NCBI GenBank assembly: GCA_030682405.1 | Contig: JAUXOF010000059.1 | Span: 1-47,337, forward strand | Length of the DNA: 47,337 bases | Source of the DNA: Thermodesulfovibrionales bacterium | GTDB taxonomy: Bacteria > Nitrospirota > Thermodesulfovibrionia > Thermodesulfovibrionales > JdFR-86 | Reading direction: 5' to 3' | In this document: piece after piece, positions 1 to 47,337 of the stretch | How the letters are laid out: each line of letters opens with the position of its first letter | How positions within the stretch are numbered: position 1 is the stretch's first letter | The notes under the pieces: generated by a model | Databases searched by the model: none | Told to the model about the DNA's origin: nothing | Seen by the model: the letters and a program-made list of their open reading frames with translations, nothing else | Made by a program: the position numbers and the translations under genes

Positions 1-784
1 TCATTCAATTATTACTACCCTCAATAGAAATGTGCAGCAAGAAACCACAAGATTCATTTTAGGTTCTAAATACCACACCAGCATTATTTGTATTGCTAAA
101 GGACAGGTTATCGCTGTTGCAAGTTCAAGCGGAACTGATTATCCCTTTACTTTCAAAACAAATGTCGGGTCAACATTAAAACCATTTATTTATACATTTT
201 TAAGAGAGAATGGTGTGAGTAGCAATGACATTTTTTCGACAACGAATATCCATAATCTAAACTGGGATATTCGTGAAGTACAAAAATCGGATAGAAAATT
301 TCTAACTCTTAAAGAAGCTTTATTACTATCAAATAATAATGCTTTTGTGAATGCTTCGTATCATATTGGAATTGAGAAGATACTTTCCTTTTTAGCAAAA
401 ACAACAAATAAACCTGTAAATAAATTTGTCCCTGCAAGTGTTCTCGGTGCAACAATAGATGGAATTACTCTATACGAATTAATAAATACGTATTACCGAT
501 TTTTCCTTGATAAACCTGAAAATCCCTTTAAAAAGGAATGTATTTCAATACTTAAAAAAAATGCAATTGAAAAATTTGGAGGAGACATACTTAATGTTTT
601 TCTTAAAACAGGGACAACTAATCAGAACAAAGAACGCTATGGCGTTGTTGGTACGGCAAAAATGCTTTTTGGTTTTTTGAGGCAAGGGAATGAAATTGAT
701 GATTATACAAAGGAAGGCAATTTTTTGACGAGTATAATGAGTTTTCTAAGAAATGTAAGAAGTAAAATTTATAAATGGGAATAA
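1..784 (+). CDS. Penicillin-binding-type transpeptidase domain protein, 5' end outside window
   Basis: The reading frame is open to the left edge, so the gene begins outside the window; a GTG at 32 is only an internal codon. The first visible residues (HSIITTLNRNVQQ) resemble the segment that opens the transpeptidase domain of class A / PBP1C-type proteins. The three active-site motifs are present in order: STLK (SxxK, 170-181), SNN (SxN, 329-337) and KTGTT (605-619). Between them, LGATIDGITLYEL resembles the PBP1C GITLYEL block. By family knowledge such a domain would act on D-Ala-D-Ala stems outside the membrane. The gene is much more AT-rich than the core genes and its stop lies 2 nt before the start of the next gene, so the two probably form an acquired pair. 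Transpeptidase fold is likely; the biological role is unknown. Confidence 0.72.
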   Translation, partial: HSIITTLNRNVQQETTRFILGSKYHTSIICIAKGQVIAVASSSGTDYPFTFKTNVGSTLKPFIYTFLRENGVSSNDIFSTTNIHNLNWDIREVQKSDRKFLTLKEALLLSNNNAFVNASYHIGIEKILSFLAKTTNKPVNKFVPASVLGATIDGITLYELINTYYRFFLDKPENPFKKECISILKKNAIEKFGGDILNVFLKTGTTNQNKERYGVVGTAKMLFGFLRQGNEIDDYTKEGNFLTSIMSFLRNVRSKIYKWE

Positions 785-786
785 AT

Positions 787-1479
787 ATGAAAGCACCACC
801 ATTCGATCCATTTATACTTTCACCTGAGACCTCTAATTTAAAGGAATTGTATCCCGACTCCTCTTGTTTAAAAGATATTTATACAAAAACAAATTCTACG
901 GAACGTTTAGGCATAGTAAGATTATGGATAACTGAAGGTATCCCATATGCTTTTAAAGAGCATCCTTTGTTATATGAAAAAATCCGCGAATTTATTGCCG
1001 AGGGGATAAATGTTGACACGAAAAATATTACTATAGTTGGTAGTGCTCGTATTGGGTATTCTCTTTCAAGACGCGAATGGGGGCGACCATTTAATAGCAA
1101 TTCAGATTTTGATTTTACGATTGTTTCAAATGATTTATATAAAACAATTGTAAGTGACTTTCAAAGATGGGTAAAAGATCTTGAGTTAAAACGAACGTTG
1201 CCTAAAGATGTTGCCGAGATGTCTAGATGGTTAAATAATATTAAGTACCTTAATGAAAAAATACCAACAGGCTTTGTTCAAGTAAAATTTATTCCATACC
1301 ATGAGAATTATACCACGGTAAAAAAATGCTATGACACAATCTGGCTATTGAAAAAGAGATTAATCCTCACACAAACCGCTCCTCGTGTATCCGATGCTTC
1401 AATAAGAGTATATTCAAGCTGGAAGGCCTGTATTCATCAATTGCAAATTAATATTAAATCTGCACTGGAGCTGTGGTAA
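787..1479 (+). CDS. Nucleotidyltransferase-fold protein paired with the PBP-like gene
   Basis: I chose the ATG at 787 because GGGA ends 6 nt upstream; an in-frame ATG at 775 overlaps the previous gene by 10 nt and is the alternative. The 230-aa product carries a polymerase-beta-type nucleotidyltransferase signature: GSARIG at residues 85-90, then SDFDF with Asp107 and Asp109, matching hGS...DhD. The strand expected to bring the third carboxylate reads FVQVKFIP (163-170), where a Lys appears in place of an acid, so catalytic competence is uncertain. The ends look helical and there is no signal peptide or membrane segment. It is AT-rich like its partner, suggesting joint transfer. I do not recognise a named family. 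A role in a defence or signalling pair is only a guess from context. Confidence 0.65.
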   Translation: MKAPPFDPFILSPETSNLKELYPDSSCLKDIYTKTNSTERLGIVRLWITEGIPYAFKEHPLLYEKIREFIAEGINVDTKNITIVGSARIGYSLSRREWGRPFNSNSDFDFTIVSNDLYKTIVSDFQRWVKDLELKRTLPKDVAEMSRWLNNIKYLNEKIPTGFVQVKFIPYHENYTTVKKCYDTIWLLKKRLILTQTAPRVSDASIRVYSSWKACIHQLQINIKSALELW

Positions 1480-1537
1480 TATCAAAGCCCTATTCAAGAA
1501 TTGTGTTGACAGTTTGGCTTTCCGGTTGTGTGCACGG

Positions 1538-1660
1538 TCACAGTTTCCTGTAAGCGTCTTTCCTGTGCTTGATATTGTAGACCATTATTATATTGACCCT
1601 TTCCTCTTTCTTGCCGGTGATGAACTTTCTCCATTTTTCACGGGGTTTTCCCTTTAAAAT
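1538..1660 (-). pseudogene. Possible coding remnant before the endoQ tail copy
   Basis: Reading the minus strand just past the stop of the endoQ-tail copy, one frame gives about 40 residues rich in Lys and Arg (GKPREKWRKFITGKKEERV, then NIIMVYNIKHRKDAYRKL) ending in TGA at 1540-1538. The composition looks coding rather than random and resembles the C-terminus of a DNA-binding or transposase-type protein, but I cannot name it and see no start. Nothing else is recognisable in 1480-1537. Confidence 0.2.
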
Positions 1661-1939
1661 ATCTTTATCGTTCCGTACTGGCCGTCAAAACCGGGTGAGA
1701 TATGGACATCCCCGGAGCGCATCTTCTCCACGGCCTCTTTAAGCCTGTCCTTAATCTCAGGGGAGGCTGCATCTCTTATGCCTGAAAGAGTGACATCAAG
1801 GAGTATCCTGAATTCGTTTCCCAATGCCTCTATCAATCTGAAATACTCCTTCTGAACCTTCTTTGTGTTGACTCCCGCATCAAAAACCTCGGCCAATACC
1901 TCGGCAAACGGAATTATAGAGTAAAAAGGGGGCGCGGCC
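1654..1939 (-). pseudogene. Duplicated 3' tail of the endonuclease Q gene
   Basis: Positions 1655-1939 match 16997-17281 without any gap over 285 bp, with about 12 mismatches. The match covers the last 95 codons of endoQ (APPFYSIIPFAEV ... GTIKIF). The frame is still open and ends in TAA where the intact gene has TAG. There is no PHP domain and no convincing start: the frame continues upstream to 2004 through sequence unrelated to endoQ. It is therefore a truncated copy, not a working gene. The outer breakpoint (1939/17281) falls at the GC-rich 21-bp repeat array inside the intact gene. I see no feature in 1940-2082. Confidence 0.8.
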
Positions 1940-2082
1940 AAGCTCACGGGACACTGGCATTCAAACGTAACGTACGAAGAATATAAGGCCGTCATCCCTG
2001 CCATATCAAAACTTCAGCACCCTTAACAGACTTTTTCAGGGGTCTCAAAATTGAAAACATGCGGCTTTGTGTGATATTGTTA

Positions 2083-2937
2083 ATGTCTATGAGACTCCCT
2101 GACTGGATACGGACAAGGCATTATCCCGACAGTCTTCATGAGATGAAACATCTCCTGAGAAGACACGGGCTTTCCACTGTCTGCGAGGAGGCCAGATGCC
2201 CCAACAAAAGCGAGTGTTTCTCAAAGCCTACAGCCGCATTCATGATACTGGGCTCTGAATGCACCCGCAACTGCGGCTTCTGCTCCGTGACAAAAGGAAC
2301 CCCCATGCCCCCTGAGGCTGACGAGACCCTGAGGGTCGCACTTGCCTCAAAAGAGATGGCTCTTAGGTATGTGGTACTCACATCGCCTTCAAGGGACGAC
2401 CTCCCTGACGGCGGGGCAGGGCATTTTGCCGGGACAGTAAGGCAGCTCAGGCGGCACCTGCCTGATGCAAGGGTCGAGGTGCTGACGCCTGACTTCAGAG
2501 GCTCCATAGATTCCCTGAGAACGGTTATTGATTCCGGCCCGGATGTTTTTAACCATAACGTAGAGACCGTGCCCCGGCTATATCCAGAAGTGAGGCCGCA
2601 GGCCGACTACAGGCGCTCCCTTAGTCTCCTTAAAGAGGCAAAGAGGCTCTCGGGCATAACCACGAAGTCCGGGCTCATGGTAGGCCTGGGAGAGGGCTTT
2701 GATGAGGTAGTTGATGTAATGCGCGACCTGAGGGATTCTGGCTGCGATATGCTCACCATAGGGCAGTACCTAATGCCCTCAAAAAGAAACCTTCCTGTCA
2801 GGGAATATGTTCAGCCCGGTGTGTTTGAGAGGCTCAGGGATGAGGCCGGGAGGATGGGTTTTAAATATGCGGCCTGCTCGCCGCTTGTCAGGAGTTCAAT
2901 GAACGCTGAAGAGGTGTACAGCCATGTCAATGTTTGA
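2083..2937 (+). CDS. lipA: Lipoyl synthase
   Basis: LipA is a radical-SAM enzyme that inserts two sulfurs into the octanoyl group carried by lipoyl domains of 2-oxoacid dehydrogenases or the glycine cleavage H protein. Both [4Fe-4S] sites are visible: the auxiliary cluster motif C-x4-C-x5-C (Cys34, 39, 45) and the radical SAM motif CTRNCGFC (Cys60, 64, 67). The C-terminal RSSMNAEE corresponds to the conserved RSSYxA segment whose Ser ligates the auxiliary cluster. The length of 284 aa is normal. The start is uncertain: the frame opens at 2059, but homologues begin near MRLPDW, so ATG 2083 (or 2089) is more likely; no strong ribosome site marks either. No lipB or lplA is seen nearby. alaC overlaps its 3' end, so the two are probably co-transcribed. 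Confidence 0.93.
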
Positions 2938-4108
2938 TTTCAGGAGGATTAAGAGGCTTCCGCCGTATGTATTCGCAATCGTAAACACACTTAAGATGGA
3001 TGCGCGGCAAAAGGGCGAGGACATAATAGACCTCGGCATGGGAAACCCTGACCTGCCTGCACCGGAGCATGTCATAAAGAAGCTCTGCGAGGCCGCAAAG
3101 AACCCCAAAAACCACAGGTATTCCGCGTCTAAGGGCATCACCCAGCTGAGGGTGGCCATGACCGAGTGGTATAAAAGGCGGTTTGACGTGGACCTCGACC
3201 CGGAAAAAGAGGTAGTGGTGACCATAGGCTCAAAAGAGGGGCTTTCGCACCTCCTTCTTGCCACGGTTCAGCCGGGCGACATAGTGCTGACCCCGACTCC
3301 GGCCTATCCCATACATCCTTACGGCGCCATAATCGCAGGCGGCGACATCACGAGCGTGCCGATAGGCCCGGGCGTGGACTTTTTCTCAGAGCTTGAGGCC
3401 GCATACAAAAAAACATGGCCGAGACCCAAGCTGCTGATAATCAACTTCCCCCATAACCCCACCACACAGGTCGTGGAGGGGCTGGATTTTTTTAGAAAGG
3501 TCGTTGATTTCGCAAAGGAAAACGAGATAATCGTAATCCACGATTTTGCATACGCAGACCTCGTCTTTGACGGCTACAAGGCGCCGAGCTTCCTTCAGAC
3601 GCCCGGGGCAAAAGACGTGGGGGTTGAGTTTTTCTCGCTGACAAAGAGCTATTCCATGGCAGGCTGGAGGGTCGGCTTCTGCTGCGGCAATAAAGAGGTC
3701 GTGGGCGCGCTCATAAAAATAAAAAGCTATCTTGACTACGGGATGTTTCAGCCGATACAGATAGCAAGCATCGTGGCCCTGCGCGGGCCTCAGGACTGCG
3801 TTGAGGGCTTCAGAAAAACTTACCAGTCAAGAAGAAACGAAATGATACGGGGCTTAAAGAAGGCAGGATGGAATATCGAACCGCCGAAGGCCACGATGTT
3901 TGTATGGGCCGAGATACCGGAGCCGTTTAAAAAGATGGGATCATTGGATTTCTGCAAGTTCCTGATTAAAGAGGCGGGCGTTGCCGTCTCTCCGGGCATA
4001 GGGTTCGGCGAGGGAGGGGACAACTTCGTGAGGTTTGCCCTCGTGGAAAACGAGCAGAGGATAAAACAGGCATGTAAGGGCATTAAAAATGCCTTAGGCA
4101 GAGGTTAG
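2924..4108 (+). CDS. alaC: PLP-dependent class I/II aminotransferase, AlaC-like
   Basis: This 394-aa fold-type I aminotransferase has the PLP-binding segment [15 protein letters not shown], whose Lys forms the internal aldimine, the NFPHNPTT block and the [12 protein letters not shown] strand. Overall it is closest to the alanine-forming transaminase AlaC and to LL-diaminopimelate aminotransferase-like proteins. The expected reaction is pyruvate plus glutamate to alanine plus 2-oxoglutarate in the cytoplasm; substrate specificity cannot be fixed from sequence alone. The ATG at 2924 overlaps lipA by 14 nt and is preceded by GAGGTG at good spacing, suggesting translational coupling. A further ATG lies at 2930. 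Confidence 0.85.
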
Positions 4109-4111
4109 CCC

Positions 4112-4420
4112 CTGTCCAGGGTATTCCTCCTTTCAGTCATCGCAGGCGTAATAGGCGCTGCCATTGCCGGCAAAAAAGGCAGAAGCCGGGCATTGTGGTT
4201 TGTCCTCTCTGCAATGGTTCCTCTTTCCATAATAGTCCTGCTGCTTATGCCGGCGGTGCGCATGAAGCAATGCCCTTACTGCGGAAAAATACTAAGGCAG
4301 GATGAAAGCGAATGCAGGCACTGCGGCAGGGAGCTTCCGATTAACATGGTTCAGTGCCCCAACTGCAAAAAATTCGTGCCTGAGAAGCCTTACTGCATAG
4401 AGTGCAACAAGGGTCTGTGA
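4112..4420 (+). CDS. Membrane-anchored double zinc-ribbon protein, probable CTG start
   Basis: The C-terminal half holds two zinc ribbons: CPYC...CRHC and CPNC...CIEC. The N-terminal half gives two hydrophobic segments (FLLSVIAGVIGAAIAG and WFVLSAMVPLSIIVLLLM). No ATG or GTG exists ahead of the first membrane segment. A TTG at 4193 would delete that helix. A CTG at 4112, 3 nt after the alaC stop, has GAGG (4101-4104) at 7 nt spacing, so I infer a rare CTG start giving 102 aa. Small zinc-ribbon membrane proteins of this kind are common but of unknown function. The stop codon lies inside a palindromic repeat shared with the convergent neighbour. Confidence 0.6.
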   Translation: MSRVFLLSVIAGVIGAAIAGKKGRSRALWFVLSAMVPLSIIVLLLMPAVRMKQCPYCGKILRQDESECRHCGRELPINMVQCPNCKKFVPEKPYCIECNKGL

Positions 4421-4448
4421 CCCCATTACCGCAGGGGTCTGTGACCCC
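4411..4448. repeat. Tandem GGGGTC-TGT-GACCCC palindromes between convergent genes
   Basis: Two copies of the palindrome (4411-4424, lacking the first G, and 4434-4448) are separated by 9 nt. They supply the TGA of the zinc-ribbon gene and the last base of the stop codon of the opposing gene. The stems could also act as a bidirectional terminator. Related palindromes occur at 17280-17342 and 35685-35719. Confidence 0.6.
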
Positions 4449-5017
4449 TATACCCTCGGCTTTGCCAGTATTTCAAGAACCTTCAGTTCAAGGAACCTTT
4501 TTGAGGCGCAGGACTTTACGAGGAGCACTGTATCAGCCCCCCGCGCGGTGCCTGCAACCGCAAGAACCTCTTCTTCTTCGGGTATGAGCCCTGCATCGGC
4601 AGCCATCATGACGCACTCGCAGCAGACCTTTGAGCCCTCGCCGAACCTCCTCAGGGTATTGGCTACAATCTGGGTGAGGGAATATCCGCTGAACTTCCCG
4701 GAAAATGCCGTGTCTATGGAGTGGGTGAGCATAGTGCCCCTGAAGACCTTCGCCCCACTGCCGGTTATTTCGTCCTCAGTGTCCCGTGAAAGCTCCACGG
4801 AGTTAGGCTCTTTAAAGCCTGCCGAATGTGTGACCACAACAAGGTTTATCCCCGTATCTTTCAGTGCATGGGAGAAGAGGACTCCGGTCTCGCCTCCGGT
4901 TGAAGCGACTACAAGGTGCTTATGGCCCGCTTGCCTAATCGCATCTTTAACAACCCTCAGGCATTCGGAGGTGTTGTCTCTGCCGGGTTTCTCGAAATAT
5001 AAGACCTTTTTTTCCAT
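4448..5017 (-). CDS. Pyruvate-kinase C-terminal (alpha/beta) domain-like protein
   Basis: The 189-aa product starts MEKKVLYFEKPGRDNT and contains HLVVASTGGETG, LVVVTHSAGFKEP, a segment around VCCECVMMAADAGLIP, GTARGADTVLLV and a terminal EILAKPRV. These blocks match a stand-alone family related to the regulatory C-terminal domain of pyruvate kinase, found in archaea and anaerobic bacteria. The catalytic TIM barrel of pyruvate kinase is absent, so it is not pyruvate kinase. Its biochemical role is unknown; small-molecule binding is an inference from the fold. It is followed after 18 nt (in the upstream direction) by the two-CW gene, with which it is probably co-transcribed. Confidence 0.75.
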   Translation of the reverse strand: MEKKVLYFEKPGRDNTSECLRVVKDAIRQAGHKHLVVASTGGETGVLFSHALKDTGINLVVVTHSAGFKEPNSVELSRDTEDEITGSGAKVFRGTMLTHSIDTAFSGKFSGYSLTQIVANTLRRFGEGSKVCCECVMMAADAGLIPEEEEVLAVAGTARGADTVLLVKSCASKRFLELKVLEILAKPRV

Positions 5018-5035
5018 CCCAGCCTGTTTTTAAGA

Positions 5036-5332
5036 CTATCTCAGTTTGGAAAGCAGCGTGGCCGATAATATGAAGCTCGGCGTCTCCTCGCTTTTAACCG
5101 AAGTGTAAAATTCGCACACCTCGCAGGTGGAGAATTTCTGTGCAAAAGTCCCCTGAACAGTTCCCCCGCACAATGTCCCCGCAACAACCCAACAAGACCT
5201 GCCTGCGTTTTTGCCGCTGTGCACGCCGTTGAGTCTCCCATTCGTGGTGGCAGAGCATACGCCTAATTCGCCCGCCTTAGAGCCTCCGGGTTCCCTTCCG
5301 CAGCCCTTTACTTCCCAGCAATTCTTCTTCAT
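5036..5332 (-). CDS. Two-CW domain protein
   Basis: This 98-aa protein has the two Cys-Trp motifs that name the family (NCWEVKGCGRE near the N-terminus and RSCWVVAGTLCGG in the middle) followed by CEVCEFY. The cysteines suggest a metal or Fe-S site, but the function is unknown. GGGGGA precedes the ATG at suitable spacing, and a sigma70-like promoter lies at 5368-5396. It would be the first gene of a two-gene unit with the PK-C-like gene. Confidence 0.75.
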   Translation of the reverse strand: MKKNCWEVKGCGREPGGSKAGELGVCSATTNGRLNGVHSGKNAGRSCWVVAGTLCGGTVQGTFAQKFSTCEVCEFYTSVKSEETPSFILSATLLSKLR

Positions 5333-5367
5333 AATTAATTCCCCCTAAATTTTTGTAATATCTGAAT

Positions 5368-5396
5368 ACTATACCTGTTTTAAAAAAAGTTGTAAA
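5368..5396 (-). promoter_or_regulatory. Sigma70-like promoter for the two-CW gene
   Basis: On the minus strand TTTACA (5396-5391) and TATAGT (5373-5368) are separated by exactly 17 bp. They lie about 36 nt upstream of the two-CW start codon. Confidence 0.5.
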
Positions 5397-5546
5397 GACA
5401 ACGAATTGGCTTGGGTGTGCGACATAAAAGTGTGAATAAGTTCAGATACACTTGAAAACCCCCTTGCAATTCCTCAAAGACAATGGCATCATCCATGACT
5501 ATAAACCCCTCTTTCAGTCTCATATGTCCTGAACCCATACATGCCC

Positions 5547-5576
5547 TTGACTATTAAACCCGCTTTGTGATAAAAA
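5547..5576 (+). promoter_or_regulatory. Candidate promoter for the DsrE-like gene
   Basis: TTGACT at 5547-5552 is followed after 18 bp by the A-rich hexamer TAAAAA (5571-5576), 33 nt before the start codon. The -35 box is good and the -10 box is weak. Confidence 0.35.
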
Positions 5577-5609
5577 ATACTGTTGCAAATTTATATCCGG
5601 GAGGGTGAA

Positions 5610-5882
5610 ATGGCCAAAAAAAGGATAGCCGTGCTTGTCCGCGACAGGAAGCACGAGGCGCTGAGGATGTCGGTCGGCCTTACGCTTGCCGACGACGAGG
5701 TGAATGTCTTTATCATGGATGACAAGCTTGTGCCGGACGATGACATGTCCTTAAATCTGGAGACCCTGCAGGACTTGGACGTGCCGGTATTCACGAATAA
5801 CCCTGAAAACAACTACAAGCAGATGTCTACAGAGGAGATTGCAAAGGCCCTTACGGATTGCGATGCAGTTATCGCCTACTGA
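5610..5882 (+). CDS. Small DsrE/F-like protein
   Basis: The ATG at 5610 has GGGAGGGTG just upstream, so the longer frame from 5583 is not the start. The 90-aa product (MAKKRIAVLVRDRKHEALRM..., VFIMDDKLV, a C-terminal DCDAVIAY) has the alternating strand/helix pattern of DsrE/DsrF-like proteins. These are usually linked to sulfur-relay or small redox functions. It lacks the conserved sulfur-carrying cysteine region of true DsrE/TusD; its only Cys is near the C-terminus, so sulfur transfer is doubtful. It appears to be a single-gene unit with its own promoter and a strong terminator. Confidence 0.65.
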   Translation: MAKKRIAVLVRDRKHEALRMSVGLTLADDEVNVFIMDDKLVPDDDMSLNLETLQDLDVPVFTNNPENNYKQMSTEEIAKALTDCDAVIAY

Positions 5883-5898
5883 CATGGCTTAGAAGATA

Positions 5899-5947
5899 AA
5901 AAGCCGTCCGCAGTGCGTTGGAACGCCATGCGCGGGCGGCTTTTTTG
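5899..5947 (+). terminator. Rho-independent terminator after the DsrE-like gene
   Basis: GCCGTCCGC pairs with GCGGGCGGC (one G-T pair), enclosing a long loop and followed by six T. A-runs on the other side would let it also work on the opposite strand. Between it and 6085 I see no gene. Confidence 0.75.
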
Positions 5948-6085
5948 TTTCAAGGAAGCTGCCGGCTTAAGCCTGCTTAATTTACACTGCCCCGCGTTAT
6001 TGCCCCGGTTTTAGTTACACGCAAAATTTTCATTAAAATCGATAGTATTTAAATCTATCAGGTTTCCTAAAATTAGAATTCGAAG

Positions 6086-6115
6086 TTGAATTTACCATGA
6101 TTTCCGGGATATATT
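6086..6115 (+). promoter_or_regulatory. Candidate promoter for the beta-propeller cytochrome
   Basis: TTGAAT (6086-6091) and TATATT (6110-6115) are separated by 18 bp, roughly 100 nt upstream of the start. The leader contains a GGGGGGG-AGG run but no convincing gene. Confidence 0.35.
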
Positions 6116-6213
6116 TAATCAACCTCAATATTAAAGGGGGGGAGGTGGCGAAAAAAATAAAAATAACAATAATGAGGCGAACCGGACTTAAAAACTAACA
6201 AAAGGGGAAAAGA

Positions 6214-7338
6214 ATGAAAAAGATTACGTTGGTTGTTTTGGCTTTGGCGGCTGCGGGGTATCTCGCATACACTACGGTTGACGGCGGCGCTCCTTCTGCA
6301 ATCGCAAAGAAAGCAAAATACACAGGCACTCTGTATGTTGCGGGGATGGGCGGCCATTTTACCACCGCAGAGGTGGAGATAAACCCCTCGGATTCCCAGC
6401 CGATAGTGATTAAAAACCTTGACAGGATTGTCATAGGCAACAAAGACACGCATCCTACACACGACGCAAGAATAGACGTCAACGACAGAACGAAGATGTA
6501 CTGGTCGACATATAAGGTTGACAAGTCGAAGGAGGGAGGCAAGACAGTCCATGTGGGCGTCTCGGATCTTAAGACCGGAGAGGTAATCAAGGACGTCGCC
6601 CTCAACATCGACGACAGGGTAAAGTGGAGCGGCGCTCTTTACTGCGGCTCCGGCCAGTCTAAGTCCATGTTCATACCCGTCATGATGACCGGCGAGGCGT
6701 ACATCGATGTGTTTGACAAAAAGACCCTTGAACTCAAGCACCGCGTGTTCCTCGATGAAATCGGGTACAAGGCCGGCACATACATGTTCTTTCACGGAAC
6801 GAATTCGCCTGACATGAAGACGTTTGCCGTTGCGATAAACATGACCACTCCGTGGGAAGACCCCTCAAAGCCGGGAAAGCCGATAGGCAAGATTGATATG
6901 CTTCTGCTTGACCTGCCGGCCCTTGAGCAGGGGAAGGTCAAGGTCATTGCCAAGAACACGCTTACAGGCGACCCGGACAAGACAAAGACATTCAGGGAGT
7001 ACTTCTCTCCGGACGGCAAATACCTCCTTCAGTCCGGCGGCGACAGGCTGTATCTCCTTGACGGAAAGACCCTCAAACTTCTCGACGAGGAGATGATGAC
7101 CGACGGAGAAGCCCATGATGCAATGGCCACTCCGGACAGCAATTACGCCATATTGCCGCTGAGGACGAAGATTAAGAGCACGGAAGGCAAAGACATAACC
7201 GACGGCACGGTTCAGCTCTACGACATAAAGGAAAGGAAAATTATAGGGAAGACGTCATCGGTATGTTATGACTGCCACAAGAACGTCGGTCTCCACGGTA
7301 ATTCTATTCTCTGCGGACTGGACGGGAACTTGAACTAA
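6214..7338 (+). CDS. Exported beta-propeller protein with one c-type haem motif
   Basis: The 374-aa product starts with an export signal or anchor (MKKITLVVLALAAAGYLAYT). The body has repeated strand motifs typical of YVTN/WD40-like propellers, such as TLYVAGMGGH, YFSPDGKYLLQSGGDRLYLLDG and DAMATPDSNYAILPL. A single CYDCH (CxxCH, residues 351-355) near the C-terminus predicts one covalently bound haem c added by the periplasmic cytochrome maturation system. A role in periplasmic electron transfer or in sensing a small ligand is inferred. I do not recognise a named family, though the layout recalls cytochrome cd1/NirF-type propellers with the haem motif at the other end. GGGG lies 7 nt before the ATG. 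A strong terminator follows, so it is probably a one-gene transcript. Confidence 0.6.
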   Translation: MKKITLVVLALAAAGYLAYTTVDGGAPSAIAKKAKYTGTLYVAGMGGHFTTAEVEINPSDSQPIVIKNLDRIVIGNKDTHPTHDARIDVNDRTKMYWSTYKVDKSKEGGKTVHVGVSDLKTGEVIKDVALNIDDRVKWSGALYCGSGQSKSMFIPVMMTGEAYIDVFDKKTLELKHRVFLDEIGYKAGTYMFFHGTNSPDMKTFAVAINMTTPWEDPSKPGKPIGKIDMLLLDLPALEQGKVKVIAKNTLTGDPDKTKTFREYFSPDGKYLLQSGGDRLYLLDGKTLKLLDEEMMTDGEAHDAMATPDSNYAILPLRTKIKSTEGKDITDGTVQLYDIKERKIIGKTSSVCYDCHKNVGLHGNSILCGLDGNLN

Positions 7339-7374
7339 GGCTATTACAGAAGCTAAACGATAGCTTTGACATTG

Positions 7375-7418
7375 AAAAAACGGGCGTCTTGTATTAAACT
7401 GCAAGATGCCCGTTTTTT
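7375..7418. terminator. Strong bidirectional terminator
   Basis: ACGGGCGTCTTG and CAAGATGCCCGT form a 12-bp stem (one mismatch) with a 10-nt loop, preceded by A6 and followed by T7. It separates the cytochrome gene from the transporter operon. Confidence 0.85.
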
Positions 7419-7436
7419 TAGGGGGGAGGTTCATGC

Positions 7437-8624
7437 TTGAAGTTTAGTCTCCTGAGCCTTGCCCTGAAGAATTTAAAGAGAAAATCCTTCAGGACGGCGG
7501 TTCTCATTACATCCATCGGGTTGCTTGTGTCCATCTTGGTCTTTGGGACATCCTTTTTGCTTACTATCAGTTCGAGCATAAAGAGGTCTACAGACAGGCT
7601 CGGCGCCGACCTTCTGGTCGTGCCCGTAGGCGCAAGGGATTTTGCCGAAGAAGTCCTCCTTGAGACAAAGGCAAAGAACTTCTACATGGATAAGTCCATA
7701 ATAGAGAAGGTGGGGAAGATAGAGGGGATAGAGAAGCTTACGTACCAGACGTATCTGACCACGATTTACGGCCTCTGCTGCGATATCCCTGCCGTCAAGG
7801 TGGTGGCCTTCAATCAGGAAACGGACTTTATCATAAAGCCGTGGCTTGAAAGGGCCATCGGAAGGAAGCTCGGCAAAGGAGAGGTAATCATCGGCGCAGA
7901 GGCGGCGGAGAATTTCGAGCTTCTTGATGTAGACCGGAGCACGCTTTTCGGCATGAAATTCAATATGGCGGGCGTGCTTGAGAAAACCGGCACCGGTCTT
8001 GACAATGCGCTTTTTGTGAGCGATGAAAATATAGGGGAGATAATCGAAAGGGGCAAATCCGGCCTCAGGCCCGACCAGATATCTCTTATATTCACCAAGG
8101 TCAAAAAGGGCCTTGACCCTTATGCGGTCGGCAGGAGCGTCGAGGGCGAAATATTGGAGGTGGATGTCATAGCAAGGAGCGATATGGGCAAGAAGATAAT
8201 CTCCACGCTGAAGGACATCAACGGCATATTTTTGCTGACGATTGTCCTTGCCTGTCTGCTTTCGACATTTCTGGCATGGACCATATTCTCGGCCATCGTG
8301 AACGAGCGCCTCAGGGAAGTCGGCATAATGAGGGCCATAGGGGCAAAGGGCTCCCATATAGTCAAGATGTTCATTATCGAGGTCTTCACAATCGGCCTTA
8401 TTGGAAGCCTTTCAGGGGTCATGTTCGGCAACTATCTGTCCCTGACGCTTTCAAGGGTATTCGGTCTTTTGAGGGATGTGGCCGGAACGCTTACGCTTAT
8501 GGAGCGCGTAGAGGTCAGCCTCCTCGGCCTTGCGGTGGGCACGGGGATATGCATAATAGGAGCGCTTTCATCCATAATAAGGATAAAGAGGCTTGAACCC
8601 CTAATGGCTTTGAAGGAGGGATAG
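7437..8624 (+). CDS. FtsX/MacB-type ABC transporter permease
   Basis: The 395-aa membrane protein has the four-helix FtsX layout: one N-terminal helix (about residues 20-42), a large extracytoplasmic domain, then three C-terminal helices around FLLTIVLACLLSTFLAW, IIEVFTIGLIGSLSGVMFG and LLGLAVGTGICIIGA. NERLREVGIMRAIGAKGSHI is the conserved segment that contacts the ATPase. The start is a TTG with GGGAGGT 6 nt upstream. It pairs with the next gene, whose GTG overlaps this stop by one base. Such MacB/LolC-like systems drive conformational work on periplasmic substrates such as lipoproteins or peptides; the substrate here is unknown. The extracytoplasmic domain holds a GLCCD dicysteine. Confidence 0.85.
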   Translation: MKFSLLSLALKNLKRKSFRTAVLITSIGLLVSILVFGTSFLLTISSSIKRSTDRLGADLLVVPVGARDFAEEVLLETKAKNFYMDKSIIEKVGKIEGIEKLTYQTYLTTIYGLCCDIPAVKVVAFNQETDFIIKPWLERAIGRKLGKGEVIIGAEAAENFELLDVDRSTLFGMKFNMAGVLEKTGTGLDNALFVSDENIGEIIERGKSGLRPDQISLIFTKVKKGLDPYAVGRSVEGEILEVDVIARSDMGKKIISTLKDINGIFLLTIVLACLLSTFLAWTIFSAIVNERLREVGIMRAIGAKGSHIVKMFIIEVFTIGLIGSLSGVMFGNYLSLTLSRVFGLLRDVAGTLTLMERVEVSLLGLAVGTGICIIGALSSIIRIKRLEPLMALKEG

Positions 8625-9298
8625 TGGCACAGATAGAGCTGCTTGATGTCAACAAGACATATGCCGTCGGTAACAATGTCGTCAAGGCCGTGGACGGCGT
8701 GACGCTTGAGATAGAAAAAGGCGAGTTCATCTCTATTGTCGGACATTCAGGCTCGGGCAAGACCACGCTGCTTTCCATCATCGGCGGGATACTGAGCCCC
8801 TCGACTGGAAGGGTGGTGGTTGATAACACGGATATCTATGCCCTCGATGAAGACAGGCTCTCGGAGTACAGGGCGTTGAAAATAGGCTGCATATTTCAGT
8901 TCTCAAGCCTCCTTCCTGTGCTGACGGCAAAGGAGAACCTTCTGCTTCCCACCGTCTTCAGGCCGGAAAAGGGCAACGGCTTTGAGAAAAAGGCCGTGGA
9001 GCACCTCGCATTGGTTGGGCTTGAGGATAAGATAGATGCGCATCCGTCGCAGTTAAGCGGCGGGCAGCAGAGGCGGGTTGCCATTGCAAGGGCGTTTATG
9101 AACGACCCGGACATAATTATCGCGGACGAACCTACAGGCGACCTCGACGAGGAGACAGAGGCCGAGGTCATGGAGCTTTTTAAAGGAATTAACAGGCAAA
9201 GGGGCATCACCTTTATCCTTGTTACGCACAGCTCTGAACTTGCAAAAGACGCAACAAGGCGGCTTAGGATGACCCGCGGCCGCATTCAGGAACTTTGA
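8624..9298 (+). CDS. ABC transporter ATP-binding protein, MacB/LolD type
   Basis: The 224-aa ATPase has Walker A GHSGSGKTT, a Q-loop in FQFSSLLP, signature LSGGQQRR, Walker B IIIADEPTGDLD and the switch His in LVTHSS. It starts with GTG that shares one base with the permease stop, so the pair is translationally coupled and forms one transporter. A DUF4418 gene follows after one base. Confidence 0.9.
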   Translation: MAQIELLDVNKTYAVGNNVVKAVDGVTLEIEKGEFISIVGHSGSGKTTLLSIIGGILSPSTGRVVVDNTDIYALDEDRLSEYRALKIGCIFQFSSLLPVLTAKENLLLPTVFRPEKGNGFEKKAVEHLALVGLEDKIDAHPSQLSGGQQRRVAIARAFMNDPDIIIADEPTGDLDEETEAEVMELFKGINRQRGITFILVTHSSELAKDATRRLRMTRGRIQEL

Positions 9299-9299
9299 A

Positions 9300-9686
9300 A
9301 TGAAACAAAAGATATTCGGGTTTATATTATTTCTTTTAGGTCTTTTTGTCGTCCTCTCGCCCAGATATATTCTGCCTGTGTGCGAGTTTACGGGGAAACA
9401 TCGAATGGCCTGCACCTATACTGCAAATGCGGAGCTTTTCATGGGGTTCCTCATGCTGTCCATAGCCGCCGGCGTGTTTTTCTCTGTCTCTGCCGATGCC
9501 CTCAGATGGCTTATGTTTGTTGCGCTTGCGGCCGGGGTCTCGGTAATCCTGATACCCGAGGTTCTGGGCTACTGCCCTTCTCCTCAGATGCCCTGCCGTT
9601 ACGGTGCAGTGCCCATGCTCAGGCTTCTTGGCGGATTGACCGTTATTTTATCATCCGTCGGATTCATAACTTCCAAGGGCCGATAG
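9300..9686 (+). CDS. DUF4418 family membrane protein
   Basis: The 128-aa protein has four predicted membrane segments. Its conserved features are LSPRYILPVCEF, a Cys in RMACTYTANAELFMGF, and the loop GYCPSPQMPCRYG. This combination of Cys-bearing loops is typical of DUF4418, which commonly neighbours FtsX-type ABC transporter genes. It is the third gene of the cassette, one base after the ATPase stop. The function is unknown. The conserved cysteines suggest metal or redox sensitivity, which is inference only. Its stop is 6 nt from the stop of the convergent lolD. Confidence 0.75.
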   Translation: MKQKIFGFILFLLGLFVVLSPRYILPVCEFTGKHRMACTYTANAELFMGFLMLSIAAGVFFSVSADALRWLMFVALAAGVSVILIPEVLGYCPSPQMPCRYGAVPMLRLLGGLTVILSSVGFITSKGR

Positions 9687-9692
9687 CCGCTG

Positions 9693-10361
9693 CTATCCTT
9701 TTATACTTCCGTCTATCATTTCGATGACCCTGCTACAGCGCCGTGATAGGGATTCGTTGTGCGTGACTATTACGAATGTTATGCCGTTTTCGTTGTTTAA
9801 TCTGTAAAGGAGGTTGAAAAGCTCTTTGCCGGTTGAGGTATCGAGGTTGCCGGTCGGTTCATCGGCAAGTATCACCTTCGGGCTTAGTATCAGCGCCCTT
9901 GCCACGGCGACCCTCTGCTGCTCGCCGCCTGAGAGTTCGCCCGGCCTGTGTTCTTTCCTCTGGTAAATGCCGAGTTCCTTAAGCAGCGCTGCGGCTTTTC
10001 CCTCTGCCTCTTTGCGGCTTACAGCGCCGCTGATGAGGGCGGGCATTATGATGTTCTCAAGCGCGGTGAATTCGGGCATGAGGTGGTGGAATTGAAAGAC
10101 AAAACCGATTGTTCTGTTTCTGAAGGTGTTGCGGCTGCCCTCGTCCATTGAAAAGACATCCCTGCCGTCATAAAGCACAGTGCCTTCCGTTGGCGCATCA
10201 AGCGTGCCTAAAATATGCAGCAGGGTGCTTTTCCCTACGCCCGAGGCCCCTACGACCGCAACCATCTCCCTGTCCGCTATGGAAAAGTCCAGCCCCTTAA
10301 GCACGGGAAGCTCTCCCGCAGGGGTTTTGAAAGACTTCTTTAGGCCTTTTACATCAATCAT
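9693..10361 (-). CDS. lolD: Lipoprotein-releasing ABC transporter ATPase LolD-like
   Basis: The 222-aa ATPase has Walker [25 protein letters not shown] (the Q-loop region typical of LolD), LSGGEQQR, Walker [13 protein letters not shown] and VTHNESL. By family it would power release of lipoproteins from the inner membrane to the Lol pathway. I chose ATG 10361 because family members begin near MIDVKGL; an in-frame ATG at 10382 adds seven residues. Its start overlaps the stop of the upstream small membrane protein by 8 nt. No lolC/lolE permease is adjacent. Confidence 0.85.
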
Positions 10362-10617
10362 CCTTGCCCCTGCCAATGACATTTTCTATTTGCGCGCCGG
10401 TTTTTCTTATTTTTTCGGTAGACTCCTTCACCGTGTCTTTTACATTTTGCGTGGTCTCTTTTATTTTATCGGCCTTCTCAGCGGCCTGCTCGCTCTTTTT
10501 ATTGACCGTCTCCCCGAACCATCTGAACACCTTGCCTCCGCTCATGAAAGATATGACCACAAAGGCAATGGCCGATATTATGCTTAGGCAGATAATTCTC
10601 TTAATAAGCTTAAACAA
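10354..10617 (-). CDS. Small membrane protein with a charged helical tail
   Basis: The 87-aa product starts with TTG (GGAG 7 nt upstream). It has one N-terminal membrane helix (IICLSIISAIAFVVISFM) followed by a Lys/Glu-rich amphipathic helix (KSEQAAEKADKIKETTQNVK) that could form a coiled coil. It overlaps lolD by 8 nt and is therefore probably coupled to it. I do not recognise a family. An accessory role with LolD is inferred from position only. Confidence 0.6.
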   Translation of the reverse strand: MFKLIKRIICLSIISAIAFVVISFMSGGKVFRWFGETVNKKSEQAAEKADKIKETTQNVKDTVKESTEKIRKTGAQIENVIGRGKDD

Positions 10618-10733
10618 GATTCGTCTCCATAAGGTTAACGGTTTAGTTTAAAGCATATGCCGTGAAATTTCCATCCGAAGTTTATAACCCAAATCCGGCG
10701 ATAGAAATCTCCTCTATAATCTCCCACGCTGAA

Positions 10734-11150
10734 TTACCCGCGCTTTATGCCGTATTCTCTCTCAAGTATCTCCTCTGCCACGCGCTTCATCTTCTCAGGG
10801 TCTGCCCTATGTGGGTATTTTTCCGAAAGCGTAACAGCCGCCCTTACGGCGTTTACATATGCGTATACCGCTTGCGGCTCGACATCCTCGTCCTTATCCA
10901 TCCGCCTTTCAAACTTCTCTATGAGTTTGTTAAGCCTAAGAAGCATGGTCTCTCCGTACCTGAGACCCGACTTCTCCCTTGCCGCGCGTTGTAACCAATC
11001 TCCTTCCCTCTTCCACTTATAAAACGTGGTTGCCGATATCATTATTCCGTGCTCATCCCTAAGCCTCCGGAGTAAGACCTTTATGTCCTCCCCCTCCGAA
11101 GCCGCGTATGCCTTGTATGCAGTTTCCCTCTTTTCAGGCGTGCCTCTCAT
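10734..11150 (-). CDS. Phage-type HTH protein (terminase-small-subunit / DUF1804-like)
   Basis: The 138-aa product has an N-terminal helix-turn-helix region (about residues 8-55: EKRETAYKAYAASEGEDI..., TTFYKWKREGDW) followed by a helical segment with charged residues. The pattern fits the DNA-recognition part of phage terminase small subunits or DUF1804-type proteins. No other phage genes are visible around it, so it is either a prophage leftover or a domesticated DNA-binding protein. The region 10618-10733 has no recognisable feature. Confidence 0.5.
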   Translation of the reverse strand: MRGTPEKRETAYKAYAASEGEDIKVLLRRLRDEHGIMISATTFYKWKREGDWLQRAAREKSGLRYGETMLLRLNKLIEKFERRMDKDEDVEPQAVYAYVNAVRAAVTLSEKYPHRADPEKMKRVAEEILEREYGIKRG

Positions 11151-11330
11151 TATAAATATCCTCCAAAGTTTGTTTAATCAGGGGGAGGGGGGGTGCCCCA
11201 TCCTAACCCATTGATTTTATTCAATTCAAAGTTTAATAAGTTTACATTTGGTTTACATTTCGCCCCTGTTTTAAGCCTCCTTTCAACTTAAAAGATACTA
11301 ACTTACCCCTCTCTACGAGCCTTCGGCCAA

Positions 11331-11391
11331 CCTCCCCTTAATAAGGGGAGGATTATAAATCCCCTCCTTGACAAGGAGGGGTTAGGGGAGG
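11331..11391. repeat. Two 21-bp perfect palindromes plus a half-site
   Basis: CCTCCCCTTA-A-TAAGGGGAGG (11331-11351) and CCCCTCCTTG-A-CAAGGAGGGG (11361-11381) are perfect palindromes, followed by GGGGAGG (11385-11391). This type of dispersed intergenic palindrome is common in environmental bacterial genomes. It sits upstream of the transposase-like remnant. Confidence 0.75.
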
Positions 11392-11420
11392 TAGTTCCTC
11401 CTTGCCCTCTGTGGTTTATC

Positions 11421-11644
11421 TTGTTTCTCATGCGGTTAATATATTACGGCCTTATGGAACTGGTCAACCCGAACTGGTTCAGGCAAACGAGGACAGGGGC
11501 TGCGCTCCTACGTGCCGAAGGCAGGTTCAGGCGAGTGAAGGGCTATTGGGAAATCCCGAAACTCATCGCTGCCTTGGGGCAGAAAAATCTTGACAGAAAG
11601 GAGGAGGCTGCTTAGAATAATGCAACCGGAGTCCTTCCTGCTTC
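11421..11644 (+). pseudogene. Transposase-like C-terminal remnant, copy 1
   Basis: One frame encodes ELVNPNWFRQTRTGAALL, then RFRRVKGYWEIPKLIAALG and QKNLDRKEEAA before TAG. The RFRRVKGYxEIPKL pattern resembles the C-terminus of Mutator/IS256-type transposases, though I am not certain of the family. There is no N-terminal catalytic part. Segments 11456-11496 and 11579-11644 recur, inverted, at 25257-25298 and 25166-25231; a third partial copy is at 40258-40300. It is therefore a repeated, decayed mobile-element end. Confidence 0.5.
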
Positions 11645-11840
11645 TCTACGAGCCATAGGCAACGGAAGGAAGGGACAACATCCATGCAAAGGAGTGAGGA
11701 TAAGGAAAAATGAACATTCTACAACTGAATAAGACCGCATCAAGCCCTCAACTACAAAACCCCGTTACAATAAATCATTGAAAATAACTACTATTTAGGG
11801 GGTGGAGGGATTCATTTTATGAAGGAGTGGACACATCCGA
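11645..11840 (+). other. AT-rich leader of the helicase-nuclease gene
   Basis: This stretch holds two tiny frames with ribosome-site-like sequences: 11710-11781 (23 codons, starting MNILQLNKTASSP, AAGGA just before it) and 11819-11860 (MKEWTHPSGKTTK, overlapping the start of the big gene, GGTGGAGGG upstream). Either could be a leader peptide or chance. No clear promoter pair is visible. Confidence 0.25.
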
Positions 11841-14800
11841 GTGGAAAAACTACTAAGTAGCCTTGCAAAATATTATAGGGCTCTTTTGTTTGAGCTTTCC
11901 ACTCAAGCCGGGAAACATTTTGTAGATTTAAATGCAGTTTTGCGTTATGGATTAACTGCTGACCTTAGCTTGTTTGTCTCTGAAATTGAAGAACTTATTA
12001 ATACTGAAACAATCAGTTTTAATATAGAAAAGGCATCATCTTCATCTATTAATAAAATTATTGAAAAAGCCAATGAATTGGAAGAGAGAGAAGAGAGAGA
12101 AGGATTATTTGAAGATATTGAAGTAAGTCCTGAGGAGCAAGAAAGGAAGAATGCTTCAGCAATATTGGTAGCCATCTATAGAAGGCAGGAATTTGATCCT
12201 TATAACCGTGAAGTTATTATAGGATTTCCCCTGGTATCAGGCAAGATAGGCAGAAAGAAATTTTGTGCACCGCTTTTCTATTATAAAGCCCATATAGATT
12301 TTGACCCATTGAAAAGCAAAATAATCCTCACAAAGGATTTTGAAATACCAGCGTTAAACTTTCAATTGATTAAGCATCTTGTGGAGTCAGACGAAGAAAT
12401 AGAAATGATTCGGCAGAAAATATTGCCGTATCTATATAGCATTGAAGATTTTGGTTTATCAGCAATCAAAGAAATTATTAAAATGTTATCTGAATTAATT
12501 GAAGGATTCAGAGGAATAGATTACCCTTCGCAAGCCTCAACTTTAAAGAATGCACTTGGGTCAAGAGAATATAATGGCGCAAAAATCATTAACACCTCAA
12601 TTGTAGTTAATGCTAAGAGGACTAATGCCTATTTAATTGATGACCTGACTCAAATAGCTCAGAAAGACACAATAGATGATGAGACGGTAATAAATACTAT
12701 TTTATCAGAACCAGCAGAGCCAGTAGATAACGAAAATATCAATGATAGAAATGACACAGATAGTGAAAATCAATCGTTGCTGTTATTCCCACTTCCAAGT
12801 AATAAAGCCCAACGACTTGCAGCAACAAAAGCAGAGAAATCCCATCTTTTAGTTGTACAAGGTCCTCCCGGCACAGGAAAATCTCAGACCATAGTTAATA
12901 TTATTTGCCATCTGGTATCGCAAGGGAAAACTGTATTAGTTACAAGTCATCAAAATAAAGCTCTTGAAGTTATAACTAAAAACATGCCCAAAATAAATTA
13001 TTTAGCAATGTCACTATTAAAGGGTGAAAAGGAATCCATAAATGAACTTACTAATAAAATAGAGGGATTTCATTCTTATGTCAGTAATGTCGATATAAAC
13101 CGTTATACCCAGTTAAAAAAATCTCATTGGGCAAAACTGAGGGAAATTAATTACCATGCAAAAAGACTTCAAGTTAGATTTTCAGAACTCAAAATTATTG
13201 AAAGAGAACAATGCCCGACCTATTTTAAATACCACAAAATAAGAGATTACGATATAATCGATACCTCTGATTCTATTCCTGAAGGAATGGACCATGTAAT
13301 TACTAATGCTCTATCAGAATATTCAAATCTACTTCAAAGGCTCAAAAAAGATTATTCTGCTATCGAAGTTTTTTTGCCAAACAATGACCTTCAAGCACTA
13401 AAGGCAAAGGTTGAACAATTCTCTGTATTTCTTGAATATTGCAAGATGCGCGATTTTGATTATATTGTCCCATCTGATTCTATTCCTGACGGGACAGATT
13501 CTATTGTAGGGCAAGCTTTATCAGAATATTCATCACTTTTGCAAAAGATAAAAGAAAATTTTTCGGATATCGTGAAACTTTTGCCGGCGCAGGACCCAAC
13601 ATTAAATATTCAGGATAATAGTATTGACATTTCAATCGAAAGTATCGGGCAACTTATTCGGATATATGATTTGGTCAAAGAAAACGTTTTAGATGATAAT
13701 GATGTTTTAGAATTTTGTCAACAAATTCTTAAGTTCACCAGCCAAAGTGATGAAATTATCAATTATTTGGATAATCTTCTTTTGTGGATGAACAAGTATT
13801 GCAATGACCTAATAAAAAACTTAAAGGTTTTATCTGAGACATATAATTTAAAAATAGATCTTCAAATCATAAAAAAACAGGCAGAAAAATATGGTAACGA
13901 ACTAACAGATATTTCAAGATGTATAGATAATTTAAATAATTCATTCGCTGAATTACAAACGGTAGGTAGAATAGATGGTTATCCAGAATATCCAGACCTT
14001 GTTTTCCTTGAAGAGTCAGTGATTCACTTAGGGACTTTAGGAGGGGGAGTAAGTTCTTGGTGGAAATGGAGCTTATTTCCGAGTGTTAGAACTTCTCTCA
14101 AATTTTTTATATCTAATGGATTCCCCAAAATTATATATAAAAACCGCGTTAAAACTCTTGAAAAAATTAAAGTATGGCATCGTCATTGGACTTTAAGAAA
14201 TCAGATTTCAAAAAACCTCAGATACTTAGTTGAAATGGGGGTTCCAATTAAAAACCTTTCTTTAAAACCACACATGAGGGAGCTTTACGAAAAATTTAAC
14301 CTCGCTCAAAAATATTTACAGTTAATAGTTGCTTTAAATGCTTTCCCATCAACTCATATAGATACAATCAGAAATATTATAGAGCAACAGATGTTATTTG
14401 GGATTTCTGCTTTTAGTGGTGTAGAAAGATTTAAAAAGTGCCTTGAGAAAACCAAGATTTTATTGGAAGCAAATTCTACTTTGGCTGGGCTTAAATCTAA
14501 TAATCATATTAAAAACTTATGTGTCACACTCTTGGCCCCGGTTGAGAAGACAATATGTCAATTATATATAGCTGAACGAGCTGAGAAGATGGTTAAGAAA
14601 CTTAAGGAATTATACCCCTATTTTTATGACTATAAGCGGTTTAAAACCCTTGAACAATCTGCATTAAAAACCCTTCCTCAAACTTGCGCTAAGTTAAGAG
14701 AGATGGTTCTTACCGAAAACAATTCTCCTAATCTAAATCATCCAGAATTAGTTGTTAAAGCATATAGACTTTCTTCGTCGCTTAAAGAAAATTTACTTCA

Positions 14801-16850
14801 TGACTTCCAAAGCTTAAATGAAACTCTTATAAAAAGATTATCTCCAAGTTTTGAAGACTATATAAAATTAAAAACTATTGAGCAGAATGATTTAAAATCA
14901 CTTAAAGAAACATTTCATAAAATAAAAATTACCATCCTTAAAGGTAATGATTTGCAAGCACTGCAAAGACCAGAATTAATTGTTGAAGCTTTTAGGCTCT
15001 CATCATTTATAAGAGAAGACCTTCTAAAAAATCCTGACGATATCAATGAAGTGTCAGCATCTATTATGAGGCAAAAAGAAGAATCTCGTGAATTGATTTT
15101 AAAAATACTTGATACAAGCCGTAAATTGTCATTAAAACAAGCTGAGTCCGATCAGGTTACTCTATTCTTGATAAATAAATTGAACCGCTTACTTAAACGC
15201 AAGCGAAAGACTTATTCTTTTGTTCAATTAAGGGAACAAATTAATTATGAACAGCTTTTGTCTGTATTCCCATGCTGGATAATGAGCATTGAAGATGTAG
15301 CTCGAATATTCCCATTAGAGTCTGGTCTATTTGACTATCTAATAGTGGATGAATCTTCGCAATGTAATCAGGCAACAACCTTGCATTTGGCATACCGTGC
15401 TAAACGAATGATTGTAGTTGGTGATAGTAAACAGATGAAGAATCCAAATACGCAATTTTTAAGCGATGCGGTAGTTCGACTTAATCTCACAAAATATGGT
15501 TTGGATAAACATCCAAAAGCAGAATTCTTGCATGGAAGGAATTCACTTTTAGACCTTGCTATAGGATGTCAGGACATCAGCCCTGTATTTTTGAATGAAC
15601 ATTTTAGATGCGAACCTCCAATAATCGCATTTAGTAATATGAAGTTTTATGATAATAGACTTCAAACATTAACTCCGTTTCGCAAAAAGCGTTTTACACC
15701 CTGCATGGAAATTAAGGTTATCAATGGGGCTTATGATGATCCAGATGATAAAAAGCAAAATATAGCAGAGGGTCAAGCTGTAATTGCTGAACTAAAAAGG
15801 ATGATTAATAGTGGAGAGCTTGAAGGCGATAAGCAAGGCGAGAAGCTTACAATTGGTATTTTGTCGCCCTTTAGGCAACAGGCGGCACTTCTCCAAAGTT
15901 TGATGTATGAAACATTCGAAGACAATCCATCAGTCTTAAAAGAACACGAAATAATTGCATCTACTGTAGATGGTTTTCAGGGAGACGAGCGTGATGTAAT
16001 TCTCTACTCTTTTCGGTATGCTCTTAATTCAAAGCCAGGAACAATTCATGTCTTACAAAGAGAAGATGAACACTCATCGGGACGCTTGAATGTTGCTTTT
16101 AGCAGGGCAAGAAGAAAAGTTGTGTGTTTTGTTTCAATGCCGAAGGATAAATTCCCCAAAGGACTGATTAGAGATTATTTGCATCATGCAGCATCAGAAC
16201 AAAATAGACCTTATAGTAGGCTTGGCAATCCAAGTGAAAGAAAAAAGTGCCAAAGCGAATTTGAAAGAAATGTATTTGATGAACTTGCCAGAAGGGGTTT
16301 AGAGGTATATACACAGGTTCCTTGTACCGGATTTTTTATTGATTTTGTAGTTATTGACAATGAAGGTAGACGAATGGCTGTTGAATGTGATGGCGATTTT
16401 CATTATGAAGATGGCGACCTTAGAGAGGAAGACTATCAGAGACAGGATATAATAGAACGCTATGGATGGTTTGTTCATAGAATCCCATCCCGCCGGTATT
16501 ATGCTGCTCCAGAAAAAGCAATGGATGCTCTCTTGCAAGATTTAAAAAAGCAAGAAATAGATATAGAAATTTCTTGCAATGAAACCGAAGAAAAATCTTT
16601 TCCTGAAACTGCACAAGTTAGTGTCCAAGAAGTTTCTAAAGATGAAGAATCTTTTTCCGTAGCAATTGAAGATAAAATCATTGCAATTCTTTCTGAAGAA
16701 GGACCAATGCCTTTATGGCTTATAGCTCAAAAATTGGGACAATCAAAAGAAGAAATAATGCCAAAACTACAGAAACTTTTAGAACAGCAATATGTTATAA
16801 ATTATTATGATGAGGGCAGTAGGGTAAAAATGTGGAAAGCAATAGATTAA
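11841..16850 (+). CDS. Giant SF1 (Upf1-like) helicase with C-terminal PD-(D/E)XK nuclease
   Basis: The 1669-aa protein is a split SF1B helicase. Motif I GPPGTGKS is at residues 341-348; the Walker B motif DESS is near 1170, in LIVDESSQ; GFQGDERD is at about 1378 and NVAFSRARRK at about 1417. An insert of about 820 residues between motifs I and II is mostly helical and contains two internal duplications. After the helicase comes a restriction-type nuclease fold of the DUF559/MTES_1575 kind: EFERNVFDEL, Asp1501, then VECDGD with Glu1515 and Asp1517. A winged-helix-like tail ends the protein (about 1605-1669). Such helicase-nuclease fusions occur in defence islands, so a role against foreign DNA or RNA is likely but inferred. 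The gene is strongly AT-rich and follows a transposase remnant, implying transfer. The start is GTG, the first possible after an in-frame stop; AAGGAG lies 13 nt away, which is a little far. Confidence 0.85.
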   Translation: MEKLLSSLAKYYRALLFELSTQAGKHFVDLNAVLRYGLTADLSLFVSEIEELINTETISFNIEKASSSSINKIIEKANELEEREEREGLFEDIEVSPEEQERKNASAILVAIYRRQEFDPYNREVIIGFPLVSGKIGRKKFCAPLFYYKAHIDFDPLKSKIILTKDFEIPALNFQLIKHLVESDEEIEMIRQKILPYLYSIEDFGLSAIKEIIKMLSELIEGFRGIDYPSQASTLKNALGSREYNGAKIINTSIVVNAKRTNAYLIDDLTQIAQKDTIDDETVINTILSEPAEPVDNENINDRNDTDSENQSLLLFPLPSNKAQRLAATKAEKSHLLVVQGPPGTGKSQTIVNIICHLVSQGKTVLVTSHQNKALEVITKNMPKINYLAMSLLKGEKESINELTNKIEGFHSYVSNVDINRYTQLKKSHWAKLREINYHAKRLQVRFSELKIIEREQCPTYFKYHKIRDYDIIDTSDSIPEGMDHVITNALSEYSNLLQRLKKDYSAIEVFLPNNDLQALKAKVEQFSVFLEYCKMRDFDYIVPSDSIPDGTDSIVGQALSEYSSLLQKIKENFSDIVKLLPAQDPTLNIQDNSIDISIESIGQLIRIYDLVKENVLDDNDVLEFCQQILKFTSQSDEIINYLDNLLLWMNKYCNDLIKNLKVLSETYNLKIDLQIIKKQAEKYGNELTDISRCIDNLNNSFAELQTVGRIDGYPEYPDLVFLEESVIHLGTLGGGVSSWWKWSLFPSVRTSLKFFISNGFPKIIYKNRVKTLEKIKVWHRHWTLRNQISKNLRYLVEMGVPIKNLSLKPHMRELYEKFNLAQKYLQLIVALNAFPSTHIDTIRNIIEQQMLFGISAFSGVERFKKCLEKTKILLEANSTLAGLKSNNHIKNLCVTLLAPVEKTICQLYIAERAEKMVKKLKELYPYFYDYKRFKTLEQSALKTLPQTCAKLREMVLTENNSPNLNHPELVVKAYRLSSSLKENLLHDFQSLNETLIKRLSPSFEDYIKLKTIEQNDLKSLKETFHKIKITILKGNDLQALQRPELIVEAFRLSSFIREDLLKNPDDINEVSASIMRQKEESRELILKILDTSRKLSLKQAESDQVTLFLINKLNRLLKRKRKTYSFVQLREQINYEQLLSVFPCWIMSIEDVARIFPLESGLFDYLIVDESSQCNQATTLHLAYRAKRMIVVGDSKQMKNPNTQFLSDAVVRLNLTKYGLDKHPKAEFLHGRNSLLDLAIGCQDISPVFLNEHFRCEPPIIAFSNMKFYDNRLQTLTPFRKKRFTPCMEIKVINGAYDDPDDKKQNIAEGQAVIAELKRMINSGELEGDKQGEKLTIGILSPFRQQAALLQSLMYETFEDNPSVLKEHEIIASTVDGFQGDERDVILYSFRYALNSKPGTIHVLQREDEHSSGRLNVAFSRARRKVVCFVSMPKDKFPKGLIRDYLHHAASEQNRPYSRLGNPSERKKCQSEFERNVFDELARRGLEVYTQVPCTGFFIDFVVIDNEGRRMAVECDGDFHYEDGDLREEDYQRQDIIERYGWFVHRIPSRRYYAAPEKAMDALLQDLKKQEIDIEISCNETEEKSFPETAQVSVQEVSKDEESFSVAIEDKIIAILSEEGPMPLWLIAQKLGQSKEEIMPKLQKLLEQQYVINYYDEGSRVKMWKAID

Positions 16851-16995
16851 TTGCTTATTTTCAATTTCATAAGAAGTAAACCGCCTGTATTACGCAAAAG
16901 CGGATGCCGCGCCGCGTGAGCCTTCGCCCTTCCGTCGTCCGGCTGCCCCTCTTTAAGCCGCTTCCGCCTCCTTCATCATCTCCTTGATGCGCTTT

Positions 16996-18276
16996 CTAAA
17001 ATATCTTTATCGTTCCGTACTGGCCGTCAAAACCGGGCGAGATATGGACATCCCCGGAGCGCATCTTCTCCACTGCCTCTTTAAGCCTGTCTCGTATCTC
17101 AGGGGAGGCTGCATCTCTTATGCCTGAAAGAGGAATATCCAGGAGTATCCTGAATTCGTTTCCCAATGCCTCAATCAATCTGAAGTACTCCTTCTGAACC
17201 TTCTTTGTGTTGACTCCCGCATCAAAAACCTCGGCCAATACCTCGGCAAACGGAATTATAGAGTAAAAAGGGGGCGCGGCCCCAGCGTCTATGGGCACAG
17301 CCCCTGCGGTTAGGGGCACAACCCCTGCGGCTATAGGCACAGGCACATCGGCAAGTTTTTCAACCCTGTGCATGACGCCCACGGTCAGCCTCTTGCCGCA
17401 CACAGGGCAAATATATTTGTGTTTTACGGTTTCATGAGGCGGCATACTCACCCCGCAGAGCCTGTGGCCGTCATAATGGTACTTGCCCTCCTCAGGGAAA
17501 AACTCTATAGTGCCGCCAAACCCCTGCCCTGTTTTTATAGCATTTGTTATCCCATGATATGAGATGTCCGTATCAAAGATATTGGCCTCCCTGCCTATCT
17601 TCGGGGGCGAATGCGCATCGGAGTTGGAAACGAGAGTGATAGAGTTGAGGCTCAAGAGCCTGCGGTTCATTGGCGGGTCGGATGAAAGCCCTGTCTCTAT
17701 GGCATGGATGTGAGGGGTCAGCTCTTCAAAGCATTCGTAAAGAGAGTCAAACCCGGAGTTTGAGCCTAACACGGAAAAATGCGGGGTCCACGCATGGGCC
17801 GGAATCATCATCGCCTCAGGGGAGGCGTCAAGGACAATCTCAAGGAGCCTCTTTGCGTCAAGCCCAAGTATCGGCCTTCCGTCAGCCGAGAGGTTGCCGA
17901 TTGCCGAAAGCCTCTTATTGATTGCCTCCGCCTCTTTAAACCCCGGAGCAAGCAGTATGGAATGGACTTTCCTAACCCTTCCGTTTTTGCTGTAAATAGA
18001 GCTTATCTCCGCGGTGAGCATGAAAAGGACATCAGCCTTGCACGAGGAAGGCACGTCAGGCGGCTCGTACCGCGTCTTAAGCCTGTAAAGCCCTGCTGAT
18101 GCCGGCTCAAGCTTTTCCTTCAACTCCTCCATCCACAAAGGATGGGTGAAGTCGCCGGTGCCGATAACCCCTATGCCCTTAATCTGCGCCCATCTGAAAA
18201 GCCCCTCAGGGCACATGTCCTTGCTTGTTGCGCGCGAGTGCTTGGAGTGGATGTGGAGGTCGGCTATGAACCTCAT
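16996..18276 (-). CDS. Endonuclease Q family protein (PHP domain)
   Basis: The 426-aa product begins MRFIADLHIHSKHSRATSK, the metal-binding PHP signature. It continues with VIGTGDFTHPLW, MLTAEISSIYSKNG, PAHAWTPHFSVLGS and SNSDAHSPPKIGREAN, all typical of EndoQ (TIGR00375-like). It has a zinc-finger-like CPVCGKRLTVGVMHRVEKLAD and a C-terminal helical domain. EndoQ cuts DNA 5' of deaminated bases such as uracil and hypoxanthine. Residues about 312-332, at the junction of zinc finger and C-terminal domain, are encoded by three 21-bp GC-rich repeat units (VPIAAGVVPLTAGAVPIDAG). The last 95 codons are duplicated at 1655-1939. It is the last gene of the cysES-metK-ahcY run, 52 nt after ahcY. In 16851-16995 only a short frame ending RIKEMMKEAEAA is visible, of unknown origin. 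Confidence 0.85.
   Translation of the reverse strand: MRFIADLHIHSKHSRATSKDMCPEGLFRWAQIKGIGVIGTGDFTHPLWMEELKEKLEPASAGLYRLKTRYEPPDVPSSCKADVLFMLTAEISSIYSKNGRVRKVHSILLAPGFKEAEAINKRLSAIGNLSADGRPILGLDAKRLLEIVLDASPEAMMIPAHAWTPHFSVLGSNSGFDSLYECFEELTPHIHAIETGLSSDPPMNRRLLSLNSITLVSNSDAHSPPKIGREANIFDTDISYHGITNAIKTGQGFGGTIEFFPEEGKYHYDGHRLCGVSMPPHETVKHKYICPVCGKRLTVGVMHRVEKLADVPVPIAAGVVPLTAGAVPIDAGAAPPFYSIIPFAEVLAEVFDAGVNTKKVQKEYFRLIEALGNEFRILLDIPLSGIRDAASPEIRDRLKEAVEKMRSGDVHISPGFDGQYGTIKIF
17280..17342. repeat. Three 21-bp GC-rich repeat units inside endoQ
   Basis: Units 17280-17300, 17301-17321 and 17322-17342 share the plan CCCC-TGCGG-N-AGGGGCACA. Because 21 is a multiple of three, the frame is kept and a Pro/Ala/Gly/Val-rich linker is made. 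The units resemble the intergenic palindromes at 4411-4448 and 35685-35719. Confidence 0.75.
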
Positions 18277-18328
18277 TTATAGTGAGTAAACCTGCGGGTA
18301 GACCTGCACATGGAAAGGGGGACGGTTA

Positions 18329-20754
<2,426 letters not shown>

Positions 20755-20793
20755 ACCGCCTCCCTCTAAAATCTCTGATTTGGATTCGTTGCC

Positions 20794-20851
20794 TCGGTAC
20801 CCGCTTCCGGCGTTTGGAAACAGACACCGATAACAAGAAACTATAATTTTA
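20794..20851 (-). promoter_or_regulatory. Structured metK leader with a putative -10 box
   Basis: On the minus strand TAAAAT (20851-20846) could serve as a -10 box, placing the transcript start near 20839. The following RNA can fold with an outer stem UCGGU/ACCGA, a 4x4 internal loop and an inner 6-bp stem GUUUCC/GGAAGC capped by AAACGCC (20831-20794). It matches no SAM riboswitch class I can recognise, so a regulatory role is speculative. Confidence 0.3.
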
Positions 20852-20919
20852 CACTAATCCTGCTTTAAATTCCAGCCACCCGGCAAAAATGTCTCCAGTC
20901 AAAAGCGGCATGGTTTAGC

Positions 20920-23079
20920 TTATCTTCCGGCAGCGCCGCTTCCTACCTTGACCTTCCAGAGCGTGCAGTCTTTTTTGTCCTCGAGTATTATGCCTTTTTC
21001 CTCAAGCCCTTTTCTTATTTCATCGGCCCTCGCCCAGTCTTTCCTTTCCCTTGCCTCCTGCCGCTCATTTATCATATCAAGTATATCTTTTTCCGAAAGC
21101 CCTATCCTTTTCGTCCTCATAGAAGCCAAGGCCCACTCGGAAGGGGTTCTTGTAAAAACATTAAGCACGCCGGATGTCTCGCTGAGGGGTTCCTTCACGG
21201 CCCGGAGGAGTTCCACTGCCTCTTTTCCCGACGGCGAAGTGTCAAGAAACCTGTTTATCTCCCTGATAAGCTCGAATATATGGCCCACTGCAAGGGCGGT
21301 ATTGAAATCATCGTCCATTGCCTCCTCAAACCTTGCGCTATAAGAGGAAAGGGCCTTAGAGAGCGCCTCCCGCCCGTCGGCCTCCGTAGCTTCTTTTCCG
21401 TGCGAGGCGTGGGCGTCCTTGCCTGTCGAAAGAAAGTCGTCAATCCTTGAGACGGTCGTATAGTACCTGTCCAAAGAGGCCTCTGCCTCCCTTAACTGTT
21501 CGTCCGAGAACTCTATCGGGCTTCTGTAATGGGTGCCGAGCAGGAAGAACCGCACAGCCTCGGAGTCGAATTTATCAAGTATCTCCTCTATGGTGAAGAA
21601 GTTGCCGAGGGATTTGGACATCTTCTCCTTATCTACGGTTATGAACCCGTTATGAACCCAGTATCTGACAAAGGGCTTTCCCGTGTATGCCTCGGACTGG
21701 GCTATCTCGTTTTCGTGGTGCGGGAATATGAGGTCGGCCCCGCCGCCGTGGATGTCAAAGGTCTCGCCGAGATGCTTTATGGCCATGGCCGAGCACTCGA
21801 CGTGCCACCCCGGCCTACCCGGCCCCCAAGGGCTTTCCCATGAAGGCTCGCCCTCTTTTGATGCCTTCCAGAGCGCAAAATCCATCGGGTCCCTTTTCCT
21901 TTTGTCCACATCCACCCTTGCGCCGGCAAGCATGTCGGACTTTTCCCTGCCGGAGAGCTTTCCGTAATCGCGGAACTCGGCCACCTCAAAATAAACGTCT
22001 CCGTCCACGGTGTATGCGTAGCCCTTGTTTATGAGGCCCTTTACGATTTCTATTATTTCGGGGATATGCTCCGTTGCCTTCGGCTCCATGTCAGCAGGCT
22101 CAACCCCAAGCCTTTCCATGTCCTCCGAATATTTCCGGGTGTATTTGCGGGCGACCTCGTCCCAGCCGATGCCTTCCTTTTGCGCCCTGTTTATAATCTT
22201 GTCGTCTATGTCCGTAAAGTTCTTGACGAATTTTACCTTAAACCCTTTGTAGGCCAGATACCGCCTTATAACGTCAAAAACTATCGCGCTCCTTGCATGG
22301 CCTATGTGGCAGTTGTCATAGACGGTAACGCCGCAGGCGTATATGCCCACCCTGCCGGGTTCAAGCGGCTGGAAATCCTCTTTCTTTCCGGTAAGCGTGT
22401 TATATATCTTCATCCTGCTTTTCCTGCCCTGAAGCCTTTCCATTTCATTTGACAGCTCGGAGATATGTGCCTCAATCGCCCGAAACCTCTCCTCAACCGG
22501 GTCCGGAAAGTGAACATGGTCAAGCACCTCACGAGGCCCCTCATCCTCGACCCTCACAACCTTCCTTTTTATCACCCTGCCCGGCACTCCGACCACTATG
22601 GAATAATCAGGCACAGGCCGGAGCACAACAGAGTTAGCGCCTATTTTAGCATAATCCCCAATCCTGATAGCCCCGAGTATCTTTGCGCCTGTTCCCACCA
22701 CCACGCCCCTGCCCAGCGTCGGATGCCTTTTGCCCTTTTCCTTACCCGTTCCTCCTAAGGTGACGCCCTGATAAAGAAGGCAGCCCTCGCCTATCTCCGC
22801 TGTCTCTCCTATGACCACGCCCATCCCGTGGTCTATGAAAAAACCCGGGCCTATCTTAGCTCCGGGGTGTATCTCTATGCCTGTGAGGAACCTGCCTATA
22901 TGCGAAAGAAGCCGGGGGATGAAAGGTATCTTCCACTTCCACAGGATGTGGTTTATCCTGTGAAGGAATATGGCATGGAAGCCCGGATAGGCAAGCGCCA
23001 CCTCGATGCCTCCTCTTACAGCAGGGTCTTTCTCAAACACCGCCCTGTAGTCCCGCCTTATATCGGACCAGAAACCCAT
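20920..23079 (-). CDS. cysE-cysS: Fused serine O-acetyltransferase / cysteinyl-tRNA synthetase
   Basis: One uninterrupted 719-codon frame encodes both enzymes. Residues 1 to about 222 are a full Cys[21 protein letters not shown], the hexapeptide-repeat helix with [39 protein letters not shown] and the usual DHVHFPDPV tail. Residues 223-719 are a full class I Cys[14 protein letters not shown], zinc Cys in [13 protein letters not shown] in [23 protein letters not shown] and KMSKS. CysE makes O-acetylserine, the precursor of cysteine; CysS charges cysteine to its tRNA. The two genes are often neighbours, but here no stop separates them. An ATG at 22413 with AGGAAA upstream could also start a free CysS. 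The longer frame upstream of 23079 lies over the divergent HEAT gene and is not used. TATAAT lies 6 nt before the start, suggesting a leaderless mRNA. Confidence 0.93.
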
Positions 23080-23085
23080 TAAATA

Positions 23086-23091
23086 ATTATA
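23086..23091 (-). promoter_or_regulatory. Perfect -10 box for cysE-cysS, leaderless arrangement
   Basis: TATAAT on the minus strand ends 6 nt before the ATG at 23079, with no ribosome site in between. Transcription would begin at or next to the start codon. No good -35 box is visible. Confidence 0.45.
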
Positions 23092-23102
23092 CAATAAACC
23101 TG

Positions 23103-23111
23103 TGATATTAT
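23103..23111 (+). promoter_or_regulatory. Extended -10 box for the HEAT-repeat gene
   Basis: TG-A-TATTAT is an extended -10 motif ending 7 nt before the ATG at 23119, again with no ribosome site. It overlaps the cysE-cysS promoter region in a 39-bp divergent gap. Confidence 0.45.
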
Positions 23112-23118
23112 ACGGTTT

Positions 23119-23538
23119 ATGAGCGATTCGCCGGACATCCCTAAAAACCCGCCTGAGGACATGCCCTCCATGATAGCAGACCACATGGAGGCGGGATTCC
23201 TTGAAAACATCATAGACATGTTCAAGCACGACAGCGGGCTTTTCTTGCTGCTTGGACAACTGATGGCTGACGAACGAGGCAGGGTGAGGCTCGGCGCCGT
23301 TGCCCTTGTCGAGGAACTTAAAGAAGAATACGGCAATGAGATTATTAAGGCAATCCCTCATATAGGCAAACTTTTAAAGGACCCCGCGCCTGTCATCAGG
23401 GCGGATGCGGCATACCTTCTTGGGATTATCGGCTCAAAAGACGCCTTCCCTTATCTGACGGATGCCTTAAGCGATGAAAACAGGCTTGTGCGTCAAACGG
23501 TCTCAGAGACCATAGAGGATATGTCAGGTACGGGATAA
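23119..23538 (+). CDS. Small HEAT-repeat protein
   Basis: The 139-aa protein has two or three helical repeats of HEAT type ([53 protein letters not shown]). Such repeats form protein-interaction scaffolds; the specific partner is unknown. It is transcribed divergently from cysE-cysS with only 39 bp between starts. A diverged copy of its last codons occurs at 25302-25343, suggesting that a second HEAT gene once stood downstream. Confidence 0.75.
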
Positions 23539-23548
23539 AGACCGGCTG

Positions 23549-23827
23549 TCAGGCCGCCTTTTGAATTTCTTTGGCCTCGTACTCGGGAAACATTATGATA
23601 GCCGGATGGATGTCAAAAGCCCTCGCTATGCGCTCTACGCGTTTCTTGCCTATTTCCACCCTGTCGTTTTCCAAAAGGCTGATATTGGACGCGCTGATGC
23701 CCGTCCGCTTGGCAAGCCCCTCCTGCGTCCAGCCCTTTAATTCACGAAGCATGCGTATGACCTCGCCGGTCGTGAGTTTTGCATGAGGTTTTGCCGGCGC
23801 AAATTCGGCCTGTCTACGAATTCCCAT
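23549..23827 (-). CDS. XRE-family antitoxin, HigA-like
   Basis: The 92-aa protein contains a classic helix-turn-helix (about residues 20-75): GEVIRMLRELKGWTQEGLAKRTGISASNISLLENDRVEIGKK split over the usual five helices. It lies 8 nt after a RelE/HigB-type toxin gene on the same strand, the toxin-first order typical of higBA. It should neutralise the toxin and repress the shared promoter at 24117-24145. Confidence 0.82.
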   Translation of the reverse strand: MGIRRQAEFAPAKPHAKLTTGEVIRMLRELKGWTQEGLAKRTGISASNISLLENDRVEIGKKRVERIARAFDIHPAIIMFPEYEAKEIQKAA

Positions 23828-23835
23828 AAGTCCTC

Positions 23836-24108
23836 CTAATCTTCGTGCGGCGTTATTTCCAAAACATAAACGGTAACGGTGTCCCGCTCTACCTTATAGA
23901 TTACCCTGTATTGCAAGCTCAGGCGCGATGAACGCTGACCCTTGCGTTTGCCCTTCAGTTTCTCGTCATGAAACCCCGGAAACTCTCTCGCTTTCTCCGG
24001 CCCGTGCCTGAAAACAATATCCTTCCAGAGTTCGTATTTCTTAACTACCGCTACCGGAAGCCTGCGGCATATCCTCCCGATGTCCCGATGCTCTTTGATA
24101 TGCCACAT
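23836..24108 (-). CDS. RelE/HigB-type toxin
   Basis: The 90-aa basic protein has the RelE-superfamily pattern: an N-terminal helix pair, a central lysine-rich stretch (DEKLKGKRKGQRSSRLSLQYRVIYKVE) and a final strand VTVYVLEITPHED. These toxins cut mRNA at the ribosome. Arg and Lys residues are available in the expected catalytic strands, but their roles are not assignable here. It is the first gene of the pair, with a 17-bp-spaced sigma70 promoter whose start point is predicted at the start codon. Confidence 0.82.
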   Translation of the reverse strand: MWHIKEHRDIGRICRRLPVAVVKKYELWKDIVFRHGPEKAREFPGFHDEKLKGKRKGQRSSRLSLQYRVIYKVERDTVTVYVLEITPHED

Positions 24109-24116
24109 TATTAAAT

Positions 24117-24145
24117 ATAATAAGTTATCAGTATTAATAAGTCAA
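24117..24145 (-). promoter_or_regulatory. Toxin-antitoxin promoter and probable operator
   Basis: TTGACT (24145-24140) and TATTAT (24122-24117) are separated by exactly 17 bp, and the -10 box is 8 nt from the ATG. The spacer TATTAATACTGATAACT together with the -10 box forms an imperfect AT-rich palindrome that could bind the HigA-like protein. Confidence 0.65.
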
Positions 24146-24281
24146 GGGACTTGGGGCGGGAGATTTTTGTCCGGCGAGGCTTGACTTTTACACTTAATGG
24201 AAGCTTAAGGCGCGGGGGGCAATCAGCATGAATAAAAAATGCATCAGCGTAATTCCCCGTCGCCTTGATTGAATTGTTAAA

Positions 24282-25121
24282 TCAGCCTTCATTTGTATTT
24301 TTATGTGAGCTTGCCTCTGATGATTCCGATTCAGAGGATAATAATTCAGGAGAAGTTTCCTCAGCACTGTTTTCTTTTTTAGTTCGCAATAATTTACGTG
24401 CTACTTTTTGAACTTTTTTCTTTGCAATATCAGCCTTTTCACCTTCTATTACTTCGCGTTTTAAGACGTCTTGTATCAAAACATTACGTAAATCGTCGAT
24501 TGGAACTTTTACGTCTGGTGTAATTCTTCTAAGCTCTTTTCTTATTGCCTGTAATACGGTGTCACTTAGGATAAGTGCCCCCAAGTAAAATTTATTAGTA
24601 GCCTGAATCTGGTCATGGTAGGCATAAAGACCAGATTTGATCATACTCTCTTTGGTAAGCAGGAAAAGGTTTTCCAGATGGGTTTCGTTCTTAAAATTGA
24701 GGGTGAGCAAATCGATATCTAATACCATCTCAAAATCAATTGGCTTTGAAAATATTACCTTAAAAACCTTCCAGTTATTGGCATTAGTAAGAGCAACCCA
24801 TTCAATGCCCTTATTTGAAGCATAATCGACTGCTTGTTTAATATGGCTGTCTTTCAAATCAATGCCAACCGCCTTAACCTCAATCAGCATTTGAAATTTG
24901 CCTTCTATTTTTGTCGCTAAATCACAATAAGTGCCACGGATAGCAAGTTCCTTTGTAACTTCACTGTATTTGTCATATCCAAATAATTCAGCCATCATAT
25001 CGGTGACAATCATTGAGGTATCAGATTCATTTGCATCCCGAGCCTTTGCCGCGGAAATAATCGGCTGGAATCGTTTCAGACCAAAAGATAATCTGTCAGC
25101 GATTTTGTTAGGAATAGCCAT
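24282..25121 (-). CDS. Orphan PD-(D/E)XK nuclease, HsdR N-terminal-domain-like
   Basis: The start is the ATG at 25121 with AAGGAGG 8 nt upstream; the frame continues 33 codons further into the transposase-like remnant, which is not part of the gene. The 279-aa product has the nuclease core YSEVTKELAIRGTYCDLA...FQMLIEVKAVG, with an Asp followed by IExK, then HIKQAVDYASNKGIEWVALTNANNWKVF. This is typical of type I restriction R-subunit N-terminal domains and type IV-like restriction proteins. The C-terminal 60 residues are basic, then Ser/Glu-rich and probably disordered. No helicase, methylase or specificity gene is nearby. It is AT-rich and so probably acquired. It could be a stand-alone defence nuclease. 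In 24109-24281, apart from the toxin promoter, I see nothing. Confidence 0.72.
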   Translation of the reverse strand: MAIPNKIADRLSFGLKRFQPIISAAKARDANESDTSMIVTDMMAELFGYDKYSEVTKELAIRGTYCDLATKIEGKFQMLIEVKAVGIDLKDSHIKQAVDYASNKGIEWVALTNANNWKVFKVIFSKPIDFEMVLDIDLLTLNFKNETHLENLFLLTKESMIKSGLYAYHDQIQATNKFYLGALILSDTVLQAIRKELRRITPDVKVPIDDLRNVLIQDVLKREVIEGEKADIAKKKVQKVARKLLRTKKENSAEETSPELLSSESESSEASSHKNTNEG

Positions 25122-25165
25122 TATGTGTCCTCCTTTTAATTGGACTGACCCCTTCCTTAATTGTT

Positions 25166-25298
25166 GAAGCAGGAAGGACTCCAGTTGCATTATCTTAAGC
25201 AGCCGCCTCCTTCCTGTCAAGATTTTTCTGCTGTAATGACAAGGACATCTCCCCTACTGTCCTCATTTGACCGAACCAGCCCGGGGTTGACCAGTTCC
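25166..25298 (-). pseudogene. Transposase-like C-terminal remnant, copy 2
   Basis: On the minus strand 25231-25166 matches 11579-11644 over 66 bp without gaps (five mismatches), ending QKNLDRKEAAA and TAA. 25298-25257 matches 11456-11496 with one extra base. The 82-bp middle of copy 1 is reduced to 25 bp. The extra base shifts the frame, so this copy is broken. It sits directly upstream of the nuclease gene, as copy 1 does for the helicase-nuclease. Confidence 0.7.
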
Positions 25299-25301
25299 TT
25301 T

Positions 25302-25343
25302 GGTTTCAGAGACCATGGAGGATATGTCAGTCCCGGTATAAAA
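25302..25343 (+). pseudogene. Remnant of a HEAT-gene 3' end
   Basis: Aligned with 23499-23540 there are about seven differences in 42 bp. Translated in the same frame it reads LVSETMEDMSVPV and stop, against [13 protein letters not shown] and stop in the intact gene. The coding-like substitutions suggest the end of a second HEAT gene. Confidence 0.6.
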
Positions 25344-25415
25344 CGCCTGGGGGCTGTTTTTATATAGGCTTCAACTTCAAGTTAAATATGATATTATTGG
25401 AGTTAAGGGCATATA

Positions 25416-25444
25416 TTACAAGAAAATATAAGAGATGGTATAAT
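25416..25444 (+). promoter_or_regulatory. Sigma70-like promoter of the gsp operon
   Basis: TTACAA (25416-25421) and a perfect TATAAT (25439-25444) are separated by 17 bp. The predicted start point is about 12 nt before the gspE ATG. Confidence 0.65.
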
Positions 25445-25462
25445 AGCGCAGGGATTGACACC

Positions 25463-27139
25463 ATGAAAAAGATAGGTCAGATTTTACTGGGGCTCGGGTA
25501 CGTAGAAGCGGCCGACATAGAGAAGGCCATCGAGGTGCAGAGGGCCGAAGGCGGCAAAAGAAAGTTAGGAGAGATATTGAAGGAGTCACTGCTGAGGGAA
25601 GAGCAACTGCTCAATGCGCTTTCAATCCAGTACGATATACCGTTAATCCATGAGGCCGAGTTTCCAAAAACACTGCCTGTTGAAAAAATCTCCTTCGGCT
25701 TCCTCAAGGAGAATCTCATGCTGCCTTTAAGCATCTCCGGCAATACGCTGAATCTGGCGATAAACGACCCTACAAAGACCGAGGCCGTTGACAACATCAG
25801 GGCGTCATTGGGTTATGAGACAAAGCTCTTTCTTGCACGGGCGGTTTCAATCATGAACCATCTGGAAATACTCAACGCATCAAGGGACGCCGTAATGCAA
25901 AGGGTCATAGAGGGAGCAACCGAAGAGGAGGAGATTCATACGGCAGAGGCCGTGGGGGAGATAAGCCACCTGAGGGACCTTGCACAGGAGAAGGGCATAA
26001 TACAGCTTGTCAACCTGATTGTGGGAAATGCCGTAAAGGACAAGGCAAGCGATATCCACGTAGAGCCTGAGGAGACCGCCGTAAAAATCAGATACAGGAT
26101 TGACGGCTTACTGTATGAAAAGGAGATGCTTCCCATAAAGATGCAGGCCGCCCTTTCCTCAAGGATAAAGCTGCTGTCGCAGATGAACATTGCGGAACGA
26201 AGGCTGCCTCAGGACGGCAGGATACGGGGGAGGTTCGGAGGCAAGGAGATAGACATCAGGGTCTCCACAATACCCACCATATACGGCGAGGGCATCGTGA
26301 TGAGGCTCTTGGACAGGGAGGCCTCCTTCATCAGCCTTGAAGAACTCGGGTTTGACGATGTACTGTTCGGAAAATACGGGGGCCTCATAAAAAAGCCCTA
26401 TGGAATGATACTGATTACCGGCCCCACGGGAAGCGGAAAGACCACCACGCTTTACGCCTCCTTAGAAAAGATAAATTCCCCGGACAAAAAGATAATCACC
26501 ATAGAGGAGCCTGTGGAATATCTCTTGGGGGGCATCAACCAGATTCAGGTAAAGCCCAAAATAGGCCTGTCGTTTGCAAACGGGCTGAGGCACATAGTAA
26601 GGCAGGACCCGGACATCATAATGGTCGGCGAGATACGGGACATCGAGACCGCAAGCATATCCATCCATGCCGCCCTGACAGGGCACCTTCTGTTCAGCAC
26701 CCTTCATACAAACGACGCATCCACCGCAATCACCCGTCTGGTAGACATGGGCGTTGAGAACTACCTCGTTTCCTCCACCCTCATAGGCGTCATTGCCCAG
26801 AGGCTTGTACGGAGGATATGCCCTAATTGCAAGGAACCCTACACCGTTACGGACGACGTACGGGCCGAATTCGGCTTTGATGTCGGACAGGTGTGGAGGG
26901 GACGCGGATGCGACAACTGCCTCGGAACCGGATATCGCGGCAGAATCGCCATATTCGAAATCCTCGTGATAGACGACGATATACGGAAGCTTATCATGAG
27001 CAAGGCCACTTCACGCGAGATAAAAGAAAAGGCCGCATCCAGCGGCATGAGGACACTGAGGCAGGACGGACTCGTGAAGGTCAAAAAGGGCATTACCAGC
27101 GTGGATGAGGTCTTCAGGGTAACGCAGGTGGAACTATGA
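25463..27139 (+). CDS. gspE: Type II secretion ATPase GspE
   Basis: I chose ATG 25463 (MKKIGQILLGLGYV), where the N-terminal GspE domain begins; the frame open from 25388 overlaps the promoter. The 558-aa protein has an MshEN-type N-terminal region (to about residue 150), a PAS-like linker domain, Walker A GPTGSGKTT, the Asp box EEPVEY, Walker B IIMVGEIRDIET, and the His box LFSTLHTNDA. A tetracysteine zinc element (CPNC...CDNC) comes near the C-terminus. It powers pseudopilus assembly at the inner membrane. A PilB role cannot be excluded by sequence alone, but the following gspK, L, M, C and D genes point to secretion. Confidence 0.93.
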   Translation: MKKIGQILLGLGYVEAADIEKAIEVQRAEGGKRKLGEILKESLLREEQLLNALSIQYDIPLIHEAEFPKTLPVEKISFGFLKENLMLPLSISGNTLNLAINDPTKTEAVDNIRASLGYETKLFLARAVSIMNHLEILNASRDAVMQRVIEGATEEEEIHTAEAVGEISHLRDLAQEKGIIQLVNLIVGNAVKDKASDIHVEPEETAVKIRYRIDGLLYEKEMLPIKMQAALSSRIKLLSQMNIAERRLPQDGRIRGRFGGKEIDIRVSTIPTIYGEGIVMRLLDREASFISLEELGFDDVLFGKYGGLIKKPYGMILITGPTGSGKTTTLYASLEKINSPDKKIITIEEPVEYLLGGINQIQVKPKIGLSFANGLRHIVRQDPDIIMVGEIRDIETASISIHAALTGHLLFSTLHTNDASTAITRLVDMGVENYLVSSTLIGVIAQRLVRRICPNCKEPYTVTDDVRAEFGFDVGQVWRGRGCDNCLGTGYRGRIAIFEILVIDDDIRKLIMSKATSREIKEKAASSGMRTLRQDGLVKVKKGITSVDEVFRVTQVEL

Positions 27140-28077
27140 GATGCTCCGAAAGGGGCTTTGCCCTGATGATAACCCTGTGGGTGCTGGTGCTCCTGTCCGT
27201 CATGGCCATGAACTTCTCTTTTTTCACAAGATACGGCAGCGCCGGCACAAGGAATTTCAAGGAGGAGACCGCGGCCTATTATGCGGCGCTATCCGCCTAC
27301 GAGGAGGCCGTGGGCTATCTGCTTTCGGATGAGGACCTTGCAGTGGACTTTCTCGACAGCGAAGGCCGTTTCTGGACGGACATCAACAGGCCCTCAATCT
27401 CAGGGGCAAAGACATACGGAGATACGGAAGTGAAAATCAATATCACTGACGAGGAGTCAAGGCTTAACATAAATATCCTGAACGAGCAGGCCCTGAGAAA
27501 CCTCTTTGCCTTTGCCGGCATACCGGATGATGATATCGCCGGGCTTGCGGACTCGGTTTCGGACTGGAAAGACCCGGATGACCTGCACCGCCTCTCCGGG
27601 GCTGAGACAGACTACTACGAATCGCTTGAGGCGGCTTACAGGGCCAAAAACGGCCCGCTCAACTCTCTGGAGGAACTCCTATTGATTAAAGGGTTTAAGC
27701 CCGAATATCTGTACGGGGACGATAAAATAACCCCTACATATCCGATGATAACCACCTGCGGGGCCGCCCTTAATATAAACACGGCCCCGGAGAAAGTGCT
27801 TGAGTTCTTAGGTCTCAATAAAGCTGTCATAGAAAACATCATGAAACAAAGAACCAAAGAGGCCGGCGGCTTCAGGATGACACCGCACGGAGACGCCGGA
27901 ACAGGCATCCCCCTTGCCGTCGCCTCCACCAACTTCAGGATAGAGGTGACCGCCGATGTGCCGGGCGGAACGCAGGTCATAAAAATAACCTCGGTGGTAA
28001 GGAGGGTCAGCGGGGCAAAGGGGCTTGAACTTAAAACAGTTTACTGGAGGGAAGTCATTGAAAGTCGCAGGGCTTAA
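27136..28077 (+). CDS. gspK: Minor pseudopilin GspK
   Basis: The 313-aa protein starts with a prepilin leader and membrane helix (RGFALMITLWVLVLLSVMAM), cleaved after the Gly by prepilin peptidase. Then come the GspK alpha domains: INITDEESRLNINILNE, VSDWKDPDDLHRLSGAETDYYE, PLNSLEELLLIKG and LNINTAPEKVLEFLGL. GspK caps the pseudopilus tip and acts with GspI and GspJ, which are not in this window. The ATG overlaps the gspE stop (ATGA). Confidence 0.9.
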   Translation: MRCSERGFALMITLWVLVLLSVMAMNFSFFTRYGSAGTRNFKEETAAYYAALSAYEEAVGYLLSDEDLAVDFLDSEGRFWTDINRPSISGAKTYGDTEVKINITDEESRLNINILNEQALRNLFAFAGIPDDDIAGLADSVSDWKDPDDLHRLSGAETDYYESLEAAYRAKNGPLNSLEELLLIKGFKPEYLYGDDKITPTYPMITTCGAALNINTAPEKVLEFLGLNKAVIENIMKQRTKEAGGFRMTPHGDAGTGIPLAVASTNFRIEVTADVPGGTQVIKITSVVRRVSGAKGLELKTVYWREVIESRRA

Positions 28078-29317
28078 TATAGAGAATTCCCATGCCGGCG
28101 TCTCCATCGTAAGCAGCGTACTGGGCATGACAAGGGCACTGAAGGCCGAGGAGATACGGCTGCCGGATACTGAAGAGCTAAGGGCCGGGGCGCTCAGGGA
28201 ATCCCTCCTTAAGTGGAAGGCTGACTACGGCATCACCGGCGTGGTCTTCGGCCTTGATTTCAAGGACTTCACCCACCATTTCATCGAACTGCCGCTGAAA
28301 TCAAAGCGGGACATAGAACGGGCGCTTGCCTTTGAACTTGAAAAACACCTGCCGCTTCCGGAGGACGAATACATCTATGACTTCCACATCCTCAGCAGCA
28401 AGAAAAACGGCTCGGAAATCCTCCTCATGTCTGTACGGAAGGACCGCCTGCGGTGGCTCACCGAATGTCTGAAAGACACGGGCTTAAAGCTCCTTGGGGT
28501 CAAGTGCTCCATGATAGAGGCTGTCAACGAGTTCATCTCCTCAGGCAGGGGCAAAGACTCGGCGCTCATATACCCCTCGGCGCGGCCATCAGGCCGCTAT
28601 TACTATATTGCAGGTCTAAGGGGCGCTGCGCCTGCGTATTTTAAGACGGTATCTGAGAATAATCTTCAGCCTGAGTTGGAACGGCTCAGGGAGGCATTCC
28701 CCATGGGCGCATATGCCGCAGGCACAGGGGCGCATGAAATACCGGACACCAAGGCCCTGCCTTTTTCCATCCCCAACCTGATAGCGCTCTCCGTGCTCAA
28801 AAAAAATGCAATAGACATAGACTTCTTCCCTGAGGAGCTTGCCACGCCGAAAACAGACTACTATCCATATGCCGCCGGCATTATGACCGCCCTTTCGGTC
28901 CTGATATTCATATCCACGGGCGTCTACTCGTTCTACAAGGATTATGCCGCATTGAAGTCCGTGGACGGACGCATAGAAAACATACAGCAGACTGCGCGCG
29001 GACTTGTAGAGACCAAAAAGGCGCTTGAGGCGGTAGAGGAAAAGACCCGCTTCCTCACGGAATTCAAAATGCACTCCAACACCGGCATAAGGGCGTTGAG
29101 GGAACTGAGCGCCGTCCTGCCGGAGGACATCTGGCTTGCGGAGTTCTCCTCTGACAAGACAGGGACGGTGGAAATCAGGGGGCTTGCAAAAAGGGCTGCC
29201 AAAGCCATAGAGCCTCTGGAGAAGTCCGCCGTGTTTAAAAATGTAAGGTTTTCTTCTCCGGTCACGCAAAGGGAAAACCTCCAGAGGTTTTCCCTTAAAA
29301 TGGAGATAGAGGAATGA
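28058..29317 (+). CDS. gspL: GspL-like inner-membrane platform protein (PilM/PilN-type domains)
   Basis: The TTG at 28058 has GGAGG 7 nt upstream and overlaps gspK by 20 nt; a TTG at 28025 is possible but unsupported. Residues 1 to about 230 are an actin-like cytoplasmic domain (LKVAGLNIENSHAGVSIVS; ALAFELEKHLPLPEDEYIYDF) of PilM/GspL type. A membrane helix (AAGIMTALSVLIFISTGVYSF) follows, then a coiled coil and a PilN-like periplasmic domain (ALRELSAVLPEDIWLAEFS). It should link the GspE ATPase to GspM and the envelope. The length of 419 aa is usual. Confidence 0.85.
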   Translation: MKVAGLNIENSHAGVSIVSSVLGMTRALKAEEIRLPDTEELRAGALRESLLKWKADYGITGVVFGLDFKDFTHHFIELPLKSKRDIERALAFELEKHLPLPEDEYIYDFHILSSKKNGSEILLMSVRKDRLRWLTECLKDTGLKLLGVKCSMIEAVNEFISSGRGKDSALIYPSARPSGRYYYIAGLRGAAPAYFKTVSENNLQPELERLREAFPMGAYAAGTGAHEIPDTKALPFSIPNLIALSVLKKNAIDIDFFPEELATPKTDYYPYAAGIMTALSVLIFISTGVYSFYKDYAALKSVDGRIENIQQTARGLVETKKALEAVEEKTRFLTEFKMHSNTGIRALRELSAVLPEDIWLAEFSSDKTGTVEIRGLAKRAAKAIEPLEKSAVFKNVRFSSPVTQRENLQRFSLKMEIEE

Positions 29318-29847
29318 AACGCTCCACCTTAGCCATAACCGCGGTTGCGGCCACGATTGCAATATATGCGTTTTCCATAAACCCGCTCCTCTCCGACAAA
29401 AGGCTTGAAATCAGGGAAAGGCTTGAGGCCCGGCATAAGACTCTGAAAAAATACGAGATATTCATAAAGGAGGAGGGTCTGGCAGAGGCCGAGTTCAAAA
29501 AAGCGGCGGACAGGCTCAAAAAGATAGAAGGCGGCATAATGCAGGAGACTGACGTCTCCCTATCTTCGGCAAGGCTTCAGTCAAAGATGCAGGACATTGC
29601 CGAGAACTCCGGCATGGACATAGCGTCCATGAAGACCGGCCCGCATGTTGCTTACAAGGGCTATGCGGGGATTCCGATGGAAATAGAGGGGACTGGAACA
29701 GTGTCGGCACTAAGCGCACTCCTAAGGACTCTGGATTCTGCGGGGGAATTCATAAAAATAGAGAGGCTCGACATAATTGCCGTAGAAGCCGGAGAAGGGG
29801 CGACGCTGAGGATAAAAATACAGGTTTTGGGGCTGACAAAGACATGA
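29314..29847 (+). CDS. gspM: GspM/PilO-like platform protein
   Basis: The 177-aa protein has a single N-terminal membrane helix (LAITAVAATIAIYAFSINPLL), a Lys/Glu-rich coiled coil and a ferredoxin-like periplasmic domain (QSKMQDIAENSGMDIASMK; ALSALLRTLDSAGEFIKIERL). This is the layout of GspM and PilO, which pair with GspL or PilN. The start overlaps the gspL stop as ATGA. Position in the operon supports GspM. Confidence 0.82.
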   Translation: MKRSTLAITAVAATIAIYAFSINPLLSDKRLEIRERLEARHKTLKKYEIFIKEEGLAEAEFKKAADRLKKIEGGIMQETDVSLSSARLQSKMQDIAENSGMDIASMKTGPHVAYKGYAGIPMEIEGTGTVSALSALLRTLDSAGEFIKIERLDIIAVEAGEGATLRIKIQVLGLTKT

Positions 29848-30335
29848 TAATGCGGGTGTTCATATTAGGAATTTTATCCGTTGTTATGTTAACCTTAATG
29901 TGGAATTTCTACAATGAGGCCATCGTATATGACCCCCTTGGGGAGATAGAAAAGGTGGAGCAGGCATCGGAGGACGGGAGCGCTAAAACGCTGCCTTCTT
30001 TTAAGTCCGCATGGGGCAGGGAAATAAGCGATAAAAATCTTTTCAGCCCGGCAAGGGGCAGTTATGTTCCGCCCCCTCCCCTGCCGGTTGCGGTACCAAA
30101 GGCGGAGGATCCGAAACAGCGGCCGGTATTTGGTTTAAGGGGCATAATTCGCAACCAGTTCGGCGAATATGTGGCCCTTATAGAAAAGGACAATGCAAGG
30201 CCCGTGCCCCTCAGAAAAGGCGACAGGCTTGAAGACGTGCTTGTCGTTAATTTGGATGAACGCACGGCAACCCTCCTCTGGAACGGGGAGGAGATACGGT
30301 TGAATCTGTCAAAAATCAGGAAATTAAAGAGGTAG
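29844..30335 (+). CDS. gspC: GspC-like protein with the homology-region domain
   Basis: The 163-aa protein has one membrane helix (residues 4-22) and a Pro-rich stretch (YVPPPPLPVAVP). Its C-terminal HR domain of the GspC/PilP type reads FGLRGIIRNQFGEYVALIE, RPVPLRKGDRLEDVLVVNL and LLWNGEEIRLNL. GspC/PilP connects the inner-membrane platform to the secretin. It lacks a PDZ or coiled-coil extension, so it is a short form. The start overlaps the gspM stop; gspD follows after 3 nt. Confidence 0.8.
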   Translation: MIMRVFILGILSVVMLTLMWNFYNEAIVYDPLGEIEKVEQASEDGSAKTLPSFKSAWGREISDKNLFSPARGSYVPPPPLPVAVPKAEDPKQRPVFGLRGIIRNQFGEYVALIEKDNARPVPLRKGDRLEDVLVVNLDERTATLLWNGEEIRLNLSKIRKLKR

Positions 30336-30338
30336 CTA

Positions 30339-32204
30339 ATGCCACTGAGAACTCTTTCAGCACTTATAGCGGCCCTGCTGATATTGTCCTGTGCGCCGAA
30401 AAAGGACATTATAAAAAAAGAGCCTGCGCCCGGGCCTGCGCCGATTGAAAACATCGTGCTTCCGGAGCTTCCGCCGAAGCCGGAACCTGCCAAAAAGAAG
30501 CCCGAACCGGTAAGGATAGAGCAGGAAAAGGATGAAAAATACATAATACTGAACTTTGAAGCCGCAGACATCGAGACCGTCATAGCGTCTTTCGGAGAGC
30601 TTCTGGAGATGAATTACATTCTGACGCCGGGCATCTCAGGCAAGGTGACAATCCAGTCTTATAAGAAGTTCCCTATTAAAGACCTGTTCAGGATATTCCA
30701 GACCATACTTGAGATAAACGGGATAACCGCAGTAAGGGACGGCGCTTTTTACAGGATTGTGCCCATAGACACGGCCAAGATGCAGCCCCTTGATGTGGAA
30801 AAGGGCAAAGGGATACTCATGCGCCTTGATGAGGGTTTCGTCACCCAACTTGTGCCGTTTGAGTATGTTAAGGCCTCGGAAATGGCAAATGTGCTGAGGT
30901 CTCTTGCGCCGAGGGGCACTGACATTATAATTTACGAGCCCTCGAACATCCTGATAGTCACCGCGCTTCCGTATACCCTTAATAAATTTATGAAGCTTGT
31001 GGAGGCGATAGACGTATCCGAAGCCGACCGCGAGTCCCTTAAGACATATGTCTACCACGTTGAAAACGGAGAGGCAAAAAAGCTGGCAGAGATTCTGAAA
31101 ACTTTATATGTGGACAAAAAAGGCGCTGCAAGAACCGCAGCTCCGGCAACCGCCGCTCCGGCGACCGCAAGGCGTGCAGTTCCGTCCGCAGCAGCAGCGC
31201 AGGGGTCGGAAGAGCTTCCGGGCTCCATCGGCGAGGTCACGGTCACTGCGTACGAGGACATAAACGCACTCATCATACAGTGCTCCCCGAGAAGCTATCT
31301 TGCGCTTCTTGAGGTGATGAAAAAGATAGATGTGCCGGTAAAGCAGGTTCTTATCGAGGTGTTGATTGCCGAGGTGAGCCTCGGAGACGACACCAAGCTC
31401 GGACTTGAATGGCTTCTGAAGACAAAGGGAGGGGATGCCTTTGGATTCAACACCGGCGGAACGCCTTCCATAACCACCGGCGCCCAAACATTCTCCGCCA
31501 TAGCCTCCACAAGCATAGACACCGCATTGTTTAATTACGTCATAGGGGCGCTCTCGCAGACATCCAAACTGAACGTGCTTGCAAGCCCCCATATACTTGC
31601 AATGGACAATAAGGAAGCGAGCATCCACATCGGCGAGGAAACACCCATAGCAACCGGGGTGACGACACAGCCCGGAAGCACATCCGGCGTGATATCAACC
31701 GGCCAGATACAGTATAAGACCGTGGGCACAATCCTGACCGTAAAGCCCCACATAACCGAAAAAGACCGCGTCACCCTCGAAATAACACAGGAGGTAAGCC
31801 AGGTCGGAAGCAAAAGCGTCAAGGTCGCAGGTGAGGACTTCGCAAGCTTTGACACAAGAAAGGCCAAGACCACCGCCGTCGTCCAGAATGGTCACACCCT
31901 CCTCTTGGGCGGCCTTATCAGGGAATCCAAAAGTCAGGTGCGCTCCGGAATCCCGTTTCTGAGCAAGATACCGATTTTGGGCTACCTGTTTTCCGCAACG
32001 ACCGACACTTACGCAAGGACCGAACTACTCCTGATGGTCACCCCCCACGTGATAAGCACACAGGACGACGCGGACACCATAACAAGGGACTTTCAGAACA
32101 GGGTAAAAACCATCAAAAAGAGGCTCACCCAAATGGAGGAAGAGAAAAACCTGGATTCCTCAAAAGCCGTCCCCGAAGGCGAAGTCAAGAGCGAAGAAGA
32201 ATAG
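30339..32204 (+). CDS. gspD: Type II secretion secretin GspD
   Basis: The 621-aa protein starts with a lipoprotein signal (LIAALLILSC, lipobox Cys18), unusual for GspD but seen in pilotin-independent forms. A Pro/Lys-rich linker follows, then N0 (ILNFEAADIETVIASFGELL), N1 and N2 domains. An Ala/Pro/Thr-rich loop (AARTAAPATAAPATARRAVP) lies next to the last N domain. The secretin core runs from VKQVLIEVLIAEVSL to TELLLMVTPHVI and includes NVLASPHILAMDNKEASIHIGEE. It would form the outer-membrane channel. It is the last gene of the six-gene operon; gspF and the pseudopilins G-J are not here. Confidence 0.93.
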   Translation: MPLRTLSALIAALLILSCAPKKDIIKKEPAPGPAPIENIVLPELPPKPEPAKKKPEPVRIEQEKDEKYIILNFEAADIETVIASFGELLEMNYILTPGISGKVTIQSYKKFPIKDLFRIFQTILEINGITAVRDGAFYRIVPIDTAKMQPLDVEKGKGILMRLDEGFVTQLVPFEYVKASEMANVLRSLAPRGTDIIIYEPSNILIVTALPYTLNKFMKLVEAIDVSEADRESLKTYVYHVENGEAKKLAEILKTLYVDKKGAARTAAPATAAPATARRAVPSAAAAQGSEELPGSIGEVTVTAYEDINALIIQCSPRSYLALLEVMKKIDVPVKQVLIEVLIAEVSLGDDTKLGLEWLLKTKGGDAFGFNTGGTPSITTGAQTFSAIASTSIDTALFNYVIGALSQTSKLNVLASPHILAMDNKEASIHIGEETPIATGVTTQPGSTSGVISTGQIQYKTVGTILTVKPHITEKDRVTLEITQEVSQVGSKSVKVAGEDFASFDTRKAKTTAVVQNGHTLLLGGLIRESKSQVRSGIPFLSKIPILGYLFSATTDTYARTELLLMVTPHVISTQDDADTITRDFQNRVKTIKKRLTQMEEEKNLDSSKAVPEGEVKSEEE

Positions 32205-32257
32205 GCGACAGCCAGCCTTCTTCCCTGCTTTATAAGCCGGATTTCATAAGACCGGGC

Positions 32258-33472
32258 TTACAGATGCCTTTCGATGAGACCTGTTATGCCTTTAATTTCA
32301 GGCCTGTACTCCTCAGGCTTTCTCCCGAAGCATATGCCCAGACTCTCATGAAGGGCAATCTCGTTCAAATCTACATACCGCTGCTTTATGACCTCTGCTG
32401 TCGGCTGATGGTATATATCCGTCCCGACCACCTTTACGACCGTGCTGCCGCTTATGCCTTTCGTAAGGAGAATGACTGCTGCTGCCCCGGCCTGTTTCCC
32501 GAAATTGACGTCAAATGACGAGGTCTGGCCTGTCCTGACAAGATGCCCGGGGGTCACCTCCCGTATCTCAGGCAGATGGTAAACGCCCGGGACAAACATT
32601 CCGACATCTTTCATGAACTCCTTTATCTCAGGGTCGTTCTTCATGCGCTCCTCAAGCTGATTCCTTACATACGCGCCGGCACCGGCAAGCTTCAGGTGCC
32701 CGAAGGCATCGACCCCTGACGCCTTGTCCGTAATCGCCTCTCCTGCCGCATCCTTCATGCCCTCGGCAGCAACAATGGTATAGGTGCCGGCCTTGACATC
32801 GCTGGCCCTGACCCTCGTCATGTAGAGTTTTTTCATGTGTCCGTAGACTATATCAAAGTCCACCGGTATTTCAGGAATTAAAATGCAGTCCACCTCCGCG
32901 CCTATGCCGCCTCTATAGGCAGTGTGCCCGGCATACCTGCCGAAGACCTCGATGACCATAACCCTGTTGTGGCTCAAACCCGTTGCCTTAAGCTCTCTTG
33001 CGAAAATGGCTATGCGGTTTACCGCAGAGTCTCCGCCAACGCTGTATGACTGCAAATCAAGGTCCATGGTCTTTGGGACATGAATGCAGGGTATCCCGTT
33101 TGCGGTCAGGTCTACCATGACACTGCCGGTATCGTCCCCCCCGCTTATGACGAGGCCGTCTATCCTGAACTTCTCAAGCCCCTTCTTGATTCTTTCATAT
33201 TTCAGGGGGTCGTCTATCTTTCTTATCTTCACCCTCGAATGCCCGGCCTCAGAGCCTGTTACCCCGGACTCCACCTGACTAAGCCTCTCGGTGGTCAAAA
33301 TTACAACGCTTTCCATATCCATAAGGTTGTAAAGCCCTGCATAGCCGTTTGGGATTATCACTGCCTCCATGCCCATATGACGGGCCATCTGCGCAACGCC
33401 CTTGATAACCGCATTAAGCCCCCCGCAGTCGCCTCCGCTTGTGATAATACCGATTCTCCTCATCTCCGACAT
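32258..33472 (-). CDS. pfp: 6-phosphofructokinase, probably pyrophosphate-dependent
   Basis: The 404-aa enzyme phosphorylates fructose 6-phosphate to the 1,6-bisphosphate. GIITSGGDCGGLNAVIKG, VISGGDDTGSVMVD and VPKTMDLDLQSYSVGGDSAVN are the phosphoryl-donor and sugar sites, and VMVIEVFGRYAGHTA follows. The second Asp in GGDD (residues 111-114) is the usual mark of PPi-dependent enzymes, where ATP-PFK has Gly. The catalytic segment reads MDLDL (136-140), in which Leu stands where many family members have Asn. Donor specificity is inferred. AGGAGG lies 7 nt before the ATG. It follows the FBP aldolase/phosphatase gene on the same strand. Confidence 0.88.
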   Translation of the reverse strand: MSEMRRIGIITSGGDCGGLNAVIKGVAQMARHMGMEAVIIPNGYAGLYNLMDMESVVILTTERLSQVESGVTGSEAGHSRVKIRKIDDPLKYERIKKGLEKFRIDGLVISGGDDTGSVMVDLTANGIPCIHVPKTMDLDLQSYSVGGDSAVNRIAIFARELKATGLSHNRVMVIEVFGRYAGHTAYRGGIGAEVDCILIPEIPVDFDIVYGHMKKLYMTRVRASDVKAGTYTIVAAEGMKDAAGEAITDKASGVDAFGHLKLAGAGAYVRNQLEERMKNDPEIKEFMKDVGMFVPGVYHLPEIREVTPGHLVRTGQTSSFDVNFGKQAGAAAVILLTKGISGSTVVKVVGTDIYHQPTAEVIKQRYVDLNEIALHESLGICFGRKPEEYRPEIKGITGLIERHL

Positions 33473-33616
33473 TCAAGTCCTCCTCTTAAAAATGACCGTG
33501 ATTGTATAAGTTGCCCTTATTATAAAGGGTTATGGGGGGGAATATTCAAGGGGCACGCCCCCGGCGCCCGGGCACGGCCATCTCTACGAGCCGTAGTCCG
33601 GCAGGATAGCAATGCT

Positions 33617-34714
33617 CTATTCGGCCTTAAACCTTCCCTCGTGCTTTTTCATCAGCCCGGGCATTGTCGTATATTCCATCGCATCGAGTCCGAGCCTGTG
33701 GGGCTCAAACGGGCCGTGACGCCTCATGTAGTCAGCTATGTCGTTTGCCTTCTCCCTTGCACCGTCAAAAGACGGGTCGTCGAACATGTCTCTGGGCCCT
33801 ATGAGCTTGCCGTTGGTCACCTGAAAACCCGCTGCGATGACCCTCGGCGGGCCGTCGAACCTTGAAGGGTTGGCCTCATAAAACGGCACCGGCATCAGCG
33901 GCCCGTGATGAGAGCCTCTCATCCAGCCCTCAACCAGATGCGGAAAGGTAAACGGCTCCAAGACCTCGCCTACAGCCGGAAGCCCTGACTGGCACCTGAT
34001 TATCAGGACAGGGTCGTCCTTGCCCACATACCTGCCTGCAACCTCGCTCAGCTTCTCGGTCGAAGCCGATGCCGCAGCAAGGCCGTCTTTCCTCCTGACG
34101 GCCTTTATCACGAACCTTCCCACAGCGCCTATGAACATTAACAAATCATACATCTCCTCCGGGCACGAAAGGGTTATGGTTTTATGGGCATGGATATCAA
34201 GGACTTCAAACTCAAACCCCATGTGCATCGCCGGGTCTATTACAAGACCTGCGGTATTGAAAGGGTCTGCAAATATCTTAAAGAGAGGGAGGTTCCATGC
34301 GCCCGGAGAGGTCTTATCCGCCATGAAAACAATTACAGGCTCGCTCTTCCTCTCTTCAAACTCCATCTCGGCAACACCGGGGCCGAGGCCCTTTACAGTG
34401 CCGGTAAACGCATCTTTGAGGATATCCTGTCCCGCACCGTAAAGTTTCAACTCCTTTGCCACCTCTGTACAGGCAAGGAAAGTATTCCACGCAAGCTCAT
34501 GGATTTCATTGCTGTCGGCACCCTTTTTATGGGTCATTATAAGTTCGAGGTCATCCCCGCACCTTGTGACATGGAAATCCACAAGCAGTCCTTTTTCAAG
34601 GGCTTTTGAAAGCCGCTCCCTCGCCTTATCCATGAGGGCTGAATGAATGCTTGAGTGGCCTACATAGCCCCCTACGTCTGCCTTGATTACGCTCAATGTA
34701 ATCTTACCGGACAT
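33617..34714 (-). CDS. fbp: Fructose-1,6-bisphosphate aldolase/phosphatase (archaeal type)
   Basis: The 365-aa bifunctional enzyme condenses triose phosphates and dephosphorylates the product to fructose 6-phosphate, a one-way gluconeogenic step. Signature blocks are KITLSVIKADVGGYVGHSS, VTRCGDDLELIMTH, TGTVKGLGPGVAEMEFEER, FMADKTSPGAWNLPLFKIFADP and YVGKDDPVLIIRCQSGLPAV. Tyr229 and Lys232 in the last block correspond to the catalytic Tyr and Schiff-base Lys of archaeal enzymes. The family is typical of archaea and deeply branching, mostly anaerobic or thermophilic bacteria. AAAGGAGGGGG precedes the ATG. The gap 34715-34998 shows only a TTGACA at 34870 without a good -10 partner. Confidence 0.95.
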   Translation of the reverse strand: MSGKITLSVIKADVGGYVGHSSIHSALMDKARERLSKALEKGLLVDFHVTRCGDDLELIMTHKKGADSNEIHELAWNTFLACTEVAKELKLYGAGQDILKDAFTGTVKGLGPGVAEMEFEERKSEPVIVFMADKTSPGAWNLPLFKIFADPFNTAGLVIDPAMHMGFEFEVLDIHAHKTITLSCPEEMYDLLMFIGAVGRFVIKAVRRKDGLAAASASTEKLSEVAGRYVGKDDPVLIIRCQSGLPAVGEVLEPFTFPHLVEGWMRGSHHGPLMPVPFYEANPSRFDGPPRVIAAGFQVTNGKLIGPRDMFDDPSFDGAREKANDIADYMRRHGPFEPHRLGLDAMEYTTMPGLMKKHEGRFKAE

Positions 34715-34998
34715 ATCCCCCTCCTTTTATCATGATGCTATCACACGTCAATACTATTTTGAAGCCCCTCCTTCTGGTTTAATGTTTTTTTGGATGTCCG
34801 TGAGCGCCTTCTTATGCCGGAGGGGGTAGACTGTCAAAGTCTATCGCAGGCCCGGACACATACAAAACCTTGACATAAAATCAGGCGCTGTGTTACTTTT
34901 TACTGGTAATCTTTTATTGTTAGGTAAAAGCATAATATTCTTCGTTGTAAGGATTTATGCACTTTTTTAAAAAACCGGTTTGTAAAGAGGAGGTAATA

Positions 34999-35673
34999 AT
35001 GAGTTCCGCCAGATTTAGATTAATGTGGAGGCTGCCGTTACTTGTCACTGTACTGTTTGCTTTGTTCTTTGCAGTCGGATGCGTATCCCTGCCGCCCCCG
35101 AACCCCTACAACCCTGTGGCAAAGGTGGCGGTGCTGATGATGATGAGCCAGAGCAATGACCTCGACGGTCCGGTTTTTGTCAGGAGAGATTTCAACCGGG
35201 CAGTTCCAAGCAGGTACTATGAGACCATAGACCTTGAGCAGATAGACCAGGTGCTGAACGAGAAAATGGGCGTCACCCTCGGCGGCCAGCTCGATTACAC
35301 CAACCCCGGCGCAGGGGCTCCCACGCCCCAGCAGGTTGGGGAGACCCTCGGCGCAGACGGCCTTTTCTACGGGAACCTCATAGAGTTCAAGCAGTTAATA
35401 ACAGGAATTTACAATAAAAGGCAGGTAAAGGCGAAGTTCTGGCTCGTTAACGCCAAATCAGGAGAGGTTATGTGGGAGCAGGAAGCCGAACATGCCACCT
35501 CGGAGATGAACCTGTCAGTAAGCGGCGCTTTGCAGGCCATTGCAAAGAAGGCCATTGAGACCTCTATTACAAAGGCATTTAAGGCAAATCCGCTTCAGCA
35601 GGAGACAAATATGGTTGTCGAGAGGCTGAGGAAGACTATTCCTTCAGGCCCTGTAGCTCCAGCTAAGAAATAG
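34999..35673 (+). CDS. GNA1162/DUF799-family lipoprotein
   Basis: The ATG at 34999 has AGAGGAGG upstream, so the longer frame from 34957 is not used. The 224-aa product has a lipoprotein signal (LLVTVLFALFFAVGC). The mature part (VAVLMMMSQSNDLDG, YYETIDLEQIDQVLNEKMGVTLGGQ, LGADGLFYGNLIEFK, AKFWLVNAKSGEVMWEQEAEHA) fits the GNA1162/DUF799 family. These lipoproteins are usually encoded beside a CsgG/HfaB-type lipoprotein, as here. They may form an outer-membrane complex; the function is not established. Confidence 0.82.
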   Translation: MSSARFRLMWRLPLLVTVLFALFFAVGCVSLPPPNPYNPVAKVAVLMMMSQSNDLDGPVFVRRDFNRAVPSRYYETIDLEQIDQVLNEKMGVTLGGQLDYTNPGAGAPTPQQVGETLGADGLFYGNLIEFKQLITGIYNKRQVKAKFWLVNAKSGEVMWEQEAEHATSEMNLSVSGALQAIAKKAIETSITKAFKANPLQQETNMVVERLRKTIPSGPVAPAKK

Positions 35674-35684
35674 AAAATTTTATC

Positions 35685-35719
35685 GGGGTTACGAACCCCT
35701 GCGAGGGGTTGCGAACCCC
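35685..35719. repeat. Tandem GGGGTT-NCG-AACCCC palindromes
   Basis: GGGGTTACGAACCCC (35685-35699) and GGGGTTGCGAACCCC (35705-35719) repeat with a 20-bp period and share TGCGA spacers. They lie between the two lipoprotein genes just before the csgG ribosome site and belong to the same palindrome family as those at 4411-4448 and 17280-17342. Confidence 0.7.
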
Positions 35720-35740
35720 CTGCGAAAAGGAGGATGCAAA

Positions 35741-36697
35741 ATGAAAAAAGTTTTAAACGTCATGTTAGCCGTTATGGTGATGGCGGGTCTGTCCAGTTGT
35801 GCTCCGGCTATGAAGGGCGCGGTCAAGGACGATACGACGCTTACCGATACGGCAAAAGAGCTTCCGGTGGGTTCCAGCGTGCAGGACTATAAGGGGCCGA
35901 AATTAAGAATAGGCATCGTCAGTTTTGAGAACAAGACCCCTTCCAAGACATTCGGCATAGGCGAGTCCGCCTCCGATATGCTCGGCACGATACTTCATAA
36001 GACAGGCCGCTTCATCATCATCTCCTCTCAGGACATGAAACATGTAATCGAACAGCAGAAGCTCGGGGCATCCGGCCTTGTGAACCCCGATACCGCCGCC
36101 CAGATGGGCCAGGTAATGGGACTTAACGCCATAGTCTCCGGTGCAATCACTGCATATTCCGAGGCCATGGAGGGGCAGGACTACGTACTCTATCAGGCAA
36201 AGGAGCAGGTCGCCCGCGTGACCGTTGACTACAGGATAGTTGACGCCACAACAGGCATGCAGATAATGGCGGACTCAGGCGCCGGCATCTACAGGAAAAA
36301 GACCAGTCAGGTGATGGGCATGGGGTCTAAGTCCACCTACGACACGGACCTCAGGGACGGGGCATTAAGGGACTCCCTTACAAAGTCTACGGTCAATATA
36401 CTGAAGCAGCTCGGCTCAAAGAAGTGGTCAGGCAGAATAGCCGCTGTGAAGGGGACCCAGATGTTCATCAATGCAGGCCAGAAATCCGGCCTTAACGTAG
36501 GCGACACCCTTGACGTGTTCAGGCCCGGAGAGGCTATAATAGACCCCGTAACAAGGGTCAATCTCGGCATGACAGAGGACCGGATAGGCGAAGTTAAAAT
36601 AATAAAAAATGACATGGGCGAGTCTGGAGACATGTCAATGGCAAATCCGGTAAGCGGAACCGGTTTCAAGTCAGGCGATATCGTCAGGTTTAAATAA
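35741..36697 (+). CDS. CsgG/HfaB-family outer-membrane lipoprotein
   Basis: The 318-aa protein has a lipoprotein signal (VMVMAGLSSC). It then carries the CsgG domain: RIGIVSFENKTPSKTFGIGESASDMLGTIL, GRFIIISSQDMKHVIEQQKLGASGL, MGLNAIVSGAITAYSE, and VARVTVDYRIVDATTGMQI. A C-terminal extension (about residues 225-318) looks like a small beta domain. CsgG forms a nonameric export pore for curli; HfaB is a holdfast-anchor relative. No curli subunit genes are here, so the substrate is unknown. AAGGAGG precedes the ATG. A terminator follows. Confidence 0.85.
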   Translation: MKKVLNVMLAVMVMAGLSSCAPAMKGAVKDDTTLTDTAKELPVGSSVQDYKGPKLRIGIVSFENKTPSKTFGIGESASDMLGTILHKTGRFIIISSQDMKHVIEQQKLGASGLVNPDTAAQMGQVMGLNAIVSGAITAYSEAMEGQDYVLYQAKEQVARVTVDYRIVDATTGMQIMADSGAGIYRKKTSQVMGMGSKSTYDTDLRDGALRDSLTKSTVNILKQLGSKKWSGRIAAVKGTQMFINAGQKSGLNVGDTLDVFRPGEAIIDPVTRVNLGMTEDRIGEVKIIKNDMGESGDMSMANPVSGTGFKSGDIVRFK

Positions 36698-36720
36698 CAG
36701 CGAGTTAAAAATTAAATAAA

Positions 36721-36757
36721 AAAAAGCACACCCCGGTCTTCCGGGGCGTGCTTTTTG
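36721..36757. terminator. Rho-independent terminator after the CsgG-like gene
   Basis: AAGCAC-A-CCCCGG and CCGGGG-C-GTGC form a GC-rich stem with a 4-nt loop followed by T5, preceded by an A-run. Confidence 0.85.
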
Positions 36758-36792
36758 CTTTTTGTGACAGGCTCGGGAAGGAGGCGGCGAAG

Positions 36793-37443
36793 ATGACGAA
36801 GCTCGGTGTCTTAGCATCAGGGAGGGGCTCGAATTTCCAGGCCATAATAAACGCCATTAATGCAGGGACGCTTAAGGCCTCTCTTGAGCTTCTAATAGTA
36901 GATAACCCATCCGCCTATGCTGTTGAGAGGGCAAAAAAACACGGGATTCCGCATCTTTACATGAACCCCAAGGACTTCGGCACACAGGACGGATTTTTCG
37001 CAGGGATTGCGGACGGGCTTAAGTCAAGGGGCGTGGAGCTTGTCGTGCTTGCCGGGTTCATGAGGATAGTGAGGAAACCCCTTTTGGATGCCTTCCCTAT
37101 GAGGGTTATGAACATCCATCCCGCGCTTCTGCCTTCCTTCCCCGGGCTTCACGGCCAGAGGCAGGCTGTTGATTACGGGGTGAGAATTTCGGGCTGCACC
37201 GTGCATTTTGTTGACGAGGGGATGGACACAGGGCCCGTAATAATACAGGCCGCAGTTCCGGTCATGCCGGATGACACGGAAGAAAGCCTATCGGAGCGCA
37301 TACTGGGGCTTGAGCATAAGATATTTCCCGAGGCCATAAGGCTTTTCTCCGAAGGCAGGCTTGAGGTTTCGGGGCGGAAGGTAAGGATTATTAATGCCTC
37401 TAAGGCTGTCCACGGGGTTATAGTCAACCCTCCGCTTTCATAA
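36793..37443 (+). CDS. purN: Phosphoribosylglycinamide formyltransferase
   Basis: The 216-aa enzyme transfers a formyl group from 10-formyl-THF to GAR in purine synthesis. LGVLASGRGSNFQAIINAI (phosphate loop), FMRIVRKPLLDAF, the catalytic MNIHPALLPSFPGLHGQRQAV with Asn and His, and HFVDEGMDTGPVIIQAAVPV with the conserved Asp are all present. The ATG at 36793 has GGAGG a suitable distance upstream; the frame extending to 36748 runs into the terminator and is not used. Confidence 0.95.
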   Translation: MTKLGVLASGRGSNFQAIINAINAGTLKASLELLIVDNPSAYAVERAKKHGIPHLYMNPKDFGTQDGFFAGIADGLKSRGVELVVLAGFMRIVRKPLLDAFPMRVMNIHPALLPSFPGLHGQRQAVDYGVRISGCTVHFVDEGMDTGPVIIQAAVPVMPDDTEESLSERILGLEHKIFPEAIRLFSEGRLEVSGRKVRIINASKAVHGVIVNPPLS

Positions 37444-37504
37444 ATATTGAAGACTCCTGAATTATAGGGTAATATACTCATAATATTTGTCATAGGTAAG
37501 AAGA

Positions 37505-38077
37505 TTGAGAATAGTAGCCGGCAGTTTAAAAGGTAGAAAGATTCCGGCAAAGGCCGCTGGGGCGTCTTTAAAGGGCGGCCTTTTAAGGCCGACGTGTTCA
37601 AAGGTCAGGGAGTCCATATTTAACATACTGGGGGAGAAGGTGAAGGACTCCGTATTTGTAGACCTTTATGCCGGCACAGGCGCGGTCGGCATTGAGGCTA
37701 TGAGCAGGAGGGCAAAGACGGTTTTTTTTGTAGAATCCGAAGGAAAGAGGGCGTCAGGGATAGAGGGTATGCTTTCGGGCTGCGGCTGCCGGCCAGGAGC
37801 GGTTATAGTAAGAAAGAAGGCGTCAGCCTTCATAAGGGATGCGCTCAGGGAAGGTTTCAGGGCTGATATAATATTCCTTGACCCTCCCTATTATTCGGAG
37901 GAGCTTGACAATACCCTGAACCTTTTATCCGACGGCAGGCTGCTTAAAGAGGGCGGCCTTGTCATGGCAGAGCATCATTCTAAAAAAATCCTCCCTGAGG
38001 AGACAGGAGCGCTTATGCGGAGAAAATCGTACAAGTACGGAGATACAAGCCTCACCCTTTACAAGGCCGGACGATGA
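37505..38077 (+). CDS. rsmD: 16S rRNA (guanine-966-N2)-methyltransferase
   Basis: The 190-aa SAM-dependent enzyme has the family opener RIVAGSLKGRKIP, RPTCSKVRESIFNIL, the SAM-binding VDLYAGTGAVGIEAMSRRA and the catalytic IIFLDPPYYSEEL. It starts with TTG. The next gene, coaD, overlaps its stop as ATGA; the rsmD-coaD order is widespread in bacteria. Confidence 0.94.
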   Translation: MRIVAGSLKGRKIPAKAAGASLKGGLLRPTCSKVRESIFNILGEKVKDSVFVDLYAGTGAVGIEAMSRRAKTVFFVESEGKRASGIEGMLSGCGCRPGAVIVRKKASAFIRDALREGFRADIIFLDPPYYSEELDNTLNLLSDGRLLKEGGLVMAEHHSKKILPEETGALMRRKSYKYGDTSLTLYKAGR

Positions 38078-38574
38078 AAAGGACGGCAATATATCCGGGC
38101 ACATTCGACCCTATGACGAACGGCCACATTGACCTCATCCAGAGGGGCCTTAGGATATTCGATACGGTTATCGTGGCAGTGGCCCCGAGCCCCAAGAAAC
38201 AGCCGCTTTTCAGCCTCGAAGAAAGGCTGAGGATGATTAAGGATGCGCTCAAAGGCTATAAGAGCGTCAGGGTAGAGGCATTCAACTGCCTCCTTGTAGA
38301 CTATGCCTCAAGCAGGAAGGGCATTGCCATTATCAGGGGCCTCAGGGCAGTTTCCGACTTTGAGTATGAACTTCAGATGGCGCTGATGAACAGGCGTCTG
38401 AGCCACGACATAGAGACGGTCTTCATGATGCCGTCCGAGGAATACACCTTCCTGACCGCAACGATGGTAAAAGAGGTGGCCTCTTTCGGGGGACCTGTCA
38501 ACGGTCTTGTCCCTGAGAGCGTCGCGACCGCCCTTGCCGAGAAGTTCGGGAAAACAGGGAACAACGCGGAGTAG
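38074..38574 (+). CDS. coaD: Phosphopantetheine adenylyltransferase
   Basis: The 166-aa nucleotidyltransferase makes dephospho-CoA from ATP and 4'-phosphopantetheine. TAIYPGTFDPMTNGHIDLIQR carries the TxGH site. IIRGLRAVSDFEYELQMALMNRRL, FMMPSEEYTFLTATMVKEVA and GLVPESVATAL complete the family pattern. The usual ISSTxVRE motif is replaced by LTATMVKE, as in many non-enteric enzymes. Confidence 0.96.
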   Translation: MKRTAIYPGTFDPMTNGHIDLIQRGLRIFDTVIVAVAPSPKKQPLFSLEERLRMIKDALKGYKSVRVEAFNCLLVDYASSRKGIAIIRGLRAVSDFEYELQMALMNRRLSHDIETVFMMPSEEYTFLTATMVKEVASFGGPVNGLVPESVATALAEKFGKTGNNAE

Positions 38575-38583
38575 GTCCCTTTA

Positions 38584-39435
38584 ATGGGCTATCTCTACAT
38601 AGTCTCTGCAATCCTGCTCTGGAGTTCTCTGGGTGTGGTTGTAAGGCTTTCAGGCGTCCCTGTGCATGTCCTCATATTTTATTCCAACGGCATATCCGTG
38701 CTCATCTTGAGCGTGCTGCTTGCCAAGAAAAAATACCGCTTGGAATTTTTAAAAGGGAATACCGGCTATCTGTTGTTTTTAGGCCCGCTGACTCTTCTTA
38801 ACACATCCTCGTTTTTTTACGCCTTTAAAAACACGACCATAGCCAATGCGATTTTCACGCACTATATCGCGCCTGTCGTGGTTGCGTTCCTTGCCCCGCT
38901 TTTTCTGAGGGAACGGCTTACCTTAAGGGTTCTGTTTTCAATAGCAGTCGCAAGCGCGGGGCTCTGGATTCTGCTCGGAATGAACCTTGGGGAATTGCTT
39001 ACGTGCTGGAAGGAGCCGGACAGGGATACCGTGGGGATTTTGTCAGGCCTTTTCTCAGGCGTTACCTATGCGTTCTTGATAATAGCGGTAAGGGTTTATG
39101 CCCAGAGATACAACCCCCTTGTGCTCTGCCTTGCCCAGAACATTGTGATAAGCCTCATTCTGATGCCTTTTGTGAGGGTATTTCCGGTAGACGCCCTGTG
39201 GAGCTTTATTATTGTAGGCGTGGTGCACTCCACAATAGCCCCGGTGCTTTATTTCAGGGGGATGAGCGAGGTAAGCGCCACGAGGACCGCGATACTGGGC
39301 TATATAGAGCCTGTGGGCGCAATAATATTTGCCGTGATTTTCCTAAAGGAGTACCCTGAGGGGGGGGCCGTCCTCGGGGGCGCCCTCATAATACTTTCCG
39401 GGTATATGACCTTGAAAGAGAAAAAGCATTCCTGA
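38584..39435 (+). CDS. EamA-family (DMT) transporter
   Basis: The 283-aa protein has about ten hydrophobic helices in two homologous halves, starting YIVSAILLWSSLGVVVRL. The second half contains GILSGLFSGVTYAFLIIAVR and ends SATRTAILGYIEPVGAIIFAVIFLKEY, the hallmark of EamA domains. These are metabolite exporters or importers; the substrate cannot be told. It follows coaD by 9 nt. Confidence 0.88.
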   Translation: MGYLYIVSAILLWSSLGVVVRLSGVPVHVLIFYSNGISVLILSVLLAKKKYRLEFLKGNTGYLLFLGPLTLLNTSSFFYAFKNTTIANAIFTHYIAPVVVAFLAPLFLRERLTLRVLFSIAVASAGLWILLGMNLGELLTCWKEPDRDTVGILSGLFSGVTYAFLIIAVRVYAQRYNPLVLCLAQNIVISLILMPFVRVFPVDALWSFIIVGVVHSTIAPVLYFRGMSEVSATRTAILGYIEPVGAIIFAVIFLKEYPEGGAVLGGALIILSGYMTLKEKKHS

Positions 39436-39515
39436 CCGGACGGCCCTGAAATTCGTTTGAATCTATTCCAAGTTTTACTTTATCCACTGTAATTTTCCTT
39501 TCCCGCTCATTACCA

Positions 39516-39995
39516 TCAAAAAAGCTTCTTATAATTCGGAGAACGTACTATGCCGTCATCATAACCCAAATTTCCATACTCTTCTAAAGGCGAATAGAAA
39601 TATTCAGCCTGTATGTGTCTTACATATTCTTTGCCAAACTGTTTGTCTACAGCACTTTTCAGACTTGAGTTTATAAACTTTTGTAGTTTATCTGCGGTTG
39701 CCCAATCAGCTTTTGAAAAGACAAAAATCCAGACTATTGCATAATCACCTAATTGACCGCCTCTCGTTGTTGCGGGAATCATTTTTGATAAGGTGTTATT
39801 TTTTCTTGCGGTTCTGAATTCGGATATCAATGTTTTTAGCTGCTCCGCAGGCGTATTTTTCGGCACAAGAATAGCTAAAACAGTTTTATCTTGAGCAACA
39901 ACTTGAAACTTTGGAATGCTTGAGGCTGCAAAAGACGACTGCACCAAGGCCAAGCAGAACAAGAATAATAAGATTGGTGAAAAGTATTTTTTCAT
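39516..39995 (-). CDS. Secreted protein of unknown function
   Basis: The 159-aa product has a clear Sec signal (SPILLFLFCLALVQSSFAAS, predicted cleavage after FAA). The mature part is small, rich in Lys and aromatic residues, with VVAQDKTVLAILVPKNTPAEQLKTLI and IVWIFVFSKADWATADKLQKFI. There is no cysteine in it, so no disulfide or lipid anchor. Base composition is more AT-rich than its neighbours, hinting at transfer. I do not recognise a family. It is convergent with the EamA gene. Confidence 0.7.
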   Translation of the reverse strand: MKKYFSPILLFLFCLALVQSSFAASSIPKFQVVAQDKTVLAILVPKNTPAEQLKTLISEFRTARKNNTLSKMIPATTRGGQLGDYAIVWIFVFSKADWATADKLQKFINSSLKSAVDKQFGKEYVRHIQAEYFYSPLEEYGNLGYDDGIVRSPNYKKLF

Positions 39996-40060
39996 TACTT
40001 CCTCCTTTTCTCAAAGCGGATTATTGGCCCCATGCGGGGGATTAATGTCCCAAAATGGGG

Positions 40061-40156
40061 TCAGCGCCCATTTTTCCCCTCTTTTGCGGGCCTTCCCCTC
40101 CTGAGTGCCATGAGCTGCCTGTCGAGAAACGCCTCTATCCGCCCCGTCTGTATCAA
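40061..40156 (-). pseudogene. Possible 31-codon remnant
   Basis: From a TTG at 40156 the minus strand reads LIQTGRIEAFLDRQLMALRR then GRPAKEGKNGR and stop. The sequence looks like a helical, basic protein fragment, but there is no clear ribosome site or family. Confidence 0.2.
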
Positions 40157-40257
40157 AATCTTCTAATGCTTCAAGGATAGAAGTTTTTCCTCACCTGTAT
40201 TTTACCTATATTGACCGGAGAAGGGAAGAACTGTAAAGCCGGACGCGCGGGTCATGG

Positions 40258-40300
40258 ACTGTCCTCATTTGACTGAACCGGTTCGGGTAGACGAGTTCAG
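40258..40300 (-). repeat. Third partial copy of the transposase-like repeat
   Basis: On the minus strand this encodes ELVYPNRFSQMRT, matching ELVNPNWFRQTRT of copy 1 (11456-11496). It is preceded by a related LYHRG segment. Elsewhere in 39996-40445 I see only short palindromes (CCCCATGCGGGG at 40029) and the remnant at 40061-40156. Confidence 0.55.
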
Positions 40301-40445
40301 TCCCCCTGTGATACAGGATAACCCTCAGGCAAGACAGTATCTTAGCCGCATCGCCTGGGCTGATTAGATTATCTAAGGCATTTCTTTTAGGGGCGGCAGA
40401 ACTCTCCGCCGCCCCTTTCAGCCCGCATTCTGTTATCATAAGACT

Positions 40446-41033
40446 ATGGGAGAGCAGACCCTGTTTCAGCCCCTCACAAGAGGGGACAGGCTTTCGGTGA
40501 TAATCTACAGGGCGGGCATTGCGGCCTCGACCCTTGCCGTCGTTGCGGCTGCCTACGCGCTTTTTAATTCCATGCATTCAGCGGCTTCTGTAAACACTCT
40601 GCTCGTTGCGCTCTCTATATCAGTCGGGGCAAGCGTGTTTTCCATACACCTTTATGTGGGCAGTTTTAAAAAGACGCTTAAAAGGCTTTATTATTTCTCA
40701 ACAGCCGCAGTCCTTGTGCTTTTTGTGGTGGGAGGCGGAAATGCCTTTGAGGCATTGACAACAAAGCCCCAGAGCTTCCTGCTCCTCATCCCCTTATCAG
40801 GCTGTCTCGGTTTCATAGCCGCAAAGGAGGCGTTCTGTTTCAAGCTCCTTGAGGGCTACATCCTTGCCCTTTTCATGCCTCTTTACACCATTGCCCTGTC
40901 AACAGGCGCGGTGCCGTTGAAATCAGCATCCTACGGGCTTATTGCGATAGCCGCCTTGCTCGTTATTTTTACACTGAGGAAGGTCTCCATGCCGCTTCAT
41001 TACGACATAGGGGACAAATCAGCCTATCGCTGA
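40446..41033 (+). CDS. DUF2301-like integral membrane protein
   Basis: The 195-aa protein has five or six membrane helices (AGIAASTLAVVAAAYALF; TLLVALSISVGASVFSIHLYV; YYFSTAAVLVLFVVGGG; FLLLIPLSGCLGFIAAKEAF; GYILALFMPLYTIALSTG). The motif CLGFIAAKEAFCFKLLEGY fits DUF2301, a family of unknown function known from cyanobacteria and other bacteria. It is a single gene, nearly end to end with the convergent release-factor-like gene (7 nt apart). Confidence 0.62.
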   Translation: MGEQTLFQPLTRGDRLSVIIYRAGIAASTLAVVAAAYALFNSMHSAASVNTLLVALSISVGASVFSIHLYVGSFKKTLKRLYYFSTAAVLVLFVVGGGNAFEALTTKPQSFLLLIPLSGCLGFIAAKEAFCFKLLEGYILALFMPLYTIALSTGAVPLKSASYGLIAIAALLVIFTLRKVSMPLHYDIGDKSAYR

Positions 41034-41040
41034 GCCGGGC

Positions 41041-41457
41041 TTAGATGCTGTTTTCGCCGGAGAGCCGCGAGCGGAGCTTTTTCTTTTCCGAGACAATCCT
41101 CTTTTCGGCAAGAATCTTCTCCTTGGCCCTCTTGGAGCGCTTCCTCTTCTGCCGGCGGAGCTTCTCTATCCTCTGCCTCTCCGCGCTCTCTTTGCCCTTG
41201 AGCAGTGTCTCTATTTTCCGGATAAGAATCACCCTCGCCTTGTAGCGGTTCAGGGCCTGAGAGCGCTCCTCGTGGCATTTGACCTCTATGCCCGTGGGGA
41301 TGTGCTTCAGATATACGCATGTGGAGGTCTTGTTGACGTTCTGCCCGCCCTTGCCTCCTGAGCGGATAAATGACTCCTCTATGTCCTCCTTGCGGACTTT
41401 CAAGGCGCTCATCTTTTCGGAGAGTTCTTTCTTTTTAGCCGGGCTTACGGGAAACAT
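41041..41457 (-). CDS. GGQ-domain peptide-chain-release-factor-like protein
   Basis: The 138-aa protein is a stand-alone RF-1 domain: ESFIRSGGKGGQNVNKTSTCVYLKHIPTGIEVKCHEERSQ in two parts, including the catalytic GGQ that triggers peptidyl-tRNA hydrolysis. The C-terminal 60 residues are extremely Lys/Arg-rich, like the ribosome-binding tail of ArfB/ICT1-type rescue factors. There is no codon-recognition domain, so ribosome rescue is the likely role. TATAAT lies 8 nt before the ATG with AGGA between. Confidence 0.85.
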   Translation of the reverse strand: MFPVSPAKKKELSEKMSALKVRKEDIEESFIRSGGKGGQNVNKTSTCVYLKHIPTGIEVKCHEERSQALNRYKARVILIRKIETLLKGKESAERQRIEKLRRQKRKRSKRAKEKILAEKRIVSEKKKLRSRLSGENSI

Positions 41458-41465
41458 TCCTATGA

Positions 41466-41471
41466 ATTATA
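41466..41471 (-). promoter_or_regulatory. -10 box close to the release-factor-like start
   Basis: A perfect TATAAT on the minus strand ends 8 nt before the ATG. The transcript would start 1-2 nt before the start codon. No good -35 hexamer is visible at 16-18 bp. Confidence 0.4.
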
Positions 41472-41603
41472 CTATAACATCAGACCCTCAAGTGCGAGAA
41501 CCATGCCCTGAGAAGAAAGAGGCAATTCTGTTTCTTGATTTTTTGTGCAGGGTTTAATAGAATTAAGGCGACGGTAACCCCTTAGGGGCATAAAGGAGGC
41601 AGA

Positions 41604-42035
41604 TTGAAAATTCTTGTTATACACGGCCCGAACCTCAACCTCTTAGGCAAAAGGGAGACTGATATTTACGGCACCCTTACCCTTGCCCAGATAGACGACA
41701 AAATAAAGGCCCTTGCGTCCGAACTCGGGCTGAAGGTCGCTGCGGCACAGTCAAACAGCGAGTCCGAGATAATAGGGCTCATCCAGAATAGCGACTATGA
41801 CCTGCTGATAATAAACCCCGCTGCATTCACCCACACGAGCATTTCCATAAGGGATGCGATATCGGCTGTGGGCAAGCCCGCGATTGAGGTGCATCTGTCC
41901 AACATCCACAGGCGTGAGGAGTTCAGGAGAAAGTCCATTACCGCGGAGGTCTCCCTCGGACAGATAAGCGGCTTCGGGGCGGAGAGCTATCTTTTGGCCC
42001 TGAGGGCCGCAAAGACCTATCTTTCCGGGAATTAA
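41604..42035 (+). CDS. aroQ: Type II 3-dehydroquinate dehydratase
   Basis: The 143-aa enzyme dehydrates 3-dehydroquinate in the shikimate pathway. [21 protein letters not shown] carries the flexible loop with the catalytic Arg and Tyr; [30 protein letters not shown] and [18 protein letters not shown] supply the Asn, His and Arg sites. It starts with TTG; AAGGAGG lies about 6 nt upstream. It is the first gene of a run continuing with pepP, efp, accB, accC and thiE. ACCCCTTAGGGG just before it is another short GC-rich palindrome. Confidence 0.95.
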
Positions 42036-42043
42036 TCCGTTTG

Positions 42044-43141
42044 ATGCCTGTGTCCCTTAAACCCGCGCCCCTGTCTTTTTATGAAAAAAGGCTTCGGTCC
42101 CTAATCCGGCTGCTCGGCCCCTCCGAAGGCCTTCTGGTCACAAGCATGACAAACGTCCGCTACCTTTCGGGCTTCACAGGCTCATCGGGGTTCCTTCTTA
42201 TCGCAAAAGCGGGAATGGCCTTTGCAACTGATTTCAGGTACAAGGAGCAGGCCGGAAAAGAGGTTTCAGGATGGGATATCGTCATGGAAAAAAACAGGAT
42301 GGACACTCTAAAGAGGCTTTCAAGGAGGTTCGGACTTAAATGCCTCAGGTTTGAGCCGGCTGTTCCGTATGAGTTCTGGGGCAGGCTTAAGGCCCTCGGG
42401 CTTGAGCTGAGGCCCGCAAGGGCCGCGGTAGAAAGACTCAGGGAGAAGAAGGATTCCTTGGAGATGGATTCCATTAAAGAGGCCGTAAGGCGCGCCGAGT
42501 CTGCGTTTCTGGATGTGCTGCCGTATATAAGAACCGGGGCCAGTGAAATATCAATAGCCCTGCGGCTTGAGGAGGCCCTTAAGAAAAAGGGCTCTAACCT
42601 CATCCCATTTGGTATAATAGTGGCATCAGGGCCGAACTCCGCAATGCCCCATGCGAGGGCGACGGAGCGGAGGCTTGCACCCGGCGACCTTGTTGTCGTG
42701 GACTGGGGCGGCGAGGCCGGCGGATATTTTTCAGACATGACAAGGACACTGCTTGTAAAAGGCCCCATGGCCGGGAAAAAGCGCGAGATTTACGGCATTG
42801 TCCTTGAGGCGCAGAGGAAGGCGATTTCAGCCGTCTCATGCGGCGTCCCGGCAAGGGAGATTGACAATTCTGCCAGAGATATTATAAAAAGAGCAGGTTA
42901 CGGGAGCTTCTTCGGCCACGGCGTCGGCCACGGCGTCGGCCTTGAGGTGCATGAAAGGCCCGGCATATCGGGTAAGGCGCGGGGGCGCATTGAAGAGGCC
43001 ATGGTCTTCACTATAGAGCCCGGCATATATGTTCCGGGGCTCGGAGGGGTAAGGATAGAAGACATGGTGGTTGTAAGGAAAAAGGGGGCAGGTCTCTTGA
43101 CAACGCTGCCTCGTGGGTTGAAAATAGTAAGTCCCAAGTAA
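42044..43141 (+). CDS. pepP: Xaa-Pro aminopeptidase (M24 family)
   Basis: The 365-aa metallopeptidase has an N-terminal creatinase-like domain (MTNVRYLSGFTGSSGFLLI) and a pita-bread C-terminal domain with all five metal ligands: Asp in VVVDWGG, Asp in YFSDMTRT, His in GHGVGHGVGLEVHE, Glu in FTIEPGIY and Glu in RIEDMVV. It removes N-terminal residues preceding proline. A TTG one codon upstream (42041) is an alternative start; no strong ribosome site decides. The pepP-efp order is common. Confidence 0.92.
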   Translation: MPVSLKPAPLSFYEKRLRSLIRLLGPSEGLLVTSMTNVRYLSGFTGSSGFLLIAKAGMAFATDFRYKEQAGKEVSGWDIVMEKNRMDTLKRLSRRFGLKCLRFEPAVPYEFWGRLKALGLELRPARAAVERLREKKDSLEMDSIKEAVRRAESAFLDVLPYIRTGASEISIALRLEEALKKKGSNLIPFGIIVASGPNSAMPHARATERRLAPGDLVVVDWGGEAGGYFSDMTRTLLVKGPMAGKKREIYGIVLEAQRKAISAVSCGVPAREIDNSARDIIKRAGYGSFFGHGVGHGVGLEVHERPGISGKARGRIEEAMVFTIEPGIYVPGLGGVRIEDMVVVRKKGAGLLTTLPRGLKIVSPK

Positions 43142-43167
43142 TTCAGGTCTTAGGCAGAGGGGGTATT

Positions 43168-43728
43168 TTGATTGCTACATCGGATTTCAGAAGGGGCGCA
43201 AAAATAGAGTACAAGGGCGAGCCCTGTGAAATAGTGGAATTCCAGCACGTCAAGATGGGAAGGGGAGGCGCTATTGTAAGGACCAAGCTGAAGAGCCTGA
43301 TTACAGGCTCGGTGCTTGAGGACACGTTCCGCTCAGGGGAGAAGTTCGAGTCCCCCCAGCTTGAGGAAAAACAGATGCAGCACCTTTACGAGCAGGACGA
43401 CCTCTACTATTTCATGGACACGGAGTCATACGAGCAGGTCTCTCTGGACGAGAAGCATATAGGCGACTCAAGGCAATACCTTAAGGAGAATACCGTAGTA
43501 AGCATCCTTTACTACAAAGAAAGACCTATTGCCGTTGCACTGCCGACGTTTGTAGAGCTTATGGTCAAGGAGACGGAGCCGGGCTTCAAAGGGGATACGG
43601 CCTCAGGCGGGGCCAAGCCTGCCGTTTTGGAGACAGGGGCTTCGGTGAGGGTGCCCTTTCACATAAACAAAGGGGATACCGTAAAGGTCGACACAAGGAC
43701 CGGAGAGTACATAGAAAGGGTGAAGTGA
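43168..43728 (+). CDS. efp: Elongation factor P
   Basis: The 186-aa protein has the three EF-P beta barrels: IEYKGEPCEIVEFQHVKMGRGGA, MQHLYEQDDLYYFMDTESYEQ and a C-terminal VRVPFHINKGDTVKVDTRTGEYIERVK. EF-P relieves ribosome stalling at polyproline. The loop residue that is modified in many bacteria is Arg32 (KMGRGGA) rather than Lys. EpmA/B-type lysylation is therefore not expected; whether Arg is rhamnosylated (EarP) or unmodified cannot be told. It starts with TTG after GGGGG. Confidence 0.96.
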   Translation: MIATSDFRRGAKIEYKGEPCEIVEFQHVKMGRGGAIVRTKLKSLITGSVLEDTFRSGEKFESPQLEEKQMQHLYEQDDLYYFMDTESYEQVSLDEKHIGDSRQYLKENTVVSILYYKERPIAVALPTFVELMVKETEPGFKGDTASGGAKPAVLETGASVRVPFHINKGDTVKVDTRTGEYIERVK

Positions 43729-44159
43729 TGGAAATTGACGATATTAAGGGGCTTATAGAACTTCTCAGGGATACGGACGTCACAGAGGTTCAGATAGAGA
43801 AAAACGGCACAAAGATAAAGATAAAAAGGGAAAGGCTGCTGACAACCATTGAGATGCCCAAGAAGCTCATCCATCAGGAGGCCGCTTCCGCGGTTGAGGC
43901 CGAGGCCGATACGCAGCACCTTATCACCGTAACCGCGCCCCTTGTGGGCACGTTCTTCAGGTCGTCTTCGCCGGATTCCCCGCCGTTTGTGGAGGCCGGG
44001 GCGAGGGTAAGGAAGGGACAGGTCATCTGCATCATAGAGGCCATGAAGCTCATGAACGAGATAGAGTCCGAGGTGGACGGCGTGATAGTCAGGGCGCTTG
44101 TGGAAAACTCCCAGCCCGTGGAGTACGGCGAGCCGCTTTTCATCATCGAGCCGGTGTAG
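43728..44159 (+). CDS. accB: Biotin carboxyl carrier protein of acetyl-CoA carboxylase
   Basis: The 143-aa protein has an N-terminal helical region (EIDDIKGLIELLRDTDVTEV), an Ala/Glu linker and a C-terminal biotinyl domain. The biotin site is EAMKLMNE with Lys107. APLVGTFFRSSSPDSPPFVE is the typical AccB thumb region. The ATG overlaps the efp stop as TGATG. It is followed by accC, its partner in malonyl-CoA synthesis. Confidence 0.96.
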   Translation: MEIDDIKGLIELLRDTDVTEVQIEKNGTKIKIKRERLLTTIEMPKKLIHQEAASAVEAEADTQHLITVTAPLVGTFFRSSSPDSPPFVEAGARVRKGQVICIIEAMKLMNEIESEVDGVIVRALVENSQPVEYGEPLFIIEPV

Positions 44160-44162
44160 GAA

Positions 44163-45578
44163 TTGAAACTTTTCGACAAGATACTTGTAGCCAACAGGGG
44201 TGAGATAGCCGTCAGGATTATCCGGGCCGCAAGGGAACTCGGCATAAGGACTGTGGCCGTCTACTCGGACATAGAAAAAGAGGCGATGCATGTCAGGCTC
44301 GCTGACGAGGCCGTGTGCATCGGGCCTGCCAATTCAGCCCAGAGCTATCTGAACATACCGGGGATACTCACTTCCGCCGAGATTACCGACTCCTCGGCCA
44401 TACATCCCGGGTATGGTTTTTTATCCGAAAACCCCCAGTTCGCCGAGACGTGCATCAGTTCGGGCATTGCCTTCATCGGGCCAACCCCGGAGAACATCCG
44501 GCTCGGAGGGGACAAGTCAAAGGCAAGACAGATAATGCGGAGAAAAGGCATACCCATCGTCCCCGGAAGCGACGGCCCTGTGGAGTCGGTGGAGATAGCG
44601 GTTAAGGCGGCCAGAAAGATAGGGTTTCCCGTCATCATCAAGGCATCGCAGGGCGGCGGCGGCAGGGGGATGAAGATAGTAAACGCAGAGGAGGGACTTG
44701 AGCATGCGTTTTACCTGGCCCAGAGGGAGGCCCTTACGGCCTTCGGCAACAGCGACCTGTATATCGAGAAATACATCCCCGACTTCAGGCACATAGAGGT
44801 TCAGATTATGGCCGACTCAAAGGGCGATGTCATACATCTGGGCGAAAGGGACTGCTCCATCCAGAGGCGGTACCAGAAGCTGATAGAGGAGTCCCCGTCT
44901 CCGTTTTCCACGGATAAGTTCAGAAAGAAGATAGGCGAGCTTGCGATTAAGGCGGCAAGGGCACTGAGATACAGGAATGTCGGAACGATAGAGTTCATAG
45001 TGGAGCCTGACGGCAAAATATATTTTATGGAAATAAATACGAGGATACAGGTGGAGCATCCCGTCACCGAGGCTGTAACAGGCATAGACCTGATTAAGGA
45101 GCAGATTAAGCTTGCGGCAGGCATGCCCCTTCAGTACAGGCAGAGCCAGATACGGCTGAGGGGACATGCAATAGAATTCAGGATTAATGCCGAAGACCCC
45201 ATTAGGTTCATACCCTCGCCGGGCAGGATATCGTTTTTCTATCCGCCGGGAGGCCCGGGGGTCAGGGTTGACACTGCGGCATTCGGGGGTGCGGCCATCC
45301 CCTCTCAGTACGACTCACTTGTGGCAAAACTCATTGTTCACGGCACAGACAGGCAGGATGCGATTACAAAGGCAAGGCGCTGTCTCGACGAGTTCAAGGT
45401 TGAGGGCATAAAGACCACCATAGCGTTCCACAAGAGGGTTCTGGCGAACAAAAACTTCATAAGCGGAAATTTCAATACCGCCTTTGTGGAGAAAATGAAC
45501 GGTCAAGACCAGGACAAGGGCGATAAGCCCGTCAGCCCCGCGGAGCAAGAAGCGCAATCCGGTGTACAGGCGGAATAA
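44163..45578 (+). CDS. accC: Biotin carboxylase of acetyl-CoA carboxylase
   Basis: The 471-aa ATP-grasp enzyme carboxylates biotin on AccB. FDKILVANRGEIAVRIIRAARELG, IHPGYGFLSENPQFAE, IIKASQGGGGRGMKIV (the Gly-rich ATP loop), HLGERDCSIQRRYQKLIEESPSP and MEINTRIQVEHPVTEAVTGIDL are canonical. A short Gln/Glu/Asp-rich tail after the usual end is non-conserved and overlaps thiE. It starts with TTG 3 nt after the accB stop. Confidence 0.97.
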   Translation: MKLFDKILVANRGEIAVRIIRAARELGIRTVAVYSDIEKEAMHVRLADEAVCIGPANSAQSYLNIPGILTSAEITDSSAIHPGYGFLSENPQFAETCISSGIAFIGPTPENIRLGGDKSKARQIMRRKGIPIVPGSDGPVESVEIAVKAARKIGFPVIIKASQGGGGRGMKIVNAEEGLEHAFYLAQREALTAFGNSDLYIEKYIPDFRHIEVQIMADSKGDVIHLGERDCSIQRRYQKLIEESPSPFSTDKFRKKIGELAIKAARALRYRNVGTIEFIVEPDGKIYFMEINTRIQVEHPVTEAVTGIDLIKEQIKLAAGMPLQYRQSQIRLRGHAIEFRINAEDPIRFIPSPGRISFFYPPGGPGVRVDTAAFGGAAIPSQYDSLVAKLIVHGTDRQDAITKARRCLDEFKVEGIKTTIAFHKRVLANKNFISGNFNTAFVEKMNGQDQDKGDKPVSPAEQEAQSGVQAE

Positions 45579-46209
45579 TAAAACCTTTCCGAGCGGCCTC
45601 TGTTTTATAACGGATATAAATTCCTCCCCGCTTACATGTCTTGAGATGACCCTTATTGCGCTCAGGGCCGGAGTAAGATGGGTTCAGTACAGGCAGAAGG
45701 ACAAAAGCAGGCGGCAACTCTACGAAGAGGCGCTGGGGCTAAGGAGGCTGACTGCGGATTTCGGAGCTGTCTTTATAGTAAACGACTATGCCGACATCGC
45801 GGCTGCCGTGGATGCCGACGGCGTTCATCTGGGGCAGGATGACCTGCCTATTGCCGAGGCAAGGAAGGTTATGGGAGGCGACAGGATAATAGGCATATCC
45901 ACGCACAGCATTAAGGAGGCTGTTGAGGCGGAATCGGCAGGCGCGGACTACATAGGGTTCGGCCCGGTGTTTCCCACTCTGACAAAGGACGCTGGGGAGC
46001 CTAAAGGCGTTAAATCCCTCAGGGAGATAAAACAAGCGGTGAGGATTCCAGTCGTCGCCATAGGCGGGATAAGCCTCAAAAACCTTCCTTCAGTAATCTC
46101 AGCCGGGGCGGACTCCGTGGCGGTTGCATCTGCGATTCTGAAAGGCGATATAGAGGAAAACGCAGGGGAATTTTTGAGGAGGATTGGTAAATTTAGTCGG
46201 AAGATATAA
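45562..46209 (+). CDS. thiE: Thiamine-phosphate synthase
   Basis: The 215-aa TIM-barrel enzyme joins HMP-PP and thiazole phosphate. VRWVQYRQKDKSRRQ (diphosphate-binding Gln, Arg, Lys), IVNDYADIAAAVDADGVHLGQDDLP, IGISTHS, YIGFGPVFPTLTKDA, VVAIGGISLKNLP and VAVASAIL are all family blocks. The start is GTG inside the 3' end of accC (17-nt overlap), so expression is probably coupled. No other thiamine genes are in the window. Confidence 0.93.
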   Translation: MYRRNNKTFPSGLCFITDINSSPLTCLEMTLIALRAGVRWVQYRQKDKSRRQLYEEALGLRRLTADFGAVFIVNDYADIAAAVDADGVHLGQDDLPIAEARKVMGGDRIIGISTHSIKEAVEAESAGADYIGFGPVFPTLTKDAGEPKGVKSLREIKQAVRIPVVAIGGISLKNLPSVISAGADSVAVASAILKGDIEENAGEFLRRIGKFSRKI

Positions 46210-46248
46210 AATATTCGGAATAATGCTGGCCGGCGTCCCCTGCTCCCC

Positions 46249-47337
46249 TCATTCCCTCCTGACGATTCCCGTAAAAGCCGCCATCGCAAGGGTTGAAAAG
46301 ACCCAGCCCGAAAATATGTGAAGCCAGAGGTAGTAACGAAACCGGTTGCCATGCTGCCTTGTGGAATCCGGAAGATAGTAGCCCTCCTGATGGAGGTCAA
46401 CGAACGGAAAAAATGCGTCTATGGAATAGATGAAGGCGTTGAACCTTGAATACCTTTCGGGCAAGACTCCGGTGCGTTTGAAATCAGGGTCAAGATAGAC
46501 CCTCTCTTTGGAAGGCTGCATCACTTCCAAGTTGTCTGCATAGCAGAAAAGGCCTGCCCCCAATAAAATTATGGGGATTATCCAAAGAAGAAGCCTCCAT
46601 GTCTTATAGCCATGACCAATTGTTACCCCCAAAAACCGGTTCCATAACTTCCCCTTTTTACTCAGTGCGCCGTATTTTCTCAGGTCTTCGTGCTTTTCAT
46701 AAAGCGCCTTTTTTCTGTCGGTTTCATGGCCCATTTGCTTAAAGACCTTTGCAAGCTGTTCGTAAGGTTGGGCGTAGAAAGAGCTTTCAGTCATAAGCCT
46801 TATCCATCCGAGCCTTTTTTCGGCATTTTCGTTTTTGGGAAGTCGGAACATCTCATACTCAAAGCCGTCAATAGAAAGCTTGCCTTTGTCAGGACGGCTT
46901 TGTTCGTCATCGGCAAGCACTTTGACTTTTGCGCGGGAAAGCGATAGCCTTCCCTTAAATTTCGTTTCCCAGAGAAGCAATTCGTTTATGATTGCGCTAG
47001 TCGCATTAAAGGCATAGCCTTCTTTGTTTACGAATTCGGCATCTTTGCAGCTAAGCTGCCCTCCTATATTCGCACCTAAAAGGCGCACCTCGCCCTTGGC
47101 TTTTACGCCTCTTAAAAACATATCGCCTTTTACCGATATCCCATCTGCACTAAAGGCATAGCCTTCTTCATTTACGAATTCGGCATTCTCGCAGTCAAGC
47201 TGCCCTCCTATTTTCGCACCTAAAAGGCGCACCTCGCCTTTGGCTTTTACGCCGCTTAAGAACACATTGCCTTTTACCGATATCCCATCTGCACTTAAAG
47301 AACCGATATGACTGCCATTAAAATTAAAGGTTTTGGC
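46249..47337 (-). CDS. Repeat-bearing membrane protein, 5' end outside window
   Basis: The frame is open to the right edge, so the N-terminus is missing; a GTG at 47265 is internal. The visible N-terminal part is a tandem array of 48-residue units (KAKGEVRLLGAKIGGQLDC, ENAEFVNEEGYAFSADGISVKG) that would form a solenoid like pentapeptide-repeat or bactofilin-type proteins; the DNA unit is 144 bp. After a helical linker come two membrane segments (LLLWIIPIILLGAGLFCYA and LWLHIFSGWVFSTLAMAAFTG) ending VRRE. The ending recalls proteins annotated as pentapeptide-repeat or membrane-associated oxidoreductases; no catalytic motif is visible. The gene is convergent with thiE. Confidence 0.7.
   Translation of the reverse strand, partial: AKTFNFNGSHIGSLSADGISVKGNVFLSGVKAKGEVRLLGAKIGGQLDCENAEFVNEEGYAFSADGISVKGDMFLRGVKAKGEVRLLGANIGGQLSCKDAEFVNKEGYAFNATSAIINELLLWETKFKGRLSLSRAKVKVLADDEQSRPDKGKLSIDGFEYEMFRLPKNENAEKRLGWIRLMTESSFYAQPYEQLAKVFKQMGHETDRKKALYEKHEDLRKYGALSKKGKLWNRFLGVTIGHGYKTWRLLLWIIPIILLGAGLFCYADNLEVMQPSKERVYLDPDFKRTGVLPERYSRFNAFIYSIDAFFPFVDLHQEGYYLPDSTRQHGNRFRYYLWLHIFSGWVFSTLAMAAFTGIVRRE

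Follow-up and report, generated by a model that had tools for sequence, protein, structure and literature searches.

A stand-alone UPF1-like helicase with a Vsr-type nuclease, from an unnamed branch found in Nitrospirota, as a candidate single-protein defence effector

What does a bacterium gain from a single gene that joins a split helicase to a nuclease, and is such a gene a new kind of defence system? The question is raised by a 47,337-nucleotide stretch of DNA from a Thermodesulfovibrionales bacterium (the window; contig C59 of a 2.0 Mb genome that is 99.8% complete), in which an earlier note had described a helicase-nuclease with a giant insert, in an arrangement that might be new. The open reading frame starts with GTG and encodes 1669 aa without an internal stop, and its domains follow in the order N-domain, split UPF1-like SF1 helicase, Vsr-type PD-(D/E)XK nuclease and winged-helix-like tail (Table 1). 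Pfam recovered AAA_11 as a match split into two pieces (best 320-418), followed by AAA_12 (1234-1429) and, with E 6.8e-24, the MTES_1575 REase (1474-1568). On the nuclease, PF18741 scored 84.2 bits against a cut-off of 38.2, which identifies an MTES_1575/Vsr REase, while the AAA_11/AAA_12 pair, the SF1 motifs and a UPF1-like fold identify the motor. Walker A (341) and motif II (1164) stand 823 residues apart, close to the roughly 820 first estimated. In an alignment of 27 related sequences, the proposed catalytic residues Asp1501, Glu1515 and Asp1517 proved invariant, as did E1475, Q1492, D1531 and R1534 of the nuclease and the helicase motifs DE.SQ, GD..Q, QG.E and R.NV...RA.

Structure prediction, from an alignment built without plasmid rows, points the same way. 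The model of the C-terminal part matched Ighmbp2, UPF1, Sen1, senataxin and Dna2 (Z 16-19), with RecA-like domain 2 at Z 18-19 to the first four of these, and the N-terminal part matched the same helicase folds at Z 11-14, the match lists being dominated by the helicase domain. In the AlphaFold model the tail has three helices at 1609-1651, as the suggested winged helix would have, with low confidence at the extreme end. Neither the N-domain nor the tail matched a named family, though PF0610-like_N matches the tail of one homologue weakly, under its cut-off; judging from the model, the N-domain may contain a UPF1 1B-like barrel. The profile E-values, together with a full-length, 64% identical homologue in another family of the order, rule out a chance resemblance.

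Table 1. Features of the helicase-nuclease gene in window coordinates
Feature	Residues	Position (nt)	Strand	Remark
Whole gene		11841..16850	+	1669-aa UPF1-like SF1 helicase with Vsr/MTES_1575 nuclease
N-terminal domain	1-312	11841..12776	+	alpha/beta, long antiparallel strands 123-165 (predicted structure)
RecA-like domain 1, first part		12789..13115	+	AAA_11, AAA_19, AAA_30
Walker A, QGPPGTGK	340-347	12858-12881	+	invariant across all aligned relatives
Large insert	426-1120	13116..15200	+	all-helical by prediction
Insert repeat A, copy 1	456-515	13206..13385	+	windowed search with shuffles
Insert repeat A, copy 2	526-585	13416..13595	+	windowed search with shuffles
Insert repeat B, copy 1	921-994	14601..14822	+	score 155 over 74 columns
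Insert repeat B, copy 2	997-1070	14829..15050	+	windowed search with shuffles
Motif II (DESSQ) and RecA-like domain 2 (AAA_12)	1170-1174 (motif II)	15330..16127	+	
RecA-like domain 2 motifs	GD..Q 1194-1198; QGDER 1380-1384; R.NVA.SRA 1415-1423			
Vsr-type PD-(D/E)XK nuclease (MTES_1575)		16260..16544	+	PF18741
Nuclease catalytic codons	Asp1501; Glu1515; Asp1517	16341-16343; 16383-16385; 16389-16391	+	
Winged-helix-like tail	about 1608-1669	16662..16847	+	three helices in model

Helicase-Vsr proteins are widespread and mostly without names, and the highest-ranking matches of the window protein are to defence proteins: PADLOC placed PDC-S37 first (5.9e-81), followed by MkoC, Hhe and MkoA, and the best NCBIfam match was the anti-phage protein ProA. 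These matches lie mainly in the common helicase and nuclease parts. The ProA model (NF058533, cut-off 1500 bits) reached 314 bits, over model positions 598-1733 of 1903, where genuine members in the phylum score 1833-2130 bits; PDC-S37 aligned best over 889-1376 of its 1550 positions, at 271 bits, compared with 1125-1266 bits for full-length matches in the phylum; and Hhe (NF042953, cut-off 2000 bits) scored 184 bits. The comparison with Mokosh and DUF4011 helicases that had been proposed returned related helicase parts, no DUF4011 match in the window protein at E up to 1, and, for Mokosh type II (MkoC), no PLD, the nuclease being MTES_1575. A maximum-likelihood tree of motor and nuclease sets the window branch apart as a separate clade (support 100/98) on a long stem; with a midpoint root, and where long branches meet, it lies on the BREX-adjacent side rather than that of Hhe and ProA. 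By sequence, then, the protein is a member of an unnamed branch of the helicase-Vsr superfamily that also holds Hhe, PDC-S37/ProA and BREX-adjacent helicases, and it belongs to no named family. Our literature search found no paper on PDC-S37 or ProA, and no characterised close homologue of the window protein was found.

The claim of a new arrangement is not supported. The same domain order, with an insert of ~680 residues, occurs in many Nitrospirota genomes and in plasmid genes; Hhe and ProA/PDC-S37 have it too, with inserts of different length. For example, a helicase-Vsr protein of an Acinetobacter plasmid (L072 3693-8423) lies directly downstream of BREX pglZ and brxL; close copies of it are carried by many Acinetobacter plasmids. 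What is new may thus be narrower than the arrangement, namely an insert and, largely, an N-domain of the branch's own, outside the named families. Residues 107-171 of the N-domain match the N-region of one helicase-Vsr group with 87.5% probability.

The giant insert is real, and it is a mark of the helicase-Vsr class rather than a peculiarity of this gene, since the gap between Walker A and motif II is long in every full-length relative examined (438-1213 residues, mostly 664-683) and CoCoNuT CnuH helicases carry a large helical insertion at the corresponding place (PMC11090510). The shortest gaps, of 438-440 residues, characterise one group; most relatives fall at 664-683, ProA at 626-640 and Hhe at 936, and the maximum is 1213. 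From its position, the insert would be an enlarged form of the 1C-type insertion that UPF1-like helicases carry; its AlphaFold model is all-helical at low to moderate pLDDT. Two tandem duplications lie within it, scoring 149 (repeat A) and 155 (repeat B) against shuffled maxima of ~50, and repeat A is visible in the DNA as well, at 70% identity; BLAST self-comparison of the protein did not detect these internal repeats, which the windowed search with shuffles did. Both duplications are present in the full-length homologue (G164), while in a second relative (G345) repeats A and B are single and the gap is 670 residues, so that the insert of the lineage of the window gene and G164 was most likely enlarged by ~150 residues through duplication. 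A zinc-ribbon-like stretch of 37 residues, with four cysteines, is present in the insert of the G164 homologue (L029 4890-10007) and absent from the window copy.

Inserts of ~560 residues in two other groups of relatives are homologous to each other (99.9%), whereas profile comparison found no detectable relation between the window-branch insert and those of the other branches (<2%), nor did the unduplicated G345 insert by itself show one. The window-branch profile is thin, yet depth alone does not account for the non-match, since thinning one side of the positive comparison to one to three sequences still gave 98.4-99.8%; faster divergence could. The insert is the fastest-evolving part of the protein, at 52% identity to G164 against 83% for the first part of RecA1 and 82% for the other RecA parts, with the N-domain (73%) and nuclease (72%) between.

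Besides the window gene, three copies of the branch were found (G164, G345 and G336), of which two count as full-length, both in Nitrospirota. The G164 copy (JACAFE010000037.1) is that of the different family of the order; the G345 copy, of 1421 aa, is 73% identical in its C-terminal half and has lost its tail to a stop; and in the G336 copy (JACUUX010000002.1, Kmv42) residues ~318 to 1574 are missing in frame, fusing the N-domain to the tail. The Kmv42 product (L050 9977-11242) therefore has 421 residues, N-domain and winged-helix-like tail only, and no motor or nuclease of the window branch was found at other loci of that genome. Its N-domain is 94% identical in protein and 96% in DNA to that of G164, while the tail DNA is just 83% identical; the window N-domain is 73-75% identical in both. 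In all, the gene is carried by 4 of the 176 genomes of the order and is absent from the five other genomes of the window genome's own family, a distribution on which we reject a housekeeping role in the phylum, one of the outcomes that had been named as refuting a defence system. An insert-only search of 396 phylum genomes returned the window genome and G164 only, G345 perhaps not being among the genomes drawn. A contig search with a two-sequence alignment found two loci only, its patterns lying in the N-domain and so having little bearing on distant relatives; it missed a third full-length member, which another genome search recovered. No close relative was found in IMG/VR, and phage records gave five matches, all weak.

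No neighbour is conserved among the four copies, which fits a single-gene unit and upholds the reported lack of partners. The window gene adjoins a PHP gene, sahH and metK, outside any obvious defence island; 7 kb downstream (23549-25220) lie a toxin-antitoxin-like pair (Xre-type regulator, RelE/HigB-like toxin) and an orphan HSDR_N_2 protein. Elsewhere, the G164 copy is near a DarG-like protein and an MNT-HEPN pair, and the G336 copy is flanked by PIN and DUF1016 genes. The scarcity of partners also bears on whether the protein could be a helicase-nuclease subunit of CnuH III-B type, belonging to a multi-gene restriction system (CoCoNuT or another) with its remaining genes elsewhere or lost. 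In favour of this, the published CnuH III-B is a UPF1-like helicase with a large helical insertion after Walker A, an N-terminal wHTH and a fused Vsr nuclease (PMC11090510), but McrC (PF10117) was found in none of the four carrier genomes, one of which is just 66% complete, so this is not a canonical CoCoNuT; nor is there a McrB, McrC or coiled-coil neighbour in the window or one common to the copies. We regard such a subunit as very improbable.

Composition points to transfer. The window gene has a GC content of 0.339 and a GC3 of 0.257, compared with 0.512 and about 0.62-0.66 in its surroundings, whereas the G164 copy resembles the DNA around it in composition; the window genome therefore most likely received the gene from a low-GC relative. 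Could it then be the decaying remnant of a mobile island, without present function? The motor-less G336 copy, the truncated G345 tail and the non-coding debris 5′ of the window gene would all be in keeping with decay, but the window copy is intact through 1669 codons with all motifs kept, and dN between window and G164 is well under dS in every domain. As dS is saturated these ratios are only indicative, and on them the protein appears to be conserved as by purifying selection. We consider decay quite improbable.

Two further features of the flanks were noted. A 285-nt direct repeat, 96% identical, occupies 1655-1939 and 16997-17281 and consists of the 3′-terminal 95 codons of the PHP gene (16996-18276(-)). 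Its distant copy adjoins the C-terminal end of a 4Fe-4S NapH-like protein; in relative G032 this protein and the PHP gene are convergent neighbours. Both copies have AT-rich DNA on their left, indicating a past rearrangement or an assembly fault. The intervening genes (e.g. lipA) are ordinary and of host-like composition, which speaks against an integrative element bounded by this repeat. Separately, a 138-aa reverse-strand ORF at 10734-11150 resembles, by eye, a phage or transposon DNA-binding protein; it matched no Pfam or PHROG family.

Taken together, these observations suggest that the protein is probably a stand-alone anti-phage (or anti-plasmid) effector, and there is good support for a one-protein helicase-nuclease related to defence proteins. 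The intact domains and catalytic residues, the UPF1-type folds, the top PADLOC and NCBIfam matches, the BREX pglZ-brxL-adjacent relative, the neighbourhoods of G164 and G336, the horizontal transfer, the patchiness and the low dN all argue for it, and it is weakened by the lack of an obvious defence island, by matches that run mainly through common parts and by the saturated dS. UPF1-like helicases also carry out RNA or DNA maintenance work, a DUF4011 gene belongs to the core genes of P. aeruginosa (PMC10250203), and Dna2 likewise combines a helicase with a nuclease. A UPF1/Dna2-type repair or RNA surveillance enzyme, acquired by a few Nitrospirota and having no part in defence, would accord with a fold nearest UPF1, Ighmbp2, Sen1 and Dna2 and with the metabolic genes next to the window gene. 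Such an enzyme would be harder to reconcile with presence in so few genomes of the order and absence from close relatives, with a base composition foreign to the genome, with neighbours that vary in every copy and with nearest named families that are anti-phage, and we judge it unlikely. We know of no phage challenge of any member of the branch.

If the protein is a defence effector, the helicase would load onto and move along abnormal nucleic acid born of infection, either RNA or phage DNA in single-stranded or processed form. The N-domain and the rapidly diverging helical insert could form a sensing or gating arm, and ATP-driven movement would free or position the C-terminal nuclease, which would cut nucleic acid and protect the cell directly or by arrest; the winged helix may keep duplex nucleic acid close to the nuclease. 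To our knowledge, how helicase-Vsr proteins distinguish phage from self is not known. Our comparison singles out the insert as the part that varies between branches, with motor and nuclease constant, and the branch offers a small natural series, with Walker A and motif II separated by 670, 823 or 858 residues or, in the motor-less form, both missing, which is suited to asking whether the insert determines what is sensed. A bolder proposal, which we hold to be rather unlikely as a whole, is that the Nitrospirota branch senses with a helical insert of its own, which has no kinship with the inserts of Hhe, ProA and BREX-adjacent proteins, so that the sensor arm of helicase-Vsr proteins would be exchangeable, and that the Kmv42 form is a working protein made from the two ends, such as a regulator, decoy or immunity factor.

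Among known systems, ProA/PDC-S37 (NF058533; PADLOC PDLC05009) shares the single gene, the split UPF1-like helicase (gap 626-640) and the MTES_1575/Vsr nuclease, but has about 350 extra residues before Walker A and falls in the other half of the tree, and its insert and N-domain have no detectable relation to those of the window protein. Hhe (DUF4011-helicase-Vsr; NF042953) is likewise a one-protein SF1 helicase with a 936-residue gap and a Vsr nuclease, whereas the window protein is without DUF4011 and on a different branch. CoCoNuT III-B CnuH shares the UPF1-like helicase, the large helical insertion after Walker A and the fused Vsr nuclease, but is described as acting with McrB-, McrC- and coiled-coil partners (PMC11090510), the published description being the basis of comparison here. 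Mokosh (MkoA, MkoC) has related UPF1-like helicase parts (E 9.6e-43 to MkoC) but a PLD-like nuclease in place of Vsr (PMC10952713). The BREX-adjacent and other unnamed helicase-Vsr proteins (e.g. WP_233945502.1) lie on the same side of the midpoint-rooted tree and have an N-domain, a split helicase with a 682-residue gap and an MTES_1575 nuclease; there, two groups share one homologous insert module, to which the insert of the window branch is not detectably related.

Follow-up and report, generated by a model that had tools for sequence, protein, structure and literature searches.

Does the open frame at positions 20920 to 23079 of a Thermodesulfovibrionales contig really encode serine O-acetyltransferase (CysE) and cysteinyl-tRNA synthetase (CysS) as one polypeptide and, if it does, how old is the joint gene, from which starts is it translated and what could the joining do? 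The window, i.e. the whole stretch of 47,337 nucleotides that was analysed, belongs to a genome (G000) that measures 2.03 Mb, is split into 87 contigs and is 99.77% complete. The reading that we consider very likely is that of an ancestral bifunctional enzyme, spread over its class and made as one polypeptide from a probably leaderless message, with both halves probably active and free CysS as a further product in many families.

tRNA synthetases fused to an enzyme from the biosynthesis of their cognate amino acid are, to our knowledge, rare. The present case makes it testable whether joining amino-acid supply to tRNA charging does anything, and it offers natural experiments both ways, in lineages that lost the internal start codon and in those whose fusion was split or disappeared. 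A description of a CysE-CysS fusion was not found in the literature searched, nor in the available text of PMC3814617, in agreement with the initial annotation, which knew of none; PMC8762117, as far as its accessible part goes, deals with other Cys-tRNA systems.

One frame for two enzymes

The frame lies on the minus strand, from an ATG at 23079 to a stop at 20922-20920, and contains zero internal stops. Its parts and the signals around it are the following:

20920..23079, minus strand: fusion gene CysE-linker-CysS, 719 amino acids, stop included (frame reading and profile matches)
22555..23079, minus strand: CysE (serine O-acetyltransferase) part, residues 1-175 (TIGR01172 at residues 7-168; nearest solved relatives)
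22414..22554, minus strand: linker, residues 176-222, a motif of 10 residues and then a helix (alignment; AlphaFold2 helix 194-216)
22432..22497, minus strand: predicted coiled-coil segment of three heptads, residues 195-216 (a/d pattern over 82 loci)
20923..22413, minus strand: CysS (cysteinyl-tRNA synthetase) part, residues 223-719 (TIGR00435 at residues 223-709)
22411..22413, minus strand: internal ATG (Met223), at which free CysS may begin (start codon kept in 68 of 82 fused loci)
22422..22425, minus strand: weak Shine-Dalgarno-like AGGA, 8 nt ahead of the internal ATG (sequence; energy at background level)
23086..23091, minus strand: TATAAT -10 box, with 6 nt between its end and the start codon of the fusion (putative leaderless-type promoter)

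An ATG further upstream in the same open frame, at 23361, was ruled out as the start of the fusion, the homologs beginning at 23079. A start codon stands exactly at the position of the fusion Met1 in 78 of the 82 fused loci, which makes 23079 the likely start.

Both enzymes had been read as complete in this frame by the initial annotation, with their catalytic motifs kept, and both statements hold. The CysE half scores 238.7 bits with TIGR01172 (cut-off 210.65) and also passes the cut-off of the EpsC model NF041874 (NCBIfam), and the CysS half scores 581 bits with TIGR00435 (cut-off 340) and contains the catalytic, DALR and CysS_C (C-terminal anticodon) domains of Pfam; 47 residues separate the two. 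The nearest solved chains are serine acetyltransferases for the first half (e.g., 1ssq, E 1.6e-44) and the cysteinyl-tRNA synthetases 8qhp (E 2.6e-142) and 1li5 (E 8e-142) for the second. The N-terminal half is thus the same as the stand-alone short serine acetyltransferase of the TIGR01172/EpsC type, except that here the C-terminus continues into CysS. An alignment of 44 fused proteins shows D83, H84, R118 and H119 of CysE to be invariant and D18 to be kept in at least 90%, H84, R118 and H119 being presumably catalytic. In the CysS half, H258, G260 and H261 of the HIGH motif (position 259 varies), the KMSKS motif (K486-S490) and the presumed zinc ligands C249, C429, H454 and E458 are equally invariant. 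D83 and D18 are counted with these histidines among the presumed catalytic residues of CysE. Both halves are probably active enzymes, as judged from these residues. No second copy of CysE or CysS was detected in G000, where the sole other match is weak (E 9.6e-5, query residues 89-170).

The simplest objection to such a frame is an assembly or sequencing error, a missed stop or a frameshift, and the window does come from a draft genome of 87 contigs. However, 100 loci from its own genome, its relatives and wider matches of the class were read, and 82 of them, the window included, consist of a single stop-free frame with both enzymes; the same join is present in the single-contig genomes G010, G016 and G276. 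Error is thereby ruled out, with a residual probability that is negligible. A stop at the junction in relatives had been named beforehand as the observation to weigh against a fusion, and the outcome speaks for the fusion. The other loci comprise 17 in which CysS is unjoined to CysE and one weak match of the own genome (L002). One locus, L083, is fused yet truncated in CysS, and the remaining CysS follows in another frame.

At the level of genomes, 44 of 61 (the own genome and 60 relatives) have one match spanning both halves; the match in G005 is cut by a contig end. In the class, which we take to be Thermodesulfovibrionia, 166 of 230 genomes are fused by score (match E<=1e-245), the 82 frames having been read individually and the other genomes called by score. 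The threshold was taken to require both halves, as the matches to CysS alone among those listed scored 806.7 bits (E 6.4e-243) at best. No score at the fusion level occurs outside the class among 295 genomes of the wider phylum, the best value outside it being 4.7e-200, and none of 20 loci chosen among the matches listed for the phylum's other classes, some of them with unusually long frames, is fused. Among the best 80 of 564 confirmed candidates in public genome contigs there is one fused locus, L101 (Nitrospirae bacterium isolate SZUA-242, a MAG); 27 others of these 80 have a cysE match in another frame, mostly close upstream of cysS, and the rest show CysS alone. In another of the 80 (L151, an uncultured Clostridiales MAG contig), the CysS frame extends upstream into a charged stretch at bases 1-110, where the contig breaks off, and this is possibly an independent fusion.

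Of the 44 fused genomes, 42 have no serine acetyltransferase match at E<=1e-15 other than the fusion (the exceptions are G045 and G060). For most genomes examined it is the only match to both enzymes, and annotation by the top-scoring model alone would read cysteine--tRNA ligase, so that the acetyltransferase could look missing.

Probable origin, inheritance and loss

The 100 class rows of a CysS tree of 124 rows, rooted on 24 of the 79 public loci other than L101, form one branch with a support of 99, and the deepest class branch, family f18, is fused. On this tree, 7 changes are needed to account for which rows are fused, compared with a mean of 34 after shuffling, and well-supported branches force 6 of them. 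One gain and about six losses would be the simplest reading, and this suggests that the fusion is ancestral in the class, with a single old origin and repeated loss. The CysE tree has little resolution, with stars on 10 of its 90 inner branches; it needs 2 changes, and it groups the three split cysE genes as one branch without placing them inside the fused group. Both are quick trees with SH-aLRT support only. Judged by frames, profiles and trees, the fusion is true and old and is spread over its class, an unusual way of joining two ordinary enzymes.

The likely source of the joint gene is seen in Bacillota, in which the same enzymes are encoded in the same order and mostly close together. In its available text, PMC3814617 groups yacOP, ispDF, cysS, gltX and cysE together. 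Free CysE of Bacillota ends in a DPV motif and a charged helix, like the linker of the fusion, and loss of the stop between neighbours is therefore the simplest origin. The Bacillota arrangement differs in having two genes with a stop between them; among the best 80 of 564 public loci only L101, a Nitrospirae record, is one frame. According to this scheme, the stop within a neighbouring cysE-cysS pair would have been lost once, at an early stage of this Nitrospirota-type class; inheritance of the joint gene would have followed, with several later losses.

Because 17 of the 61 genomes have no joined match, the fusion is not indispensable. Three of these 17 keep an adjacent cysE. At the locus level, cysE and cysS overlap by a few bases in L090 and L092 of family f3, and a stop lies just before cysS in L091. 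CysS without an adjacent CysE is found in the loci read of f9 and f10, in G006 of f2 and in G231 and G202 of f12; two f10 genomes, G340 and G346, are fused by score. A diverged cysE lies beside cysK in five of the 17 (G006, G026, G035, G044, G053), and two others (G014, G048) have a weaker cysE match. No cysE match at E<=1e-15 was obtained in the remaining seven, G013, G025, G034, G043 and G052 (all f9), G039 and G056. These seven may use another cysteine route or an unrecognised acetyltransferase, or, in the case of G056, the match may fall into a draft gap; CysS itself is partial in G056, so a broken fusion is possible there.

The seven genomes just named do have cysKM-family matches. In L088 (G006) a TATAAT, a close ATG and a short frame persist before cysS after loss of the fusion, like a scar of the leaderless-type start. 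A second CysS-like protein, with 32-35% identity to the CysS part, is present in G017, G026, G028, G031, G035, G044, G045, G046 and G053; the match ends at residue 534-629 of 719, and the frames have about 405-430 amino acids (623 in G031). Two copies of the fusion lie on two contigs of one draft in G374 (family f41), a case of contamination or duplication.

Promoter motif and possible translation starts

In 50 of the 82 loci, an exact TATAAT stands upstream of the fusion start codon, its end 4-13 nt away, compared with a mean of 0.93 and a maximum of 6 in shuffles; with one mismatch the count is 60 (shuffles 11.45, maximum 24). The exact box is present in all loci of f1 (5), f2 (6), f5 (6) and f6 (2) and absent from all loci of f3 (3), f7 (8), f8 (2), f14 (2) and f18 (2), and 32 of the 82 loci do not have it at this distance. 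Such a box precedes 1 of 45 crude ORFs of the window, a count that left out the fusion itself, the start of which lies 98 codons inside its open frame. By anti-Shine-Dalgarno (anti-SD) energy no ribosome site is found at the fusion start, the average over the 82 loci being -0.4 kcal/mol and one locus reaching -7. A TATAAT beside the start codon in 50 of the loci suggests a leaderless mRNA, and the message of the fusion probably has its 5' end on the start codon or right beside it. Leaderless genes of Deinococcus-Thermus and other bacteria likewise have a -10 box beside the start codon, given as TANNNT or TATAAT about 12 bp before it in the available parts of PMC3160421 and PMC12340547. In contrast to those genes, what follows the leaderless-type start here is a fusion with a possible second start within its frame. 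A second TATAAT is seen at 23107-23112 on the minus strand, 27 nt before the fusion start and beside the start of a divergent HEAT-repeat gene, and it is a possible second promoter.

The candidate for this second start is the codon for Met1 of CysS. At this position, 58 of the 82 loci have ATG, 6 GTG and 4 TTG, and 14 have no start codon, although two of these (L069 and L073) keep an ATG one codon earlier. A GGAGG precedes the codon in 45 of the 68 loci with a start codon vs. 3 of the 14 without, and the mean anti-SD energy is -10.2 with ATG, -10.3 with GTG or TTG and -7.3 without a start codon. The difference between loci with and without a start codon gives p=1.1e-4, with loci counted as independent despite their kinship; compared with draws of synonymous codons, and with loci again treated as independent, the site is stronger with a start codon (p=2.8e-8) and not without (p=0.81). 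Taken by family, 10 of 13 go in the expected direction, which is not significant (sign p=0.09, Wilcoxon p=0.08), and only 3 tree-independent pairs are available for the internal site, again with no significance. With the start codon kept at Met1 and the GGAGG ahead of it, many lineages may make both the fusion and free CysS; a ribosome site within the coding sequence of the linker would add the free enzyme in many families.

The idea of two starts is uneven across families. The internal site is strong in f2, f5, f7, f8, f11, f12, f13 and f16 and weak in f1, f3, f4, f6 and f14, and in f1, the family of the window, it is weak in all 5 loci read. The best anti-SD energy of the window's own site is -7.3 kcal/mol, a value reached by 14% of positions in the gene, and the site is not stronger than synonymous draws or the background of the gene. 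The proposal made initially, that an ATG at 22413 with a modest ribosome site could yield free CysS, therefore survives in part: the codon at 22413-22411 is residue 223 and is a plausible start in many relatives, and the site in the window itself is at chance level.

Twelve of the 82 loci have no ATG, GTG or TTG at Met1 or one codon before. Apart from the fusion, 10 of these 12 genomes have no match to either enzyme at E<=1e-12, and provided that the drafts are complete, tRNA-Cys is probably charged there by the fused CysS; the exceptions are G031, with an extra CysS-like protein of 34%, and G214, with a broken frame. Free CysS is possible in these lineages too, since 10 of the 12 loci have another ATG, GTG or TTG within 22 codons around the junction (a TTG seven codons upstream in 7, an ATG six codons in, in 5) and only L066 and L081 have none.

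Linker, probable oligomer and possible uses of the joining

Counted from the first residue behind the DP of the linker, positions 0, 4, 7, 11, 14, 18 and 21 are V, I, L, M or F in 93% of cases over the 82 loci, compared with 3% at the other positions; a register shifted by one or two gives 2-4%, and by three about 50%. By this pattern the segment is a three-heptad coiled coil. The AlphaFold2 monomer (mean pLDDT 85, pTM 0.69) has a helix at 194-216, and pLDDT falls below 50 at 180-184, 186-194 and 218-220, so flexible joints probably lie on either side of the linker helix. For 14 chosen pairs the linker has a dN of 0.009-0.202; a usable dS was obtained for 10 of them, with dN<dS in 9 and a dS of 0 in the other. 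Given its likeness to the tail of free CysE, the linker is probably a former CysE tail, and as a coiled coil of this descent it implies that CysE trimers probably carry CysS arms. The trimer itself is assumed from known CysE structures, and with it the initial suggestion that the fusion forces CysS into an oligomer is likely. The left-handed β-helix of CysE would trimerise, its C-terminal helix would run on as the coiled coil and each chain would end in one CysS, with CysS held as a trimer (or hexamer) and in a fixed 1:1 dosage to CysE. A single protein with both activities in the cell, its trimeric state, the leaderless start and the second product are features that we infer from sequence. 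Proteolysis may also occur between the two halves.

The fullest version of the scheme would have a leaderless message giving two proteins, the fusion and free CysS from the linker site, with CysS as an arm of the CysE trimer, a ratio of precursor synthesis to charging set by the two kinds of start, and side branches that, without the inner start, depend on the fusion alone; as a whole it is put forward tentatively, the more so as 10 of the 12 loci with no start codon at Met1 have other candidate codons close by. A related reading, about as tentative, gives the two products mainly separate roles, internal initiation making most CysS and the fused form serving chiefly as CysE. The start codon at Met1 in 68 loci, the GGAGG in 45 of these and a fusion start that itself has no ribosome site argue for it; the 14 loci that lost the codon (12 of them with none a codon earlier either), the 10 genomes among these 12 with no other CysS and the weak site in f1 argue against it. 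The long form must in any case also be made, because the first stop codon that ribosomes translating cysE encounter is the one that closes cysS.

Whether the joining as such brings a benefit separates two further explanations. Loss of the stop between neighbours could have been harmless and, both genes being needed, could have persisted as a neutral ratchet without benefit, an explanation to which we give somewhat less than an even chance. It accords with most of 26 loci of the public set, in which the end of cysE overlaps cysS or lies no more than some tens of bases from it and the free CysE has the same tail of DPV and helix as the linker, and with the several lineages that split or lost the fusion while keeping CysS. 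However, presence in 166 of 230 class genomes and a little-changed linker suggest constraint, though the helix may serve CysE alone. Functional coupling, in which CysS held at CysE would link the rate of cysteine precursor formation to tRNA-Cys charging by shared feedback, local concentration or a complex with CysK, is unlikely in comparison. Conservation over the class and the 1:1 stoichiometry of the long form, fixed by the frame itself, favour it, but an internal start in many families would loosen that stoichiometry. Fused CysE would make O-acetylserine for a separate CysK, and CysS would charge tRNA-Cys; since O-acetylserine must pass through CysK, direct channelling of cysteine is unlikely. 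Each of the 61 genomes has a match to the cysKM family, which in 59 exceeds the cut-off; G015 and G024, both fused drafts, have weak or partial matches below it. Enteric CysE binds CysK by its free C-terminus, which is not a feature of every CysE, and no free CysE C-terminus exists in the 82 fused loci, where the frame runs on into CysS; this too weighs against coupling. A parallel in its favour is the MetRS of Mycoplasma penetrans, also a synthetase with N-terminal metabolic domains, for which a coupling of methionine biosynthesis to charging is proposed and which dimerises through its tandem N-terminal ancillary domains, according to the available text of PMC13215547. It differs in the synthetase and the domains involved, and it is a dimer of one species as opposed to a trait of a whole class.

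The surroundings of the gene vary. In at least 28 of the 82 fused loci the 1.5 kb downstream include a SpoU-type (rlmB-like) methylase gene, and in at least 10 such a gene is found upstream, both counts being lower bounds given the short flanks of some loci. In L081, on the deepest branch, genes for IspD and IspF (YgbB) precede the fusion, as in the gene group described in part of PMC3814617. In the window, genes for S-adenosylmethionine synthetase and S-adenosylhomocysteine hydrolase lie downstream of the fusion, and the small divergent HEAT-repeat gene (23119-23538) has relatives at 20 loci. Beyond it, at 23549-24108 on the minus strand, a small helix-turn-helix protein (HTH_3) lies beside an ORF of 90 amino acids without a Pfam match, RelE/HigB-like by eye, and the two are perhaps a toxin-antitoxin pair.
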